Origin: Kitasatospora atroaurantiaca | GTDB taxonomy: Bacteria; Actinomycetota; Actinomycetes; Streptomycetales; Streptomycetaceae | Length of the DNA: 64,000 bases | NCBI RefSeq assembly: GCF_007828955.1 | Contig: NZ_VIVR01000001.1 | Coordinates: 3,100,001-3,164,000, forward strand | Reading direction: 5' to 3' | In this document: positions 1-64,000 of the stretch, in pieces | Layout: each line of letters begins with the position of its first letter | Numbering within the stretch: position 1 is the first letter of the stretch | Position numbers and translations under genes: made by a program | The notes under the pieces: generated by a model | Databases searched by the model: none | What the model was told of the DNA's origin: nothing | The model's input: only the letters and a program-made list of their open reading frames with translations

Positions 1-66
1 TACGGCCGCGGCCCGGCCACTCCGGCGGCGCTGGCGGCCGCGGTGCTGGCAAAGGTGCTCGGCTGA
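1..66 (+). CDS. 3' end of an unidentified gene
   Basis: Frame 1 is open from the window edge to a TGA at 64-66. It gives a 21-residue alanine-rich C-terminus ending in AKVLG. The gene lies 65 bases upstream of the ATPase gene on the same strand and may belong to the same unit. Too little is present to name it. Confidence 0.5.
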   Translation, partial: YGRGPATPAALAAAVLAKVLG

Positions 67-131
67 AATACAGGTGCGCCCTCCGGCGCCTGACCGCAGA
101 CTTGCCGGGAATCCGAAACCGAAGGAGTCCC

Positions 132-1196
132 GTGCAGGGTGCCGTCACCGTCTCGCCGTCCCAGGTCCCCGAGCTGCTGCTGGGCCTGGCCACCGTCAGG
201 CCGGTGTTCCTGTGGGGTGCGCCGGGAATCGGAAAGTCCTCGCTGGTACGGGAGTTCGCCGACTCGCTCGGCCTGGAGTGCGTCAGCCTGATCGGCACCC
301 AGCTCGCTCCCGAGGACCTGATCGGCGTCCCGCAGATCACCCCGGACGGCCGCTCGCGCTTCTGCCCGCCCGAGTCGATCGCCCGCGACCAGCCGTACTG
401 CCTCTTCCTGGACGAGCTCAACGCCGCGACCCCCGACGTGCAGAAGGCCTTCTACTCGCTCATCCTGGACCGCCGGATCGGCTCCTACGAGCTCCCGGCC
501 GGCTCCATCGTGATCGGCGCCGGGAACCGTGCCACCGACGGCGCCCTGGCCCGCCCGATGGCCTCCGCGCTGGTCAACCGCCTGGTCCACGTCCACCTCC
601 GGGCCAGCGCCACCGACTGGCTCAACTGGGCTGCGGGCAACGGCATCCACCCCTGGGTGCTGGACTACCTCATCGACCGGCCCGACCACCTGTGGTCCGC
701 ACCGCCCAAGACCGAGGAGCCGTTCTCCACCCCGCGCGCCTGGCACATGCTCTCCGACACCCTGCACTCCTTCGGGCCCACCCTGGACGAGCCGACGCTC
801 AAGGTGCTGGCGTACGGGCTGCTCACCCCGCAGCACGCGGTGAGCTTCTGCGGGTACGCGAAGATCGTCCGCAACTCGTACGGGCTGGACGCGATCCTCA
901 AGGGCGACGCCCGCTGGCCGCACCGGCTCGAGGACCGCGACCTGCTCTACTACCTGGCCGACGCCTTCCGCTCCCGGCTGGTCAAGGAGCTGCCCGCACG
1001 CAAAGAGCACGCCTCCAACTCCCTTCGGCAGACCGCCTACCGGGCGAAGTCGCTGCTGGTGCAGCTGGCCGAGATCTCGGTCGAGGTCGCGCAGACGGTG
1101 ATCGCGGACGGGCCGGACGGCAACCCGGTGCTGCCTGCCTGGTTCCTGATCGAGGCGGCCCGCGACATGCCCCGCCTGGTCGAGGCCCGCCGGTGA
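132..1196 (+). CDS. MoxR-like AAA+ ATPase
   Basis: The product is about 354 residues, an AAA+ ATPase of the MoxR-like/dynein-related group. The Walker A motif is GAPGIGKSS near residue 31. A Walker B-like CLFLDELN follows, then a sensor-1 region ending GAGNRATDG. The GTG at 132 follows GAAGGAG at 121-127, so it is preferred to an in-frame TTG at 102. Its stop overlaps the GTG of the next gene (GTGA), so the two are translationally coupled. MoxR ATPases commonly act as chaperones for VWA-domain partners, and the next gene encodes one. The substrate is unknown. Confidence 0.85.
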   Translation: MQGAVTVSPSQVPELLLGLATVRPVFLWGAPGIGKSSLVREFADSLGLECVSLIGTQLAPEDLIGVPQITPDGRSRFCPPESIARDQPYCLFLDELNAATPDVQKAFYSLILDRRIGSYELPAGSIVIGAGNRATDGALARPMASALVNRLVHVHLRASATDWLNWAAGNGIHPWVLDYLIDRPDHLWSAPPKTEEPFSTPRAWHMLSDTLHSFGPTLDEPTLKVLAYGLLTPQHAVSFCGYAKIVRNSYGLDAILKGDARWPHRLEDRDLLYYLADAFRSRLVKELPARKEHASNSLRQTAYRAKSLLVQLAEISVEVAQTVIADGPDGNPVLPAWFLIEAARDMPRLVEARR

Positions 1197-2968
1197 AGCC
1201 CAAGGCCTCTCCCTCGAAGGACCTCGCCGCCGAGGCCTTCGCCGAGGGCGTCGCACTGCTGCAGCGCAACACCGCGCTGGCCTCGGTCGACGCCACGATC
1301 TGCCGCAACCCCGACTGCGCGCACTACCCGCTGGACGGCTGGGCGGCGGTCGACTCCAACGGCACCGTGCACGTCAACCCCAAGCGCCGGGCCGAACCCG
1401 CCGAGTGGGCCTGGGTGTTGGCGCACTGCCTGCTACATCTCGGCTTCGGCCACGTCCCGGCCGCGAAGGGCCCGCGCAAGGACCCGGACTCGTACGAGCT
1501 CGCGGCGCGCTGCATGGTGGTCAACCGCTTCCTGGCCACCTTCTCGGTCGGCCGCGCTCCCTTCGAGCTGCCGCCGGTGATCCCGGGTGGGGACGAGGAG
1601 GAGCTCGCCGCCCGATGGCGGCTCGACGGCCTGCCGCACGCGCCGGGCACCGCCGGCACCGAGCCCGATCAACGGCTCATCCCCTGGCACCGCTCGGACA
1701 CCCCAGAGGACTGGACGGTCGCCTTCGCCGCCGCCCTGACCCGGACCATGTCCGCCGCCATGGACGTGGCCGGCGGCCGCCGCGACGAACTCACCGGCGA
1801 GCGCACGCCCGAGCGGCCGTGGACCCGCGCCCTCAACTGGTTCATCTCCTCCTACCCGCTGCTCGGCGGCCTGGCCGCCGGCATCACCCTGGTCGCCGAC
1901 GCCGAACTCGCCCGCGCCCAGGGCATCGCCATCGCCGCCGTGAACGCCGAGGCGGGCGAGATCTACCTCAACCCGCTGCGCCACTACAGCGACGAGGAGT
2001 GGCGGTTCATCCTGGCGCACGAGATGCTGCACGCCGCCCTGCGCCACGGCGACCGCGCGGGGGCCCGCGACCCGTACCTCTTCAACGTCGCCGCCGACTA
2101 CGTGATCAACGGCTGGCTGCTGGAGATGGGCGTCGGCGAGATGCCCGAAGGGCTGCTGCACGACCCCCAGTTGAAGGGCCTCTCGGCCGAGGAGGTCTAC
2201 GACCGGATCGTCCGGGACCAGCGCCGCCTGCGCCGCCTCGCCACCCTCGCAGGGAAGGGGAAGCCGGACGTCCTCGGTGAGCCGCTCGGCCACCGCCGTG
2301 ACTACGTCGACCTGGACGACTTCTACCGGCGCGGCCTCCAGCAGGGCTTCGAGCTGCACCGGCGCGAACGCGGGTACATCCCGGCGGGCCTGGTGGAGGA
2401 GATCCGCGCACTCGCCCACCCGCCCCTTCCCTGGGACGCCCAACTGGCCCGCTGGTTCGACGAGTTCGTCCCGTCCCCGCAACCCGTACGCAGCTACGCC
2501 CGCCCCTCGCGCCGCCAGGCTGCCACACCCGGCATCCCGCGCGCCGGACGGTACTTCCCGCCCGAGGAGATCGCCCGCTGCACCTTCGGCGTCGTCCTCG
2601 ACACCTCGGGCTCGATGAGCCGACAGTTGCTCGGCAAGGCCCTGGGCGCCATCGCCTCGTACGCCGCCGCCCGGGACGTCACGGCGGCCCGTGTGGTCTT
2701 CTGCGACGCCGCCCCGCACGATGCGGGCTTCCTGCCCACCGACGAGATCGCCGGGCGCGTCCGGGTCCGCGGCCGCGGCGGCACCGTCCTCCAGCCCGGC
2801 ATCGACCTGCTGGAGCGCGCCGATGACTTCCCACCCGCCGCCCCGGTCCTGGTGATCACCGACGGCGAGTGCGACGTCCTCCGGGTCCGCCGCGAGCACG
2901 CCTACCTCGTCCCCCAGGGCGCCGGGCTCCCGTTCACCCCGCGCGGTCCCGTCTTCCGCATGCGCTGA
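1193..2968 (+). CDS. VWA-like protein with metallopeptidase domain (DUF2201 type)
   Basis: The product is about 591 residues and starts at a GTG overlapping the ATPase stop by 4 bases. Its middle carries a zinc-peptidase motif, AHEMLHAALRHGD (HExxH). The C-terminal third has a MIDAS-type VWA signature, LDTSGSMS, followed by TDGECD. This arrangement matches the DUF2201_N (putative metallopeptidase) plus VWA-like DUF2201 family. With the upstream MoxR ATPase it forms the familiar ATPase-VWA pair, proposed to remodel or mature protein complexes. No signal peptide or membrane segment is visible, so it is probably cytosolic. The target is unknown. Confidence 0.85.
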   Translation: MKPKASPSKDLAAEAFAEGVALLQRNTALASVDATICRNPDCAHYPLDGWAAVDSNGTVHVNPKRRAEPAEWAWVLAHCLLHLGFGHVPAAKGPRKDPDSYELAARCMVVNRFLATFSVGRAPFELPPVIPGGDEEELAARWRLDGLPHAPGTAGTEPDQRLIPWHRSDTPEDWTVAFAAALTRTMSAAMDVAGGRRDELTGERTPERPWTRALNWFISSYPLLGGLAAGITLVADAELARAQGIAIAAVNAEAGEIYLNPLRHYSDEEWRFILAHEMLHAALRHGDRAGARDPYLFNVAADYVINGWLLEMGVGEMPEGLLHDPQLKGLSAEEVYDRIVRDQRRLRRLATLAGKGKPDVLGEPLGHRRDYVDLDDFYRRGLQQGFELHRRERGYIPAGLVEEIRALAHPPLPWDAQLARWFDEFVPSPQPVRSYARPSRRQAATPGIPRAGRYFPPEEIARCTFGVVLDTSGSMSRQLLGKALGAIASYAAARDVTAARVVFCDAAPHDAGFLPTDEIAGRVRVRGRGGTVLQPGIDLLERADDFPPAAPVLVITDGECDVLRVRREHAYLVPQGAGLPFTPRGPVFRMR

Positions 2969-3022
2969 GCCTTTGCAGGCGGCCGACCGCAACAGGGGCA
3001 CGGGGGGGCACCTGGCGGCGCG

Positions 3023-3583
3023 TCAGGCCGCAGCCGCCACCGGCCGGACGCTCCCCCGCACGAGCGGCCACAGCGCCGCCAGGTACAGCGCGGCGCCGAC
3101 CGCCAGCAGGTCCAGGTCCGCCGCCATCGCCACCGTGCCGGCCAGCACCAGCAGCGGGCTGAGCACCGAGAGCCGCCGCACCGTGGCGGTCAGCAGGGCC
3201 AGCATCCCGACGTAGAACAGCAGCGGGCCCACGGAGTAGAAGATCGGCAGCACACCCGGGTGATCCTGGATCCGGTCGAACAGCAGCGCCTTCTCCGCCT
3301 TGTCGGCGGCCCGCACCCCGACATACAGGTCGATCGTGACCTGCCCCAGCGAGGCGGCCAGCCCGGTGAAGGCCACTCCCGCCGCGACGGCCCCGACCGC
3401 CCGTCGCGTGACCAGTCGGCGCAGGTCCGCCGTCACCACGCCGAACAGCAGCAGCGCCGCGAACAGCGCGGCGTGGCCCACCAGCCAGCCGGCGCCCGGG
3501 TCCTTCGATCCGGGCAGCAGCCGGATCCCACCGTAGACGGCCAGCAGCAGCGGGGCGGCGACCGGGGCATACCGGTTCTTCAT
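3023..3583 (-). CDS. small multi-pass membrane protein
   Basis: The product is 186 residues with about five or six hydrophobic segments and no recognisable catalytic motif. The ATG at 3583 has AAGGA seven bases upstream, so it is preferred to longer in-frame extensions that run into the neighbouring operon. It converges with the VWA gene; only 54 bases separate the stops. I do not recognise a named family, and the function is unknown. Confidence 0.7.
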   Translation of the reverse strand: MKNRYAPVAAPLLLAVYGGIRLLPGSKDPGAGWLVGHAALFAALLLFGVVTADLRRLVTRRAVGAVAAGVAFTGLAASLGQVTIDLYVGVRAADKAEKALLFDRIQDHPGVLPIFYSVGPLLFYVGMLALLTATVRRLSVLSPLLVLAGTVAMAADLDLLAVGAALYLAALWPLVRGSVRPVAAAA

Positions 3584-3676
3584 CTCAAGGTCCTTCCGGA
3601 TCAGGCGAGTTCGACACCCCGAATCCTGCTCACCCGCACCCCGGACCGGATCGCCCACGCCGGTGAACCTCGCCCC

Positions 3677-3694
3677 CTCCCCCGCACGGGGGAG
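3677..3694 (-). terminator. hairpin after response regulator gene
   Basis: A perfect 7-bp stem CTCCCCC/GGGGGAG has a 4-base loop and lies 5 bases beyond the response-regulator stop. There is no clear T-tract, which is usual for streptomycete terminators. Confidence 0.5.
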
Positions 3695-3698
3695 CCGG

Positions 3699-4385
3699 TC
3701 ACGCCTCCCCCGCGACGACCGCCCCCGACTCGTACGCGAAGACCACCGCGTGCACCCTGTCCCGGAGTTGGAGCTTGGCGAGCACGTTGCTGACATGGGT
3801 CTTCACGGTGTGCTCGCTGACCACCAGCTCGCCCGCGATCTCGGCGTTGGAGAGGCCGCGTGCCAGCAGCTGCAGCGTCTCCATCTCCCGCCCGGTCAGC
3901 TGCTCCAGCAGCCTCGACGGCGCCCGCACCGACCGCTCCGGACCGACCACGCCCCGCCGAGCGGCGAACTCGGCGATCAACCGCCGCGTCACCGACGGCG
4001 CCAGCAGCGCCTCCCCGGAGGCCACCATCCGTACGCCGTGGGCGAGATCGTCCCGCCGGACGTCCTTGAGCAGGAAGCCGCTGGCTCCCGCGTAGAGCGC
4101 CTCGAAGACGTAGTCGTCGATGTCGAAGGTGGTCAGCATGATCACCTTGGTGTCCGGGTACTCGGCGCAGACCCGGCGGGCGGCCTCCAGGCCGTCCATC
4201 ACGGGCATCCGGACGTCCAGCAACAGCACGTCCGGGCCGTGCACCCGCACGGCCTCCACCGCCTCCGCGCCGTCACAGGCCTCGGCGACCACCTCGATGT
4301 CCGGCTGAGCGTCCAGGATCATTCCGAATCCGGCCCGCACCAGCTCCTGGTCGTCCGCGACCACCACCCGAATCGGCAACTCCAC
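3699..4385 (-). CDS. NarL/FixJ-family response regulator
   Basis: The product is about 228 residues. The receiver domain comes first, with acidic pair D11-D12 and phospho-acceptor D57 in LLLDVRMP, and FLLKD near residue 105. A LuxR-type helix-turn-helix follows (LTGREMETLQLLARG, then SEHTVKTHVSNVLAKL). The GTG at 4385 lies 7 bases after the kinase stop; an in-frame TTG at 4379 has slightly better spacing from GGGAGAGG and is a possible alternative. It forms an operon with the histidine kinase upstream and is its likely phosphorylation partner. The regulated genes are unknown. Confidence 0.92.
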   Translation of the reverse strand: MELPIRVVVADDQELVRAGFGMILDAQPDIEVVAEACDGAEAVEAVRVHGPDVLLLDVRMPVMDGLEAARRVCAEYPDTKVIMLTTFDIDDYVFEALYAGASGFLLKDVRRDDLAHGVRMVASGEALLAPSVTRRLIAEFAARRGVVGPERSVRAPSRLLEQLTGREMETLQLLARGLSNAEIAGELVVSEHTVKTHVSNVLAKLQLRDRVHAVVFAYESGAVVAGEA

Positions 4386-4392
4386 CCTCTCC

Positions 4393-5571
4393 CTACGCAC
4401 CGAGCGGCAGCCGTGCCGCCACCACGAACCCCCGGCCGTCCGGCCCGGGCCCGGCCGACGCGCTGCCCCCGCAGGCCGCCGCGCGTTCCCGGATACCGAC
4501 CAGTCCCCGCCCGCCGGACCAGCCATCGATCCCCGCCACCACCGGCGCGCCCCGGCCGTCGTCCGCCACCTCGATAGCCAGCGCATCCCCCGCACGGGCG
4601 ATCCGGACCACCACACTCTGCGCGTCCGAGTGCTTCAGCACATTGGTCAACGCCTCCTGCACGATCCGGTACGCCGCCGTCTGCACATCGGACGGACCGT
4701 ACGCCTCGATCTCCGACTCGACCCGCACCCCCGAGGCCCGTACCCGTGCCACCACCGCCGGCAGCTCGGCCAGCGTCGGCTGCGGCGCCAACTCGGGTGC
4801 GGCGTCGGTGTCCTTGAGCACTCCCAGCACCCGGCGCAGCTGCACCATGGCGTCCCGGCCCGAGTCGGCGATGGTGTCGAACGCCTTGATCGCCCGCTCC
4901 GGGTCGCTGCGCACGACCAGCGGGCCGGCCTCGGCCTGGATGACCATCAGCGAGACCGCATGCGCCAGGATGTCGTGCATCTCCCGGGCGATCCGGCCGC
5001 GCTCCTCCGCCACAGCGCGTGCCGCGTCGCTGGCGGCCCGAAGTCCGACCTGGTGCGCCCGCTCGGCCTCGACCCGGGCCAGCCTGCGCAGTTCCCGCAC
5101 CAGCGAGCCGAAGACGTAACTGCCGACCGACGTCAGCAGGCTGAACAGCATGCCGTTCGGGGACCGGGTGCCGAGGATGTTCCCCACCACCAGGGCCACC
5201 AGGAGCGACCAGCGCTGCCAGCCTCTGCCGCGGTCGGCCAAGGTGTAGATGCCGACCACCGCGTAGAGCTGGACCTGCGGCATCACCGAGTGCGCGACGA
5301 CCGAGAGCACCGTCGAGGGGATCGCGCAGGCCAGCACCGTGGCGCCCGGGTACCGCCGGCGCCACGGCAGCGGGAACGCCGTTGCCGTCGCCAGCAGGTA
5401 GACCCACCACGGCCACCCGACATCGTCGTTGACCACCGCCCACACCGAGACGCCCGCCGAGCCCGCCGCCAGCGCCGAGTCCAGGACGTACGGGCTGACC
5501 CCTGCGAACCGGGCCCGTACCCGTTCCGTCCGCCCCGCGGCCCACGCCTGCGCGTGCGTCATCCGCTCCAC
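4393..5571 (-). CDS. sensor histidine kinase (HisKA_3/NarL type)
   Basis: The product is about 392 residues. The N-terminal half has about four or five membrane segments. A HisKA_3 dimerisation box, GRIAREMHDILAHA, follows, with the phospho-accepting His near residue 199. A C-terminal HATPase domain shows DDGRGAP and GGRGLVGIRERA. The GTG at 5571 is chosen because GGAGGGG lies five bases upstream; an ATG at 5562 is an alternative. The short extracytoplasmic loops suggest sensing within or at the membrane. It is co-transcribed with its response regulator, 7 bases downstream. Confidence 0.92.
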   Translation of the reverse strand: MERMTHAQAWAAGRTERVRARFAGVSPYVLDSALAAGSAGVSVWAVVNDDVGWPWWVYLLATATAFPLPWRRRYPGATVLACAIPSTVLSVVAHSVMPQVQLYAVVGIYTLADRGRGWQRWSLLVALVVGNILGTRSPNGMLFSLLTSVGSYVFGSLVRELRRLARVEAERAHQVGLRAASDAARAVAEERGRIAREMHDILAHAVSLMVIQAEAGPLVVRSDPERAIKAFDTIADSGRDAMVQLRRVLGVLKDTDAAPELAPQPTLAELPAVVARVRASGVRVESEIEAYGPSDVQTAAYRIVQEALTNVLKHSDAQSVVVRIARAGDALAIEVADDGRGAPVVAGIDGWSGGRGLVGIRERAAACGGSASAGPGPDGRGFVVAARLPLGA

Positions 5572-5653
5572 GTCCGCCCCTCCCCCGAGCCCGACCCGCC
5601 CCGGAGGGTGATCATGCCGTACGACCGGGCGCCGGCGCAGCCCCGCGCCGGCC

Positions 5654-6337
5654 TCAGCCACCGTTCACCGTCACGTCGCCGGTGGCCGTACGGGCCTCGA
5701 TGCTCCGCCCGGCGTCAACCTTCCTGGGCACCGACACCTGCACATCACCGACCCCCGTCGAGGCGTCCACCGCATACGGCTGCCCGCTCGGCACCGTCAC
5801 CCGCACGCTCCCCGTCGAGCTGGTCGCCGTCACCTCGGTGGGCGCGGTCGTGAAGGACGCCGATACATCGCCCGTGCTGCTGACCAGCCGTGCGGAGGTC
5901 GACCCCAGCCCCTTCGCCACGACCGTCCCGGTCGACGACTCCGCCACCACCTCCCCGGTCAGCCCGGTCAGCCGCACATCACCCGTCGAACCGTGCACCC
6001 GCACCACGGTGCCCTCGGGCACCCGCACCCGGTACCCGACCGAACAGTCACCGCAGTGGTACGTCAGCGTCAGCGTCCCGCCGGTGACCTCATGGGTGGC
6101 CACCGGCGCCTTTCCCCGGAACTCCTGTCGCTCCACCACCTGCACGCCACCGCCCCCTCCCACCACCTCGACGTCCCCGGTCGACGCCTCCACCACGAGC
6201 ACCCGCACCGCCTGGTCCACTCCGTACGCGACGTCCCGGCTCTCCTTCTCCTCCAGCCAGTACCCGGAGACTCCGGCCCCCACCACCACCGCGGTGATCC
6301 CCGCGTACATCGCCACCCGAGCCAGCGGACGGTTCAT
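5654..6337 (-). CDS. DUF4097-type membrane-anchored repeat protein
   Basis: The product is 227 residues. One N-terminal hydrophobic segment (about residues 8-25) acts as signal or anchor. The rest is beta-rich, with recurring STGDV/SSTGSV/TATGDV turns about 20 residues apart. This is typical of DUF4097 proteins, which are predicted to form a beta-helix outside the membrane. The ATG at 6337 follows GGGGAG. It lies upstream of the two-component operon on the same strand, 82 bases from the kinase start. DUF4097 genes often accompany two-component systems, so a sensory or accessory role is possible but unproven. Confidence 0.8.
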   Translation of the reverse strand: MNRPLARVAMYAGITAVVVGAGVSGYWLEEKESRDVAYGVDQAVRVLVVEASTGDVEVVGGGGGVQVVERQEFRGKAPVATHEVTGGTLTLTYHCGDCSVGYRVRVPEGTVVRVHGSTGDVRLTGLTGEVVAESSTGTVVAKGLGSTSARLVSSTGDVSASFTTAPTEVTATSSTGSVRVTVPSGQPYAVDASTGVGDVQVSVPRKVDAGRSIEARTATGDVTVNGG

Positions 6338-6464
6338 CACAAGCTCCCCTCGACCGGTCCGGACCTCCCGAACCGACACGCAGCAGCCTGCCCGTCGCAC
6401 CCCCTCCCCCGGATCGCCCGCCCGAGCGGTCCGGGGACCTCCCCCGCACGAGGGAGAAACGCCG

Positions 6465-6498
6465 CAGGGCGGCCACCCCGTGTGGGGTGACCGCCCTG
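6465..6498 (-). terminator. rpoC terminator
   Basis: The hairpin CAGGGCGG-c-CACCCC / GGGGTG-a-CCGCCCTG has a GTGT loop and lies 20 bases beyond the rpoC stop codon. The stem is 14 bp with one mismatch and no long T-tract. Confidence 0.75.
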
Positions 6499-6518
6499 AG
6501 GTTGAAGCAACCTGACTA

Positions 6519-10412
<3,894 letters not shown>

Positions 10413-10475
10413 TGGTCGTCAAGCCCTCTTTCGTAAGTCGAAAGTCGTTCATCTGGTCTGAGGGGGCCTGGGGGC

Positions 10476-10505
10476 GGGCCGGCTGCTTGTGGAAGCAGCC
10501 GGCCC
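10476..10505 (-). other. strong hairpin in the rpoB-rpoC gap
   Basis: A perfect 13-bp stem (GGGCCGGCTGCTT / AAGCAGCCGGCCC) with loop GTGG lies between the rpoB stop and the rpoC start. No T-tract follows. rpoC needs read-through, so this is more likely an mRNA processing or stability element, or a partial attenuator, than a full terminator. Confidence 0.6.
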
Positions 10506-10513
10506 TACCTCCG

Positions 10514-13990
<3,477 letters not shown>

Positions 13991-14197
13991 GAGGGGGGTC
14001 CTTCCGAGGGCTCGGAGCTCACTACGCGCGTACCGGCCGGGCCTGCCGAGGATTGGAGCCACCTCCGGCGCCGAGGGTCTCAGCCGGGACGAATCCCAGG
14101 TCAGAGCCGCTTTGCGGAGGCGGTGCCAGACCCCTTCAGGGCAACGCAAACTCCGGGCGACGAGTCACGGAGCAGCTAACAGGCAGCGCAAAGGGAC

Positions 14198-14226
14198 AGT
14201 GTAGCCAAAAGGCACACTGCTGACAA
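14198..14226 (-). promoter_or_regulatory. candidate rpoBC promoter
   Basis: On the minus strand, TTGTCA (14221-14226) and TACACT (14198-14203) are separated by exactly 17 bases, a good housekeeping sigma (HrdB-like) match. Transcription would start near 14190, giving a leader of about 200 bases before the TTG of rpoB. I see no gene in 13991-14651, which otherwise holds this promoter, the leader and unremarkable GC-rich sequence. Confidence 0.65.
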
Positions 14227-14651
14227 GCCCTGATTCGGAGACCGAATCGGACGCTCCCTCCGGTAGCCACCCGTCCGGCTCAACCCCCCGGAAGGAGCCT
14301 CGCCGCAGGGTGGTCCCTGCCCTCGTACAACCGCCGGCCCGGACACTCCGGGCCACCGCACCTCACATGGAGTCACTTCCCGTCGGGGCCACTGAATATG
14401 CATCCAGGGCCGCTCCAACTGGCAGCGGACTCGCTCCTTGCTGCGGCGCGCGCCTTGAGAATCGCGCGCCCGGTGCAGTTCGTCAAGGCCCCTGCCGGAG
14501 CGTGGACCTCGGGCTGCTCATCGCTCGGGACCCCCAGGGCGTTACAGAACCCATGGTGGGAGCCACTCCCGATGACAGCGATCACCATACCCGCACCCAC
14601 CGACAGTGGCCGAGTGCACAATCGGCCAGGGTGGTCACCCCCTGGTACGGC

Positions 14652-14719
14652 AAAGGCCGGGCCGACCACCCGCAAGGGTGATCGGCCCGGCCCTTTCACG
14701 CCCCCTCAGAGGGGGCGTG
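14652..14719 (-). terminator. tandem hairpins ending the rplJL transcript
   Basis: Directly after the rplL stop comes a perfect 9-bp hairpin (CACGCCCCC/GGGGGCGTG, 14697-14719). A second, ~20-bp hairpin follows (14652-14696; AAAGGCCGGGCCGACCACCC against its near-perfect complement, GCAA loop). They separate rplJL from the independently promoted rpoBC. Confidence 0.85.
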
Positions 14720-14722
14720 GAG

Positions 14723-15106
14723 TCACTTGACGGTGACCTTGGCGCCAGCGGCCTCGAGGGCAGCCTTGGCCTTCTCGGCAACGTCCTTGGCGACCTTCTC
14801 GAGAACCTTGGCACCGGCGGTGTCAACGAGGTCCTTGGCCTCCTTCAGGCCGAGGGAGGTCAGGGTGCGCACCTCCTTGATGACCTGGATCTTCTTGTCG
14901 CCCGCGCCATCGAGGATGACGTCGAACTCGTCCTGCTCCTCAACGGCCTCGACGGCGGCGGCAGCGCCACCGGCGGCGGCAACGGCAACCGGGGCGGCCG
15001 CGGTGACGTCGAACTTCTCCTCGAAGGCCTTCACGAAGGCGGAGAGCTCGATGAGGGTGAGCTCCTCGAACTGCGCGAGCAGCTCGTCCTGGGTCAGCTT
15101 CGCCAT
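14723..15106 (-). CDS. rplL: 50S ribosomal protein L7/L12
   Basis: The product is 127 residues. It has an N-terminal dimerisation segment ([20 protein letters not shown]), an alanine-rich hinge, and a C-terminal globular domain with the factor-binding stretch [20 protein letters not shown]. It forms the ribosomal stalk with L10, which is encoded 88 bases upstream in the same transcript. Confidence 0.98.
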
Positions 15107-15194
15107 GATGGCGTCCTTCCACTAAGTCGGCAGGTGGTGCCGTATGTACGGGTTGGGCGGGCACGGGCCCGCAGCGAGGCGTGAGCCTGCCGAA

Positions 15195-15758
15195 TTACTC
15201 GGCGGCCGCGTCCTCGGCGGCGGGAGCCGGCGTACCGGCACCGCCCTGCTCGACCTTGTCGCGAAGCGCGTCCACGGTGCGGACGAGCTTCGAGGGCAGG
15301 GCCTGGAAGAGCGCAGCAGCCTGGGACTGCTTGGCCTTCATGGCGCCGGCCAGCTTGGCGAGCAGCACCTCGCGGGACTCGAGGTCCGCGAGCTTCTTGA
15401 TCTCATCGGCGGACAGCGCCTTACCGTCAAGGACACCGCCCTTGATGATGAGAGCGGGGTTGTCCTTGGCGAAGTCACGCAGAGCCTTCGCCGACTCCAC
15501 CGGGTCACCGGTGACGAAGGCGACAGCCGTCGGACCCGCGAACAGGTCGTCCAGCTCGGTGATCCCGGCCTCGTTGGCAGCGATCTTGGTCAGCGTGTTC
15601 TTCACCACGGCGTACTCGGCGTTCTCACCGAGCGAGCGACGCAGGGTCTTAACCTGCTTCACCGTGAGACCGCGGTACTCGGTCAGCAGCGCCGCGGAGG
15701 AGCCACGGAACTTGTCCGTGATCTCGGCGACGGCAGCAGCCTTGTCGGGCCTTGCCAT
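15195..15758 (-). CDS. rplJ: 50S ribosomal protein L10
   Basis: The product is 187 residues with the conserved N-terminal RNA-binding domain ([17 protein letters not shown]..., [19 protein letters not shown]). The C-terminal helix binds L7/L12, and an acidic alanine-rich tail follows. It is the first gene of the rplJL transcript. A ~350-base untranslated region with a strong hairpin precedes it, consistent with L10-mediated autoregulation. Confidence 0.97.
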
Positions 15759-15877
15759 AGGCTTACGCCTCCTTCCGTGATGTCGAAGTCAGGCCGACCT
15801 TTGAACAGTCGACCCATCCAACGCCTCGGACCAGCCGGCCGGATGAAGGCTCCTGTGGAACGTCTCGCAAAATGACG

Positions 15878-15908
15878 AGAGCCCCGGTGCGCAGGCGCAC
15901 GGGGCTCT
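15878..15908 (-). promoter_or_regulatory. hairpin in the rplJ leader (probable L10 leader)
   Basis: About 120 bases upstream of rplJ, AGAGCCCCG-TGCGC pairs with GCGCA-CCGGGGCTCT around a short loop with one bulged base, and TTTT follows within a few bases. rplJ mRNAs commonly carry an L10-binding leader or attenuator, and this structure is a good candidate. The rest of 15759-16111 has no gene and presumably contains the rplJ promoter, which I could not assign. Confidence 0.55.
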
Positions 15909-16111
15909 GATTAACCTCAACAGTCCCACGGCAAGGCCGTACGAACCGGAAGTCCAAGCTCCAAACAGTCCTGCGCGGGCCGTCTGCGGCAATTCGCAGA
16001 TCCTTCGGCCGCCTCGCACCCTCACAGGCACAAGACGACGACCAGCGGTCTTTGGCAGCCACCACCGTACCCGGCCCGGGTCGAATCGACCAAATCGCCT
16101 CAGGCCCGGGC

Positions 16112-16951
16112 CTAGGGAGCCGGCGGCAGGCTGCGCGTCCCGACGTCGACGGTGTCGCTCTCGGCCGGTGCCTGCACCGAGAGCGCGCCGGCGAACTCGC
16201 CGTACACGACGGTGTCGTCCAGCCGGGCCCCCGCACCGGCGCCGGTGCGGCGGAGCTGGACCAGCTGGTCCTTGTCGTTCAGCCACAGGTCGAGCGTCAG
16301 CAGGCTCACCCCGCCCTTGCCGAGGGCGGCCTGCAGGGCCTGCCGCCGGGCGCCGGTCAGCTGGGTCTGCGCGGCGGCGTAGGCCTCGACGGTGACGTTC
16401 ACCCGGTAGTGCTCGACCGTGCTCTCGTCGAGCTTCTCCTCCCCCACCAGGACGGGGGCGCCGGCCGCCACCGCGGCGGTGAGCGCCACCACCGGGTTCA
16501 GCCGGTCGACCAGCCCCGCGTACGGGACCTCGCGCTGGCCGTCGGCGCCGGGCGCGGTCGCGTACTTCTCCCAGTGCCGCCCGCCGAGGCGGGAGGCGGT
16601 GGCCAGGTCCCCGCCCCGGTAGGCGGTGGTGTCCAGCACGATCAGCTGCTCGGTGTCGTCCGGGCGCTTGAGCTGGAGGACGGTCTTGGGCGCCCAGAAG
16701 AGCATCCCCGTCGCGCTGTCCGTACCGAGGCGGTAGCTGAACTTGGCCCGGCGCGCGGTGTGCATCGCCAGCTGGGCCGAGAGGAGTACGCCGTGCGGCG
16801 AGCGGTCGGTGGGGGTGGCGAGGGCGGAGGGCGTGGCCGACGCGGGCGAGGGCTCGGGCTTGCCCCCCGAGCCGCTGCCGCACGCGACCGCACCGGCCAG
16901 CAGGAGGGCGGCCAGCGCTGCGGCTACTGCCCGCCGCTGCCGTACCGCCAT
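16112..16951 (-). CDS. lipoprotein, LppX/LprAFG-like (copy 1)
   Basis: The product is 279 residues. A signal peptide ends in lipobox AVAC (Cys about 24), followed by a Gly/Ser/Pro/Thr linker. The body has the pattern shared with its two neighbours: H-x-A-KFSYRLG near the start, FWAPKTVLQL, LGGRHWEKY, LNPVVALTAA, VEHYRVNVTVEAY and LDLWLNDKDQLVQL. LppX/LprG-type proteins fold as half-barrels that carry lipid in the cell envelope. Two related lipoprotein genes follow the L1 gene in Streptomyces coelicolor too, as I recall. The ligand is unknown. Confidence 0.8.
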   Translation of the reverse strand: MAVRQRRAVAAALAALLLAGAVACGSGSGGKPEPSPASATPSALATPTDRSPHGVLLSAQLAMHTARRAKFSYRLGTDSATGMLFWAPKTVLQLKRPDDTEQLIVLDTTAYRGGDLATASRLGGRHWEKYATAPGADGQREVPYAGLVDRLNPVVALTAAVAAGAPVLVGEEKLDESTVEHYRVNVTVEAYAAAQTQLTGARRQALQAALGKGGVSLLTLDLWLNDKDQLVQLRRTGAGAGARLDDTVVYGEFAGALSVQAPAESDTVDVGTRSLPPAP

Positions 16952-17030
16952 TCCTGCCTCCTGTTACTCCTGCGCCCCGCTCACCCGACACCTTGTCATG
17001 CCGCCCGCCGCCCGCTCGGGTCGGCTCCGG

Positions 17031-17945
17031 TCAGCCGCTGATGTTGCCCAGGCCCTTGAGCATGTCGGCGAAGTCCAGGACGTCCGAGGCCGCCGGCGTC
17101 TTGACCGAGGCGGCGCTGCCGAGGTCGCTGTACCTGATGGTCACGGCCTCCTTGCTGCCGTTGCCCACGTTGTTGCTCTGCTGCTGGACCAGCTCGCCCT
17201 TGGCGTTGATCCAGAAGTCGGAGGTGACCGAGGAGCCGTCCTTCTTGAGCGTGTCGATGACCTGCTTCTTCTGGTCCGCAGAGAGGTTGGCCATCGCGCC
17301 GACCAGCGCGTCCACCGGCAGCTCGCTCCGGTAGTGCACGGCGTCGGCACCGCCGACCTTCTCCGCGCCGACCTTGCTGAGCTTGCCGCCCTGGGCGTTG
17401 GCGGCGAGCTGCACGGCGGGGTTGAAGGTCTGGAGCATGGTCGTCATCGAGCCGGCGTCCTCGCCGCCCGGCAACGCCTTGCCGCCCGCGCCCGCGGTGG
17501 CCTTCGGGTCCAGCTTCAGCCAGTGCTTGCCGCCGAAGGTGGCGGCCGTCTCGTCGTCCACCCCGATGTACATGACGTCACCGGTGAGCAGCATCTTGGC
17601 GGTCTGACCGTCGGTCTTGGTGGTCAGCTCGAAGGCCGCCGGCGCCTTCCAGCTGTACGAGCCGCTGCCGGTCTCGGTGTCCCCCGTGCCGGTCAGCACC
17701 AGCTTGGCGCTGCCGGCCTTCTCCATGACCGCGGCCGAGGCCAGCAGAGCGGCCTTCGGGCCGAGGTCCGCGGCCTGCTTGCCCCCGGCCCCGGCGCCCC
17801 CACCGGTGGCGGCCGAGGACGAGGCCGACGAAGAAGCCGACGACGTGGCGTCCTGGCCGGTGGTCTTGCTGCTGCTGCAAGCGCTCAGCCCGCCCACCAG
17901 CAGGGCCGAAACGGCAACGGCAGTGGCGATGCGAAGAGTACGCAA
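17031..17945 (-). CDS. lipoprotein, LppX/LprAFG-like (copy 2)
   Basis: The product is 304 residues. The lipobox is LSAC (Cys about 23), followed by a Ser/Ala/Gly-rich linker of about 30 residues. The domain has the same signature as its neighbours: GSGSYSWKAPAAFEL, FGGKHWLKLD, FNPAVQLAAN, AVHYRSELPVDAL, VTSDFWINAKGELVQQ. It is predicted to be anchored to the outer face of the membrane. It lies between the other two paralogues on the same strand, with gaps of about 80 bases, so the three may share a transcript. Confidence 0.8.
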   Translation of the reverse strand: MRTLRIATAVAVSALLVGGLSACSSSKTTGQDATSSASSSASSSAATGGGAGAGGKQAADLGPKAALLASAAVMEKAGSAKLVLTGTGDTETGSGSYSWKAPAAFELTTKTDGQTAKMLLTGDVMYIGVDDETAATFGGKHWLKLDPKATAGAGGKALPGGEDAGSMTTMLQTFNPAVQLAANAQGGKLSKVGAEKVGGADAVHYRSELPVDALVGAMANLSADQKKQVIDTLKKDGSSVTSDFWINAKGELVQQQSNNVGNGSKEAVTIRYSDLGSAASVKTPAASDVLDFADMLKGLGNISG

Positions 17946-18023
17946 AGCAGTCCCCCCTCTTATCTGTTTCTCATCAGATTGCGAGCGGACTCTAACCGAT
18001 GCGCACGAGAACGCGACAACGGG

Positions 18024-18893
18024 TTAGCGCGTGACCGGCTGCTTGGCCAGGTCCACCGTGTCGGCCGCCGGCGGGATCTGGACGGGGACGGAGAGGCCGA
18101 GCTGCGACAGCGAGGTGGTCACGGTGTCGGTCCCCGCGGTGCCCTGCACCGTCTCCACCGACTTCACCAGCTCGTTGGCGTCGTTGATCCAGAAGTCGAA
18201 GGTGATCGTCTGTGCGCCCTGGCCCTGGTAGTACGCCAGCGTCGCCGCCCGGTCGGCGTCCGACATGCCGGTGTCCGCCGCGCTGTAGTCGGTGACCGAC
18301 GCCGTCGCCCGGTAGTGCGTGGCAGCGGCGGAGGCGACCGGTTCCTTGCCCACCAGGGTGAGCTGACCGACCTTCGCCATCAGCCGCAGCGGCCCGGAGG
18401 GGCCCTCGGTCAGGCTGGTCAGCCAGACCCCGGTGAGGGACTTGGGCCCTCCGGTCGAGGTGTCCCCGGAGTCCAGCGCCTCGGCCAGCTCGCGCGAGGC
18501 CTTCGCCCAGTGGCGGCCCTTGAACTCGGCGGGCAGCCAGTCGTACGAGGCGTAGTAGCTGCCGTCCACGACCCGCACCTCGCCCTTGCCCCGGTCCTGG
18601 GTGATGGCCAGGCCCGCCGAGCTGCGGTCCTCGCCCCATGCGGCCGCGCCGGTCACGGTGCTGTGGCCGTACTCGTGGTTCTGCTCGTCCACCTCCAGCC
18701 GGGCGCTGCCCGCCTTGTCGGTGACCTGGGCGGCGAGCTGCAGCGCCTCCTGGGGAGTCCGCTTCTGCGGGCCCTTCACCGCCGCCCCCGTTCCGGGTGA
18801 GCGGCTCGACTGCCCTCCTACGGTGCTGCACGCGGTCAGGCCGCCGAGTATCAGCAGGGCTGCGGCCAGGGCGGCGGCTCGCTCGGTGCGCAC
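18024..18893 (-). CDS. lipoprotein, LppX/LprAFG-like (copy 3)
   Basis: The product is 289 residues with lipobox LTAC (Cys about 22). Its core resembles the two downstream paralogues: KAGSARLEVDEQNHEYG, KGRHWAKASREL, ATHYRATASVTDYSAAD, ITFDFWINDANELVKS, VPVQIPPAADTVDL. It is the first of three tandem copies between the rplKA terminator and rplJ. The start is supported by the signal peptide. The probable role is cell-envelope lipid binding; the substrate is unknown. Confidence 0.8.
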   Translation of the reverse strand: MRTERAAALAAALLILGGLTACSTVGGQSSRSPGTGAAVKGPQKRTPQEALQLAAQVTDKAGSARLEVDEQNHEYGHSTVTGAAAWGEDRSSAGLAITQDRGKGEVRVVDGSYYASYDWLPAEFKGRHWAKASRELAEALDSGDTSTGGPKSLTGVWLTSLTEGPSGPLRLMAKVGQLTLVGKEPVASAAATHYRATASVTDYSAADTGMSDADRAATLAYYQGQGAQTITFDFWINDANELVKSVETVQGTAGTDTVTTSLSQLGLSVPVQIPPAADTVDLAKQPVTR

Positions 18894-18952
18894 GGGCGTT
18901 CTCCGGTGGGATGGGGGCGGGAGGTGCGCAGAGCCTAGCCCACCGGGTACGC

Positions 18953-18993
18953 CGACGGGCCCGCACCCCCGGTGAGGGGGTACGGGCCCGTCG
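18953..18993 (-). terminator. rplKA terminator
   Basis: CGACGGGCCCGCACCCCC pairs with GGGGGTACGGGCCCGTCG (18 bp, one C-A type mismatch) around loop GGTGA. It lies 51 bases past the rplA stop. Confidence 0.85.
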
Positions 18994-19044
18994 AACGAGT
19001 TGAGCTGCGCCCAGGACGCGGCTGCTCGGTCAGAGCACGAAGGC

Positions 19045-19767
19045 TCAGACGGCGGCCGGGTCCTCCTCGACGAGGAGGTTGCGGGTGCGGTTCGGGTCGA
19101 CCTGGATGCCGGGGCCGATCGTGGTGGAGACCGCGGTCTTCTTGATGTAACGGCCCTTGGCGGCGGACGGCTTGGCCCGGAGGACCTCGTCCAGCGCGGC
19201 GGCGTAGTTCTCGACCAGCTGCTCGTCGGTGAAGGAGACCTTACCGATGATGAAGTGCAGGTTCGAGTGCTTGTCGACGCGGAACTCGATCTTGCCGCCC
19301 TTGATGTCGTTGACAGCCTTGGCGGTGTCGGGCGTCACGGTGCCGGTCTTCGGGTTCGGCATCAGACCACGGGGACCGAGCACGCGGCCGAGGCGGCCGA
19401 CCTTGCCCATGAGGTCCGGGGTGGCGACGACGGCGTCGAAGTCCAGACGACCCTTGGCGACCTCGTCGATGAGCTCGTCGGCACCGACGATGTCGGCACC
19501 CGCAGCACGCGCGGCCTCGGCACGCTCGCCGGTCGCGAAGACCAGGACCCGAGCGGTCTTACCGGTGCCGTGCGGAAGGATCACGGTGCTGCGGACCATC
19601 TGGTCGGCCTTGCGCGGGTCGACACCCAGACGCATGGCAACCTCGACGGTCGCGTCGAACTTGCTGGTGGAGGTCTCCTTGGCGAGGCGGATGGCCTCGA
19701 GGGGAGCGTAGATACGGCTGCGGTCGACCTTGGCGTCCGCGGCCTTGAGAGCCTTGCTGCGCTTCAC
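19045..19767 (-). CDS. rplA: 50S ribosomal protein L1
   Basis: The product is 240 residues from a GTG at 19767 with CAGGAG six bases upstream. The frame is open further upstream, but the conserved L1 sequence begins here ([17 protein letters not shown]). Conserved features include [40 protein letters not shown] and the lysine-rich core. L1 binds 23S rRNA at the E-site stalk and usually represses its own L11-L1 mRNA. It follows rplK by 108 bases in one transcript. Confidence 0.97.
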
Positions 19768-19875
19768 TGCTTTCTCCTGAAGGTTGGGCCCCTCCTGGCC
19801 GTTGCCGGGCAAGGAGGGCGGAGGAGTCGTGGTGTGTACGGGCCGCGCCGGCCCTACCACGGTGGACTAGGGAAC

Positions 19876-20310
19876 TCAGCCCTCGACGGTGATGCCCATC
19901 GACCGGGCGGTGCCGGCGATGATCTTCGCCGCGGCGTCCAGGTCGTTGGCGTTCAGGTCGGGGAGCTTGGTCGTGGCGATCTCGCGGACCTGGGCGGCCG
20001 TGAGCTTGGCGACCTTGGTCTTGTGCGGCTCGGCCGAACCCTTGTCCACGCCCGCGGCCTTCAGGATGAGGCGCGCGGCCGGCGGCGTCTTCGTGATGAA
20101 GGTGAAGGAGCGGTCGTCGTAGACCGTGATCTCCACCGGCACGATCATGCCGCGCTGCGACTCGGTCGCAGCGTTGTAGGCCTTGCAGAACTCCATGATG
20201 TTGACGCCGTGCTGACCCAGCGCGGGGCCGACCGGCGGCGCGGGGTTGGCCGCACCAGCGTTGATCTGGAGCTTGATAAGCCCCGTGACCTTCTTCTTCT
20301 TGGGAGGCAT
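19876..20310 (-). CDS. rplK: 50S ribosomal protein L11
   Basis: The product is 144 residues starting at the ATG at 20310 ([14 protein letters not shown]) behind GGAGAG. The conserved proline-rich linker ([21 protein letters not shown]) and the C-terminal rRNA-binding domain are intact. L11 shapes the GTPase centre of the ribosome and is needed for RelA-dependent stringent signalling. It is the first gene of the rplKA operon. Confidence 0.98.
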
Positions 20311-20393
20311 TTCTCTCCGGGTCCTTCTGAGAGGTGATGTTCGACGTGTGTACGACCGGGGCGACACCCGGCCGGGTGTACACACATCGGACC

Positions 20394-20422
20394 AGGCTAA
20401 CGCGGATGCGTCCCTGGACCAA
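20394..20422 (-). promoter_or_regulatory. candidate rplKA promoter
   Basis: On the minus strand, TTGGTC (20417-20422) and TAGCCT (20394-20399) are spaced 17 bases apart. The -35 box abuts the T-tract of the nusG terminator, so one transcript ends almost where the next promoter begins. The boxes are only partial consensus matches. Confidence 0.5.
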
Positions 20423-20425
20423 AAC

Positions 20426-20463
20426 GGGTTGTAGGGCGGAGCGACCGCTCCGCCCTACAACCC
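20426..20463 (-). terminator. nusG terminator
   Basis: A perfect 17-bp stem (GGGTTGTAGGGCGGAGC / its complement) with a four-base loop is followed on the minus strand by GTTTTGG. It starts 12 bases beyond the nusG stop and is an almost textbook intrinsic terminator. Confidence 0.9.
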
Positions 20464-20474
20464 GAAGGCTTGTG

Positions 20475-21335
20475 TCAGTTCTTCTGGATCTGGTCGAAGG
20501 AGAGCTCGACCGGGGTCTCGCGGCCGAAGATCTCGACCAGGCCCTTGACCTTCTTCGAGTCCGGGTTGATCTCGTTGATGGTCGCCTGGAGGGTCGCGAA
20601 CGGGCCGTCGGTGACGGTGACCGAGTCGCCGACCTCGAAGTCGAGCACCTGGATCTCGCTGGGCTTGATCGGCGAGGGCTTGCCGGCCTCCTTGGCCGCC
20701 TGGCGCTCCACGTCGGGGGCGAGCATCTTGACGACCTCGTCCAGGGTCAGCGGGTACGGGTCGTAGGCGTTGCCGACGAAGCCGGTGACACCCGGGGTGT
20801 TGCGGACGACGCCCCAGGACTCCGGGGTGAGGTCCATGCGCACCAGGACGTAACCGGGGAGCTTGTTCTGGCGGATCGTCTTGCGGTCGCCGTTCTTGAT
20901 CTGGACGACCTCCTCCTGCGGCACCTCGGACTGGAAGATGTAGTCCTCGACGTTCAGGGAGACGGCGCGCTGCTCCAGGTTCTGCTTCACCCGGTTCTCG
21001 TAACCCGCGTAGGTGTGGATGACGTACCACTCGCCCGGCGCGGTGCGCAGCTTCTCGCGGAACTCGGCGACCGGGTCGACCTCGGCCTCTTCGGCCTCTT
21101 CGGCGGCCTCGGCCGGGAAGACCTCGTCCTCGGTCACCTCGTGCATCGCGGCCGACTCGGCGGCCACGCCGGCCTCGGACTCGTCCGCAGCCTCGACCTC
21201 GTCCACGTCTGCGTCCGCCGCGTCGAGGATCTGCTCGGCAGTCTCGGCGTCAGCAGCCTCAGCCGCGTCCAGCTCGGCGGCGACATCCGCCTCGCGGACG
21301 GTCTCGTCGGCGTCGTACAGGGGGGACTCAGACAC
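20475..21335 (-). CDS. nusG: transcription termination/antitermination factor NusG
   Basis: The product is 286 residues. The first ~110 are an acidic Ala/Glu/Asp-rich extension typical of streptomycete NusG. The NGN domain follows ([41 protein letters not shown]), then a C-terminal KOW domain ([15 protein letters not shown]...[12 protein letters not shown]). It binds RNA polymerase and couples transcription to Rho or the ribosome. It is transcribed with secE, as in most bacteria. Confidence 0.97.
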
Positions 21336-21552
21336 GGTGGCTGCTTCTTTCCTGGGATGTGGAGATTGAACGGCTCCGGGCCACCCGGCGCCCTCGCGGG
21401 CACGTGTGGGAAAAGACTCGGATACCTCAACAGTACCGAGTCAACGGTAGCGGGCTCGTCCGGTCTGCGCCGACAGCTCGACCCGGGGCGATCCCTTCAA
21501 CGTTCGAGAGGGTCCGGCCCGGGTCGGGGAGTGCTGCTGGGGAGGTGGCGGC

Positions 21553-21921
21553 TCAGCCGAAGATCCACAGACTGAGCTTGGAGAAGCCGTAGTCGAGGCT
21601 GGCCACCACGCCCATGATCACGACGACGAAGACCACGACGACGCTGGTGTACTGCATCAGGTCGTGGCGGCTCGGCCAGACGACCTTGCGCAGCTCGGCG
21701 ATGATCTGGCGGTAGAACAGCGCGGCACGGGCGAAGACGCCCTTCTTGGCGCGCTTGCCCGACTTCTTCCCGTCGCCGCCCGCGGACCTGTTGGCGCGCT
21801 TGCGGTCGCGACGCGAGAGCGTCTCCTCGCCGTTGACAGGCGTGGTTGCGTCCGCCGCGCCGTCGGCACCCTCGGGGTTGCCGCTCTCAGGCGTTGCGGT
21901 GGAGCCCGTGGTCTCCGTCAC
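21553..21921 (-). CDS. secE: preprotein translocase subunit SecE
   Basis: The product is 122 residues. It has a long charged, low-complexity N-terminal half, the conserved amphipathic segment (FYRQIIAELRKVVWPSRHDL), and a single membrane helix (TSVVVVFVVVIMGVVASLDY). It stabilises the SecYEG channel. The 217-base gap to nusG has no other gene. Confidence 0.96.
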   Translation of the reverse strand: MTETTGSTATPESGNPEGADGAADATTPVNGEETLSRRDRKRANRSAGGDGKKSGKRAKKGVFARAALFYRQIIAELRKVVWPSRHDLMQYTSVVVVFVVVIMGVVASLDYGFSKLSLWIFG

Positions 21922-22019
21922 TCGTCCTCACCTGAATCCGGGTCCTGCCGAGCGTCGTACGTGCCGTGAAGCACGAGCGATCCGGCGAAAGCAGTGCTGT
22001 TGGGGCCCTCTCCGCGTCA

Positions 22020-22049
22020 AGCCCGCTCGCTCTGCGGAGCGAACGGGCT
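22020..22049 (-). terminator. hairpin between tRNA-Trp and secE
   Basis: AGCCCGCTCGCTC pairs with GAGCGAACGGGCT (13 bp, one mismatch) around a TGCG loop, 18 bases past the 3' end of tRNA-Trp. It may end the tRNA transcript or set the processed 3' end before secE. Confidence 0.6.
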
Positions 22050-22066
22050 CGGTACGGATCAAGCAG

Positions 22067-22139
22067 CAGGGCAAGAGGGACTTGAACCCCCAACCGCCGG
22101 TTTTGGAGACCGGTGCTCTACCAATTGAGCTATTGCCCT
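22067..22139 (-). tRNA. tRNA-Trp (anticodon CCA)
   Basis: The molecule is 73 bases with acceptor stem AGGGCAA/TTGCCCT and discriminator G. The D arm is TAGCTCAATTGGTAGAGCA, the anticodon loop CTCCAAA (CCA), and the T arm GGGGGTTCAAGTCCCTC. CCA is not encoded. Its place upstream of secE-nusG is usual in actinobacteria. Confidence 0.97.
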
Positions 22140-22171
22140 ACGGAGACCTCGCGGCTCCGGAGTTGACCCCC

Positions 22172-22200
22172 AACCTACCGCATCCGGGCCGCTGCGTGAT
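22172..22200 (-). promoter_or_regulatory. possible tRNA-Trp promoter
   Basis: TAGGTT (22172-22177) resembles a streptomycete -10 box about 33 bases upstream of the tRNA. The hexamer 17 bases further (ATCACG, 22195-22200) matches the -35 consensus poorly. Confidence 0.3.
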
Positions 22201-22389
22201 GTACGCGTCGGTGGAGCCGCATTTCGGGAGCCATCGAGCAGTGAGTGTACGTGTTCTTGCGCGTTTGGTCGAACCTCATTCACCGAAGACCCATCAGTTA
22301 CCGCCGACACGCGTACGCATCGTGGACCGAGCGGTACGCATGTTGAAACCGCCGTGCCCGGGCACCGCCGTCTCTGCGACGATGCAGGC

Positions 22390-23628
22390 ATGAGCGCTTC
22401 CACCCCCGCCAGCACCAGTCCCGCTGACCGCCGCGTCTCCGCCCGGATCGGCGCCATCGCCGAGTCCGCCACCCTCGCCGTCGATGCCAAGGCCAAGGCC
22501 CTCAAGGCGGCCGGCCGCCCGGTGATCGGCTTCGGCGCGGGCGAGCCGGACTTCCCGACCCCCGGCTACATCGTCGACGCCGCCGTCGCCGCCTGCCAGG
22601 ACCCGGCCAACCACCGCTACACCCCGGCCGGCGGCCTGCCCGCACTGAAGGCCGCGATCGCCGCCAAGACGCTGCGCGACTCCGGCTACCAGGTGGACGC
22701 CTCCCAGGTGCTCGTCACCAACGGCGGCAAGCAGGCCATCTACGAGGCCTTCGCCGCGATCCTCGACCCGGGCGACGAGGTCATCGTCCCGGCCCCGTAC
22801 TGGACCACCTACCCCGAGTCGATCCAGCTCGCGGGCGGTGTCCCGGTCGAGGTGGTCGCCGACGAGACCACCGGCTACAAGGTCTCGGTCGAGCAGCTGG
22901 AGGCGGCCCGGACCGCGAACACCAAGGTCGTGCTGTTCGTCTCCCCGTCCAACCCGACCGGCGCCGTCTACACCCGCGCCGAGGCCGAGGCGATCGGCCG
23001 CTGGGCGCTGGAGCACGGCCTGTGGGTGCTCACCGACGAGATCTACGAGCACCTGGTCTACGGCGACGCGGAGTTCACCTCGCTGCCGGCCCTGCTGCCC
23101 GAGCTGGCCGACAAGTGCATCGTGGTCAACGGCGTCGCCAAGACCTACGCGATGACCGGCTGGCGGGTCGGGTGGCTGATCGGCCCCGCGGACGTGGTGA
23201 AGGCCGCGACCAACCTGCAGTCGCACGCCACCTCCAACGTGAGCAACGTGGCCCAGGTCGCCGCGCTGGCCGCCGTCTCGGGCGACCTCTCGGCCGTGGA
23301 CGAGATGAAGACCGCGTTCGACCGCCGCCGCAAGACCATCGTGCGGATGCTCAACGAGATCGAGGGCGTGCTCTGCCCCGAGCCCGAGGGCGCGTTCTAC
23401 GCCTACCCCTCCGTGAAGGGCCTGCTGGGCAAGGAGATCCGCGGCAAGCGGCCGCAGACCTCCGCCGAGCTCGCCACCCTGATCCTGGACGAGGCCGAGG
23501 TCGCGGTCGTCCCCGGCGAGGCCTTCGGCACCCCGGGCTACCTGCGGCTCTCGTACGCGCTCGGCGACACCGACCTGGTCGAGGGCGTCGGCCGCCTGCA
23601 GAAGCTGCTGGGCGAGGCCCGCGCCTGA
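22390..23628 (+). CDS. aspC: aspartate aminotransferase (PLP class I)
   Basis: The product is 412 residues. Class I/II aminotransferase signatures are present: [51 protein letters not shown]. The PLP lysine lies in [17 protein letters not shown], and a terminal arginine lies in GYLRLSYAL. The ATG at 22390 has no convincing ribosome-binding site, so translation may be leaderless or start at a nearby codon. It interconverts aspartate/oxaloacetate with glutamate/2-oxoglutarate. A strong terminator follows. Confidence 0.92.
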
Positions 23629-23665
23629 CGACCACCCGGCTCATCCGGCTCACCCCGTGAGCTTG

Positions 23666-23706
23666 ACCGCCCTCTTCATCCCTTCGGGGGACTTGAAGAG
23701 GGCGGT
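23666..23706 (+). terminator. aspC terminator
   Basis: A perfect 13-bp outer stem (ACCGCCCTCTTCA / TGAAGAGGGCGGT) encloses a second TCCC/GGGA stem with a TTCGG loop. It lies 37 bases past aspC and 35 bases before the next gene. Confidence 0.9.
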
Positions 23707-23741
23707 TCCCGTTCGGGCCCCTGATACGGCAGGATCGGTGA

Positions 23742-24764
23742 ATGGATCGCCTGCGTGATGTTCGGGACCTCCCGAAGGCCCACCTGCACCTGCACTTCAC
23801 CGGCTCGATGCGGCCGGCCACCCTGCTGGAGCTGGCCGCCAAGCACCGCGTCCGGCTGCCCGAGGCGCTGAGCTCGGGCGAGCCGCAGCACCTCCGCGCA
23901 ACGGACGAGCGCGGCTGGTTCCGCTTCCAGCGGCTGTACGACACCGCGCGCTCGGTGCTCCGCGACGAGGAGGACATCCGGCGGCTGGTCCGGGAGACCG
24001 CCGAGGACGAGCGGCGGGACGGCTCGCACTGGCTGGAGATCCAGGTCGACCCGACCTCGTACGCGCCCCGCCTGGGCGGGCTGATCCCGGCGCTGGAGCT
24101 CATTCTGGACGCGGTGCGGGAGGCCTCGGAGGCCACCGGGGTCGGGATCCGGGTGCTGGTCGCGGCCAACCGGATGAAGTCACCGATGGACGCCCGGACA
24201 CTGGCCCGCCTGGCCGTCCGGTACGCCGACCAGGGCGTGGTCGGCTTCGGGCTCTCCAACGACGAACGGCGCGGCCTCGCACGGGACTTCGACCGGGCCT
24301 TCGCTATCGCCCGCAAGGGCGGCCTGCTGGCCGCCCCGCACGGCGGGGAGCTGGCCGGGCCCGAGTCCGTCCGGGACTGCCTGGACGACCTGGGGGCCGG
24401 CCGGATCGGCCACGGCGTACGGGCGGCGGAGGACCCCCGGCTGATGCAGCGGCTGGCGGACCGTCAGATCACCTGCGAGGTCTGCCCGGCCTCCAACGTC
24501 TCGCTCGGCGTCTACGAGCGGGCCGGCGAAGTGCCGCTGCGGACGCTCTTCGACGCGGGCGTGCCGCTCGCCCTGGGCGCGGACGACCCGCTGCTGTTCG
24601 GCTCCCGGCTCGCCGCCCAGTACGAGCTCGCCCGCGACGTCCACGGCTTCTCCGACGCCGAACTCGCCGAGCTGGCCCGGCAGTCGGTCCGGGGCTCGCG
24701 GGCGCCCGAGGACGTCCAGAAGCTCCTCCTCGCGGACATCGACGCCTGGCTCACCGACAGCTGA
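23742..24764 (+). CDS. add: adenosine deaminase family protein
   Basis: The product is 340 residues. Metal-binding HLHLHFTGS is at the N-terminus, HGGE carries the catalytic Glu, GRIGHGVRA the next His, and LGADDPLLF the Asp pair. The layout fits the adenosine deaminase/AMP deaminase superfamily: adenosine to inosine in purine salvage, although some relatives act on other adenine derivatives. It converges with murB across a large inverted repeat. Confidence 0.88.
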   Translation: MDRLRDVRDLPKAHLHLHFTGSMRPATLLELAAKHRVRLPEALSSGEPQHLRATDERGWFRFQRLYDTARSVLRDEEDIRRLVRETAEDERRDGSHWLEIQVDPTSYAPRLGGLIPALELILDAVREASEATGVGIRVLVAANRMKSPMDARTLARLAVRYADQGVVGFGLSNDERRGLARDFDRAFAIARKGGLLAAPHGGELAGPESVRDCLDDLGAGRIGHGVRAAEDPRLMQRLADRQITCEVCPASNVSLGVYERAGEVPLRTLFDAGVPLALGADDPLLFGSRLAAQYELARDVHGFSDAELAELARQSVRGSRAPEDVQKLLLADIDAWLTDS

Positions 24765-24776
24765 GGCGAACCTGAC

Positions 24777-24846
24777 GGGGCGCGGGGAACTGCGCGACCA
24801 GGGCACCACGTCCGTGCACGGTTGCGCGCGCAGTTCCCCGCGCCCC
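24777..24846. repeat. 20-bp perfect inverted repeat (Streptomyces-type intergenic repeat)
   Basis: GGGGCGCGGGGAACTGCGCG (24777-24796) is repeated as its exact complement at 24827-24846, with a 30-base centre that contains a further GCAC/GTGC dyad. It fills the gap between converging add and murB, so it can act as a bidirectional terminator. Sequences of this form recur between genes in many Streptomyces genomes, as I recall. Confidence 0.85.
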
Positions 24847-24859
24847 TGCTGTGGTTGCC

Positions 24860-25900
24860 CTAGAGCTGTACGCCGACCGTCACAGGCTCGTTGACCAGCT
24901 CGACGCCGAACGCGTCCTTGACGCCGTCCCGGATCTCGCGGGCCAGGGCGAGGAGGTCCGCCGTCGTGGCGCCGCCCCGGTTGGTGAGGGCCAGCGTGTG
25001 CTTGGTGGAGAGGGTGGCCGGGCCGCTGCCGTAGCCCTTGCCGAAGCCGGCCTGGTCGATCAGCCAGGCCGCCGAAGTCTTGGTGCACCCGTCCGGCGCG
25101 GGATAGGCGGGGGCGGTGCGCCCGTCCAGACGGGCCAGGAAGGCCTCGTACTGCTCGGCCGTGAGGATCGGGTTGGTGAAGAAGGAGCCCGCCGACCAGG
25201 TGTCGTGGTCGGCCGGGTCGAGCACCATGCCCTTGCCCGCCCGCAGCCCCAGCACCGTCTCGTACGCCGTCTGCAGGTCGACCCGCTGCTCGGCCTCGAC
25301 GCCGAGCTTCCGGGCCACCTCGGCGTACTTCACCGGGGAGGACTGCCCGGCGGCGTCCTCCAGCTCGAATCGGACCCGCAGCACCACATAGCGGTCCGGG
25401 GCGCCCTTGAAGCGGCTGTGACGGTAGGAGAACGCGCACTCCGCATTGGTCAGGGTGACGGTCTCGCGCGCCTCGCGGTCGTACGCGACGACCTCGGTGA
25501 TGGTGCTCGCGACCTCCTGGCCGTACGCGCCGACGTTCTGCACGGGCGTGGCCCCGGCCGAGCCGGGAATGCCGGCCAGGAACTCGATCCCGGCCAGGCC
25601 CTTGCCGACCGTCCGGGCCACGGCCTCGGCCCAGACCTCGCCCGCGGCGAGCTCCAGGGTGGTGCCGTCCAGCTCGAAGCCGGTGGTGGCGATCCGCAGC
25701 ACCGTCCCGTCGAAGCCGGCGTCCCCGATCACCAGGTTGGAGCCTCCGCCGATCACCAGCAGCGGCTCGCCGGCCTGGTCCGCCTCGCGGACGGTGGCGA
25801 CGACCTCGGCGTCCGTGGTCGCGGTGACCAGCCGGCGGGCCGGGCCGCCGAGCCGGAGCGTGGTCAGCGGGGCGAGGGGGGCGTCGTGTTCTACGTGCAC
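24860..25900 (-). CDS. murB: UDP-N-acetylmuramate dehydrogenase
   Basis: The product is 346 residues. FAD-binding motifs TTLRLGGPA and VIGGGSNLVIGD are present, with GIPGSAGATPVQNVGAYGQE, the YRHSRFKG tyrosine/arginine region, the catalytic serine in SAGSFFTNPI, and KTSAAWLIDQAGFGKGY near the end. MurB reduces enolpyruvyl-UDP-GlcNAc to UDP-MurNAc with NADPH in peptidoglycan synthesis. The short N-terminus is typical of the actinobacterial form. Confidence 0.96.
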   Translation of the reverse strand: MHVEHDAPLAPLTTLRLGGPARRLVTATTDAEVVATVREADQAGEPLLVIGGGSNLVIGDAGFDGTVLRIATTGFELDGTTLELAAGEVWAEAVARTVGKGLAGIEFLAGIPGSAGATPVQNVGAYGQEVASTITEVVAYDREARETVTLTNAECAFSYRHSRFKGAPDRYVVLRVRFELEDAAGQSSPVKYAEVARKLGVEAEQRVDLQTAYETVLGLRAGKGMVLDPADHDTWSAGSFFTNPILTAEQYEAFLARLDGRTAPAYPAPDGCTKTSAAWLIDQAGFGKGYGSGPATLSTKHTLALTNRGGATTADLLALAREIRDGVKDAFGVELVNEPVTVGVQL

Positions 25901-25910
25901 GCGCTCCAGC

Positions 25911-26312
25911 CTACGGGGTGCGCTGCCGTTGCTCCTCGATACGGCGATCGGCCTCGGCCCAGCCGGGCGGGGCGCCGGCGGGCGCCTCCCAGGTGGTGAA
26001 GACCGTGGCGGCCACGACCGGGCGCAGCGACTTCATCACCGTCCGGTGCGGCTCCGCCATGACGTACGCGTTGATCGCCTCACGGCTCTCCCAGGCCGAG
26101 AGCGTCCAGAAGGTGCCCCGCAGCGGCGAGGTCCGCAGCGTGGCGCCGAGGGCACCGGGGGACTTGCGGGCCTGCTGGAAGGCGCGCAGCGAGGCGAGCA
26201 GGAATCCCGGCACGTGGCGCAGGCTGCGCACCTGCAACTCCGAGGCCAGTACGGTGACTTCCGCCTGGTCGGTTCCGGCGGCGGGGCCAGCGGCCCAGGG
26301 CAGTGTGAGCAT
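25911..26312 (-). CDS. ABM-like dimeric alpha/beta-barrel protein
   Basis: The product is 133 residues; the ATG at 26312 follows AGAGGA. It has the small ferredoxin-like barrel pattern with GTFWTLSAWESREAINAYVMAEPHR, typical of DUF3291/antibiotic-biosynthesis-monooxygenase-like proteins. No metal or cofactor site is obvious. A near-perfect TetR operator lies 17 bases upstream and matches the one in front of the neighbouring TetR gene, so it is probably repressed by that regulator. The substrate is unknown. Confidence 0.7.
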   Translation of the reverse strand: MLTLPWAAGPAAGTDQAEVTVLASELQVRSLRHVPGFLLASLRAFQQARKSPGALGATLRTSPLRGTFWTLSAWESREAINAYVMAEPHRTVMKSLRPVVAATVFTTWEAPAGAPPGWAEADRRIEEQRQRTP

Positions 26313-26328
26313 GTCCGTTCCTCTCGGA

Positions 26329-26346
26329 TTAGTAATTGGTCACTAA
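26329..26346. promoter_or_regulatory. TetR operator 1 (in front of 25911-26312)
   Basis: TTAGTAATTGGTCACTAA is a 7-4-7 dyad with half-sites TTAGTAA/TCACTAA. Its complement matches the second site at 26928-26945 in 15 of 18 positions. Confidence 0.75.
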
Positions 26347-26383
26347 CTTCACTGCTCATGACGAAGCCCACGGCCCCGCGCCC

Positions 26384-26917
26384 TCAGGCGTCGAAGCGCA
26401 GCCCCGCCCAGCTCTCGTCCTCGGCCGGCACGCCGATGGCGAGCAGGGTGTTGATCAGCATTCCGCTGCCGAAGAAGCGGCTCATCTCCTCGTCGGTGGC
26501 CCCCGTGGTGCCGCGGACCACGCTCCACAGCTCGGCCCAGCGCCGCCGGACCCGCCCGGCCAGCTCCGCGTCCTCGCCGGAGGCCGCGGCGACGTACACC
26601 TGCATCTGCATCAGCAGCACGTCCCGGTCCGCCACCAGCTCGGAGTACGCCCGCGCCATCGCGTCGAGCGCCTCCTCGCCGCGCAGCCCCTCGGCGGCCT
26701 CGGTGAAGACCTGGACCGTCCGGTCGAAGCAACGGTCCGCGGCGGCCGCGAAGAGCGCCTGCTTCCCGGGGAACAGCCGGAACAGGTACGGCTGCGAGAC
26801 CCCGACCCGGCGGGCGATGGCCTCCGTCGAGGTGCCGTGATAGCCGCCCCTGGCGAACTCCACCACGGCGGCCCGCAGCACGCTCTCCCGCCGTTCCTCG
26901 GCGCTCATCCTTGCCAT
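26384..26917 (-). CDS. TetR-family transcriptional regulator
   Basis: The product is about 177 residues from the ATG at 26917 (TTGGAG upstream); an ATG at 26908 is also possible. The N-terminal helix-turn-helix reads GGYHGTSTEAIARRVGVSQPYLFRLFPGKQALF. The C-terminal ligand domain is helical and includes SELVADRDVLLMQMQVYVAAA. It lies 71 bases upstream of the small barrel-protein gene on the same strand. One operator copy lies 11 bases in front of its own start and another in front of its neighbour, implying autoregulation plus repression of that gene. The ligand is unknown. Confidence 0.9.
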   Translation of the reverse strand: MARMSAEERRESVLRAAVVEFARGGYHGTSTEAIARRVGVSQPYLFRLFPGKQALFAAAADRCFDRTVQVFTEAAEGLRGEEALDAMARAYSELVADRDVLLMQMQVYVAAASGEDAELAGRVRRRWAELWSVVRGTTGATDEEMSRFFGSGMLINTLLAIGVPAEDESWAGLRFDA

Positions 26918-26927
26918 GGGCTCCAAG

Positions 26928-26945
26928 TTAGTGGCCAATCACTAC
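26928..26945. promoter_or_regulatory. TetR operator 2 (in front of the tetR gene)
   Basis: TTAGTGGCCAATCACTAC is the near copy of operator 1, placed 11 bases upstream of the TetR start codon. The shared core is TTAGTG-CCAAT-ACTA. Confidence 0.75.
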
Positions 26946-26964
26946 CTTCGCAAGCCCTCCGGAA

Positions 26965-26989
26965 CCCGGGAAGGAAAATCCTCCCCGGG
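26965..26989 (-). terminator. hadB terminator
   Basis: CCCGGG-a-AGGA pairs with TCCT-c-CCCGGG around an AAA loop, just beyond the hadB stop at 27000. Confidence 0.65.
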
Positions 26990-26999
26990 CCCTGGCGGC

Positions 27000-27422
27000 T
27001 CAGGCCAGCCGGACGACGGCGCGGGACATCCCGAGCACCTTCTGGCCGCCACTGGTGGCGACCAGGTCGACCCGGACCTTCCGGTCCTCCAGCAGGGCGC
27101 CGACCTTGCCCGTGACCTCGATCACGGCACCGACGCCGTCGTTGGGCACCGGGACCGGCTTGGTGAAGCGCACGCCGTACTCGACCACCGCGCCCGGGTC
27201 GCCGACCCAGTCGGTGACCACCCGGACGGCCTCGGCCATGGTGAACATGCCATGCGCGATGACGTCGGGCAGGCCGACCTCCAGCGCGAACTTCTCGTTC
27301 CAGTGGATCGGGTTGAAGTCACCGGAGGCACCCGCGTACTGCACGAGTGTGGCGCGAGTCACCGGGAACGACTGGGCCGGCAGCTCGGTGCCGACCTCGA
27401 CCTCGTCGAAACTGATCGCCAT
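27000..27422 (-). CDS. MaoC-type (R)-hydratase, HadB-like
   Basis: The product is 140 residues, a single hot-dog domain with the hydratase motif GASGDFNPIHWNEKFA (catalytic Asp/His) and AHGMFTMAEAVRV. It starts 4 bases after the upstream HadA-like gene stops. By analogy with mycobacterial HadAB, it should form a heterodimer that dehydrates 3-hydroxyacyl chains, this subunit supplying the catalytic residues. The physiological substrate in streptomycetes is not clear. Confidence 0.85.
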   Translation of the reverse strand: MAISFDEVEVGTELPAQSFPVTRATLVQYAGASGDFNPIHWNEKFALEVGLPDVIAHGMFTMAEAVRVVTDWVGDPGAVVEYGVRFTKPVPVPNDGVGAVIEVTGKVGALLEDRKVRVDLVATSGGQKVLGMSRAVVRLA

Positions 27423-27426
27423 CGCT

Positions 27427-27885
27427 CTACTCCCCCGCCTCGTCGGCCGCGCGGGCCACCAGCGTCATGACGGACGTCACCACGTGCTCGCCGCTCTGGT
27501 CGTGCACCTCGCCGCGGACCGTGAGGACGTCGTTGCCCGCCAGCGACTTGATGTTGTCGATGCTGACGGTCACCGCGAGCCGGTCACCGGCCTGCACCGG
27601 GCGGGTGTAGACGAACTTCTGGTCGCCGTGCACGACGCGGGTGAAGTCCAGGCCCAGCTCGGGGTCGGCCACGACCTGGCCGGCGGCCTGATACGTGATC
27701 ACGAACGGGAAGGTCGGCGGGGCGATCACATCCGGGTACCCGAGCGCCTTGGCGGCCTCCTGGTCGGCGTACGCCGGGTTGGCGTCACCGACGGCGACGG
27801 CGAACTCGCGGATCTTCTCGCGGCCGACCTCGTACGGCGCGGTGGGCGGGTACGTCCGCCCGATGAACGAGGGGTCGAGCGGCAT
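27427..27885 (-). CDS. MaoC-like dehydratase N-terminal type, HadA-like
   Basis: The product is 152 residues from the ATG at 27885 behind GAGGAG. It has the FAS1-type dehydratase fold (IGRTYPPTAPYEVGREKIREFAVAVGDANPAY, PPTFPFVITYQA, VHGDQKFVYTRPVQAGD). It lacks the DxxxxH hydratase motif and fits the substrate-binding HadA partner of the adjacent HadB-like protein. It is separated from rpmG by a T-tailed terminator, so it needs its own promoter. Confidence 0.85.
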   Translation of the reverse strand: MPLDPSFIGRTYPPTAPYEVGREKIREFAVAVGDANPAYADQEAAKALGYPDVIAPPTFPFVITYQAAGQVVADPELGLDFTRVVHGDQKFVYTRPVQAGDRLAVTVSIDNIKSLAGNDVLTVRGEVHDQSGEHVVTSVMTLVARAADEAGE

Positions 27886-27920
27886 GGGCAACTCCTCTGA
27901 CGGTTTGTCATACAAAAACA

Positions 27921-27959
27921 GCTCCAGGCCGCACCCCACAAGGGGGTACGGCCTGGAGC
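27921..27959 (-). terminator. rpmG terminator
   Basis: GCTCCAGGCCGCACCCC pairs with GGGGTACGGCCTGGAGC (17 bp, one mismatch) around ACAAG. On the minus strand it is followed by TGTTTTTG, a genuine T-tract. Confidence 0.9.
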
Positions 27960-27999
27960 CAAAGCCTGATTCACACAGGCCCGGCGACACCTTGCGGGG

Positions 28000-28164
28000 T
28001 CAGCGGGTCTCGCGGTGCGCAGTGTGCGAGTTGCAGCGGGGGCAGTGCTTCTTCATCTCAAGACGGTCCGGGTCGTTACGCCGGTTCTTCTTGGTGATGT
28101 AGTTCCGCTCCTTGCACTCCACGCAGGCCAGCGTGATCTTCGGGCGGACGTCGGTGGCAGCCAC
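28000..28164 (-). CDS. rpmG: 50S ribosomal protein L33
   Basis: The product is 54 residues from a GTG at 28164 with AGGAAGG seven bases upstream. Two zinc-binding pairs (CVEC and CPRC) mark it as the zinc-containing L33 type. Genomes often hold a second, zinc-free copy elsewhere. It lies downstream of tRNA-Met and tRNA-Thr on the same strand. Confidence 0.96.
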
Positions 28165-28247
28165 GGGAGTGCCTTCCTGGACAAATGAATAAGAACACAA
28201 CAAGAGTAGCCGATCGGGAGTTCGATCTCCCGACCGACTACGCGGGG

Positions 28248-28320
28248 TAGCGGTGACCGGACTTGAACCGGTGACACAGCGATTATGAGCCGCTTGCTCT
28301 ACCAACTGAGCTACACCGCT
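28248..28320 (-). tRNA. tRNA-Met (elongator, anticodon CAT)
   Basis: The molecule is 73 bases with acceptor AGCGGTG/CACCGCT and discriminator A. The D arm is TAGCTCAGTTGGTAGAGCA, the anticodon loop CTCATAA, and the T arm CCGGTTCAAGTCCGG. The paired first base excludes an initiator. The acceptor does not resemble the usual GGGC start of lysidine tRNA-Ile. Confidence 0.93.
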
Positions 28321-28363
28321 TTGATGATCCACACTCACACCGAGGTGCGAGCCTTCTCACCAG

Positions 28364-28436
28364 AGCCCCCATGCGGAATCGAACCGCAGACCTTCTCCTT
28401 ACCATGGAGACGCTCTACCGACTGAGCTATAGGGGC
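28364..28436 (-). tRNA. tRNA-Thr (anticodon GGT)
   Basis: The molecule is 73 bases with acceptor GCCCCTA/TGGGGGC. The anticodon arm is TCTCC-ATGGTAA-GGAGA, giving GGT, and the T arm is TGCGGTTCGATTCCGCA. It lies 43 bases upstream of tRNA-Met and is probably co-transcribed with it. Confidence 0.95.
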
Positions 28437-28447
28437 GAACGAGGAAG

Positions 28448-28476
28448 AGATTACACGTTTCCTCGCCAGAGGTGAA
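28448..28476 (-). promoter_or_regulatory. candidate promoter for tRNA-Thr/tRNA-Met
   Basis: On the minus strand, TTCACC (28471-28476) and TAATCT (28448-28453) are spaced 17 bases apart. The predicted start lies only a few bases before the tRNA-Thr 5' end. Confidence 0.5.
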
Positions 28477-28692
28477 ATCCGTATCCGACACGGAAGATCG
28501 CAGGTGGACGGCCCGCACGAGCAGTCCGATCCAGCACCCGCGTTCGACAGGGCCTCAGAACCGACGGCCCGACCCGATACGACTTTTCCCGGCCTCCGAG
28601 CGCCCCGCCCGGACTCCCCATAGGCTCGACCACCAGTGATCTTCCGGCTCCCGGGGCGCCCCGAGGGGCCCCCGACAGCGAGGAGCCGGCCG

Positions 28693-29961
28693 ATGACCGC
28701 GGACAGCGCACCTGCCGAGGGCCCTCACCCGGGGTCGGGCCCGACGGCCAACCCGCTCGGGCACGGGCCGGTCCTCCTGCTCACCGGCGCCAAGCTGGCG
28801 GACGGGCGAGTGGTCGACGTGAGGGTCAGCGGCGACCGCATCCAGGCCGTCGGCACGGTCGGCAGCCTCGGCCCCCTCCCCGCCCTCCCCGGCGCCCCGA
28901 CCATCACCACCGGCGCCCGGATCGACCTCAGCGGTTACCTGCTCCTCCCCGCCCCCGCCGAGCCGCACGCCCACTACGACGTCGCCTTCTCCGCCGCGTT
29001 CGCCACCCCGCCCCCGGAGACCCAGGACGACCTGGTCCGCCGGGTCACCGAGGCCGCGCTCACCTCACTCGGGTACGGGGCCACGGCCCAGCGCACCCAC
29101 GTACGGATCGGGGACGTGCACGGGCTGCACCGCCTGGAGGCCGTCCTCACCGCCCGGCAGGCCCTGCGGGGGCTGGCCGAGCTGCAGGCGGTCGCGATGC
29201 CCCGGCTGCTCACCGGACTGGCCGGGGCGGAGGGCCGGGCGCAGCTTCGCGACGCCCTCAAGCTGGGCGCCACCGCCGCCGGCGGCTGCCCCGACCTCGA
29301 CCCCGACCCGGTCGGGTACGTCCAGGTGCTGCTGGAGGCCGCGCGCGAGGCGGACTGCCCCGTCGACCTGCACACGGCCGCCGCGGACCCGGCCCAGCTG
29401 GCCCGGCTGGCGGGCGCGCTCGCCCCGCTGCGCCCCCGGGTCACCCTCGGCCCGTGCAGCGCGCTGACACCCGGTGGCTCCACCGTGCTGGCCACCGCGG
29501 GCATCCGGGTGGTCTGCCTGCCGCAGAACGGCTGGTGCACCGGCCTGGAGGGCCCGGCCATCGGTCTGCGGCAGTCCCTGGTGAGCGAGTTGCACGAAGC
29601 CCGGGTCCCCTTCACGGCCGGCAGCGGGGCGCTGCGCGACCTCAGCAACACGGCGGGCCGGGCCGACCCGCTGGAGGCGGCGTACCTCCTGGCGGCGGCC
29701 GGCACGCTGAGCCCCGAGGCGGCGTACGAGGCGGTCGGCAACCAGGCCAGGATCGCGCTCGGGCTGCCGCCGGTACGGGTGGACGCCGGCTTCCCCGCCG
29801 AGCTGCTCGCGGTGCGCGGCGACAGCCTCGCCGGGGCGCTGGCCGGGGGTCACAGCAGGCTGGTGGTGCACAGCGGACGGGTGGTCAGCCGGACCAGCGC
29901 GGTGCGCGAGTTCGCCGACAAGGTGGCGCTGGCCCTTCCCCGGCAGGGCGGGCCGGGCTGA
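28693..29961 (+). CDS. cytosine-deaminase-like amidohydrolase with degenerate active site
   Basis: The product is 422 residues; the ATG at 28693 has GAGGAG eight bases upstream. It has the amidohydrolase layout of a beta-sandwich start, TIM barrel and late sandwich (LAVRGDSLAGALAGG..VHSGRVV). The first metal motif is intact (H92-A-H94). A later His near residue 227 sits in DLHTAA, where cytosine deaminases have HxxE. The next metal His region reads LGPCSA (about 253). The catalytic Asp position reads TAGSGALRD (about 310). The fold is kept, but several catalytic ligands are missing, so it may not deaminate anything. Confidence 0.7.
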   Translation: MTADSAPAEGPHPGSGPTANPLGHGPVLLLTGAKLADGRVVDVRVSGDRIQAVGTVGSLGPLPALPGAPTITTGARIDLSGYLLLPAPAEPHAHYDVAFSAAFATPPPETQDDLVRRVTEAALTSLGYGATAQRTHVRIGDVHGLHRLEAVLTARQALRGLAELQAVAMPRLLTGLAGAEGRAQLRDALKLGATAAGGCPDLDPDPVGYVQVLLEAAREADCPVDLHTAAADPAQLARLAGALAPLRPRVTLGPCSALTPGGSTVLATAGIRVVCLPQNGWCTGLEGPAIGLRQSLVSELHEARVPFTAGSGALRDLSNTAGRADPLEAAYLLAAAGTLSPEAAYEAVGNQARIALGLPPVRVDAGFPAELLAVRGDSLAGALAGGHSRLVVHSGRVVSRTSAVREFADKVALALPRQGGPG

Positions 29962-30021
29962 GCCGGTGGCCTGCCCGTTGGTCCGCCCGTTGGTCCGCCC
30001 GGTGGCCTGCCGTGGGGGCCC

Positions 30022-31509
30022 TCAGCGGTACTCGCGCAGGCGGGGGCGGACGCCGAGGACGGTGAGGGCCAGGGCGGTCGCGAGCGCGAGGCCGCCGGTG
30101 ACCGCGGCGCCCGTGCCCAGGTCCTCGTCGACGGCCGCGATCGCCCGGTCCAGGGCCTGCTGGTTGATGGCCAGCACGTCGCCGAGGGCGGTGCTGAGCA
30201 GTTCGAAGTCGGCGTTGGACTGGCCGGGCACGGTGCCCGTGTTGAGGGTGACGGCCTCCTTGAGCCGGCCCTGGGCGTTCAGCTCGCGGATCCTCCGGTC
30301 GTCCTGCTGGTAGGCCCGGAAGGTCCTGAGCACCCGTTCGGCGGCATCCTGCTCACCGGGGAAGGTGATGTTGCGCAGCTCGGTGCCCAGGAAGCCGTCG
30401 AAGCGCCCGGCGCCCCGGCCGGCCAGCTCGGAGTTGTAGGTGGCGAGGGTGGCGCCTTCGACCCCGGCGATGGACTGGGTCTTGGCGAAGAAGCTCTGCT
30501 CGTACGCGGCGGCCCGCGCCGGGTCGGTCAGGTAGCGGCTCTCGTCGGCGTTCATGTCGTACGCGACGGCGCGGGCGCGGCTCATCGCGATCACCGAGTC
30601 GTACGCGTTGCTCTTGGCGACGGCCAGGTGGTGCTCGGCGGCGGAGACGAGACCGAGACCTGCGGCCGACGCGACGGCGGCGAGCAGCGCGGTGGCGGCC
30701 AGGGCCGGGTTGACCCGGCGCCGGAAGCGGCGTGTCAGGGTGCGCTGCAGTGCGCCGAGCGCGGCCAGGGCGAGGAGGCCGGTGACCAGCAGCCACGACC
30801 ACCCGGCGGCGAGGTCGTCGCGCTGGGTCGCGTAACTCCGGTCGACGGTGACGGCGTTGGCCGCGGTCACCTCGTCGGTGGCGGGCAGCAGCTTCGCCCT
30901 GAGCAGGTCGGTGGCCTGACGGTAGGCGTCCAGGGCCTGGAGGGAGGGCTTGCCGGCCGGGGCGTGCGCCTGGTCCTCCAGCAGCTGGGCGCGGGCCACC
31001 AGGGCTTCGTAGCGGCCGAGTTCGCCGATCACGGTCTGCACGGCGCGCTGACCGGCGGGGTCGTCCACGGCGGCCTCGGCGGCGCGCTGGAGGTCGAGGT
31101 CGGCCTGGCCGCGGCGCTGCTCGTAGGTGTCCTGGGTCTGCCGGCGCAGGGCGGTGTAGTCCGGATCGGCTCCGATCAGCAACAGGTTGGCGGCCTGGGC
31201 GTCCATGTCGCTGAGGGCGAAATAGAGATCGGCGGCGCGGACGGCCTGCGGGGCGGCCCGGTGGCCGATGGAGTCGATGCCCTCGCGGGCACCGCCGAGC
31301 ACCGTGGCAGCGAGGGCGGCGGTGGCCAGCAGGGCGGCGAGGCAGAGCGCGGTGAGTCCCCGGACCAGGCGGGGGGTGTGCCACCAGGCGCGGGAGAGCG
31401 GGGTCGGCCGGTCCCCGCCGGCCAGGTGCGGGGCCGCGCGGCGCGGGTCGATGGCGGTGCGTACCGGGGTCCGTTCCTTGGTACCTCTGCCTGATTCGCC
31501 CGCTGTCAT
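30022..31509 (-). CDS. membrane protein with two extracytoplasmic helical domains
   Basis: The product is about 495 residues; the ATG at 31509 is chosen behind GGAGGGG. Four membrane segments (about 52-75, 240-258, 270-295 and near the C-terminus) enclose two helical extracytoplasmic regions of about 160-180 residues. These resemble four-helix-bundle sensor domains (VRAADLYFALSDMDAQAANLLLIG; AYDSVIAMSRARAVAYDMNADESRYL). No kinase, HAMP or methyl-accepting signalling domain is attached, so any signal would need a partner. It ends in a short cytoplasmic tail (RPRLREYR). The function is unknown. Confidence 0.7.
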   Translation of the reverse strand: MTAGESGRGTKERTPVRTAIDPRRAAPHLAGGDRPTPLSRAWWHTPRLVRGLTALCLAALLATAALAATVLGGAREGIDSIGHRAAPQAVRAADLYFALSDMDAQAANLLLIGADPDYTALRRQTQDTYEQRRGQADLDLQRAAEAAVDDPAGQRAVQTVIGELGRYEALVARAQLLEDQAHAPAGKPSLQALDAYRQATDLLRAKLLPATDEVTAANAVTVDRSYATQRDDLAAGWSWLLVTGLLALAALGALQRTLTRRFRRRVNPALAATALLAAVASAAGLGLVSAAEHHLAVAKSNAYDSVIAMSRARAVAYDMNADESRYLTDPARAAAYEQSFFAKTQSIAGVEGATLATYNSELAGRGAGRFDGFLGTELRNITFPGEQDAAERVLRTFRAYQQDDRRIRELNAQGRLKEAVTLNTGTVPGQSNADFELLSTALGDVLAINQQALDRAIAAVDEDLGTGAAVTGGLALATALALTVLGVRPRLREYR

Positions 31510-31709
31510 GGCCGCGCGTCCCCTCCCCATCACCTGGCCGCCGACGGTCCACGTCGGCGGGGTGCTGCCGGCCTGCCTCCCCCACGGAGCGAGTCCGGCC
31601 CTCGGGAAGGACGCTAGGCGCGCCGGGACCGTCCGGCCGTTCCCCTGACGCGCTCTTGGCGTGCGAGGCAGCGGTCTTGACGCTTTGTTAGCGCGGACGG
31701 AGAACGGCG

Positions 31710-31740
31710 ACGCCCCGGACGGTCATGCCGTCCGGGGCGT
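31710..31740 (-). terminator. terminator after the KimA-like gene
   Basis: ACGCCCCGGACGG pairs perfectly with CCGTCCGGGGCGT (13 bp) around loop TCATG, 14 bases past the stop at 31754. Confidence 0.8.
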
Positions 31741-31753
31741 CGTCCACCACGTG

Positions 31754-33796
31754 TCAGACGTGCTCGGGCGCCGGGAGCTTCTCGTGCTCGGACCTCACGC
31801 TCGGCTCGCCGCGGCGGACGGCACCTGGCGCCCGGCGGGACGGGTGGTACGCGCGGTTGGAGGAGGAGAGCTGCCAGGGCACGCTGATCACCATCACGCC
31901 GGTCGTGAAGAGCAGGCGGCTCTTCAGCCACAGCGCGGACTGGTTGTGCAGCAGGTGCTCCCACCAGTGCCCGACCACGTACTCCGGGATGAAGACCGCG
32001 ACGGCGTCCCGCGGGCTGGTCCGGCGGATCGAACGGACGTAGCCGACGACCGGCTTGGTGATCTCACGGTACGGGGAGTCCAGCACCTTGAGCGGGACCT
32101 GGACGTCGAACTCGTCCCACTTGGCCTCAAGTTCCTGCACCGCGTCCTTCTCGACCGCGACGCTGACGGCCTCCAGCGAGTCGGGCTTGAAGGCCTGGGC
32201 GTAGCCGAGGGCGCGCAGGGTGGGCTTGTGAAGCTTGGAGACCAGCACGATGCCGTGCACCTTGGAGGGCCGGACCGACTCGGCGTGCGGGTCGTCGACG
32301 GCCAGTTCCGCGGCGACCGCGTCGTAGTGCCGGCGGATGCCGCGCATCATGACCCAGAGGACGATCGCGGCGACGACGGCCAGCCAGGCGCCCTGGGTGA
32401 ACTTGGTCAGCAGGACGATGACCAGCACCAGCGCGGTGACGCAGGCACCGAAGCCGTTGATCACCCGGGACCGCTGGGCGGCGTTGCGCACCGACGGGTC
32501 GGTCTCCGTCTCCAGCGTCTGGTTCCAGTGCTTGACCATGCCGATCTGCGACAGGGTGAAGGAGGTGAAGACGCCCAGGATGTAGAGGTGGATCAGGCTG
32601 GTGACGTCCGCGTTGTACAGCCACAGCAGGGCACCGGCCACCACCGCCAGGGCGATGATCCCGTTGGAGAACGCGAGCCGGTCGCCGCGGGTGTGCATCT
32701 GCCGGGGCAGGTAGCGGTGCTCGGCGAGGATCGAGGCCAGCAGCGGGAAGCCGTTGAAAGCGGTGTTGGCGGCCAGGATCAGGACCAGCGCGGTGACGGC
32801 CTGGATGAAGTAGAAGAGGACGCTGTGGTCCCCGCCGAAGACGGCGGCGGCCAGCTGGGCGATGACGGTCGGCTGGGCGAAGGTCGAGCAGTCGCCGCCG
32901 AGGCCGGTGAGCTGGCAGGCGTTGTCGACGTAGTGGACCTTGGAGATCAGCGACAGCGCGGTGATGCCGACGAACATCACCACGGCGGTGATGCCCATGA
33001 CGGCCATCGTGGTCGCGGCGTTCCTCGACTTCGGCGTACGGAACGCCGGGACACCGTTGGAGATCGCCTCGACGCCCGTCAGCGCCGTACAACCGGAGGC
33101 GAAGGCCCTCAACCCCAGCATCAGCAGGCCGAGGCCGGCCAGCGTGTCCTTGTGGTCCTCCGGGGTGATCCCGTACGCGGCACTGGACGCCACCGGGGCG
33201 TCGCCCAGGATCACCCGGACCAGACCGGTGCCGACCATCAGCAGGATGCCGCCGATGAAGAGGTAGGTCGGCGCGGCGAAGGCCTTGCCGGACTCCCGTA
33301 CGCCGCGCAGGTTCATCGCGGCGAGCAGGACGACGAAGCCGACCGCCAGCCCGACCCGGTGCGGGGCGAGGTCGGGCAGCGCCGAGATGATGTTGTCCAC
33401 CCCGGACGCGACCGACACCGCGACCGTCATCACGTAGTCCACCAGCAGCGAGGCGGCGACCACCAGGCCGGAGTTGGCCCCGAGGTTCTTGGACACCACC
33501 TCGTACGACCCGCCGCCACTCGGGTAGGCGTGGACGACCTGGCGGTACGACATCACCACGACCGCCATCAGGGCGACGACGCCGGCCGCGACCCAGGGGG
33601 TCAGGTAGAGGAAGGCGGTGCCACCGACGGTGAGCACCAGCAGGATCTCCTGGGTGGCGTAGGCCACCGAGGAGAGCGGGTCGGAAGCGAAGATCGGCAG
33701 GGCCAGCCGCTTGGGCAGCAGGGTCTCGCCCAGCTCCTCGCTGCGCATGGCCTTACCGATCACGAGGCGCTTGAGCGCCTGGGGCACGTTGAACAC
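31754..33796 (-). CDS. KimA-like APC-family potassium transporter
   Basis: The product is about 680 residues with about 12 membrane segments and a ~190-residue cytoplasmic C-terminal region. The N-terminus (LPIFASDPLSSVAYATQEIL), SYRQVVHAYPSGGGSYEVVSKNLG, SLLVDYVMTVAVSVASG and SGCTALTGVEAISNGVPAF closely follow Bacillus KimA (YdaO), a c-di-AMP-regulated K+/H+ symporter. The C-terminal part ends like KimA, with the HWWEHLLHNQSALWLKSRL segment. The GTG at 33796 begins the conserved part; longer in-frame starts are possible. The alternative annotation is an amino-acid permease. Confidence 0.8.
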   Translation of the reverse strand: MFNVPQALKRLVIGKAMRSEELGETLLPKRLALPIFASDPLSSVAYATQEILLVLTVGGTAFLYLTPWVAAGVVALMAVVVMSYRQVVHAYPSGGGSYEVVSKNLGANSGLVVAASLLVDYVMTVAVSVASGVDNIISALPDLAPHRVGLAVGFVVLLAAMNLRGVRESGKAFAAPTYLFIGGILLMVGTGLVRVILGDAPVASSAAYGITPEDHKDTLAGLGLLMLGLRAFASGCTALTGVEAISNGVPAFRTPKSRNAATTMAVMGITAVVMFVGITALSLISKVHYVDNACQLTGLGGDCSTFAQPTVIAQLAAAVFGGDHSVLFYFIQAVTALVLILAANTAFNGFPLLASILAEHRYLPRQMHTRGDRLAFSNGIIALAVVAGALLWLYNADVTSLIHLYILGVFTSFTLSQIGMVKHWNQTLETETDPSVRNAAQRSRVINGFGACVTALVLVIVLLTKFTQGAWLAVVAAIVLWVMMRGIRRHYDAVAAELAVDDPHAESVRPSKVHGIVLVSKLHKPTLRALGYAQAFKPDSLEAVSVAVEKDAVQELEAKWDEFDVQVPLKVLDSPYREITKPVVGYVRSIRRTSPRDAVAVFIPEYVVGHWWEHLLHNQSALWLKSRLLFTTGVMVISVPWQLSSSNRAYHPSRRAPGAVRRGEPSVRSEHEKLPAPEHV

Positions 33797-34196
33797 ACGG
33801 GCGAGCGTATGCGGCCGCAGCACACGTGAAATGGGCCGCCGCGGCGCGTGGCGCGCCTCGAACACGCCCGTTGGGAGCAGTATTCGCGCAGGTTGGGGCC
33901 CCGCTAGGACGGTTCCGCCACCGGCCCGTCCGACGGCGCGCCGGGCTCCCCGTTAAGAGATCGTCAAGATGTCGAGCCGTTATCGGACATCTGGCCGAAT
34001 GGTGACATTTCGCGCCGGGCGAGATGGGACCGGGGGTCCTGGCGGGGGCGGGTCGGCCGAGTGTCCCGGCGGGCGCCGGCTGGGAAGACGATCAGCACAT
34101 GCGAAGGACTCCCGACGGTGCGCCGGGGCTGTCTTCAGCGGGGAGGCCGACCGGCCGCCCCGCCCCGCGAGACACTCTCCTGCTATATCGATGCAA
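33797..34196. other. intergenic region between KimA-like gene and sodF
   Basis: About 400 bases between divergent genes. I find no supported coding region. It must hold the promoter of the KimA-like gene on the minus strand; TTGACG near 33960 is a possible -35 element, but no clear -10 follows. No riboswitch-like structure could be recognised. Confidence 0.4.
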
Positions 34197-34213
34197 TTGC
34201 AAGCTATACGCAA
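34197..34213 (+). promoter_or_regulatory. Nur-type nickel box in the sodF promoter
   Basis: TTGCAA-GCTAT-ACGCAA fits the Streptomyces Nur consensus tTGCaa-N5-ttGCAA with two mismatches in the second half. TAGTGT, a plausible -10 box, follows at 34214-34219, so Nur binding would block transcription. In Streptomyces, Ni-Nur represses the iron SodF while nickel SodN is used. The start of translation is 60 bases downstream. Confidence 0.7.
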
Positions 34214-34273
34214 TAGTGTGAGCCGAGCACCACAAGCATCCTCCGACGCAACGCGACTAGGAGCCCTACCTCC

Positions 34274-34873
34274 ATGGGTCAGTACACGCTCCCCGACCTC
34301 CCGTACGACTACTCCGCGCTCGCCCCCGCGATCACCGGCGAGATCCTCGAACTGCACCACGCCAAGCACCACGCGGCGTACGTCAAGGGAGCGAACGACA
34401 CCCTTGAACAGCTGGCCGAGGCCCGCGACAAGGAGCAGTACGGCAACCTGGTCGGCCTGGAGAAGACCTACGCCTTCCATCTGTCCGGCCACGTCCTGCA
34501 CTCGATCTTCTGGGAGAACCTCTCCCCCGACGGCGGCGACCGCCCCGACGGCGCCCTCGCCGACGCCATCGAGGAGCACCTGGGCGGCTTCGAGGCGTTC
34601 AAGAAGCAGCTCACCGCCGCCACCGCCGGCGTCCAGGGCTCCGGCTGGGGCGTCCTCGCCTGGGAGCCGCTCGGGCAGCGCCTGATCGTCGAACAGGTCT
34701 ACGACCACCACGGCAACGTCGGTATGGGCACCACCCCGCTGCTCGTCTTCGACGCCTGGGAGCACGCCTACTACCTGCAGTACCGCAACGTCCGGCCCGA
34801 CTACGTCAACAAGCTCTGGGACCTGGTCAACTGGACGGACGTCAGCAACCGCCTGGCCGCCGCAAAGGGCTGA
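34274..34873 (+). CDS. sodF: superoxide dismutase, iron type
   Basis: The product is 199 residues and begins [18 protein letters not shown]. The metal ligands are all in place: His in [10 protein letters not shown], His in [10 protein letters not shown], and Asp/His in [15 protein letters not shown]. It dismutates superoxide in the cytosol. The streptomycete enzyme is usually Fe (or Fe/Zn) and is repressed by nickel through Nur, consistent with the box upstream. A GC-rich hairpin follows the stop. Confidence 0.96.
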
Positions 34874-34889
34874 CCGGCGCGCGACCGCT

Positions 34890-34919
34890 GGGCGGGGCTC
34901 CGGCTGCGGGGCCCCGCCC
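34890..34919 (+). terminator. sodF terminator
   Basis: GGGCGGGGC pairs with GCCCCGCCC (9 bp) around a 12-base loop, 17 bases past sodF and 18 bases before the HAD gene. Confidence 0.65.
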
Positions 34920-34936
34920 GAAGCTACGCTCGCGGC

Positions 34937-35581
34937 ATGCAGCGGCTCGTCCTGATCGACCTGGACCACACCCTCATCGAGCGGCACGGCACCTCGGCCG
35001 ACTGGGCCGCGGAGTTCTGCGCGACGTACGGCCTGCACCCGGACACCGCGCAGAGTGTGTACGACACCGTCCACGCGCGGCCGCACCCGGAGACCTTCGC
35101 CCGGCTCAGCGCGGAGTACGGGCTGCCGCTGTCCGGCGAGGCCCTGTGGGAGAGGCACGTCGACGGGCAGGCGTCCCGCGTCCGGCGCATCCCCGGCGTC
35201 ACGGACGGGCTCCGCCGACTGCGCGCGGGCGGCTGGACCGTCGTCGTGGTCACCAACGGGTCCACCCCGATCCAGAGCGCCAAGCTCGCCAGAGCCGGCC
35301 TGCGCGACGCCGTCGACGCCGTCTGCATTTCGGAGGAGGCCGGCTCCCGTAAGCCCGACCCGGCGATCTTCCACCTCGCCGCCACCCGATCGGGCCACGA
35401 CCCCTCGGCCGGCGGCTGGATGGTCGGCAACAACCCGGCGACGGACATCCTCGGCGCCCAGGCGGCCGGCCTCCGCTCGGTCTGGATCTCCGCCGGCCAC
35501 CCCTGGCAGGAACCCCACCCCGCCCCCGACCACGCCGTACGGGACGTGGCGGAAGCGGCAGACCTGCTGCTGAGCCTCTGA
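34937..35581 (+). CDS. HAD-superfamily hydrolase
   Basis: The product is 214 residues with an alpha-helical cap. Motif I is LIDLDHTLIE (nucleophile and acid Asp), motif II VTNGS, motif III lysine in GSRKPDPAIF, and motif IV VGNNPATDILGA. Motif IV has Asn where many HADs have Asp (GDxxxxD), leaving only the second acidic ligand. It probably hydrolyses a small phosphate ester; the substrate is not predictable. Confidence 0.85.
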   Translation: MQRLVLIDLDHTLIERHGTSADWAAEFCATYGLHPDTAQSVYDTVHARPHPETFARLSAEYGLPLSGEALWERHVDGQASRVRRIPGVTDGLRRLRAGGWTVVVVTNGSTPIQSAKLARAGLRDAVDAVCISEEAGSRKPDPAIFHLAATRSGHDPSAGGWMVGNNPATDILGAQAAGLRSVWISAGHPWQEPHPAPDHAVRDVAEAADLLLSL

Positions 35582-35731
35582 CTCTGCACCTCGAAGCCGC
35601 CACCGGCCTCGAAGACGGCTCGGTGCGCCTCGTTCGGGCATGCGACAACGAGATCTGACGCACCGCCCGCCCGCAGGATGCCCGACGAGGCCGGCCGGAG
35701 CCACCCAGCACACCCATCCCGCTCGATGCGA

Positions 35732-36319
35732 TCAGCGCTCGCAGGCGGTTCCGTCGCCGTCGCGGTCGAGACCCTTGCGGTAGCCCGGCTCGCCGATGTG
35801 GATGGGGGCGGCCCCGGCGGCCTTCGCCTCGTCACAGTTCTTGTAGTAGACGGAGGCGGGCGCGCTGGAGCGCTCGGGCTCCGGGGTGGCCGCCTCGGTG
35901 GTCGGAACCACGACGGGTGGCTGGGTCTCGTACACGGGCGGTGCGGTCGGGGTGGGAGTGAGCGACGGAGTCGGCGTCTGCGTCGGGCTTGCGGTGGGCG
36001 TCGGGCTTGCGGTGGGGGTCGGGCTTGCGGTGGGGGTCGGGCTCAGTGTCGGTGTGGGGCTGATCGGCGCGATCGTGGTGGCAGCCGGCTTCTCGACATC
36101 CTCCTTCGGCGCGGGGCCGATGATCGCTCCCAGCCAGATGAAGGACATGAACACGCACCACACCGTCAGCGCCACCTTGGCCGCCACGTGGATACGGCGC
36201 GAGCGCCAGGCCATCACCGCAGCGGCGGGCGGCACAAAGATGAGCAGCGCGACGCGGACGAGCCGGTTCGATCCACTTCGGGGAGCCGCCTGGGGAGCGG
36301 GTGCGCCGTACGGATTCAC
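35732..36319 (-). CDS. membrane-anchored excalibur-domain protein
   Basis: The product is about 195 residues; the GTG at 36319 has GAGGACC eight bases upstream, and an in-frame GTG at 36334 is less well placed. There are two adjacent hydrophobic segments (about 25-42 and 50-70). A Pro/Thr/Ser stalk follows, with perfect SPTPTA repeats. The C-terminal excalibur domain reads YYKNCDEAKAAGAAPI ... LDRDGDGTACER, whose DxDxDGxxCE loop is calcium-binding. Such proteins sit at the cell surface. Slippage in the stalk repeat would change its length. Confidence 0.85.
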   Translation of the reverse strand: MNPYGAPAPQAAPRSGSNRLVRVALLIFVPPAAAVMAWRSRRIHVAAKVALTVWCVFMSFIWLGAIIGPAPKEDVEKPAATTIAPISPTPTLSPTPTASPTPTASPTPTASPTQTPTPSLTPTPTAPPVYETQPPVVVPTTEAATPEPERSSAPASVYYKNCDEAKAAGAAPIHIGEPGYRKGLDRDGDGTACER

Positions 36320-36508
36320 GTTGTTGGTCCTCACGTCGGTGACGGATCGCGCGCCGCCTTCACCGCGCTGTGGGACCGGCTACGTTCGCAGGTGTCGCGC
36401 ACCCTCCGTGAGCAACCAGCGACGTTGTGATGGGACTGTGATGGGCTGCTCGCCAGCAGCACTCGGCATCCCTTTTCACCCACTGCCTCAGGGTGCGCTC
36501 AGGGCAGC

Positions 36509-36555
36509 AAAAAGGACCGGCTCTGAGCCGCGTTTCCGCAGTTCAGAGCCGGTCC
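36509..36555 (-). terminator. tRNA-Tyr terminator
   Basis: GGACCGGCTCTGA pairs perfectly with TCAGAGCCGGTCC (13 bp) across a 16-base loop. On the minus strand the stem is followed by TTTTT, starting 11 bases past the tRNA 3' end. Confidence 0.9.
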
Positions 36556-36565
36556 ATCTATCCTG

Positions 36566-36646
36566 TGGCTGGTGCAGGGTTCGAACCTGCGTAGCTTGCG
36601 CGACAGATTTACAGTCTGCTCCCTTTGGCCGCTCGGGCAACCAGCC
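36566..36646 (-). tRNA. tRNA-Tyr (anticodon GTA)
   Basis: The molecule is 81 bases with acceptor GGCTGGT/ACCAGCC and discriminator A. The anticodon arm is GCAGA-CTGTAAA-TCTGT (GTA), there is a long variable arm, and the T arm is GCAGGTTCGAACCTGC. A tRNA-Tyr gene in this neighbourhood is, to my knowledge, the attachment site of the SLP1 element in S. coelicolor; no element is inserted in it here. Confidence 0.96.
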
Positions 36647-36861
36647 AGGATGGTGTCTCCCGGGGCGCTGCCCCGTTCGACCTCGTAAACGATACCTGAT
36701 GACGGGGGGTGGTTCGCCACTCGGTTGGTCACGTGATGATCAAGGAAGGGGCGTGGCTGTCGGGGGCGGGCGGGGGCGCTGCTGGATAGGCTGGGGCGGC
36801 ACCTGTCCCGTGCGGGCGGGCGCTGACAGTGAAGCCAGATCATCAAGGAGACCAACACACC

Positions 36862-37350
36862 ATGGCCGACTCCAGTTTCGACATCGTCTCGAAGGTCGAG
36901 TGGCAGGAGGTCGACAACGCGATCAACCAGACCTCCCGCGAGATCGCCACGCGCTTCGACTTCAAGAACGTCGGCGCCGAGATCAAGCGGTCGGGCGAGA
37001 AGATCGAGATGAAGGCCAACGGCGAGGAGCGGGTCAAGGCGATCCTGGACGTGCTGAAGGACAAGTTCATCAAGCGCGGCCTGTCGCTGAAGGCGATGGA
37101 CGCGGGCGACCCGCAGCTGTCCGGCAAGGAGTACAAGATCTTCGCGGACATCAAGGAGGGCATCACCCAGGATGATGCCAAGAAGGTCGCGAAGATCATC
37201 CGCGATGAGGGCCCGAAGGGCGTCAAGGCGCAGGTCCAGGGCGACGAGCTGCGCGTCAGCTCGAAGAGCCGGGACGACCTGCAGCAGGTCCAGGCGCTGC
37301 TCAAGGGCAAGGACCTGGAGTTCGCGATCCAGTTCGTCAACTACCGCTGA
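36862..37350 (+). CDS. YajQ family nucleotide-binding protein
   Basis: The product is 162 residues. It begins [20 protein letters not shown] and has the conserved [12 protein letters not shown] and [22 protein letters not shown]. These are the UPF0234/YajQ features: two ferredoxin-like domains. Family members bind nucleic acid or, in Xanthomonas, cyclic di-GMP and act as regulators. The ATG follows AAGGAG by 12 bases. It diverges from tRNA-Tyr. Confidence 0.93.
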
Positions 37351-37390
37351 CCAGCGGTAGCCGTCGCAGCAGTCGCAGTACCCCGTCGAA

Positions 37391-37428
37391 CCGTCGGGCC
37401 CGGACCGCGTACGGTCCGGGCCCGACGG
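37391..37428. terminator. bidirectional terminator between yajQ and the next gene
   Basis: A perfect 17-bp stem CCGTCGGGCCCGGACCG / CGGTCCGGGCCCGACGG with loop CGTA separates two converging genes. Confidence 0.85.
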
Positions 37429-37448
37429 CGGTCACGGCCCGACGGCGG

Positions 37449-38054
37449 TTACGGCCGCGGGCCGACCGCGGTCCCGACCGGCGGAACGTCGGTGAGGCTG
37501 GTGGTGGTTGCGACCGTTGCCGCCACGGAGTCGACCGAGAGCGGCGGGACCACCTTCTGCACGGCCGACGGATCGGGCTTGGCCGCCGTCGCGGCGGCGA
37601 CCAGGTCGGTGGCGTCCTTCTGGACCTTGGCCAGCGCATCCGACGGGTTCACCGGCACGGGGAGCGTGCTGGGAGCGGTACGCGGCGTGTCGCTCACCGG
37701 GAGAGGCGGCAACGGCGGCAACGGCAGCTTGCCCACCAGGTCCTTCACGGCGGCCGTCAGGTCGTCCAGCAGCTTCTGGAGCGCCGCCGGATCGGGTGTG
37801 CCCGAGGGGGGAGTCGCCGAGGCGACCAGGCTGTTGACGAGTTTGAGAACCCCACCCAGTGCTCCGAGCACGTCGAGGGTCTTGGTGGGATCGGGGACGG
37901 AGGGGAGTCCGGCCGTCGGCTGGGCGACGGCTGCGGGACGGGGAGCGGTCGCGGCTGCGGTATCGGCCGCTCCGGCGACGTTGGCGGACACTGCGGTGAC
38001 TGTGGTCAGGCCCAGAGCTGCAGTCAGCACGGCGGCCGTCCAGGTGGCACGCAT
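37449..38054 (-). CDS. secreted protein of unknown function
   Basis: The product is 201 residues. A clear Sec signal peptide (MRATWTAAVLTAALGLTTVTAVSANVAGA, about residues 1-29) leads into a Pro/Ala/Thr-rich, low-complexity region. An amphipathic helical stretch follows (ALQKLLDDLTAAVKDLVGKL), then PLPPLPPLPV. There are no cysteines after the signal and no catalytic motif. I do not recognise a family; a cell-wall or surface role is possible. Confidence 0.7.
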   Translation of the reverse strand: MRATWTAAVLTAALGLTTVTAVSANVAGAADTAAATAPRPAAVAQPTAGLPSVPDPTKTLDVLGALGGVLKLVNSLVASATPPSGTPDPAALQKLLDDLTAAVKDLVGKLPLPPLPPLPVSDTPRTAPSTLPVPVNPSDALAKVQKDATDLVAAATAAKPDPSAVQKVVPPLSVDSVAATVATTTSLTDVPPVGTAVGPRP

Positions 38055-38168
38055 GAGATGCGTTTCCTTTCAGTGAAGTTGAGGCTTTGCGCCTTCACCA
38101 CACGTTGAGCCACCCCACGCAGCCCGGCCACCGTTCGTACGCCGAATGGTGGCCGCCGCCGAGCGCGC

Positions 38169-38642
38169 CTACCGGACCGCCCAGCCCTCCGAGCTCCGTT
38201 GACGCCCCAGCCCGACCGCCTCGAACTCGTCGTGACCGTAGGGGCGTTGTGCGCCGAGTCTGCGAAGTGCCTGGGAGATCGGACTGCCCTCGTCCGGGCG
38301 CGGGTCGTCCTCGTCGGTCCGCAGCGGACCGAGGTCGATCTTCCCGTCCACCCAGACCGCCGCCTGCTGGACGCCTCGGCCCCCGAAGTAGTCGGCCTCG
38401 ACATATGCGATGGGGCCGGCCTGCGACCAGGCGCCGAGACGACGGCCGAAGCCACCGGGGAAGGACTCGAAGCCCGCCTCGACGAGGCCCTCGGACTCGT
38501 GGAGGGCGTCGAAGAGCCGGTTCGTCATCGGGATCAGCGCCAGCCCCTGCTCCAGCCGCGCGACCCGCGCAACCGGAACCTCCGCCGCCACCACGTTGAG
38601 CAGGTCGGTGGCGGCGATCAGCGCCTTCAGTTCATATGACAT
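38169..38642 (-). CDS. conserved protein of unknown function
   Basis: The product is 157 residues starting MSYELKALIAATDLL and soluble, with GPIAYVEADYFGGRGVQQAAVWVDGK in the middle. That pattern is common in actinobacterial uncharacterised proteins. It lies 54 bases downstream of a small gene on the same strand, possibly in one transcript. No function can be assigned. Confidence 0.65.
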   Translation of the reverse strand: MSYELKALIAATDLLNVVAAEVPVARVARLEQGLALIPMTNRLFDALHESEGLVEAGFESFPGGFGRRLGAWSQAGPIAYVEADYFGGRGVQQAAVWVDGKIDLGPLRTDEDDPRPDEGSPISQALRRLGAQRPYGHDEFEAVGLGRQRSSEGWAVR

Positions 38643-38695
38643 TCAGTCATTCTGCCCCTCTTGCGGCAATCCGGTCATGGGAATAATCGAACTGA

Positions 38696-38956
38696 CTATC
38701 CATTACCACGGTGATCAGCGACACATACGGCGAGGTCAGGCCCCCGCGGGAAGGCAGCCCTCACGGGGTACCAGCCGCGCACCGGAGGATCCTGGTGATC
38801 CATCAACAGCACGACGATGCACGGAAGTTCCGGCAACCGCGAGTGAAGGAGGGCCGCCCCAGTGTCCGTGGCGGGCAGTGCCGAGCGCAGTGCCCGCAGC
38901 CGCTCCGCGGCATCCGTCCGGCGATGCAGTCCGTCGCGGGTGTCGATGGCATCCAT
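38696..38956 (-). CDS. small hypothetical protein
   Basis: The product would be 86 residues from an ATG with CAGGATCG nine bases upstream. It begins with a charged helix (MDAIDTRDGLHRRTDAAERL) and then has PELPCIVVLLMDHQDPPVRGWYPVR. Codon third positions are GC-rich, as expected for a real gene. It precedes 38169-38642 in the same direction. I recognise no family, and coding status is moderate. Confidence 0.5.
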   Translation of the reverse strand: MDAIDTRDGLHRRTDAAERLRALRSALPATDTGAALLHSRLPELPCIVVLLMDHQDPPVRGWYPVRAAFPRGPDLAVCVADHRGNG

Positions 38957-39023
38957 GCCGTCGATCCTGACAGGCTCTGCCGACGAGCGGAGGGACCCCG
39001 GGGCGCTGTTGCAGACTTGGGCG

Positions 39024-39587
39024 GTGACTACTCCGTTCCGGCCCAACGCCGAGCAGTTGGCGGCCGCCTCCGATACGACGATTCCGGACGTGGTGGCGCC
39101 CGGGCTGCGGGTGCTGTTCTGCGGGATCAATCCCGGGCTCTGGTCGGGGGCGACCGGCCATCACTTCGCCCGGCCGGGCAACCGGTTCTGGCCCGCACTG
39201 CACCGCTCCGGGTTCACGCCCACCCTGCTCCGGCCCGACCGGCAGGAGGAGTTGCTCGGTCTGGGTCTCGGCATCACCAACGTGGTCGCGCGCACCACCG
39301 CCAAGGCGGACGAGCTGACCGCCGAGGAGTACCGACAGGGCGGTGAGGCGTTGGTCGAACGCGTCGGCCTGCTGCAGCCCCACACCCTGGCCGTGCTCGG
39401 GATCGGCGCGTACCGGACGGCCTTCCGGAGGCCGCGCGCGGTGATCGGGCCGCAGCCGGAGGGCATCGGAGAGACGGCGGTGTGGGTGCTCCCCAACCCC
39501 AGCGGCCTGAACGCGCACTACACGCTGGACGGCATCGCCGAGGAGTTCCGCCGGCTGCGCGAGGCCGTGCCCCCGGCCGAGTCATAA
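39024..39587 (+). CDS. mug: G/U mismatch-specific DNA glycosylase
   Basis: The product is 187 residues from a GTG at 39024. Active-site motif 1 is FCGINPGLWSG and motif 2 VLPNPSGLNAHY, both diagnostic of the MUG branch of uracil-DNA glycosylases, with HHFARPGNRFWPALH between them. It removes uracil or ethenocytosine opposite guanine, which is relevant in a GC-rich genome prone to cytosine deamination. It converges with the LysR gene (8-base gap). Confidence 0.93.
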   Translation: MTTPFRPNAEQLAAASDTTIPDVVAPGLRVLFCGINPGLWSGATGHHFARPGNRFWPALHRSGFTPTLLRPDRQEELLGLGLGITNVVARTTAKADELTAEEYRQGGEALVERVGLLQPHTLAVLGIGAYRTAFRRPRAVIGPQPEGIGETAVWVLPNPSGLNAHYTLDGIAEEFRRLREAVPPAES

Positions 39588-39595
39588 GGCAAGCA

Positions 39596-40492
39596 CTACA
39601 CCGGAGCGAGCGCCAGCCCCGGCGGCAGCGGAGCCGACCGCAGCTCGCGGATGAGGGCCCGGACGGCCACCGTACGGGCGAGTTCGGGCGTGGTGACGTA
39701 TCCGACCTGCCGGGTGGGCGGCTGCGGGCCGAGCTCGGTGACGGCGAGTCCGGACGGAGCGTCGATCAGCGTCAGCTTGGGCACGATCGACATGCCGAGG
39801 CCCTGCGCCACCATCGACATGGTCACGACGTCGTCCTCGACGTTGAGCCTGGCGGCCGGGATCCAGTCCTGTCGGGCCCACCAATCCCTGGTGTACGAGC
39901 CGCAGTTCTCGTCCCAGTCGACCAGCGGCAGGGTGCGCGGGCGGGCGTGACCGGCCGGGTGCACCAGCGCGTACGCCTCCTCGAAGAGCCGGCCGGTCAG
40001 CAGGCCGGGTACGGCGGGTGACGAGGCGTCGAGGGTCGCGATGCCGAGGTCGGCCCGCCCGTCCGCGACCTCGCCGGCCGTGCCGCGGCCCACCTCGCGG
40101 ACGATCCGCACCCTCGGGACGACCCCCGGGTGGCGGTCGGTGAGCCGGGCCAGCGCGGTGGGCAGCAGATGGGCGGCGGCGCTACGGAAAGCCGCGATCC
40201 GCAGCGGACCGCTGACCGTGCCGGACTCGGCGCCGCGCGCCTCGGCGACCAGGGTCTCCAGCAGGTTCAGGATGTGCCGGGCGTGCACCACCGCGCGCGC
40301 CCCGGCCGGGGTGGCGCGAGCCCCGTGGCGTCCCCGCTCGAAGAGCACGGCGCCGATCTTGCGCTCACAGGTCCGTACCGAGTGCGAGACCGCGGACTGG
40401 GACATGCCGAGGGCCGCGGCAGCGGCGGTGAAGCTCTGCTCGCGGTCGATGGCGACAAGGATCCGCAGCTCGTGCGGGGCTAGGTCGGTCAC
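39596..40492 (-). CDS. LysR-family transcriptional regulator
   Basis: The product is 298 residues from a GTG. The N-terminal winged helix-turn-helix reads HELRILVAIDREQSFTAAAAALGMSQSAVSHSVRTCERKIG, written here in its two halves. A LysR substrate-binding domain follows, with the usual SGPLRIA start and EDDVVTMSMVAQGLGMSIVP. It is divergent from an oxidoreductase gene, with a 29-bp palindrome between them, so it probably controls that gene and itself. The inducer is unknown. Confidence 0.9.
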   Translation of the reverse strand: MTDLAPHELRILVAIDREQSFTAAAAALGMSQSAVSHSVRTCERKIGAVLFERGRHGARATPAGARAVVHARHILNLLETLVAEARGAESGTVSGPLRIAAFRSAAAHLLPTALARLTDRHPGVVPRVRIVREVGRGTAGEVADGRADLGIATLDASSPAVPGLLTGRLFEEAYALVHPAGHARPRTLPLVDWDENCGSYTRDWWARQDWIPAARLNVEDDVVTMSMVAQGLGMSIVPKLTLIDAPSGLAVTELGPQPPTRQVGYVTTPELARTVAVRALIRELRSAPLPPGLALAPV

Positions 40493-40521
40493 CCGGAGAA
40501 CCTATCCCGTGCCATGAGCAG

Positions 40522-40550
40522 CGTGCATGGAAGGCCCCTTTCCATGCACG
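40522..40550. promoter_or_regulatory. operator between LysR and oxidoreductase genes
   Basis: CGTGCATGGAA and TTCCATGCACG form a perfect 11-bp inverted repeat with a 7-base spacer. It lies between the divergent starts, 30 bases from the LysR GTG, as expected for a LysR-type recognition site. Confidence 0.75.
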
Positions 40551-40622
40551 GACGCCTCTGCCGGGGGCGGTGCTTCGCTTCCTACGGTGATCACGTCGGC
40601 CCCCGGAGAGCAGGAGCTCGTG

Positions 40623-41669
40623 ATGACCCGTACCGCCAAGTTCGTCCACCAGGTGTCCCGGCCGCAGGGCGTGCCCACGGCCGGGAACTTCGCCTTCGTC
40701 GAGGCTCCCGTCCCCGCCCCCGGGCCGGGCACCGCGCTGGTGGAGAACATCTACCTCTCGGTCGATCCGTACATGCGCGAGGCGATGGACGAGGGCCACT
40801 GGGAGCTGAACGCGCCGCTGGAGGGCCGCTCCATCGGGCGCGTCGTCGAGTCCCGGACGCCCGGGCTGGCCGTCGGTGACCTGGTCTTCCACCGGTACGC
40901 GTGGCGGACCCACGCGGTGGTGGAGCCGGCGGATGTCCGGCTGCTGCGCCCGCCGGCCGGGGTCCCGCTCAGCACCTACCTGAGCGTGCTCGGCGGCACC
41001 GGGCTCACCGCGTACGTCGGCCTGACGAAGGTCGCCCGGGTACGGCCCGGCGAGACGGTGTTCATCTCCGCGGCCGCAGGCGGGGTGGGCAGCGCGGCCG
41101 GGCAGATAGCCCGGCTGCTCGGTGCCGGCCGGGTGATCGGCAGTACGGGCTCTGCGGCCAAGGCCAAGCACCTGACGGAACGGCTGGGCTTCGACGCCGC
41201 CTTCGACTACCACGACGGCCCGGTCGGCGAACTCCTGCGCCTGGCAGCCCCCGAGGGGATCGACGTGTACTTCGACAATGTCGGCGGCGAGCACCTGGAG
41301 GGTGCCATCGACGTGCTGCGCGACAGCGGCCGGATCGCCTGGTGCGGCGCGGTCTCGCAGTACAACAGCACCGAGCCGCCCGTCGCGCCGCGCAACCTGT
41401 ACGACGTGGTCCACAAGAGTCTGCGGCTGGAGGGCTTCCTGGTGCGCAACCACCGGGATGCCCAGGGCGAGTTGGAGGAGTTCCTGGCTCCTCACCTGCG
41501 CTCGGGGCGGGTGCGGGCGGAGGAGACGGTGGTCGAGGGCTTCGACCACGTGGTCGAGGCCTTCCTCGGCATGCTGCGCGGCGAGAACCTCGGCAAGATG
41601 ATCGTCCAGGTGTCCGCGGAAGCACCCGAGGAAGCGCCCGGGACAGCCAAGGACACCGTCAGCCGGTGA
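40623..41669 (+). CDS. NADP-dependent oxidoreductase (MDR, CurA/prostaglandin reductase type)
   Basis: The product is 348 residues; the ATG follows AGGAG. It is a zinc-free medium-chain dehydrogenase/reductase with LSVDPYMREAM near the N-terminus, the NADP-binding stretch ISAAAGGVGSAAGQIARLLGAGRVIG, and YFDNVGGEHLEGAI. The family reduces alpha,beta-unsaturated ketones or aldehydes such as curcumin. It is probably regulated by the divergent LysR. Its 3' end overlaps the converging phosphodiesterase gene by 11 bases. Confidence 0.9.
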   Translation: MTRTAKFVHQVSRPQGVPTAGNFAFVEAPVPAPGPGTALVENIYLSVDPYMREAMDEGHWELNAPLEGRSIGRVVESRTPGLAVGDLVFHRYAWRTHAVVEPADVRLLRPPAGVPLSTYLSVLGGTGLTAYVGLTKVARVRPGETVFISAAAGGVGSAAGQIARLLGAGRVIGSTGSAAKAKHLTERLGFDAAFDYHDGPVGELLRLAAPEGIDVYFDNVGGEHLEGAIDVLRDSGRIAWCGAVSQYNSTEPPVAPRNLYDVVHKSLRLEGFLVRNHRDAQGELEEFLAPHLRSGRVRAEETVVEGFDHVVEAFLGMLRGENLGKMIVQVSAEAPEEAPGTAKDTVSR

Positions 41670-42399
41670 TCCGGTAGTGCGTCGTCAACCGCCGGTCGTC
41701 GTCCAGGACATGGAAGGCGAGGGCCGGCGGCAGAGTGTGGTCCAGGATCTCGCCGGGCTCCCACGGCAGCTTCACCGTGGAGACGACGCCGGGCGCCACC
41801 ACCAGCGGCCGTCCCGCGAAGGTGGTCGCGGCGGGGGTGTGGGCGTGTCCGCACAGCAGTGCCGCGATGTTCGGGTGACGGGTGACCAGCGCGGCGAGCC
41901 GCTCCTCGTCGAACTGGCGGATCGCGTCTACGAGCGGGACGTGCAGCACGGCGGGCGGGTGGTGGAAGGCGACCAGCACGGGTACGTCCTCCGGTGTCCC
42001 GGCGAGCACCGACTCCAGCCAGGCGAGGGTCTCGTCGTCCAGCCGGCCCTCGTCCTTCCCGGGCACCGAGGAGTCGCAGAGCGCGACGACCGCGCCCTCC
42101 GTACGCAGGACCTGGTTGACCGGGCCGTCGGCTGCGGGCTCGCCCAGCAGGACCTCGCGGAACGCGCCGCGGACGTCGTGGTTGCCGGGGCAGATCAGCA
42201 CCGGGTGCCGTGAGGCGAGGATCTCGCGGGCCTCCTCGTACTCGGCGGGCAGGCCGTGGTCGGCGATGTCCCCGGTGACCAGCACCGCCGCGAGGTCGTA
42301 CGGCAGTGCGTCGAGGTGGTCCATCACCGCCCTGGCACGGTCGGCGCTGCGTGGCGAGCCGTCGAGGTGGATGTCGCTGAGGTGGGCGAACACGAGCAC
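41659..42399 (-). CDS. CpdA-like metallophosphoesterase
   Basis: The product is 246 residues from a GTG with AAGGA nine bases upstream. The complete calcineurin-type metal signature is present: HLSDIHLDG, VTGDIADHG, CPGNHDVRG, AFHHPP and CGHAHTPA. It most resembles class III cyclic-nucleotide phosphodiesterases (CpdA/Rv0805-like). The substrate could be cAMP or another phosphodiester; the sequence alone does not decide. Confidence 0.88.
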   Translation of the reverse strand: MLVFAHLSDIHLDGSPRSADRARAVMDHLDALPYDLAAVLVTGDIADHGLPAEYEEAREILASRHPVLICPGNHDVRGAFREVLLGEPAADGPVNQVLRTEGAVVALCDSSVPGKDEGRLDDETLAWLESVLAGTPEDVPVLVAFHHPPAVLHVPLVDAIRQFDEERLAALVTRHPNIAALLCGHAHTPAATTFAGRPLVVAPGVVSTVKLPWEPGEILDHTLPPALAFHVLDDDRRLTTHYRITG

Positions 42400-42490
42400 G
42401 GCGGTGGGTCCTTCCGTCGATCCGGTCCTGCACCGGACGCTTCGGATCAGACGCTACGGGCCGACCGGACCAGGATTAAGATCCAGCAAC

Positions 42491-43897
42491 GTGCCGAAAA
42501 ACTGGTCCGGTTCAGGCCCGGACCTCCACCTCGAGATCGACCCCGGCGACGGGCGCCGCGCCGGCCTGGAGCGGGCGCTGCGCCGGGCGGTACGGGACGG
42601 ACGGCTGGCACCCGGCACCCGGCTGCCGTCGACCCGCGCGCTGGCCGAGGAGCTCGGGCTCTCCCGGGGCACCGTCACCGCCGCGTACGACCAACTGGCC
42701 GCCGAGGGCTACCTGACCGCGCGCCCGAGCTCCGGCACGGTGGTCGCCGACCTGTCCGGCCGGACCGTGGACGCCGTCACTCCGGCGGCGGCCGAGGCCG
42801 CACCCCGGCACGACCTGCGGCCCGGACTGCCCGATCTGACGGCCTTCCCCGCCCGGGCCTGGCTGCGCTCCACCCGCCGGGTGCTGCTCGAGGCACCCCC
42901 GGCGGCGATCCACGGCCACAGCGACCCGCAGGGCCGTATCGAACTGCGGACCGCCCTCGCCGCCCATCTCGGCCGGACCCGCGGCGTGCTCGCCACCCCC
43001 GACCGCATCGTCATCACCTCCGGCTTCTACCAGTCCATCAGCCTGCTCGCGCAGGTGCTGAAGGAAGGCGGCACCCGGACGGTCGCCATGGAGGACCCGG
43101 GCCACGAGCTCTACCGCGAGGTCGTCCGCCGGGCCGGCCCGGCCGTGGTGCCGCTGCCCGTCGACGAGCTGGGCGCCCAGGTCGACGGCTGTCCGGCCGA
43201 GGCCGTCGTGGTCACCCCGGCGCACCAGTACCCCACCGGTGTGCCGCTCCACCCCCGGCGGCGGCAGGCCCTGCGCGACTGGGCGCGGAGAAGCGGCGGG
43301 CTGATCGTCGAGGACGACTACGACGGGGAGTTCAGGTACGACCGGCGGCCGGTCGGCGCCCTCCAGGGCATCGCGCCCGACCACGTCGCGTACTGCGGCA
43401 GCGCGTCCAAGGCCCTCGGCCCGGCACTGCGGCTGGGCTGGACGGTCCTGCCCCGGGAGCTCGTCGGCCCGGTGGTGGAGGCCAAGAGCCGCGCCGACCT
43501 GTACACCGAGACCCTCGGCCAGCTCGTCCTGGCCGACCTGATCACGGGTCACGACTACGACCGGCACGTCAGGGCCGCCCGGGTGAAGTACCGCCGGCGC
43601 CGCGAGCTGCTGATCCGCCGGCTGGGCCCCGGGGCAGACCTGCGCGGCGTCCCCGCCGGGCTGCACGCGCTGCTCACCCTGCCCGACGACGGCCCCGGCG
43701 AGACGGAGGTGCTCGCCCGCTGTGAGCGGCGCGGCATCGCCCTGCGCGGCCTCGCCGACCTGTGGCACCGGCCGGACGGCCGGATGCAGGGCCTGCTCAT
43801 CGGCTACGCCGCACCCCCCGAACACGCCTACCCGGCGGCGCTGGAGGCCCTCGCCGAGGTGCTGGGTACGCCATCCGGGCGTCTCGCGGGCGGGTGA
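42491..43897 (+). CDS. MocR/PdxR-like regulator (GntR HTH plus aminotransferase)
   Basis: The product is 468 residues from a GTG. The N-terminus is a GntR winged helix (LPSTRALAEELGLSRGTVTAAYDQLAAEGYL). The rest is a class I aminotransferase-like domain with the PLP lysine in CGSASKALGPALRLGW. MocR proteins sense PLP or amino acids and often control vitamin B6 or amine metabolism. No obvious target is adjacent. Confidence 0.92.
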   Translation: MPKNWSGSGPDLHLEIDPGDGRRAGLERALRRAVRDGRLAPGTRLPSTRALAEELGLSRGTVTAAYDQLAAEGYLTARPSSGTVVADLSGRTVDAVTPAAAEAAPRHDLRPGLPDLTAFPARAWLRSTRRVLLEAPPAAIHGHSDPQGRIELRTALAAHLGRTRGVLATPDRIVITSGFYQSISLLAQVLKEGGTRTVAMEDPGHELYREVVRRAGPAVVPLPVDELGAQVDGCPAEAVVVTPAHQYPTGVPLHPRRRQALRDWARRSGGLIVEDDYDGEFRYDRRPVGALQGIAPDHVAYCGSASKALGPALRLGWTVLPRELVGPVVEAKSRADLYTETLGQLVLADLITGHDYDRHVRAARVKYRRRRELLIRRLGPGADLRGVPAGLHALLTLPDDGPGETEVLARCERRGIALRGLADLWHRPDGRMQGLLIGYAAPPEHAYPAALEALAEVLGTPSGRLAGG

Positions 43898-43957
43898 GCG
43901 GGGAGCGGGTCATCATCGGCAGGGGGCCCTGGCGACGGCAACAGCGAAGGAACCGAG

Positions 43958-44239
43958 ATGACCACCCTGCGGATCGAACACCCGACCCCCGACTACGACG
44001 CCTGGAAGCAGGTCTTCGACGCCGACCCGCTCGGCCGGGAGCAGAGCGGCGTGCGCGGCTACCGGATCCTCCGGTCGGTCGGCGACCCCACGCTCGTCAT
44101 GATCGACCTCGACTTCGACAGCGCCGGTGAGGCCGAGAGCTTTCTCACCAGGCTGCGCGTGCTGTGGCAGAGCAACCCCCTCCTCACCGGAAACCCGAAG
44201 GCCCGGGTCGTCGAGACGGCGGAGAGCAAGGACTACTGA
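43958..44239 (+). CDS. small ferredoxin-like-fold protein of unknown function
   Basis: The product is 93 residues, beginning MTTLRIEHPTPDYDAWKQVFDADPLGR and including RGYRILRSVGDPTLVMIDLDFDS. This resembles small ABM/cyclase-like alpha+beta barrel proteins. No catalytic residue is recognised. It lies 35 bases upstream of the DUF2254 gene on the same strand and may be co-transcribed with it. Confidence 0.65.
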   Translation: MTTLRIEHPTPDYDAWKQVFDADPLGREQSGVRGYRILRSVGDPTLVMIDLDFDSAGEAESFLTRLRVLWQSNPLLTGNPKARVVETAESKDY

Positions 44240-44274
44240 CGGCCGAGCGCCGACGGTCGGCACAGGAGGTACCG

Positions 44275-45609
44275 ATGCGTCCGAGGCGTTCAGGGCGTCC
44301 GAGGCGGCCGATGCATCCGCGCGGCGAGGCGCTCAGAGAGTACCTGCGCGGCGCGCTGTGGGTGCTGCCCGGCATCGCGGTCGTGCTGGCGCTGGTCGCG
44401 GGAAGCACACTCTCCCACGTACGGGTCCGACCTCACTCGCCCCTGCACCCGCTGGCCTTCGCCGGTACGGCGGACGACGCCCGCCAGGTGCTGATCGCCA
44501 TCGCCTCGACCATGGTGACCGTCATCGCGCTGGTGCTCGGCCTCACCGTGGTGGCCCTGCAGGTGGCATCGACGCAGTTCTCACCGAGGCTGCTGCGGAA
44601 CTTCCTGCGCGACCGGCCCAACCAGGTCGTCCTCGCCGTGTTCGTCGCCACCTTCGCGTACAGCACCGCAGGCCTGTACACGGTCGGCGTCTCCGGCGGC
44701 GGCGATGTCGACGAGTTCCCGCGGATCGCGGTCACCGGGGCGATCGTGCTGGTCTTCGTCAGCCTGGGGATGCTCGTCTTCTTCGTTCACCACGTCGCGC
44801 ACTCGATCCAGATCGACACCGTGATGACCACCGTCGCCCGGACCACGGCCCGCGGTGTCCTCACCTGGACCGCCGCCGAGCCGGCCGTCGACATCGAAGG
44901 GCCGGCCCCGCCACCGGAGGCGGTCGTCCTCACCGCCTCCCGCTCGGGTTACCTGCAGACCGCGCACCCGGAGCGGTTGCTGGCCGCGGCGCAGGAGCAG
45001 GACGTCGTGGTCAGCGTCCTGCCCTGGGTCGGTGACCACGTCGTCGCGAACGTCAGCCCGCTCGCCCTGGTGTGGCGCAGCGACGGTGGCGTGGTGAAGT
45101 CCCCGGATTCGCTGGCCCGGGCACTGCGCCGTGCCGTACAGCTCGGCCCCGAGCGCACCTTGCAGCAGGACACGGCCTTCGGCATGCGGCAGCTGGTCGA
45201 CATCGCCCTGCGCACCCTCTCCCCCGCGATCAACGACCCCTACAGCGCGGTCCAGGTGCTCGACCGCCTCTCGACCGTCGTCTGCCTGCTCGGCATCCGC
45301 GCATCGGGCGACACCCTCTGCCACGACCCCTCCGGTACGGTCCGGGTGGTCAGCCGCGGGCCCGCCTTCGCCGACCACCTCGACCTCGCGTGCGGCCAGA
45401 TCCGCCGGTACGGCGCCGCCGAGCCCGCAGTGTGCCTGGCGCTCCTTCGGATGCTGGGAACCACCGCCACGGTCGTCACCGACCCGCTGCGCCGGGAGGC
45501 GATCGCCGAGCAGGCCCGGCTGGTGCTCCTCGACGCGGAGGCCCGCATCGCCCAGCCTGCCGACCTGACGGCCGTCCGCGCACTCGGCGCGCGCCTCGAC
45601 CTGGCGTGA
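44275..45609 (+). CDS. DUF2254 membrane protein
   Basis: The product is 444 residues; the ATG is preceded by an ideal AGGAGGT. Four membrane segments lie in the first ~190 residues, with the DUF2254 signatures VALQVASTQFSPRLLRNFL and RDRPNQVVLAVFVATFAYS. A large cytoplasmic C-terminal region includes TAFGMRQLVDIALRTLSPAINDP. The family is widespread and uncharacterised. Confidence 0.88.
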   Translation: MRPRRSGRPRRPMHPRGEALREYLRGALWVLPGIAVVLALVAGSTLSHVRVRPHSPLHPLAFAGTADDARQVLIAIASTMVTVIALVLGLTVVALQVASTQFSPRLLRNFLRDRPNQVVLAVFVATFAYSTAGLYTVGVSGGGDVDEFPRIAVTGAIVLVFVSLGMLVFFVHHVAHSIQIDTVMTTVARTTARGVLTWTAAEPAVDIEGPAPPPEAVVLTASRSGYLQTAHPERLLAAAQEQDVVVSVLPWVGDHVVANVSPLALVWRSDGGVVKSPDSLARALRRAVQLGPERTLQQDTAFGMRQLVDIALRTLSPAINDPYSAVQVLDRLSTVVCLLGIRASGDTLCHDPSGTVRVVSRGPAFADHLDLACGQIRRYGAAEPAVCLALLRMLGTTATVVTDPLRREAIAEQARLVLLDAEARIAQPADLTAVRALGARLDLA

Positions 45610-45634
45610 CGAGCCGCGGAGAGCTGAAGGACGA

Positions 45635-46430
45635 TCACCCAGCGGCGTCGGCGGCCACGCGGAAGCCGATGTTGCCCGTGGAGCTGTCGGGGGTGTTGGA
45701 GCTGCGGGCGGCCACCCGGTAGCGATTGCAGTAGGACTCGTGGCACAGGTGGGATCCACCCCGCATCACCCGGGCGGTGCCGGTCGGCGGTCCGACCGGG
45801 TCCCGGCGCAGGCCGGTCCGGTGGAAGTCCGCGCTGAACCAGTCGGCGCACCACTCCCAGACGTTGCCGGCGGTGTTGTGGAGGCCGTAGCCGTTGGGCC
45901 GGAACGACTTGGCGGGGGCGGTGCCCCGGTGGCCGTCGGCGGCGGTGTTGAGGGTGGGGAAGACGCCCTGCCAGATGTTGCACATGTGCCGGCCGCCCGG
46001 GGTCAGCTCGTCTCCCCAGGGGTAGCGCCGCTGCTCCAGGCCGCCACGGGCGGCGTACTCCCACTCGGCCTCGGTGGGCAGCCGGGTGCCCGACCAGGCG
46101 CAGTACGCCTGCGCGTCGTTCCACGAGACGTGGACGACGGGGTGGTTCTGGCGGGAGTCGAAGGACGAACCGGGGCCCTCGGGGTGACGCCAGGTCGCCC
46201 CCCGGACGGCACGCCACCAGGGCACCCCGGGCCCGGCGGTGCGGTGGCCAGCAGGTGCTCCGGCAGGAACCCGCCGAAGACGTAGCTGAAGCCGAAGGCC
46301 TCGGCCTCCGTGACGTGGCCGGTGGCCTTGACGAAGGTGGCGAACTGGGCGTTGATCACCGTGGCGGGCGCGATCCGGAACGGGCCGACCTCGATCTCGC
46401 GGACCGGCCCCTCGCCGTCGGCCCGGCCGG
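45635..46430 (-). pseudogene. formylglycine-generating enzyme (FGE/SUMF1), frameshifted and N-truncated
   Basis: The C-terminal frame (45635-46225) encodes an FGE core with [30 protein letters not shown] (shown here as a family match), [10 protein letters not shown], and both catalytic cysteines in [15 protein letters not shown]. The N-terminal part ([15 protein letters not shown] ... [13 protein letters not shown]) lies in another frame, upstream of a CCCC run at 46225-46228. One extra base there would restore [19 protein letters not shown], so a 1-base deletion or sequencing error is likely. The first ~20 residues of a normal FGE are absent, replaced by a sulfatase fragment. FGE converts a sulfatase Cys to formylglycine. 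Confidence 0.8.
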
Positions 46431-47012
46431 GCGTCCGTTCCAGGCCGGGACGGCCGTGGTGGCGTACTTGGGCTCGGGGGTGTTCGGCTCGTGCGAGGCC
46501 TTCGGCGCGACGTACAGGAACCAGGGGCGGGTGTCGGTGGCCGCCTTGTCCAGGAAGGCGAGCGCCCGGTTCTTGATGACGGTGGTGCTGTAGCCGGCGA
46601 TCGTCTTGACGCTGCCGTTCACGTTGTACGTGCCGTCGTTGTAGACCACCGGGTCCTCCAGCACCCACTCCTCGAAGTGGGGCGGGTTGTCGGCGACGTT
46701 CCACGCGTTGAGGTACTTGCCGAACAGTCCGTTGCGGTAGCCGGCCTGCTTGAGGTAGCGCTGCACCGTGGTGTTCTGGTCCAGGTTGTACGGGTGGCCG
46801 TTGTCCAGGACGCTGTGGTTGTGGGCGAATCGGCCCGAGAAGACCGACGAGCGCGAGGGCGCGCACAGCGGTGTGGCCACATGCCCGTTGGTGAACTTGA
46901 CGCCCTGCCCGGCCAGCCAGGCGATCGTCTTCGGGGTGGCCCAGTCGGTGTGCTTGGGCTGGTCGTCGGTGACGATCACCAGGATGTTGGGACGGCTCGC
47001 CGCTGCGGCCAC
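46430..47012 (-). pseudogene. N-terminal fragment of a sulfatase
   Basis: About 194 residues begin MAAAASRPNILVIVTDDQPKHTDW and contain the type-I sulfatase signature PLCAPSRSS, whose Cys becomes formylglycine, with GRFAHNHSVLDN and FGKYLNAWN. Complete sulfatases are about 450-550 residues. This one stops at [12 protein letters not shown], where FGE sequence begins in another frame. The signal-peptide start is also missing, because the frame runs back directly into the stop codon of the upstream gene. It looks like a deletion remnant and is probably not functional. Confidence 0.8.
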
Positions 47013-47064
47013 GGCGGCCGCGGGCTGAGCGGCCGTCAGCTCGCCGACTCGGCCCGGGTTCGGC

Positions 47065-48362
47065 TCAGGCTCGGTTCAGCGAACGGGTCACTCCCGCCAC
47101 CACGGCCGTGGTCAGCAGCCAGCCCGCGGCGATCAGCGCGTACGTGAGGTACTGGGTCGCGCCGGTCCAGTACCAGGCCGCCCGCATGCCGAAGCCACCG
47201 ATCGGGATGAGCAGGTCGAGCGTGTAGACCAGCGGGTCGAAGGGCTGGCTCTGCTCCGGCTGGGTCGCCCGAGGGTCCTGCAGCCCGAACACCGTGGTGC
47301 CCACCAGCGCCAGGCCGAGCAGCCACAGCCCGACCTGCCACGGCCGGTAGCCGTAGCCGACGGTGACGTCGAGCACCCGCCCCCAGATCTGCGCCACGGG
47401 GTGCAGGGTGCGCCGTCGGCGCCGCTGCTTCTCCAGCAGCACCCGCCGGGCGTCGCCGTCGTGACCGATCCGGCGGTACCAGCCCGCGAGTTGCTCGTAC
47501 GGCTGCGGGGCGTAGCCGGGCAGCCGGGCGATCCAGCCGAGCCGTCCGGCCACCGAGTCCGGCCGGTCGGGGGCGGCGTGGATGGCGGTGTACTCGAAGC
47601 CGTCGATCCTGCTGTCGGCCGGCCAGCTGTGCTCGTTGTCGTGCAGCACGGCCACCTTGGCTCCCTGCAGGTCCACCGAGCCCTTGACGGCCGCTGCCGG
47701 GGTCAGTTCGAGGTCGCCCGCCTGCAGCCGGACGGCCTCCAGCGCCACGTCGGCGCCGCCGAGCACCGCGCCCGCCAGGGAGAGCCGGCTGCGGACGGAG
47801 GCGCCGGCCAGGCGGACGGCTCCGGTGGCGGTGAAGCCGTCGGAGAGGATCATCGTGGAGGCCGACAGATCGTCGCCGGTGAAGGAGTCCCCGCCCGGAT
47901 TGCCGATGCGGGCGCCCTCCATGAAGAGGCCGCCGTTGAACTGCGCGCCCACCAGCCGCAGACCGCCCGTCGCGGTGAACCCGTGGCGGGCGAAGACGCC
48001 GCCCTCCATCACCAGTCCGCCGGCCCACAGCGCCCAGACCCCGGTCGCACGGGAGGAGTCGGGCTCCTCGGCGATCTCCGGAGCCGTCAAGGTGACTCCG
48101 CTGAGCCGGAGTTCGCCGGTGACGCGGGCGCGGGTGAGGGTCAGCCGTCCGTCGATGAAGGAGTTCTCGAAGAACAGGTTCCCGTCGACCTGGAGCAGCC
48201 AGCCGTTCAGGCCGGGGATCCGGCAGCCGATCATGGCGAAGGAGCCGGTGGAGGTGCCGCGGAGCAGGACCGGCTCGTCGAAGCCGCAGCCCTCCAGCTG
48301 GACGGCGTGCCCGACGGTGGCCCCCGACAGGTCGAACGCGCCGGTGACCCGCGCCCGTACAG
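47065..48362 (-). pseudogene. repeat-rich membrane protein, 5'-truncated
   Basis: The frame from the ATG at 48234 gives 389 residues. About 200 are strand-repeat sequence (GLRLVGAQFNGGLFMEGARI; AVRLAGASVRSRLSLAGAVL), probably a pentapeptide-like beta-helix. A linker and three or four membrane segments at the C-terminus follow. The same repeat pattern continues in frame upstream of the ATG to about 48362 (VTGAFDLSGATVGHAVQLEG). There a TAG stops it and no start codon is available, so the gene has probably lost its 5' end. The shorter product may still be made. Confidence 0.6.
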
Positions 48363-48519
48363 GCTAGCAACCAGCCCTGCTGGCAGTACGACTGAGTTGT
48401 TGTCATATCCCAGGTGAGCGGCCCGCCCGACATGCCGCGTTCGGACCATGGTCGTCGGGTTGCCCCGGCCGCCGCGCCACACTGTGGGCTGGCCGCAGGC
48501 GCGAGACGGAGGTCCGACC

Positions 48520-49320
48520 GTGAACAGCACCGAGGAGTTCCAGGCATGGGACATCCACGAGTTCGGGCCCGCCAATGCCACGCGCAGCGTGCTGCTGCTG
48601 CCCGGCGGGCTCTGCAGCACGGCGTTCATGGACGACCTGATCACCGAACCGGCGCTGGCCGACGCGCCGGTGCGGCTGGTGGCCACGACCGTCCCGGGCT
48701 TCGCCGGCACCCCGGCGCCGCAGGACCTGAGCATGGAGAACTACGCGGCGCTCCTGGGCACCCTCGCCGCGGAACGCGGCTGCGAGGTCGTGGTCGGCCA
48801 CAGCCTCGGCGCCAACCTGGCCCTGGAGATGGTGGCCGGCGGGCACTTCACCGGCCCGGTCGTGCTGCTGTCCCCGGCGTTCTCCCGGCCTGACGAGTTC
48901 AAGCAGCTCGCCGTCGCCGACCGCCTCGGGCGCCTGCCCGGCATCGGGGCCCTGACCTGGGCCGCCATGCTGTGGATGACACCCCACGCGATGGCCGACA
49001 GCCTGCCCTCGGCCCGTCGCGAGACCCTGATCGCCGAGCTGAAGAAGAACGACCCGGCGTTCTGCCGCCGGATGACCCGCCACTACTTCGAATACCTGGA
49101 CCACCACGGCTCGCTGGTCCCCCGGCTCCGCGAGTCGGGTGCGCGGGCCTGGGTCGTCCGCGGCGACCGCGACGAGGTCGGCCTGACCGACGAGGAGCAC
49201 GACGCACTCGAGGCCAGCCCCCGCGTCACCATGGTCACCATCCCCGACGCGGGCCACATGGTGATGACGGACCAGCCCGCACGGGTCGCCGAACTCGTCG
49301 CCCAGGTGGCCCTCGGCTGA
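48520..49320 (+). CDS. alpha/beta hydrolase
   Basis: The product is 266 residues; the GTG at 48520 follows GGAGGT. The fold shows LLLPGGLCSTAF (oxyanion region), the nucleophile elbow VVGHSLGANLAL, an acidic residue in VVRGDRDEVGL, and the catalytic His in IPDAGHMVMTDQP. The triad is complete. The substrate is unknown. Confidence 0.88.
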   Translation: MNSTEEFQAWDIHEFGPANATRSVLLLPGGLCSTAFMDDLITEPALADAPVRLVATTVPGFAGTPAPQDLSMENYAALLGTLAAERGCEVVVGHSLGANLALEMVAGGHFTGPVVLLSPAFSRPDEFKQLAVADRLGRLPGIGALTWAAMLWMTPHAMADSLPSARRETLIAELKKNDPAFCRRMTRHYFEYLDHHGSLVPRLRESGARAWVVRGDRDEVGLTDEEHDALEASPRVTMVTIPDAGHMVMTDQPARVAELVAQVALG

Positions 49321-49515
49321 GGTCCGGCCGGTCCTGGGAACCGGGAGCCCGAGCGGCGGCGTCCTCCAGGGTGGCGGTCGAACGCTTCAGCGGCTGAGCG
49401 GACCAGCCTCAGCCACCTGCGGGTCATCTGTCACCTGGTCCGCCGAGGCGGGGCCGGTGGCACCATGAACACACAGACGGTGTCGAACGCTCGGTACCGA
49501 TTCCCTGGGGTCACC

Positions 49516-50370
49516 ATGAACACCCGGCTCCGACTCACCCGACTCTTCGCAGCAACGGCCGCGACCGGCATGCTGCTGACCGCCTGCGGAAGCTCAGGCG
49601 GTCACCCCTCCACCACGGGGTCACCGTCTGCCGTGCCGAGCACATCCACGGCAACCTCCCCAACTCCGAGCACGTCCGCCCCGACGCCCACGCCCACACC
49701 CACTGCGCCGAGCACACCCGCACCCCCCACACCCAAGCCCGGCGGCACCACCCCGCCCCTCGGCTCGGCGCTCCTCCAGCCACTGTGGCCGTTCAGCACG
49801 CTCGCCCAAGCCCAGGCGTGGGAACGCGACTTCCACTCCGGCGGCCACCAGCCCTGGCATCTCGACCCGGACCAGACCGCCCTCTCCTTCACCCAGGGCT
49901 ACCTCGGCTTCCAGGACGTCAGCCGCGTCTCCTCACACACCGTCAGCGGCCGCGACGCCCGGATCGGCGTCGGCCTGAGCACGCCCGAGGGCGCCCGCGG
50001 CACCGCAGCCGTCATCCACCTCGTCCGGTACGGCACCGACCCGGACGCCCCGTGGGAGGTCGTCGGCACGGACGACACGACGTTCTCGCTGACCATGCCC
50101 GCGTACGGCTCGGTCGCCCACTCCCCGGTCCAGACCGGCGGCCGGATCACCGGTGTGGACGAGAGCATCCGCGTTCAGGTGCGCCAGCCCTCCTCCACGG
50201 CCCCGCTCGGCAGCTTCTGCTGCCTCCCGGCGGGCGGGAGCGGCGAGCCCTGGCACGCGCCCGTGTCGTTCTCCGGCGCCCACGACCCGGTACTGACGAT
50301 CGTCGCGTCCACCGGCGGGCACATCTCCTCCGTCGAACGCTTCACCGTCACGGCAGTGCGCACCGGCTGA
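49516..50370 (+). CDS. lipoprotein with Gmad2-like immunoglobulin domain
   Basis: The product is 284 residues from the ATG at 49516; an upstream ATG at 49465 is less likely. The signal peptide ends in lipobox LLTAC. A ~55-residue Ser/Thr/Pro linker follows, then a central domain (ALLQPLWPFSTLAQAQAWERDF). The C-terminal beta-sandwich region (GSVAHSPVQTGGRITGVDES..VTVRQ-like strands) resembles the Gmad2 immunoglobulin-like domain. It is anchored outside the membrane, with role unknown. Confidence 0.75.
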   Translation: MNTRLRLTRLFAATAATGMLLTACGSSGGHPSTTGSPSAVPSTSTATSPTPSTSAPTPTPTPTAPSTPAPPTPKPGGTTPPLGSALLQPLWPFSTLAQAQAWERDFHSGGHQPWHLDPDQTALSFTQGYLGFQDVSRVSSHTVSGRDARIGVGLSTPEGARGTAAVIHLVRYGTDPDAPWEVVGTDDTTFSLTMPAYGSVAHSPVQTGGRITGVDESIRVQVRQPSSTAPLGSFCCLPAGGSGEPWHAPVSFSGAHDPVLTIVASTGGHISSVERFTVTAVRTG

Positions 50371-50403
50371 CTCCGCCCGGATCCAAAGGACCTCGGAACG
50401 GAC

Positions 50404-50694
50404 TCAGCGGCCGCCGAACTTCTCGTCTGTGGGGACGACCTCGCGACCCAACGGCATGAGGGAGATCGGGATCATCTTGAGGTTCGCCCAGCCGAACGGG
50501 ATCCCGATGATCGACAGGAACAGCGGGATGCTCGTCGCGATGTGAGCGAGCGCCAGCCACCAGCCCGCGAAGATCACCCAGATCACATTGCCGATGCAGG
50601 ACGGCGCCCCTGCGTCGGGCTTCTCCACCGTCGTCCGCCCGAAGGGCCAGAGGACGTACCCCGCGATTCGGAACGCGGCGATGCCGAACGGGAT
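50404..50694 (-). pseudogene. yccF: yccF, 3' part (displaced by integration)
   Basis: It encodes the C-terminal ~95 residues of a YccF-domain membrane protein (IPFGIAAFRIAGYVLWPFGR ... PLGREVVPTDEKFGGR) with no start codon. The missing N-terminus is found at 61465-61586, and the two parts join exactly at the shared core. The fragment is cut off from its promoter by the ~10.8 kb insertion. It is clearly related to the intact copy at 52038-52439. Confidence 0.9.
50684..50694. other. attL core of the integrative element
   Basis: CCGAACGGGAT is the 11-bp sequence shared exactly with 61465-61475. To its left is host yccF sequence and to its right is element DNA. Large serine integrases cut at the centre of such short identities. 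Confidence 0.85.
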
Positions 50695-50877
50695 CGCTTC
50701 CCGAGGAGCAGGATCGCGCAGCAAGCCCGATCAGGTTCCGGCTGACCCTGGCCTGAACCGCGTTAGCTAGAAGCCGTCACCACGGACGGGGCTTGAGAGT
50801 TCGGATGTGGGTATCAGCGCAAACCGGATTTTGCCGAACTCATGGTACGTGCCTGCGATGTAGGCCATCCTGGGGGG

Positions 50878-51921
50878 ATGGGTTGGGGGCGGAAGCGGTA
50901 CATGTGGGTGGCAGGCGGCACTGTCGCAGCAAGTGCGGGTTTGGCGGCAACTTACGCATGGCAGTTAGCCAGCATTCAGGTAATACCGACCGGATCTGCC
51001 GCGATAGTTGAGCGTTTCGGCAAGTATAGTCGTACGCTATTCACAGGATTCAACACGATCACTCCACTTGCAGACACAGTCAGAAATCGAATTGACCTTC
51101 GCGAGCAGACCGTCCCGTTCCCACTGTATGTGATCTCAACATACGATGGCTCCGCCATGCCGATCGAATTGACGATTCAATACAGCGTCACCGATCCAGT
51201 AAAAGCTACCTACAGCACGGCTTCATACATTCAGGCACTTGAGCGACACACCCTATATGAACTCACATATGCGCTTTCCAACCTTGCAGCCGCCGATGCG
51301 CGAATGTCACTTCAGCAAGTTGCTGGAGAGGTTCGCCAAGCCCTCGAACCGCGAGCAGCCCGCTGGGGGCTAACGCTCCACGAAGTCCTACTCACCCTAG
51401 GCACGATCGAGGTCACCGAACATGAGGATGAGGCCGCCGTGGTCGCCGACCACGGCGGAGCGTCAGCGCAGGTATACGCCTCACACGTAGTCATGAATGT
51501 CAGCGGGCAGATATCCAACCAGGCGAACGGCGGGTTCGAGTCAATGAGTAACTGGAAGATCGAGCGGCAACAAATATCAGGCGGCAACATTCAGCAGGGC
51601 GACCGTAACCATCAGGCCAATTACGGACAGGGCGGCGAACTCGGCTGGCAGCAGGCGCGTGATGTGATTACTACCCTGCTCGCAGAACTGAGGATGGCGA
51701 GCCAAGCAGGAAGGCTGACAGCGCCTTCGATAATCGCAGACGCCGAGGTAATCGAAGGCGAGCTGGTGGCCGCGGATGCGGAAAGGCGTGAACCTGACGC
51801 TGGCCTCATGCGCCAGGCATGGGAGCGGATGAAGACCACGGCTGGTCCGGCAGCCATCGCAGTAGCTGGAACAGCTACAGCCGACCTGATTGCCCAACTC
51901 GGCCAGCTTCTCGGAACCTGA
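50878..51921 (+). CDS. membrane-anchored SPFH/band-7 protein
   Basis: The product is about 347 residues from the ATG at 50878 (GGGGGG just upstream). One N-terminal membrane helix (MWVAGGTVAASAGLAATYAW) is followed by an SPFH domain (VIPTGSAAIVERFGKYSRTL, LREQTVPFPLYVIST, VTDPVKATYSTASYIQALER). A Gly/Gln/Asn-rich linker (ISGGNIQQGDRNHQANYGQG) leads to a helical C-terminal domain. That domain resembles one found at the end of various bacterial effector-type proteins (LLAELRMASQAGRL ... GTATADLIAQLGQLLG). Codon use is clearly more AT-rich than in the neighbours, suggesting foreign origin. The role is unknown; membrane scaffolding or defence is possible. Confidence 0.75.
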   Translation: MGWGRKRYMWVAGGTVAASAGLAATYAWQLASIQVIPTGSAAIVERFGKYSRTLFTGFNTITPLADTVRNRIDLREQTVPFPLYVISTYDGSAMPIELTIQYSVTDPVKATYSTASYIQALERHTLYELTYALSNLAAADARMSLQQVAGEVRQALEPRAARWGLTLHEVLLTLGTIEVTEHEDEAAVVADHGGASAQVYASHVVMNVSGQISNQANGGFESMSNWKIERQQISGGNIQQGDRNHQANYGQGGELGWQQARDVITTLLAELRMASQAGRLTAPSIIADAEVIEGELVAADAERREPDAGLMRQAWERMKTTAGPAAIAVAGTATADLIAQLGQLLGT

Positions 51922-52037
51922 TAATCCAGCCGGACTTCTCCATTCGCATTGGAGAATTAGTTAGCTCACTCCCAGCGCCCGGATGGGAGCGCCTCGCGTC
52001 GCCTTGTGTCGGCACAGGTGCCACCGTGCTGGAGATC

Positions 52038-52439
52038 TCAGCGACCGCCGAACCTCTCGTCGGTGGAGACGACCTCACGGCCGAGCGGCATCAGGGAGAT
52101 CGGGATCATCTTCAAGTTCGCCCAGCCGAACGGGATCCCGATGATAGTCAGGAACAGCGGGATGCTCGTCGCAATGTGAGCGAGCGCCAGCCACCAACCC
52201 GCGAACACCAGCCAGATCACGTTGCCGATACACGACGCCGCGCCGGCATCTGGTCGCTCCACCGTCGTCCGCCCGAACGGCCACAGGACATATCCGGCAA
52301 TACGAAATGAAGCAATTCCAAATGGAATGGTGATAATTAGGATGAAGCAGATGATCCCGGCGATGGCATAACCGATGGCCATCCAAATGCCGCAGAAGAT
52401 CAGCCAGAGGATGTTCAGGACCAGATCGATCACCTTCAT
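52038..52439 (-). CDS. yccF: complete YccF-domain protein carried by the element
   Basis: The product is 133 residues, an inner-membrane protein with two YccF repeats. It matches the split host gene throughout: N-terminus MKVIDLVLNILWLIFCG, end PLGREVVSTDERFGGR. The ATG follows GGGAGG, as in the host copy, and homology continues into the leader. Around the position of the att core (52318-52328) the DNA differs from the host at 16 sites in 49 bp, every third base, almost all synonymous. The gene probably restores YccF function lost by integration. What YccF does is unknown. Confidence 0.92.
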   Translation of the reverse strand: MKVIDLVLNILWLIFCGIWMAIGYAIAGIICFILIITIPFGIASFRIAGYVLWPFGRTTVERPDAGAASCIGNVIWLVFAGWWLALAHIATSIPLFLTIIGIPFGWANLKMIPISLMPLGREVVSTDERFGGR

Positions 52440-52520
52440 AGGAACAGCCTCCCATGTGCCTCGCGCGACCGCGCGTGATCTGCGTCCGGATGGCGCTTGG
52501 ACGACTCTCGATCGGGACGA

Positions 52521-53300
52521 CTACTCGCCAACATTGATCTCTGGCGCAGTCAGCTGTGGGACCGGTACGTCAGCCTTGCTGAGCACCGACAGGTGGGCAG
52601 CCGCTGAGCGCGAGAGGCTGTCGAGTACGGCCTTGCCCTTGGCAGCTGTTCCCAGGGACGGCTTGCCGATGATGCCGTTCTCGGTGTACCCGGCCATGCC
52701 CAGCGTCAGCAGGTGGGGGCGCTCGGGGGCGGAGTGGTCGTCCTGCTCGATCCCGTCGCGTACGAGGTGCGGCGCGCCGTGGAGCAGCAGGGAGACCTCA
52801 AGCTCGCCGCCGTGCATGTCCTCGGTGCCCGTGCTCTCCAGCTCGGCGTCTGTGCGGGCCTGGTGCCAGTCCTCCCGGACGGGGAAGAGGGCCAGGTTTC
52901 GCCCTGTGGTGTTGGCCTCCTGGACGACGTTGGAGAGCACGTAGTTGCCTCCGTGGCCGTTGACGATGATCAGGCCGGGTACGCCGGATGCCTGGAGGGA
53001 CTTCCAAATGTCGTTGACCACTGCGTAGAGCGTGGCGGCGCTGATGCTGACGGTCCCGGGCATGGTCGAGTGCTCGTGGGAGCATGCCATCGTGATGGGA
53101 GGGAGCAGGAAGAGATCGTAGTCGGTGGCGATGCGCTGAGCGATCACGCTCGCGATCACGGTGTCAGTGGTGAGCGGCAGGTGCGCGCCGTGCTGCTCGA
53201 AGCTCCCAATGGGCAGGACAGCCACTTTGGAGCCTCGGCGGCGCTCGTCGGCGGAAGTGGCCTGTGTGATCAGTGCGTCCATGATCCCAGCTTCTCCCAT
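52521..53300 (-). CDS. creatininase-family amidohydrolase
   Basis: The product is 259 residues. Family metal-binding motifs are present: IGSFEQHGAHLPLTTDT, IVNGHGGN and DMHGGELEVSLLL. The ATG at 53300 overlaps the upstream regulator stop as TGATG, indicating translational coupling; an ATG at 53282 behind GGGAGAA is an alternative. The family includes creatininase and the mycofactocin peptidase MftE; the substrate cannot be predicted here. It is coupled to the XRE/TPR regulator, so both are made together. Confidence 0.85.
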   Translation of the reverse strand: MGEAGIMDALITQATSADERRRGSKVAVLPIGSFEQHGAHLPLTTDTVIASVIAQRIATDYDLFLLPPITMACSHEHSTMPGTVSISAATLYAVVNDIWKSLQASGVPGLIIVNGHGGNYVLSNVVQEANTTGRNLALFPVREDWHQARTDAELESTGTEDMHGGELEVSLLLHGAPHLVRDGIEQDDHSAPERPHLLTLGMAGYTENGIIGKPSLGTAAKGKAVLDSLSRSAAAHLSVLSKADVPVPQLTAPEINVGE

Positions 53301-54592
53301 CAGCTCGTTCGAGGGCGAGGGACGACCGCACTGCGGGCAAGCGTGAGGCGGTCGGAGAATGCTGCGACAGCCGGAACATCACGCCACTTCAGCAGCGATT
53401 GGCCGGCGGCGGCCAGTTCGCCGATCGCCCGCGCGGATTCGGTGTCCAGTGCGATCGACAGGGCTCGGTCGGCTGCTGCGGCCCCCTGCTCAGGTTCGCC
53501 TGCGGTCGCGTAGGCGCGTGCCAGTCGCGAGAGGTAGACGCCTTGGTCGTTGCGGTAGACCTGTGGGAGAACGGCCAACTCGGCCTCGAAGACTCGGGCG
53601 GCGCGCTGTGGGTCGCCAAGCTCGATCCAACAGTTTGCCCGCTGCATCTCGACGTAGGTCGGGGTGCAGTAGGCCGTGTCCAGGGCGTCGTCGTCTTCGG
53701 GCTCGTCCGGTGCGGTGGCAAGCTCGTACGCCTCGTCGAACTTCGTCTGAGCGAACTTCGGGTTGCCCATGAGAGCGTGGCCCTGCGCCTCCTGCTGCGC
53801 CGCAAGGGCTCGGATTCGCGGCGTCACTCCAGAGACCCGCTGCGCAGCCCGCGCGAGGCTGACGGCCTGTTGCGGGTTCCGGCGGGCGGTGGCCTGGTTG
53901 CTCTTCCGGAAGAGCACATAGGAGGTCATGAGATCGTCGCCGGTCTCCTGGGACCACTCCATCGCGCGGTCTGACCAGTAGGTGGCCTGGGTGAAGTCTC
54001 CGAGATCCTGATGCAGCCACCCAAGGAACTCCGCAATCCGCGCGCCAAGGGTGAGCAGATCGTCCCGGACCGGGCCGGCGGTGTGCTCCTGTAGGCGGTC
54101 GATCGACCTGACGTGCCGCTCCACCGGGTCGAGCGCATGCCGGGAACCGAACAGATTCGCTGCCTTGTAGTGGCTGGGCATGATGGCCCGAATCTGGGAC
54201 GCGAAGAACTCGGGCTCGATGAGCGGGCTCGGAACTGCCGCAGAGTACGTGGGCTTGGGCAGGGCGTGGGTGATCGCGTTGGTTGCCGTGGCGGGCCGGG
54301 CGGACTGCTCCCATCCTCGGGTAGCCAGGCCGAGCATGTGTCCGGGGATGTGCAGCCCGTCGGCGATGCGCTCCACAAGATCGATCTTCTCGATGTTGCG
54401 GTTTCCTGCGATCACTTCGCCAACCCGGCTCGGTGTCAGGTCGCACGCCCTGGCGATCATTGACGGGTAGATCCCGGCCTGCTTGAGCAGGCGGAAGACG
54501 GTGGAGAACTTCCGGGCTCTGCAAGCCGCGATCATCTCGGGGTCGGCCAGAAGGGCACGCGGCAGCCTGTGCGGAATTCCGGCGTCCGCCAT
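53300..54592 (-). CDS. XRE-family regulator with TPR-like repeats
   Basis: The product is 430 residues. An N-terminal helix-turn-helix (AGIYPSMIARACDLTPSRVGEVIAG) is followed by a long helical TPR-like region, with repeated AxxxY/A-A signatures such as FTQATYWSDRAMEWSQETGD and YLSRLARAYATAGEPEQGA. This architecture is common in Streptomyces regulators that respond to small peptides or proteins. It is divergent from the HATPase cassette across a 175-base region with a perfect 15-bp palindrome, its likely operator. Confidence 0.88.
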   Translation of the reverse strand: MADAGIPHRLPRALLADPEMIAACRARKFSTVFRLLKQAGIYPSMIARACDLTPSRVGEVIAGNRNIEKIDLVERIADGLHIPGHMLGLATRGWEQSARPATATNAITHALPKPTYSAAVPSPLIEPEFFASQIRAIMPSHYKAANLFGSRHALDPVERHVRSIDRLQEHTAGPVRDDLLTLGARIAEFLGWLHQDLGDFTQATYWSDRAMEWSQETGDDLMTSYVLFRKSNQATARRNPQQAVSLARAAQRVSGVTPRIRALAAQQEAQGHALMGNPKFAQTKFDEAYELATAPDEPEDDDALDTAYCTPTYVEMQRANCWIELGDPQRAARVFEAELAVLPQVYRNDQGVYLSRLARAYATAGEPEQGAAAADRALSIALDTESARAIGELAAAGQSLLKWRDVPAVAAFSDRLTLARSAVVPRPRTS

Positions 54593-54656
54593 GGGTGTCC
54601 CCTCGTAGCGTGGACGATCTTCCGTTGCCTGTCGGCAAGTTGATTACCTGTGAGTT

Positions 54657-54671
54657 TACCCACATTGGGTA
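54657..54671. promoter_or_regulatory. probable operator of the XRE regulator
   Basis: TACCCA-CAT-TGGGTA is a perfect palindrome in the divergent region. It lies inside a wider dyad, GATTACC (54642-54648) and GGTAATC (54668-54674). It lies 65 bases upstream of the XRE gene and 97 bases upstream of the HATPase gene. Confidence 0.65.
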
Positions 54672-54767
54672 ATCAGGGTGGGTACGTCTCCGCTCTTCCG
54701 CTTGGCAATCCTGAAGTCACGCACCCGGACGACCGGGTGAGCACAAAGCGGGCTTCAGGAGGGCGGT

Positions 54768-55241
54768 ATGGGCGTGATCGGTTCCAGCAACATCTCCGGC
54801 AGCGGCGTGACGTTGCTCAAGCCGCCGAACACGGTTAACGAGCGGGGCTACTGGTTGCCGCGCCACCGGAGGTCGGCCGGCGTGGCTCGGGAGCGGCTGC
54901 GGGAGTTCCTCGCCGACGTTGGTGGCGGTGGGCAACTGCTCGACGCTGCCGAGTCGGTGCTCACAGAGTTGGTTACGAACGCGGTGGAGCATGCCCGCGT
55001 CTCGCCTGGTCGGCTGATCGCGGTCCGGCTTCTAGCCAGTGATGGCCGGTTGCGGATCGAGGTGCATGACGCGAGCGAGGAGCGGCCGGTGTTGCGGCCG
55101 GAGGTCGGCGGTGATGAGGAGTCGGGGCGGGGCCTGCGACTGGTCGAGCTGCTTGCGGTGGCGTGGGGTTGCTGCCCGCGTCCGGGTGGGGTCGGGAAGT
55201 TGGTGTGGGCTGTGGTTGGTCCTGTGGAGGGTGGGTCATGA
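54768..55241 (+). CDS. ATP-binding protein of the RsbW/anti-sigma (HATPase_c_2) type
   Basis: The product is 157 residues; AGGAGG lies five bases before the ATG. The GHKL ATP-binding motifs are VLTELVTNAVEHA (N box), VHDASEERPVL (G1-like) and SGRGLRLVELLAVAWG (G2). There is no histidine phosphorylation domain. Such proteins act as serine kinases or anti-sigma factors, and in Streptomyces they often sit beside XRE regulators. It is the first gene of a cassette of four overlapping genes. Confidence 0.85.
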   Translation: MGVIGSSNISGSGVTLLKPPNTVNERGYWLPRHRRSAGVARERLREFLADVGGGGQLLDAAESVLTELVTNAVEHARVSPGRLIAVRLLASDGRLRIEVHDASEERPVLRPEVGGDEESGRGLRLVELLAVAWGCCPRPGGVGKLVWAVVGPVEGGS

Positions 55242-55396
55242 GGTGGATCGGGCGCTCGGTTTGGGTGGAGGTGGCGCGCTGCTACTACTGCGGCGCGGGG
55301 CTGCGAACGGGGATGGCGCGGTTCATCGTCGTGGGTGGCCGGTCGGTCGGTGTGCACCGTCGTCACCCGCGCCGGGCTGGGGAGGTGGCGGCGTGA
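55238..55396 (+). CDS. small CxxC protein
   Basis: The product is 52 residues from an ATG that overlaps the preceding stop (ATGA). CYYCGAG gives one CxxC pair, and the C-terminus is basic (GVHRRHPRRAGEVAA). The coupled start and overlap with both neighbours support coding. It is possibly a zinc-binding accessory of the HATPase protein; the function is unknown. Confidence 0.65.
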   Translation: MRWIGRSVWVEVARCYYCGAGLRTGMARFIVVGGRSVGVHRRHPRRAGEVAA

Positions 55397-55746
55397 CTGG
55401 CCTCGCCAGGACCGGCGGTCTGCTGAGCGCTGTGGCGGTGCCGCACCCGCACGCGGTCACGGCTGAGATCGAGGGTGTCATGCCGGTCACGCCGTTTGCC
55501 TCGGTGGCCGACGCTGCCAGAGTGCTGCTGGCCGCCGTGCGGGGCTTCTCTATCGGTGAGCAGCAGCGGAGTTACGTTGCGTGCTGCTTGACCGGTGTTG
55601 GGTCTGCTGAGTACATCACGCGGTGTCTGGAGCGTGAGGGTGCGTGGTCGCTGACGGTGTACCTGGTGGACGGGTCGGGCGGCGGGGCGCGATGGGTCGG
55701 GCATTCCGTGCGGATCAAGGCCGCCAGTTGGGCGGCCGCGCGGTGA
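55393..55746 (+). CDS. small protein of unknown function
   Basis: The product is 117 residues from a GTG overlapping the previous stop (GTGA). It includes VADAARVLLAAVRGFSIGEQ and YITRCLEREGAWSLTVYLVDG, suggesting a compact alpha/beta fold. No family is recognised. It is part of the coupled cassette. Confidence 0.65.
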   Translation: MTGLARTGGLLSAVAVPHPHAVTAEIEGVMPVTPFASVADAARVLLAAVRGFSIGEQQRSYVACCLTGVGSAEYITRCLEREGAWSLTVYLVDGSGGGARWVGHSVRIKAASWAAAR

Positions 55747-56030
55747 CTCGGGGGCTTAGGGGTCTGTGGCTGCGGCTGGACATGTGGTGGGGCCTGCACG
55801 GGCAGTTCTCCAGGCCGGTGCGGTTGGTCAGTGCGCGCCGGCGTGCTGCTCACGAGCGGGTGGAGGCGCGGTGCGCGGAGCCCGGGTGCAGGGAGGCGGC
55901 CCTTCGGCGGCTTACGGATCGGATCGGGCTGCGAGATCTCGGGATCGGTGGTCCGCTGCCGATGCCCAGTGAGGCGGAGCTGTTCCGCCGGATCTTCGGG
56001 TGTGAGCCCGGGCGGGGAGTTGGCGGCTGA
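55743..56030 (+). CDS. small basic protein of unknown function
   Basis: The product is 95 residues from a GTG overlapping the previous stop (GTGA). It is Trp/Arg-rich at the start (GLRGLWLRLDMWWGLHGQF) and has two cysteines in ARCAEPGCREAALRRL. It is the last of four overlapping genes; no family is recognised. Confidence 0.6.
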   Translation: MTRGLRGLWLRLDMWWGLHGQFSRPVRLVSARRRAAHERVEARCAEPGCREAALRRLTDRIGLRDLGIGGPLPMPSEAELFRRIFGCEPGRGVGG

Positions 56031-56161
56031 GCGGCGCTGACGTGGGCGATCACAACTGAAGACTTGCCGGACCACCCCGAATCCTTGGCGGGGTGGGGGT
56101 GGTCCGGTGGGTTGGAACCCGGTGCCGATGGTACCGGGCTCCTCGGCATGTCTGTACACGG

Positions 56162-56500
56162 ATGGCGCTGGTTCGGTTGTCGATCAGGGGAGTTGACGGT
56201 CTGTTGGACGGGGACGACGGCGTTTTCGGGGAGCTGGCGGCGGACCTGGACCCGGATGCGTGGGTGTGGCTGCCGGGGGTGGACTATGCGGCGGGGTGGC
56301 GTGAGGCCCGGGATGCGGCCGATGAGCTGAACGAGGTGCTCGCGGCGTGTGGGGTGGACCGGCGGCACCTGCGGGCGGTGGCGGACACGGATGCCCATGG
56401 CCAGGGCTGGGTGCGCCTGGTCGGTGTGCCGTACGGCTGGCACCGGTTGGGCGAGCTGTTGCAGCTGGCCGTGGAGGAGGCGCGCCGCGAGTCGGCCTGA
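56162..56500 (+). CDS. small acidic protein of unknown function
   Basis: The product would be 112 residues from the ATG at 56162, with no strong ribosome-binding site. It is acidic and helical (DADGVFGELAADLDPDAW-like, ARDAADELNEVLAACGVD) and ends GELLQLAVEEARRESA. Proteins of this kind are common in Streptomyces integrative elements, but I cannot name a function. Confidence 0.6.
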   Translation: MALVRLSIRGVDGLLDGDDGVFGELAADLDPDAWVWLPGVDYAAGWREARDAADELNEVLAACGVDRRHLRAVADTDAHGQGWVRLVGVPYGWHRLGELLQLAVEEARRESA

Positions 56501-57265
56501 GGCCGCATCGGCCCTGCTCTGCTCGGGTGGCAGGTGGCGAGCGTGGGCACGCGGCCGGCGGGGGAAGGGTTTGGGCGGTGTCCTTGCGGGGCTGGGGTCG
56601 GGCATGTCCGGGGGGCCGTAAGCTGCTTCGCGAATCGGGCAGGCTTCTGGGCCTGACCGCAATTTGGCCGAGTGGCCCCCCGGTCTTGCCCGACGCGGGC
56701 CCCGGCCCGGCAAGGTGCCTAAAGCCTCCCACTGCCGTCCGCCCCCGGCCACCACGCGGCAGCCCCTGCCGCCCTCGGCTGGTCCGGCTGGCGCCGCCGC
56801 CACCAAGTCCGCGCCCAGGCCAGTCACTACAACCGACAAGCCGCGAATGAGGCATGAAGATCACGATCTACGGCTGGAGTATTGGGCGCCGGGGTGCCGG
56901 GTGTCAGCTTTCGGAGGTGGCCTGCTGCCCTGATCCCGCTCACCTGCAACGAGATTCAGCGCCTGTTCACCACGCTCGTCATCCGACTGGCCACGACGCG
57001 GCCCCACCGGCTGCGGACGGGCGGGCGAGTATCACTGCCACCTGTGTCCATGTGCAAGTCGGCGGCAGTGGCGCATTGTTGAGGGATATTCAGCGAGAAG
57101 ATCGAGCTAGTGCTTTCGGATCTGGCCCCAGCCGTGGCCGGTGGCAGCGTGGGACTGAACACGCTCGGTGCCTACGGTGGCACTGGCCGCGTCGGGGGTT
57201 GCGGTGGGTGGTCGAGGGCCGGACGCTGGAAGGAGAGAGCCAACAGGGAGAGGAGGTGTTTTCCC
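56501..57265. other. gene-poor stretch inside the element
   Basis: I find no convincing coding region here. Open frames exist on both strands but lack family matches and ribosome-binding sites. A frame starting MKITIYGW at 56854 runs on through the cupin start and is probably spurious. The end of the stretch must contain the cupin promoter. It may be decayed element sequence. Confidence 0.4.
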
Positions 57266-57742
57266 ATGGCAGAGAAGACCGTGGCGCTCAAGCAGGGAGA
57301 GGGCAGGTCGTTCTGGGTGCTGAACGGCTTGTACACGGTGAAGGCGTCCGCCGACGAGACCGGTGGCGCGTTGACCGTCATGGAGATGACGATTCCCGCC
57401 GGCTGGGGACCGCCGCCACACACCCACCCCGGGACCGAGAGCGTCTGCGTCCTGGAGGGCAGGATCCGTTACTACATCAACAACGAGACGATCGAGGGCG
57501 CCCCGGGATCCTTCTTCCACATTCCCGAAGGAACCTGGGAGAGATTCGAGCCGCTTGAGACGTCGCGCCTCCTGGTCATCTACGCGCCGGGTGGGTATAT
57601 CGAGGAGTTCTTCGCCGAGGCAGGCGAGCCCGCCACAGCGAATGAACTGCCCACTCCGTCCACCGAACCGCCGGACTACGAACGTTTCGCGGAGATTGGC
57701 GCGCGGCACGGCATCCAGATGAGGCCGAAGCCGGAGAGCTGA
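57266..57742 (+). CDS. cupin-domain protein
   Basis: The product is 158 residues; AGGAGGT lies eight bases before the ATG. The cupin metal site is PPHTHPGTESVCVLEGRI (two His and Glu) with a second-motif FHIPEGTWERFE; the final His is replaced by Trp or Phe. It resembles quercetin-dioxygenase-like cupins. It may be an enzyme or a small-molecule sensor; the substrate is unknown. Confidence 0.82.
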   Translation: MAEKTVALKQGEGRSFWVLNGLYTVKASADETGGALTVMEMTIPAGWGPPPHTHPGTESVCVLEGRIRYYINNETIEGAPGSFFHIPEGTWERFEPLETSRLLVIYAPGGYIEEFFAEAGEPATANELPTPSTEPPDYERFAEIGARHGIQMRPKPES

Positions 57743-58084
57743 TCGTGTCCTGCTCCGTGGCCTGCCCCGCCCGCCCGGGATACCCGGCGGTACGGGGCGT
57801 TGGTGCGCCAGTACGGTCGAGCGGTGGTTGTGCGGGGGCGGCCTGGCCGCCCGGCCCGGAACGGCCGGCAGGCCGCATGCCCGGCCGGGGCGGCAGGGGC
57901 CGCCCGGCGGCGCGGTAGCGCCGCCCTTGAGCAAGTGAAGAAGGTATGCGACGGCCCCTGTGGTTTTGCCCGGTGCCCGCAGCGGACTGCCCGCAGCGGA
58001 TTGTCCGGGGCCCGGCCGGCGACCGGCGCTTGGCGGGGGACTGGTCGCGATGCATCATGGCCTGTCCGGGAACCTCGGGGCACC
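57743..58084. other. gene-poor stretch with a hairpin
   Basis: There is no supported gene. A perfect 8-bp hairpin GGCGGCGC-GGTA-GCGCCGCC at 57906-57925 could terminate cupin transcription. The rest is GC-rich sequence without recognisable features. Confidence 0.4.
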
Positions 58085-58363
58085 TCAGTTGATGCGGTCG
58101 AGTGCCGCCGTACCGTCTCCGTTCTTGTACGACAGCAGGTGCTGGGTGCCGTTCAGCGTGAACGGGACCATAGACGTCCAGCCATCTGTCCAACCGTCAC
58201 GCCACACCGAGGCCAATGAGCCGTCCGTGTTGATGCGGTCGAGTGCCGCCGTACCGTCTCCGTTCTTGTACGACAGCAGGTGCTGGGTGCCGTTCAGCGT
58301 GAACGGGACCATAGACGTCCAGCCGCCTGTCCAACCGTCACGCCATACCTCTGTAAGTGTCAT
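58085..58363 (-). CDS. two-repeat protein (beta-propeller-like unit), possibly a fragment
   Basis: The product is 92 residues made almost wholly of two 47-residue units. Each has VWRDGWT-GWTSMVPFTLNG, then THLLSYKNGDGTAALDRIN-like sequence; they differ at one residue. The unit resembles blades of secreted propeller/lectin-type proteins that carry many copies. There is no signal peptide, and the ribosome-binding site (AAGG) abuts the ATG. It may therefore be a remnant of a longer gene. Confidence 0.55.
   Translation of the reverse strand: MTLTEVWRDGWTGGWTSMVPFTLNGTQHLLSYKNGDGTAALDRINTDGSLASVWRDGWTDGWTSMVPFTLNGTQHLLSYKNGDGTAALDRIN
58088..58349. repeat. 141-bp-period tandem duplication
   Basis: 58088-58208 and 58229-58349 are identical except for three positions (118/121). 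The period is 141 bp (47 codons), and the gene at 58085-58363 reads through both copies. Confidence 0.92.
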
Positions 58364-58567
58364 CCTTAAATTGTTACATCGTGCACGAACACTGAATACA
58401 CTCCAAGCGGGTGATGTCGGGGCGCGGGCGCATTCCGGCGAAGGGGCTATCCAGGATCGCTCCGGCGCCGTAGCAACACGGCTCGTGGACTGTTTCCACA
58501 GCATGAACCACCGGGCAGGTCACGCCATTTCACCTCGGTCCGCACCCGGTGCAGAATCCTTCGAACA

Positions 58568-59302
58568 CCTGCCGGTGATCACGCCACCGGTCACAATGCC
58601 CATTTCCCCGACGGGCCCAGCTCCCCGCCCCCGGCATGGGCGACGACAGATCTCCTCCTGGAGACCGTCCGCTCGGCGGCGTCCGTCGTGGCGCTGGCAC
58701 CACCGGACTCGGCCGCGTACGGAGATGTGCGGCTGCGCTTCGGCACCCAGCTCGACGCGCACCCGCTCACCGACGGGGACGGCGGCCGGATCACGGACGA
58801 GGCCGTGGCGGCCTATGTCGCCAAATACACCAGCAAGAGCGTGGAAGCCGCCGGGGCAGCAGATCGACGCATCGACTCCTGGGCGGAGATCCGAACGCTG
58901 CGCGTCACGCCGCACGTCCGGGCCCTCATCTCGACCGCGTGGCGGCTCGGCGGCCTCCCGGAGCTGGAACACCTGCGGCTGCGGGCCTGGGCCCACATGC
59001 TCGGATACCGGGGCCACTGCCTCACCAAGACCCGCGCCTACTCCACCACATACGGACAACTCCGCGCCGACCGCGCCGAACACGCCCGCACCCTGGCCGG
59101 CGCCCGTGAACTGTTCGCCGACTGGGACGACGGCACCACCACCGAGGCGACCTGGCGCTTCGTCGGAACCGGCCACACCCCCGCCGAAGCACTCATCGCC
59201 GCAGGCATCGCCGAAGACCTCACCACAAACCGCGAGACCGCCCGGCAAGAGCTGGCCAATGGTAATCACCCGGAGCGGGACTCCCTCAGGAAGCTGGCAT
59301 GA
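58568..59302 (+). pseudogene. RepSA-type replication initiator, C-terminal remnant
   Basis: An open frame without a start codon encodes about 240 residues that match the C-terminal part of pSAM2-type RepSA proteins: FPDGPSSPPPAWATTDLLLE, VRLRFGTQLDAHPL, VAAYVAKYTSKSVEAAG, GLPELEHLRLRAWAHMLGYRGHCLTKT in part, and WRFVGTGHTPAEALIAAGIAED. Complete initiators are about 450-550 residues. It stops overlapping the next small gene (ATGA), as in intact elements. It shows descent from an actinomycete integrative element that once replicated. Confidence 0.75.
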
Positions 59303-59445
59303 CGCCGGTCAAGGTCATTTGGCGGCCGAGCAAACAGCTGACTCCAGAGGAGAGTGCACGGCTACTCCGGTTGCTGTTCGTTCCTCAGGTCGAACAGTCC
59401 AACCAACTCAAGCGAGACCGGATGAAGCGTCAGATTCGCGACTAG
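59299..59445 (+). CDS. 48-residue basic protein between rep remnant and integrase
   Basis: The ATG overlaps the RepSA stop (ATGA). The product is small and basic at its end (MTPVKVIWRPSKQL ... QLKRDRMKRQIRD), with a helical middle. Related small genes sit between rep and integrase in Streptomyces elements. A recombination directionality factor is one possibility, but no motif shows it. Confidence 0.6.
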   Translation: MTPVKVIWRPSKQLTPEESARLLRLLFVPQVEQSNQLKRDRMKRQIRD

Positions 59446-59463
59446 GCTGCTGTTAACAATGCG

Positions 59464-59492
59464 CCCCGGCGACGGCTGCAACCGTCCCGGGG
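59464..59492 (+). terminator. hairpin upstream of the integrase
   Basis: CCCCGG-c-GACGG pairs with CCGTC-CCGGGG around CTGCAA, between the small gene and the integrase start. It could separate integrase expression from upstream transcription. Confidence 0.5.
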
Positions 59493-59515
59493 CTGGCCGA
59501 CCAGTTGGAGTCGAC

Positions 59516-61480
59516 ATGGCCAATAGAAGCACACTCCTGCACAGCGCGACCGGCGTGGTCGGACGGGCGACGGCAGCATCCGTACTGCGTGCGGTGGACT
59601 ACCTCCGGGTCAGCACCGAAGAGCAGAAGCGCGGCTACGGCATCGCCAGCCAGGGTAAGAAGACCGCCGCCCATATCGTCCGTAAGTGCTGGTCCCACAC
59701 CGATACCTACAGGGACGAGGGTGTCAGCGGCAGCCTGGAGGCGGCCGATCGGCCGGATCTGAAGCGCCTCATGGAGGACGCGGTCCGGGCGCCACGTCCC
59801 TTTGACGTGGTGGTGGTCAACGAAGGGCGGGCCATCGGGCGTACCGGACGCGCATTCTGGCGCTGGGTCTGGGCCCTCGAAGACATGGGCATCTTCGTCG
59901 CCATCGTGGACGGTGACATCGACAACACCACCTCGGAAGGGCGTCGGGAGATGCGTAGGCAAGCCGACTACGCCGAAACCGAGTACGAGACCATCCGCAA
60001 TCGCACTCAGGGAGGACTACAGGAAAAGGCGGAATCTGAGGGATCGCCGCACATCGGAGGACGGCCCCCGTACGGCTACTACATCCAGAACAAGGGGCAG
60101 AAAGGCCGCTCGCACCTCGTCGTGGACGAGGATGAGGCGAAGGTCATTCGTCGCGTGTACGCGATGGTGGTCACCGGAGGACTCAACCTCCGCCAGGTGG
60201 CAATTCGGCTCAATGCCGACGGGCTCAGGACCCGATCGGGCCGTCCGTGGTCGCTTGCCAACCTTCGGGACCGGATCATGTCCCGCGCCGTGCTCGCTGG
60301 CGAGCTGGTCTTCCGTGGTGAGCACGCGCGGACCGACGCCGACGGCAGGCCGGTTTGGGGTGAGGCGGTCGCCATCTCACTCCCCCGCATCCTGACCGAC
60401 GAGGAGGCCACGGCGCTCTGCGCAAAGGTCGCCGCACGGGCGAACAAGAGCAACCGCAACCAAGCGTTCTACCCGCTTACCGGTCGGCTGGTCAGCCTGT
60501 GCAACTCCCCCTACACCGGGGCCAGCCGCGAATCCATGCGCAACGGGCGCCGCAACTACCGTTGCAGCGGAAAGACCGAACAGGTCCCCGGCCAGCGGGT
60601 CTGTGACTGCTCGTACGTGGATGCTGAGGCGGTCGAGAACCGGGTGTGGACCGAGGTCGTCGCGCTCCTCGGAAACGCCAAGCGCCTCGGGAAGCTGGCG
60701 GCCGAGTGGGTTGGCATGACGCACGGCGACCAACCCGCACATGCGGCTCGGATCGCCGATCTCGACGGCCAGATCGACGACATGAACGCCTCCATCGCCG
60801 CCGTGATCGTGGCTTCCGCCAAGCAGAGGCAGTCGCCCAACGCCATCGCTGCAGCGACCAAGGCTCTGAACGATGAGCTGGAGCAACTGGAGGAGATGCG
60901 AGCAGAGGCGACGGCCTGGCTGGCGGAGATCGAGGACACGCACCGCCGAGCCCAGGACCTCAAGCGGCTCGCGAAAATGGCTCGGCATCAGCTGGTTGAC
61001 ATGACGCCCGAGCACCAGGGCGAGATCCTGGCACTCCTCGACGTGAGGGTGTTCATCGAGGGACCCGTGCCGATGCGGCGGGGTGGGGTGGCCTGCACGG
61101 TTCAAGCCTGGTATCGCTCCGCCGGCCTGGAGGCACCCGCATCCGACTTGTCGGACGATGATTGGGAGTTGATTGCGCCGCTGCTTCCGGAAGGTCGTCG
61201 CGGAAGGGTGCGCCGATCGGTGGAGGCGATCTTTGCCAAAGCCCGTACGGGCGCCTCCTGGTCCGAACTGCGAAAGGAGTACGGATCGACCAGCACCGCT
61301 TCGAAGTACTTCAACGAGTGGTCTGTTGACTGCACTTGGGCTGCGGTCAACACTGCCTTGTCTGAGGTGGAGCGAGTCGCGCTTCCCGTCCTTGACCTCG
61401 CGCCCCCTATGCGAATCGAAGGGCGGATCGACCCGCGCGTGATGCTGACACCCGAGGAACTGTCCCGAACGGGATGGTGA
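59516..61480 (+). CDS. large serine integrase with C-terminal DUF4096-like domain
   Basis: The product is about 654 residues; the ATG at 59516 follows GGAG at five bases, and an ATG at 59459 lies in a hairpin. The resolvase domain has the catalytic Ser in DYLRVSTEEQKRGYGIASQ and Arg in EGRAIGRTGRAFW. A recombinase domain (PPYGYYIQNKG), zinc-ribbon cysteines (LVSLCNSPY ... YRCSGKT ... VCDCSYV) and a coiled coil follow. Residues about 542-610 (SDDDWELIAPLLPEGRRGR ... GASWSELRKEYGS) resemble the DUF4096 helix-turn-helix of IS5-type transposases. The last codons and stop lie in the attR core and host DNA. Confidence 0.92.
   Translation: MANRSTLLHSATGVVGRATAASVLRAVDYLRVSTEEQKRGYGIASQGKKTAAHIVRKCWSHTDTYRDEGVSGSLEAADRPDLKRLMEDAVRAPRPFDVVVVNEGRAIGRTGRAFWRWVWALEDMGIFVAIVDGDIDNTTSEGRREMRRQADYAETEYETIRNRTQGGLQEKAESEGSPHIGGRPPYGYYIQNKGQKGRSHLVVDEDEAKVIRRVYAMVVTGGLNLRQVAIRLNADGLRTRSGRPWSLANLRDRIMSRAVLAGELVFRGEHARTDADGRPVWGEAVAISLPRILTDEEATALCAKVAARANKSNRNQAFYPLTGRLVSLCNSPYTGASRESMRNGRRNYRCSGKTEQVPGQRVCDCSYVDAEAVENRVWTEVVALLGNAKRLGKLAAEWVGMTHGDQPAHAARIADLDGQIDDMNASIAAVIVASAKQRQSPNAIAAATKALNDELEQLEEMRAEATAWLAEIEDTHRRAQDLKRLAKMARHQLVDMTPEHQGEILALLDVRVFIEGPVPMRRGGVACTVQAWYRSAGLEAPASDLSDDDWELIAPLLPEGRRGRVRRSVEAIFAKARTGASWSELRKEYGSTSTASKYFNEWSVDCTWAAVNTALSEVERVALPVLDLAPPMRIEGRIDPRVMLTPEELSRTGW
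61465..61475. other. attR core of the integrative element
   Basis: CCGAACGGGAT is identical to 50684-50694. The integrase gene ends across it, and yccF sequence continues to its right. Confidence 0.85.
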
Positions 61481-61586
61481 TGATCAGGATGAAGCAGATG
61501 ATCCCGGCGATGGCGTAGCCGATGGCCATCCAGATGCCGCAGAAGATCAGCCAGAGGACGTTCAGAACGAAGCCGATCACCTTCAT
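61465..61586 (-). pseudogene. yccF: yccF, 5' part (displaced by integration)
   Basis: From the ATG at 61586 (GGGAGG upstream) it encodes the first ~41 residues of YccF (MKVIGFVLNVLWLIFCG ... ITIPFG) and is then interrupted by element DNA. It retains the native promoter side. On the element side the frame runs into sequence antisense to the integrase. Confidence 0.9.
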
Positions 61587-61646
61587 GGGACCAGCCTCCC
61601 ACGCACCTCGGGCGATTGCCTGCCAACCGGCCCTGCCGGCCCTCCA

Positions 61647-62135
61647 TCAGGCGAAGGGGCGGTACCAGCGCTTCTTTCGCGGGGGCAGCCGACGGGCGAA
61701 GAAGTCGGCGAGCTCGGCCTGCTCAGGGTCGCCGAAGGCTCGCTTCGGGAGGAATCCGGACGCACCGTTGAGCTGCCGCAGGTACCAGAACCCGGAGCGG
61801 TCGTTGACCTCCCGGTACACGCTCCAGCCGACCTCGGCCTGGCTCGCTGCGGTCCGCAGGGTGTACGTCTCCTCGGTGACCCGGACGGTCCACGGCTCGG
61901 CGAGGAGTGCAGCGCTCTTGCGACTCGCCAGGCGGACGGCAGCCACCTCCATGAACACGGGGACGCCGATGCCGTAGTAGACGAGCCACGTCTTCGGATC
62001 GCCGGAGAGCAGGCTGAGCAGACCGGACCCGGCCAGGAGCAGTCCGATGATCATCGCGCCACGCACTGCCGGGGAGTTGCGTATCGCACTGCGGTACTCG
62101 CGGGCGGTCATCTGGAAGGTGGCGGTGATGTCCAC
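61647..62135 (-). CDS. YcxB-like membrane protein
   Basis: The product is about 162 residues from a GTG at 62135 (MDITATFQMTAREYRSAIRNS); longer in-frame starts exist up to 62282 but lack conservation. Two adjacent membrane segments (about 25-65) are followed by a cytoplasmic domain (VRVTEETYTLRTAASQAEVGW, GFWYLRQLNGASGFLPKRAFG). This matches the YcxB-like family, which is uncharacterised. Confidence 0.75.
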   Translation of the reverse strand: MDITATFQMTAREYRSAIRNSPAVRGAMIIGLLLAGSGLLSLLSGDPKTWLVYYGIGVPVFMEVAAVRLASRKSAALLAEPWTVRVTEETYTLRTAASQAEVGWSVYREVNDRSGFWYLRQLNGASGFLPKRAFGDPEQAELADFFARRLPPRKKRWYRPFA

Positions 62136-62298
62136 GGAGTGGGAGCCGATCTCGATGGGATGAGCGGGAGCCGCGCCAGAGTACCCGAGGGCGCGGGACC
62201 GCTCACGACGGGTTGCGGGGGCACGGAAGGTCCATAGGCTTCGCATAACCGACAAATCGTCAGCTTTCCGAAGCCCGTGCACTCAGCAGGAGGCAGCC

Positions 62299-62745
62299 AT
62301 GTCCCAGGCGTCCGGTCGGTCCTACAACTCGTCAGGCCCCGTCCCGGATCCCGGCGGGCCGGGGCGGAACACGGGGTTTGTCACCGGGTTGGTCCTGTTC
62401 GCGGGGGTGATGATGGTGGTCAACGGCCTGCTCGCGATCTTCCAGGGGATCGTGGCGGTGGCCAAGGACGAAGTCTTCGTACGCACCCACAACTACACCT
62501 TCAAGTTCGACCTGACGTCCTGGGGGTGGATCCACATCGCGCTCGGCGCGGTGGTCGCCGCGGTGGGGGTGGCGGTGCTCATGGGCCAGGGGTGGGGGCG
62601 GGTGGCGGGGATCGCGGTGGTGTCGATCAGCCTGGTGTTCAACTTCCTCTTCGTGCCGTACCACCCGATCTGGACGCTGGTCGTGATCGCGATCGACGCG
62701 TTCATCCTCTGGGCGCTGTGCGTGTACCGCGAGGAACCGGCCTGA
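62299..62745 (+). CDS. small four-helix membrane protein (DUF7144-like)
   Basis: The product is 148 residues; AGGAGG lies five bases before the ATG. Four membrane segments are clear (FVTGLVLFAGVMMVVNGLLAI, WGWIHIALGAVVAAVGVAVL in part, VAGIAVVSISLVFNFLFV, WTLVVIAIDAFILWALCV). The family is common in actinobacteria and uncharacterised. It converges with htpX (3-base gap). Confidence 0.82.
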   Translation: MSQASGRSYNSSGPVPDPGGPGRNTGFVTGLVLFAGVMMVVNGLLAIFQGIVAVAKDEVFVRTHNYTFKFDLTSWGWIHIALGAVVAAVGVAVLMGQGWGRVAGIAVVSISLVFNFLFVPYHPIWTLVVIAIDAFILWALCVYREEPA

Positions 62746-62748
62746 CCG

Positions 62749-63612
62749 TCAGCGACGGTAGCCGCCCATCCGCTCCAGACGGGCGATCCGCTCCGCCATC
62801 GGGGGGTGGGTCGAGAACAGCCGCGAGCCGGCCTCGCCCGGGCGGAACGGGCTGGCGATCATCATGTGGCTGGCCGTCTGCAGCTGAGGCTCGGGCGGGA
62901 GCGGCAGCCGCTGGGTGCCGAGCTCCAGCTTGCGCAGGGCGCTCGCCAGGGCCAGCGGGTCGCCGGTGATCCGAGCGCCGTCCGCGTCGGCCTGGTACTC
63001 GCGGGAGCGGCTGACGGCCAGTTGGATCAGGGCGGCCGCGAGCGGGCCGAGGATCATGATGGCGAGTATGCCGAAGAGCCCCGGGCCTTCTTCGTCGTCA
63101 CTGCGGCCGAACGGGATCAGCCAGGCGAAGTTCACCAGGAACATGATCACCGAGGCCAGGGCGCCGGCCACCGAGGAGATCAGGATGTCCCGGTTGTAGA
63201 CATGGCTCAGCTCGTGGCCGAGGACACCGCGCAGCTCTCGCTCGTCCAGCAGCTGCAGGATGCCGTCGGTGCAGCAGACCGCCGCGTTGCGCGGGTTACG
63301 GCCGGTGGCGAAGGCGTTCGGCGCCGGGGTGGGGGAGATGTAGAGGCGGGGCATCGGCTGGCGGGCCGAGGTGGAGAGCTCGCGGACGATCCGGTAGAGC
63401 TGCGGGGCCTCGATCTCGCTCACCGGCCGGGCCCGCATGGCACGCAGGGCGAGCTTGTCGCTGTTCCAGTACGCGTAGGCGTTGGTGCCGAGGGCGACGA
63501 TCAGGGCCACCACGAAGCCGGTACGGCCGAAGAAGCTGCCGATCACCAGGATCAGCGCCGACAGGCCGCCGAGCAGTACGGCCGTCCTCAACCCGTTGTG
63601 CTGGCGGTGCAC
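62749..63612 (-). CDS. htpX: HtpX-family zinc metalloprotease
   Basis: The product is 287 residues from a GTG. Two N-terminal membrane helices are followed by [20 protein letters not shown], the zinc motif [12 protein letters not shown] (HExxH), two further helices, and the third ligand Glu in [11 protein letters not shown]. HtpX degrades damaged membrane proteins with FtsH. A neighbouring nuoN is conserved in Streptomyces. Confidence 0.95.
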
Positions 63613-63728
63613 GGCAGGCCCTCCAAGTGGTGCGGTGGGAAGCCTTCTCTTCTCATCCCTCTGCTGAGATCAACGGAAGGATGAGCCGTCTTCGTTCCCT
63701 TGTGCACCCGTACGGGCGGGCCGGCCGG

Positions 63729-64000
63729 TCAGAACAGACTGCCGCCGACCACCTGGAGCACCAGCTCAGGGGCCACCGAGAGGACGACCGCGACCAAGGC
63801 GGTGAGCCCGAGGGTGGCGGTCAGCGGGGCGGGCAGGCGGTGCTCGACGACCTCGGCCACGTCGGCGCCGGCCGGTGCGAAGAGCTTGGCCGTCCAGACC
63901 AGGTAGTAGTACAGCGCGATCACGACGTTCACCGCCATCACCACGGCCAGCCAGCCGAGACCGGCGTCGATCGCCGCGCGGAAGACCACGACCTTGCCGA
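63729..64000 (-). CDS. nuoN: NADH-quinone oxidoreductase subunit N, C-terminal part
   Basis: The gene runs off the window edge; the last ~90 residues are present. GKVVVFRAAIDAGLGWLAVV, ALYYYLVWTAKLF and the final hydrophobic segment match the C-terminus of NuoN, a proton-pumping membrane subunit of complex I. The rest of the nuo operon should lie beyond the right edge. Confidence 0.88.
   Translation of the reverse strand, partial: GKVVVFRAAIDAGLGWLAVVMAVNVVIALYYYLVWTAKLFAPAGADVAEVVEHRLPAPLTATLGLTALVAVVLSVAPELVLQVVGGSLF

What the first reader, a model, noticed from the sequence alone, without database searches (positions are those of the whole stretch)
52290..52338. Cargo copy of the target gene is recoded exactly over the integrase attachment site
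Aligning the complete yccF in the element with the rejoined host gene gives substitutions at 52290, 293, 296, 299, 302, 305, 308, 310, 311, 314, 317, 320, 323, 326, 335 and 338: 16 in 49 bp. Nearly all are in third codon positions and most change G/C to A/T; only one changes an amino acid (Ala to Ser). The flanks differ at roughly 7-11%. The block surrounds the position of the core CCGAACGGGAT, here CCAAATGGAAT, and is about the length of an attB for large serine integrases. The simplest inference is selection to keep the protein while destroying the att site, so the element cannot insert into, or recombine with, its own rescue gene.
Basis: partly seen in the sequence, partly recalled or inferred. 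Interest (0 to 1): 0.93.

Follow-up and report, generated by a model that had tools for sequence, protein, structure and literature searches.

The report
Rescue gene recoded at integration site
A mobile DNA element that inserts into a bacterial membrane-protein gene carries its own intact copy of that gene, and in this copy the stretch where the element would insert is respelled with synonymous codons, probably so that the element cannot attack its own replacement gene.

Summary
A 10.8-kb element with a large serine integrase splits host yccF (cores 50684-50694, 61465-61475) and carries an intact yccF (52038-52439, minus). All 16 listed differences are real. Raw density (16 in 49 nt) is not rare: 30 of 371 comparable host-gene pairs reach it somewhere. 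The codon pattern is rare: in codons 34-50 around the crossover, 14 of 16 comparable codons differ synonymously against 20 of 88 elsewhere; 13 third positions went to A/T, none back.

Ten relatives also carry a complete cargo yccF. Three (G016, G055, Actinocorallia L005) show the same A/T respelling with partly different codons; G027 is weak; G241 differs at the crossover dinucleotide. Five elements of another genus carry a generally divergent yccF instead, one with the 11-bp core unaltered. Recoding is thus one of several solutions.

Complication: some intact host yccF genes without the integrase carry the same respelling (strongest 13 of 18 codons; the four checked lie beside htpX as usual). 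Genes of the other genus encoding the identical peptide lack it, so the protein does not require it.

Best reading: insert-and-rescue element with an att-immune rescue gene. Loss of integrase recognition is inferred, not tested.

The parts
50695..61464 (.). integrated element between the two cores (10,770 bp)
   Evidence: exact core repeats at both ends and split yccF; relatives with a like layout
50684..50694 (+). core CCGAACGGGAT at the left junction (attL)
61465..61475 (+). core CCGAACGGGAT at the right junction (attR)
50404..50694 (-). 3' part of the split native yccF, stop codon included
   Evidence: 91% identity to the cargo protein, residues 37-133
61465..61586 (-). 5' part of the split native yccF, from its ATG
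52038..52439 (-). complete cargo yccF (PF03733), 133 aa
   Evidence: dN/dS 0.076 against native
52290..52340 (-). recoded block, codons 34-50 of cargo yccF, with the crossover dinucleotide at 52321-52322
52126..52136 (+). second, unaltered core inside cargo yccF (second IPFG motif)
   Evidence: one search shows that its right arm (TGG GCG AAC) differs from the used site
59459..61480 (+). large serine integrase, 673 aa; its last codons run through the attR core
   Evidence: Resolvase, Recombinase and zinc-ribbon domains

Best explanation
This is an insert-and-rescue element. A large serine integrase recombines attP with an attB inside yccF at the first IPFG motif and splits the host gene. The element supplies a complete yccF of its own, so the cell can keep the protein. 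A rescue copy homologous to the target would itself be an attB: in the excised circle it would recombine with attP and delete or invert part of the element, and in the chromosome it would be a second landing site. Selection therefore favoured cargo copies whose att region is no longer recognised while the protein stays the same. In Kitasatospora-type elements this happened by exchanging G/C-ending for A/T-ending codons over roughly +-20 nt of the crossover. In G241 the crossover dinucleotide differs (TG native, TT cargo). In five elements of genus g10 the rescue gene is a distant allele that already differs at 11-14 of 40 nt of the used site. Shown: layout, conserved cargo protein, local synonymous excess in the window's cargo, recurrence of the A/T pattern in three others. 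Inferred: loss of integrase recognition, and that this was the selected effect.
For: Split native gene plus complete cargo gene in the window. Complete cargo yccF in G027, G241, G277, G269, G307, G326 and G615 with both native parts, and in G055 and G016 with one; in G269, G307, G326 and G615 integrase and cargo lie on different contigs. Third positions G/C to A/T in codons 34-50, gains and reversals: C_WIN/N_WIN 13 and 0 (rest 13 and 5); C_G055/H_L108 8 and 0; C_G016/H_L040 8 and 1; C_L005/H_L017 10 and 0; Fisher against the rest 1e-7 to 8e-5. Block A/T-ending codons: cargo 14, 11, 10, 9 and 4 of 18 against 1 and 0 of 18 in the native genes of the window and G027; 5 cargo against 64 genus hosts, Mann-Whitney p = 0.0003. 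On a tree without the block: C_G055 with host L108 (100/96), C_G016 with hosts L040 and L042 (100/95), C_G027 with C_L005 (88/93), C_WIN unresolved. In nine recoded sequences the A/T frequency is highest at codons 38-40 (1.00, 0.89, 0.78). Of 15 sequences (of 93) with an 18-codon window of at least 7 A/T-ending codons, 12 have a best-window range that includes crossover codon 40. 28 g10 genes: 5.9% in the block, 5.4% elsewhere. C_G241 against its native: 12 of 40 in the att window, 30 of 330 elsewhere, p = 0.0005, 0 of 40 like host pairs. dN/dS 0.07-0.23 for six cargo pairs (WIN, G027, G055, G016, G241, L005).
Against: Intact host genes without the integrase carry the block too: H_L042 13 of 18, H_L018 and H_L026 9, H_L015 7. 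C_G027 is weakly recoded (4 of 18, p = 0.22; gains 4, p 0.10-0.12). By plain nucleotide differences in +-20 nt, C_G055/H_L108 (7 of 40, p = 0.06), C_G016/H_L040 (6 of 40, p = 0.22) and C_WIN/H_L016 (9 of 40, p = 0.09) are not exceptional. The five g10 elements show no local excess, dN/dS of C_G326 against its native is 0.39, and G277 cargo keeps the 11-bp core. The left-core spelling ATTCCA shared by all five Kitasatospora-type cargo genes is also that of the native left half used by the G241 integrase, so those changes alone need not block integration. Cargo genes have more A/T-ending codons outside the block as well (p = 0.004). Single g10 genes are moderately raised (H_L072 6 of 18; L185 5 and L162 4 of 17), as are native genes of G277 and G241 (4 of 18 and 4 of 17). 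Several A/T-rich windows are centred upstream of the crossover, and codon 28 is also raised in the recoded set (0.78).
Confidence: 0.65

Rival explanations
1. Hosts recoded first: integration pressure (or loss of an element that left its rescue gene behind) produced host yccF alleles with a changed att site, and elements later picked up such already-immune alleles as cargo. The block is still an att-avoidance mark, but selection acted at least partly on hosts.
For: H_L042, H_L018, H_L026 and H_L015 have 7-13 of 18 A/T-ending block codons; those four are single copies near htpX with no yccF fragment and no integrase match in about 19 kb around. The block of C_WIN is closest to that of host H_L042 (13%) although its flanks are closest to H_L017 and N_WIN. 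C_G016 groups with H_L042 and H_L040. G413 has only the C-terminal part of an integrase left and the cargo as its only complete yccF.
Against: C_G055's sister host L108 has 1 A/T-ending block codon against 9, and the nearest relatives of C_WIN by flank, H_L017 and N_WIN, have 0 and 1, so recoding there looks younger than capture.
Confidence: 0.22
2. The block is an intrinsic feature of the gene (slow codons between membrane segments, or an internal signal) unrelated to the integrase.
For: Some hosts without the integrase are A/T-rich there; genus hosts average 10% in codons 31-52 against 5% elsewhere.
Against: 28 g10 genes show no excess as a group (one, L170, is a cargo copy), and four of them encode the identical 17 residues with 0, 1, 2 and 0 A/T-ending codons. 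At the second IPFG motif of the same gene each codon is A/T-ending in under 10% of genus hosts. 23 of 64 genus hosts have 0 of 18.
Confidence: 0.07
3. Chance, or mosaic import of a divergent gene piece.
For: 16 differences in 49 nt occur somewhere in 30 of 371 like host pairs; 665 of 20000 codon shuffles reach the nucleotide count.
Against: Synonymous test 1.3e-6 and A/T gains over the same codons in three other cargo genes; the peptide of the block is nearly unchanged.
Confidence: 0.06

Closest known systems
Pseudomonas putida KT2440 genomic island in tmk with island-borne dNMPK (PMC10653934; abstract and passages seen)
   Same: an island splits a conserved gene and brings the function with it
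   Different: tyrosine-type recombinases; the rescue protein is a T4-like kinase unrelated to the target, so no att site had to be removed; here the rescue gene is a homologue of the target and is respelled at the site
tRNA/tmRNA islands that restore the split target (Islander, PMC4383910; start of abstract seen in the listing)
   Different: the target is regenerated at the junction; here a separate whole gene is carried and its att sequence has changed
Integrative and mobilizable elements with serine recombinases (PMC5704250; passages seen)
   Same: site-specific serine recombinase, insertion inside a gene
   Different: described there as disrupting genes dispensable to the host; no rescue gene in the passages seen
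Large serine integrases of the phiC31 kind (search listing only; family knowledge recalled)
   Same: domain order, short core, integration inside a gene
   Different: no rescue gene that I recall; this integrase also has a DUF4096 (IS4/5-like) C-terminal region
Engineered cleave-and-rescue gene drives (search listing only; principle recalled)
   Same: element disrupts a gene and carries a recoded copy resistant to its own attack
   Different: man-made, nuclease based, in sexual eukaryotes; here natural, integrase based, in bacteria

Membership tests
Large serine integrase element | integrase with resolvase, recombinase and zinc-ribbon domains | tested here: met
Large serine integrase element | short identical core at both junctions inside a reconstructible target gene | tested here: met
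Large serine integrase element | att recombination activity and directionality | not testable with these tools
   needs a bench assay
Rescue-carrying element | complete, conserved copy of the split gene inside the element | tested here: met
   the 11 cargo translations printed have no internal stop
Rescue-carrying element | cargo expressed and able to replace the native function | not testable with these tools
   protein conservation only
Att-immune recoded rescue gene | excess of synonymous or A/T-ending change over the att site compared with the rest of the gene | tested here: met
   window cargo, synonymous test; by A/T-ending codons also G016, G055 and L005. G241 has an excess of nucleotide differences but not of A/T-ending codons. 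Not met for G027 and the five g10 cargo genes
Att-immune recoded rescue gene | recoding confined to cargo copies | tested here: not met
   several intact hosts share it
Att-immune recoded rescue gene | recoded site not used by the integrase | not testable with these tools
   inference only

The most novel reading that the evidence does not exclude
A natural counterpart of cleave-and-rescue: integrase elements that split yccF carry rescue copies made immune to their own integrase, and these immune alleles outlive the element, replacing the host gene and leaving lineages whose yccF can no longer be targeted. The recoded intact Kitasatospora genes would then be fossils of past elements.
Probability: 0.33. 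Interest if true: 0.87.

Novelty: new variant of a known kind. Interest (0 to 1): 0.74.

Why it matters
It gives a natural, apparently repeated case in which a mobile element that breaks a conserved gene solves the self-targeting problem of carrying a homologous rescue copy. It makes a clear prediction that can be tested with one integrase and a few 50-bp sites, it outlines which att positions this integrase family may read, and the recoded host alleles could be a record of host-element conflict written in synonymous sites.

Tried and rejected
Nucleotide-density argument: rejected as weak after the host-pair control. Intrinsic codon feature: disfavoured by the g10 control (28 of 29 loci parsed, L186 failed; L170 from G413 later proved to be a cargo copy, so 27 are not known to be cargo). 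Recoding as a universal rule: rejected (G277 and the other g10 cargo genes). Second-site test: G307 inserted at the second IPFG motif and its cargo has the most A/T-ending codons there (4 of 17, highest of 93, next 3), suggestive only.

Phage and viral collections: 8 phage records match YccF, all under 60% identity and unannotated; 651 phage records match the integrase, all under 60%; no viral contig with a related yccF; one viral contig with a 45% integrase; no plasmid at E 1e-60. Sampling for the integrase: 6 of 70 genus genomes at 1e-60, 20 of 394 in the family at 1e-150, 4 of 392 in g10 at 1e-195, 1 of 394 in the class at 1e-195, the window's own.

Own-genome control for A/T clusters used crude ORFs and is not relied on (maximum 12 in 43 ORFs). 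tblastx synteny was uninformative in this GC-rich DNA and was replaced by tblastn with chosen proteins. G002 (a 3' yccF part beginning at the same crossover, 14.5 kb from a complete yccF, no integrase match and none among ten ORFs scanned) is unexplained (htpX was not found in the next 19.5 kb).

Rows dropped: L029 had no parsable ORF (64 of 65 single-copy genus hosts used); G002 left out of the host set; H_L072, a g10 host with 6 of 18, was left by hand out of the recoded set; G413 cargo is not among the 11 cargo genes analysed. The tree's bootstrap had not settled and 30 of 90 inner branches are open.

Papers: the 20 shown of 68 have no occurrence of yccF, and since papers with more of the terms are listed first none holds all four terms; (yccF, integrase, actinobacteria) gave 0; two searches gave 0; searches listed no title or abstract start describing a rescue gene recoded at its att site. 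This is a statement about those searches only.

Full report
What is there. The window (a 7.9-Mb single-contig genome) holds a 10.8-kb element whose two ends share the core CCGAACGGGAT (50684-50694 and 61465-61475). It splits yccF: the 3' part lies at 50404-50694 and the 5' part at 61465-61586, both minus strand. At its right end is a 673-aa serine integrase with Resolvase, Recombinase and zinc-ribbon domains. The element also carries a complete yccF at 52038-52439, minus. All 70 genus genomes searched hold yccF. Genome names are not given for G handles. I take the genus to be Kitasatospora because contigs of G055 and G019 have the same lengths as those of Kitasatospora sp. MAA4 (L004) and K. 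mediocidica (L007); genus g10 of the same family I take to be Streptomyces, which no call states.

The observation. The 16 differences are all correct and the cargo core reads CCAAATGGAAT. Cargo and native differ at 62 of 432 nt: 31 of 253 left of the block, 16 of 49 in it, 15 of 130 to the right (counted). Density alone is not exceptional: 30 of 371 pairs of intact genus yccF genes with like divergence have a window as dense. The kind of change stands out. In codons 34-50, 14 of 16 comparable codons differ synonymously, against 20 of 88 outside (p = 1.3e-6), and 13 third positions are A/T in the cargo and G/C in the native gene with none the other way, against 13 and 5 in the longer remainder. 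The protein is conserved (dN 0.048, dS 0.630).

Related elements. Integrase relatives: 6 of 70 genus genomes at E 1e-60, 20 of 394 in the family at 1e-150, 4 of 392 in g10 at 1e-195, 1 of 394 in the class at 1e-195, the window itself, and 4 loci among genome contigs. Complete cargo yccF genes were recovered and analysed from ten relatives: G027, G055, G016, G241, G277, G269, G307, G326, G615 and Actinocorallia populi L005. Native genes could be rejoined for the window and for G027, G241, G277, G269, G326, G307 and G615. G055 shows only the 5' part, G016 only a truncated 3' part, and L005 has no other yccF and ends in DNA that is not yccF. In G269, G307, G326 and G615 integrase and cargo lie on different contigs, so their linkage is inferred. 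A further, decayed case is G413. Streptosporangium canum L006 has only yccF fragments and no complete copy. Twelve genomes with more distant integrases (31-51% identity; for example G019, G190) have one intact yccF and presumably other target sites.

Recurrence. A/T-ending codons in codons 33-50: window cargo 14 of 18 (rest 14 of 104), G016 11 of 18 (9 of 103), L005 10 of 18 (14 of 102), G055 9 of 18 (9 of 104), G027 4 of 18 (13 of 105, p = 0.22). Native genes of the window and G027 have 1 and 0 of 18. Cargo genes differ in part in which codons were changed. On a tree made without the block, C_G055 is sister to host L108 (100/96), C_G016 lies with hosts L040 and L042 (100/95), C_G027 pairs with C_L005 (88/93), C_G241 is sister to its own native gene (100/93), and C_WIN is unresolved among Kitasatospora-type hosts (bootstrap not settled, many open forks). 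Recoding either arose several times, or an old recoded block was kept while flanks were exchanged with local host genes; all five Kitasatospora-type cargo genes share ATTCCA just before the crossover, which leaves the second possibility open. By plain nucleotide counts in +-20 nt, the window's cargo stands out against its native gene (12 of 40, 4 of 105 like host pairs) and G241 against its own (12 of 40, 0 of 40 like pairs), but G055 and G016 do not stand out against their nearest hosts (7 of 40, p = 0.06; 6 of 40, p = 0.22). Their case rests on the direction of change to A/T (8 gains and 0 reversals, 8 and 1).

Footprint. In nine recoded sequences (four cargo, five hosts, chosen by block content; one g10 host left out by hand), A/T frequency is highest at codons 38-40 (1.00, 0.89, 0.78) and is 0.33 at -20 nt and 0.11 at +25 nt, with a return to 0.44 at +31 nt and an isolated 0.78 at codon 28. 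Of 93 sequences, 15 have an 18-codon window with at least 7 A/T-ending codons; in 12 the range of best windows includes crossover codon 40, H_L130 ends one codon before it, and C_G277 (codons 116-133) and H_L116 (12-31) lie elsewhere. The extent agrees with the usual attB size of such integrases, about 40-50 bp (recalled).

Other ways to the same end. G241's native site has TG at the crossover and its cargo TT; for this enzyme class such a mismatch is known to block productive recombination (recalled). Five g10 elements carry yccF genes that form one group (94/86) on the Kitasatospora-type side of the tree, while their hosts have the other type. Cargo and native differ at 12-16 of 40 nt at the first site and at 11 of 40 at the second site that G307 used, about the rate of the rest of those genes, so there is no sign of local selection there. 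Their cargo lies opposite to the native gene, whereas in the window, G027, G016, G055 and G241 it lies in the same orientation. In Kitasatospora-type genes the second IPFG motif is followed by TGG, which changes the right arm, whereas the native gene of G307 has ATC as in the first site; this may be why the unaltered second core in the window's cargo is harmless (inference).

Intact hosts with the same mark. Of 64 intact genus genes, 23 have 0 of 18, but a tail reaches 13 (H_L042), 9, 9 and 7. Those four are single copies near htpX, as the native gene is, with no yccF fragment and no integrase match in about 19 kb. As a group, g10 genes lack the excess (28 genes, 5.9% in the block, 5.4% outside), and L172, L173, L174 and L180 encode the identical 17 residues with 0, 1, 2 and 0 A/T-ending codons; single g10 genes are moderately raised (H_L072, L185, L162). 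So the mark is not required by the peptide. g10 has elements of this family too, so it is not an unexposed control. In the hosts the mark may be an immune allele: host escape from integration, or a rescue gene that outlived its element. G413 looks like a step of the latter kind: only the C-terminal part of an integrase is matched, the cargo is the only complete yccF, and a native 3' fragment remains.

Mechanism and status. Shown: split target, rescue gene, protein conservation, local synonymous respelling in the window, A/T respelling in three more cargo genes. Inferred: that the respelled site is not recognised, that self-recombination was the selective pressure, and that rescue is needed. 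Against: recoded hosts, weak G027, an unaltered core in G277, use of an ATTCCA left half by the G241 integrase, and generally higher A/T in cargo genes.

Known systems. The nearest precedent found is the tmk island of P. putida KT2440, where the rescue protein is unrelated to the target (PMC10653934; abstract and passages). A review of mobilizable elements says that those with site-specific serine recombinases disrupt genes dispensable for the host (PMC5704250; passages). Engineered cleave-and-rescue drives follow the same logic (listing only). No paper in the listings was seen to describe a natural rescue gene recoded at its att site; most subscription journals are not held.

Noticed in passing
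L042 (G062), L018 (G052), L026 (G050), L015 (G057): yccF from locus position 1501: Intact yccF genes without the integrase but with 7-13 of 18 block codons A/T-ending, near htpX as usual.
   Followed up: partly
L048 (G277:C2:5039033-5044039): Very small related element, about 2.9 kb between the native yccF parts, with integrase and cargo yccF.
   Followed up: partly
L047 and L069 (G307): Related element inserted at the second IPFG motif of yccF; its cargo has the most A/T-ending codons at that second site among 93 sequences (4 of 17).
   Followed up: partly
L065 (G002:C76:7000-26000): A 3' yccF part starting at the same crossover lies 14.5 kb from a complete, nearly identical yccF, without a related integrase; perhaps another kind of insertion at the same point.
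   Followed up: partly
L191 (G413:C17:14000-26000): Decayed element: integrase matched only at residues 541-672, cargo yccF complete, native 3' fragment left.
   Followed up: partly
window 61148-61348: The integrase has a DUF4096 (IS4/5 transposase-like) region at residues 564-630, an extra C-terminal module.
   Followed up: no
window 58088-58349: Two 121-nt direct repeats, 98% alike, starts 141 nt apart.
   Followed up: no
window 50842-54592: Other element genes: Band_7/SPFH protein, creatininase-family protein, NsdA-family TPR regulator; the first part is only 55-60% GC.
   Followed up: no
L005 (Actinocorallia populi), about 9342-12010: Element with recoded cargo yccF does not sit in yccF, in a genome where no other yccF was found.
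   Followed up: partly
L159 (G016), 17439-19446: Integrase match is broken between residues 80 and 83 with a change of frame, so this copy may be inactive.
   Followed up: no
L045, L046, L047, L048, L091 (G269, G326, G307, G277, G615): Integrase matches of these five g10 elements each contain one in-frame stop; its position was not checked and may be the natural end.
   Followed up: no
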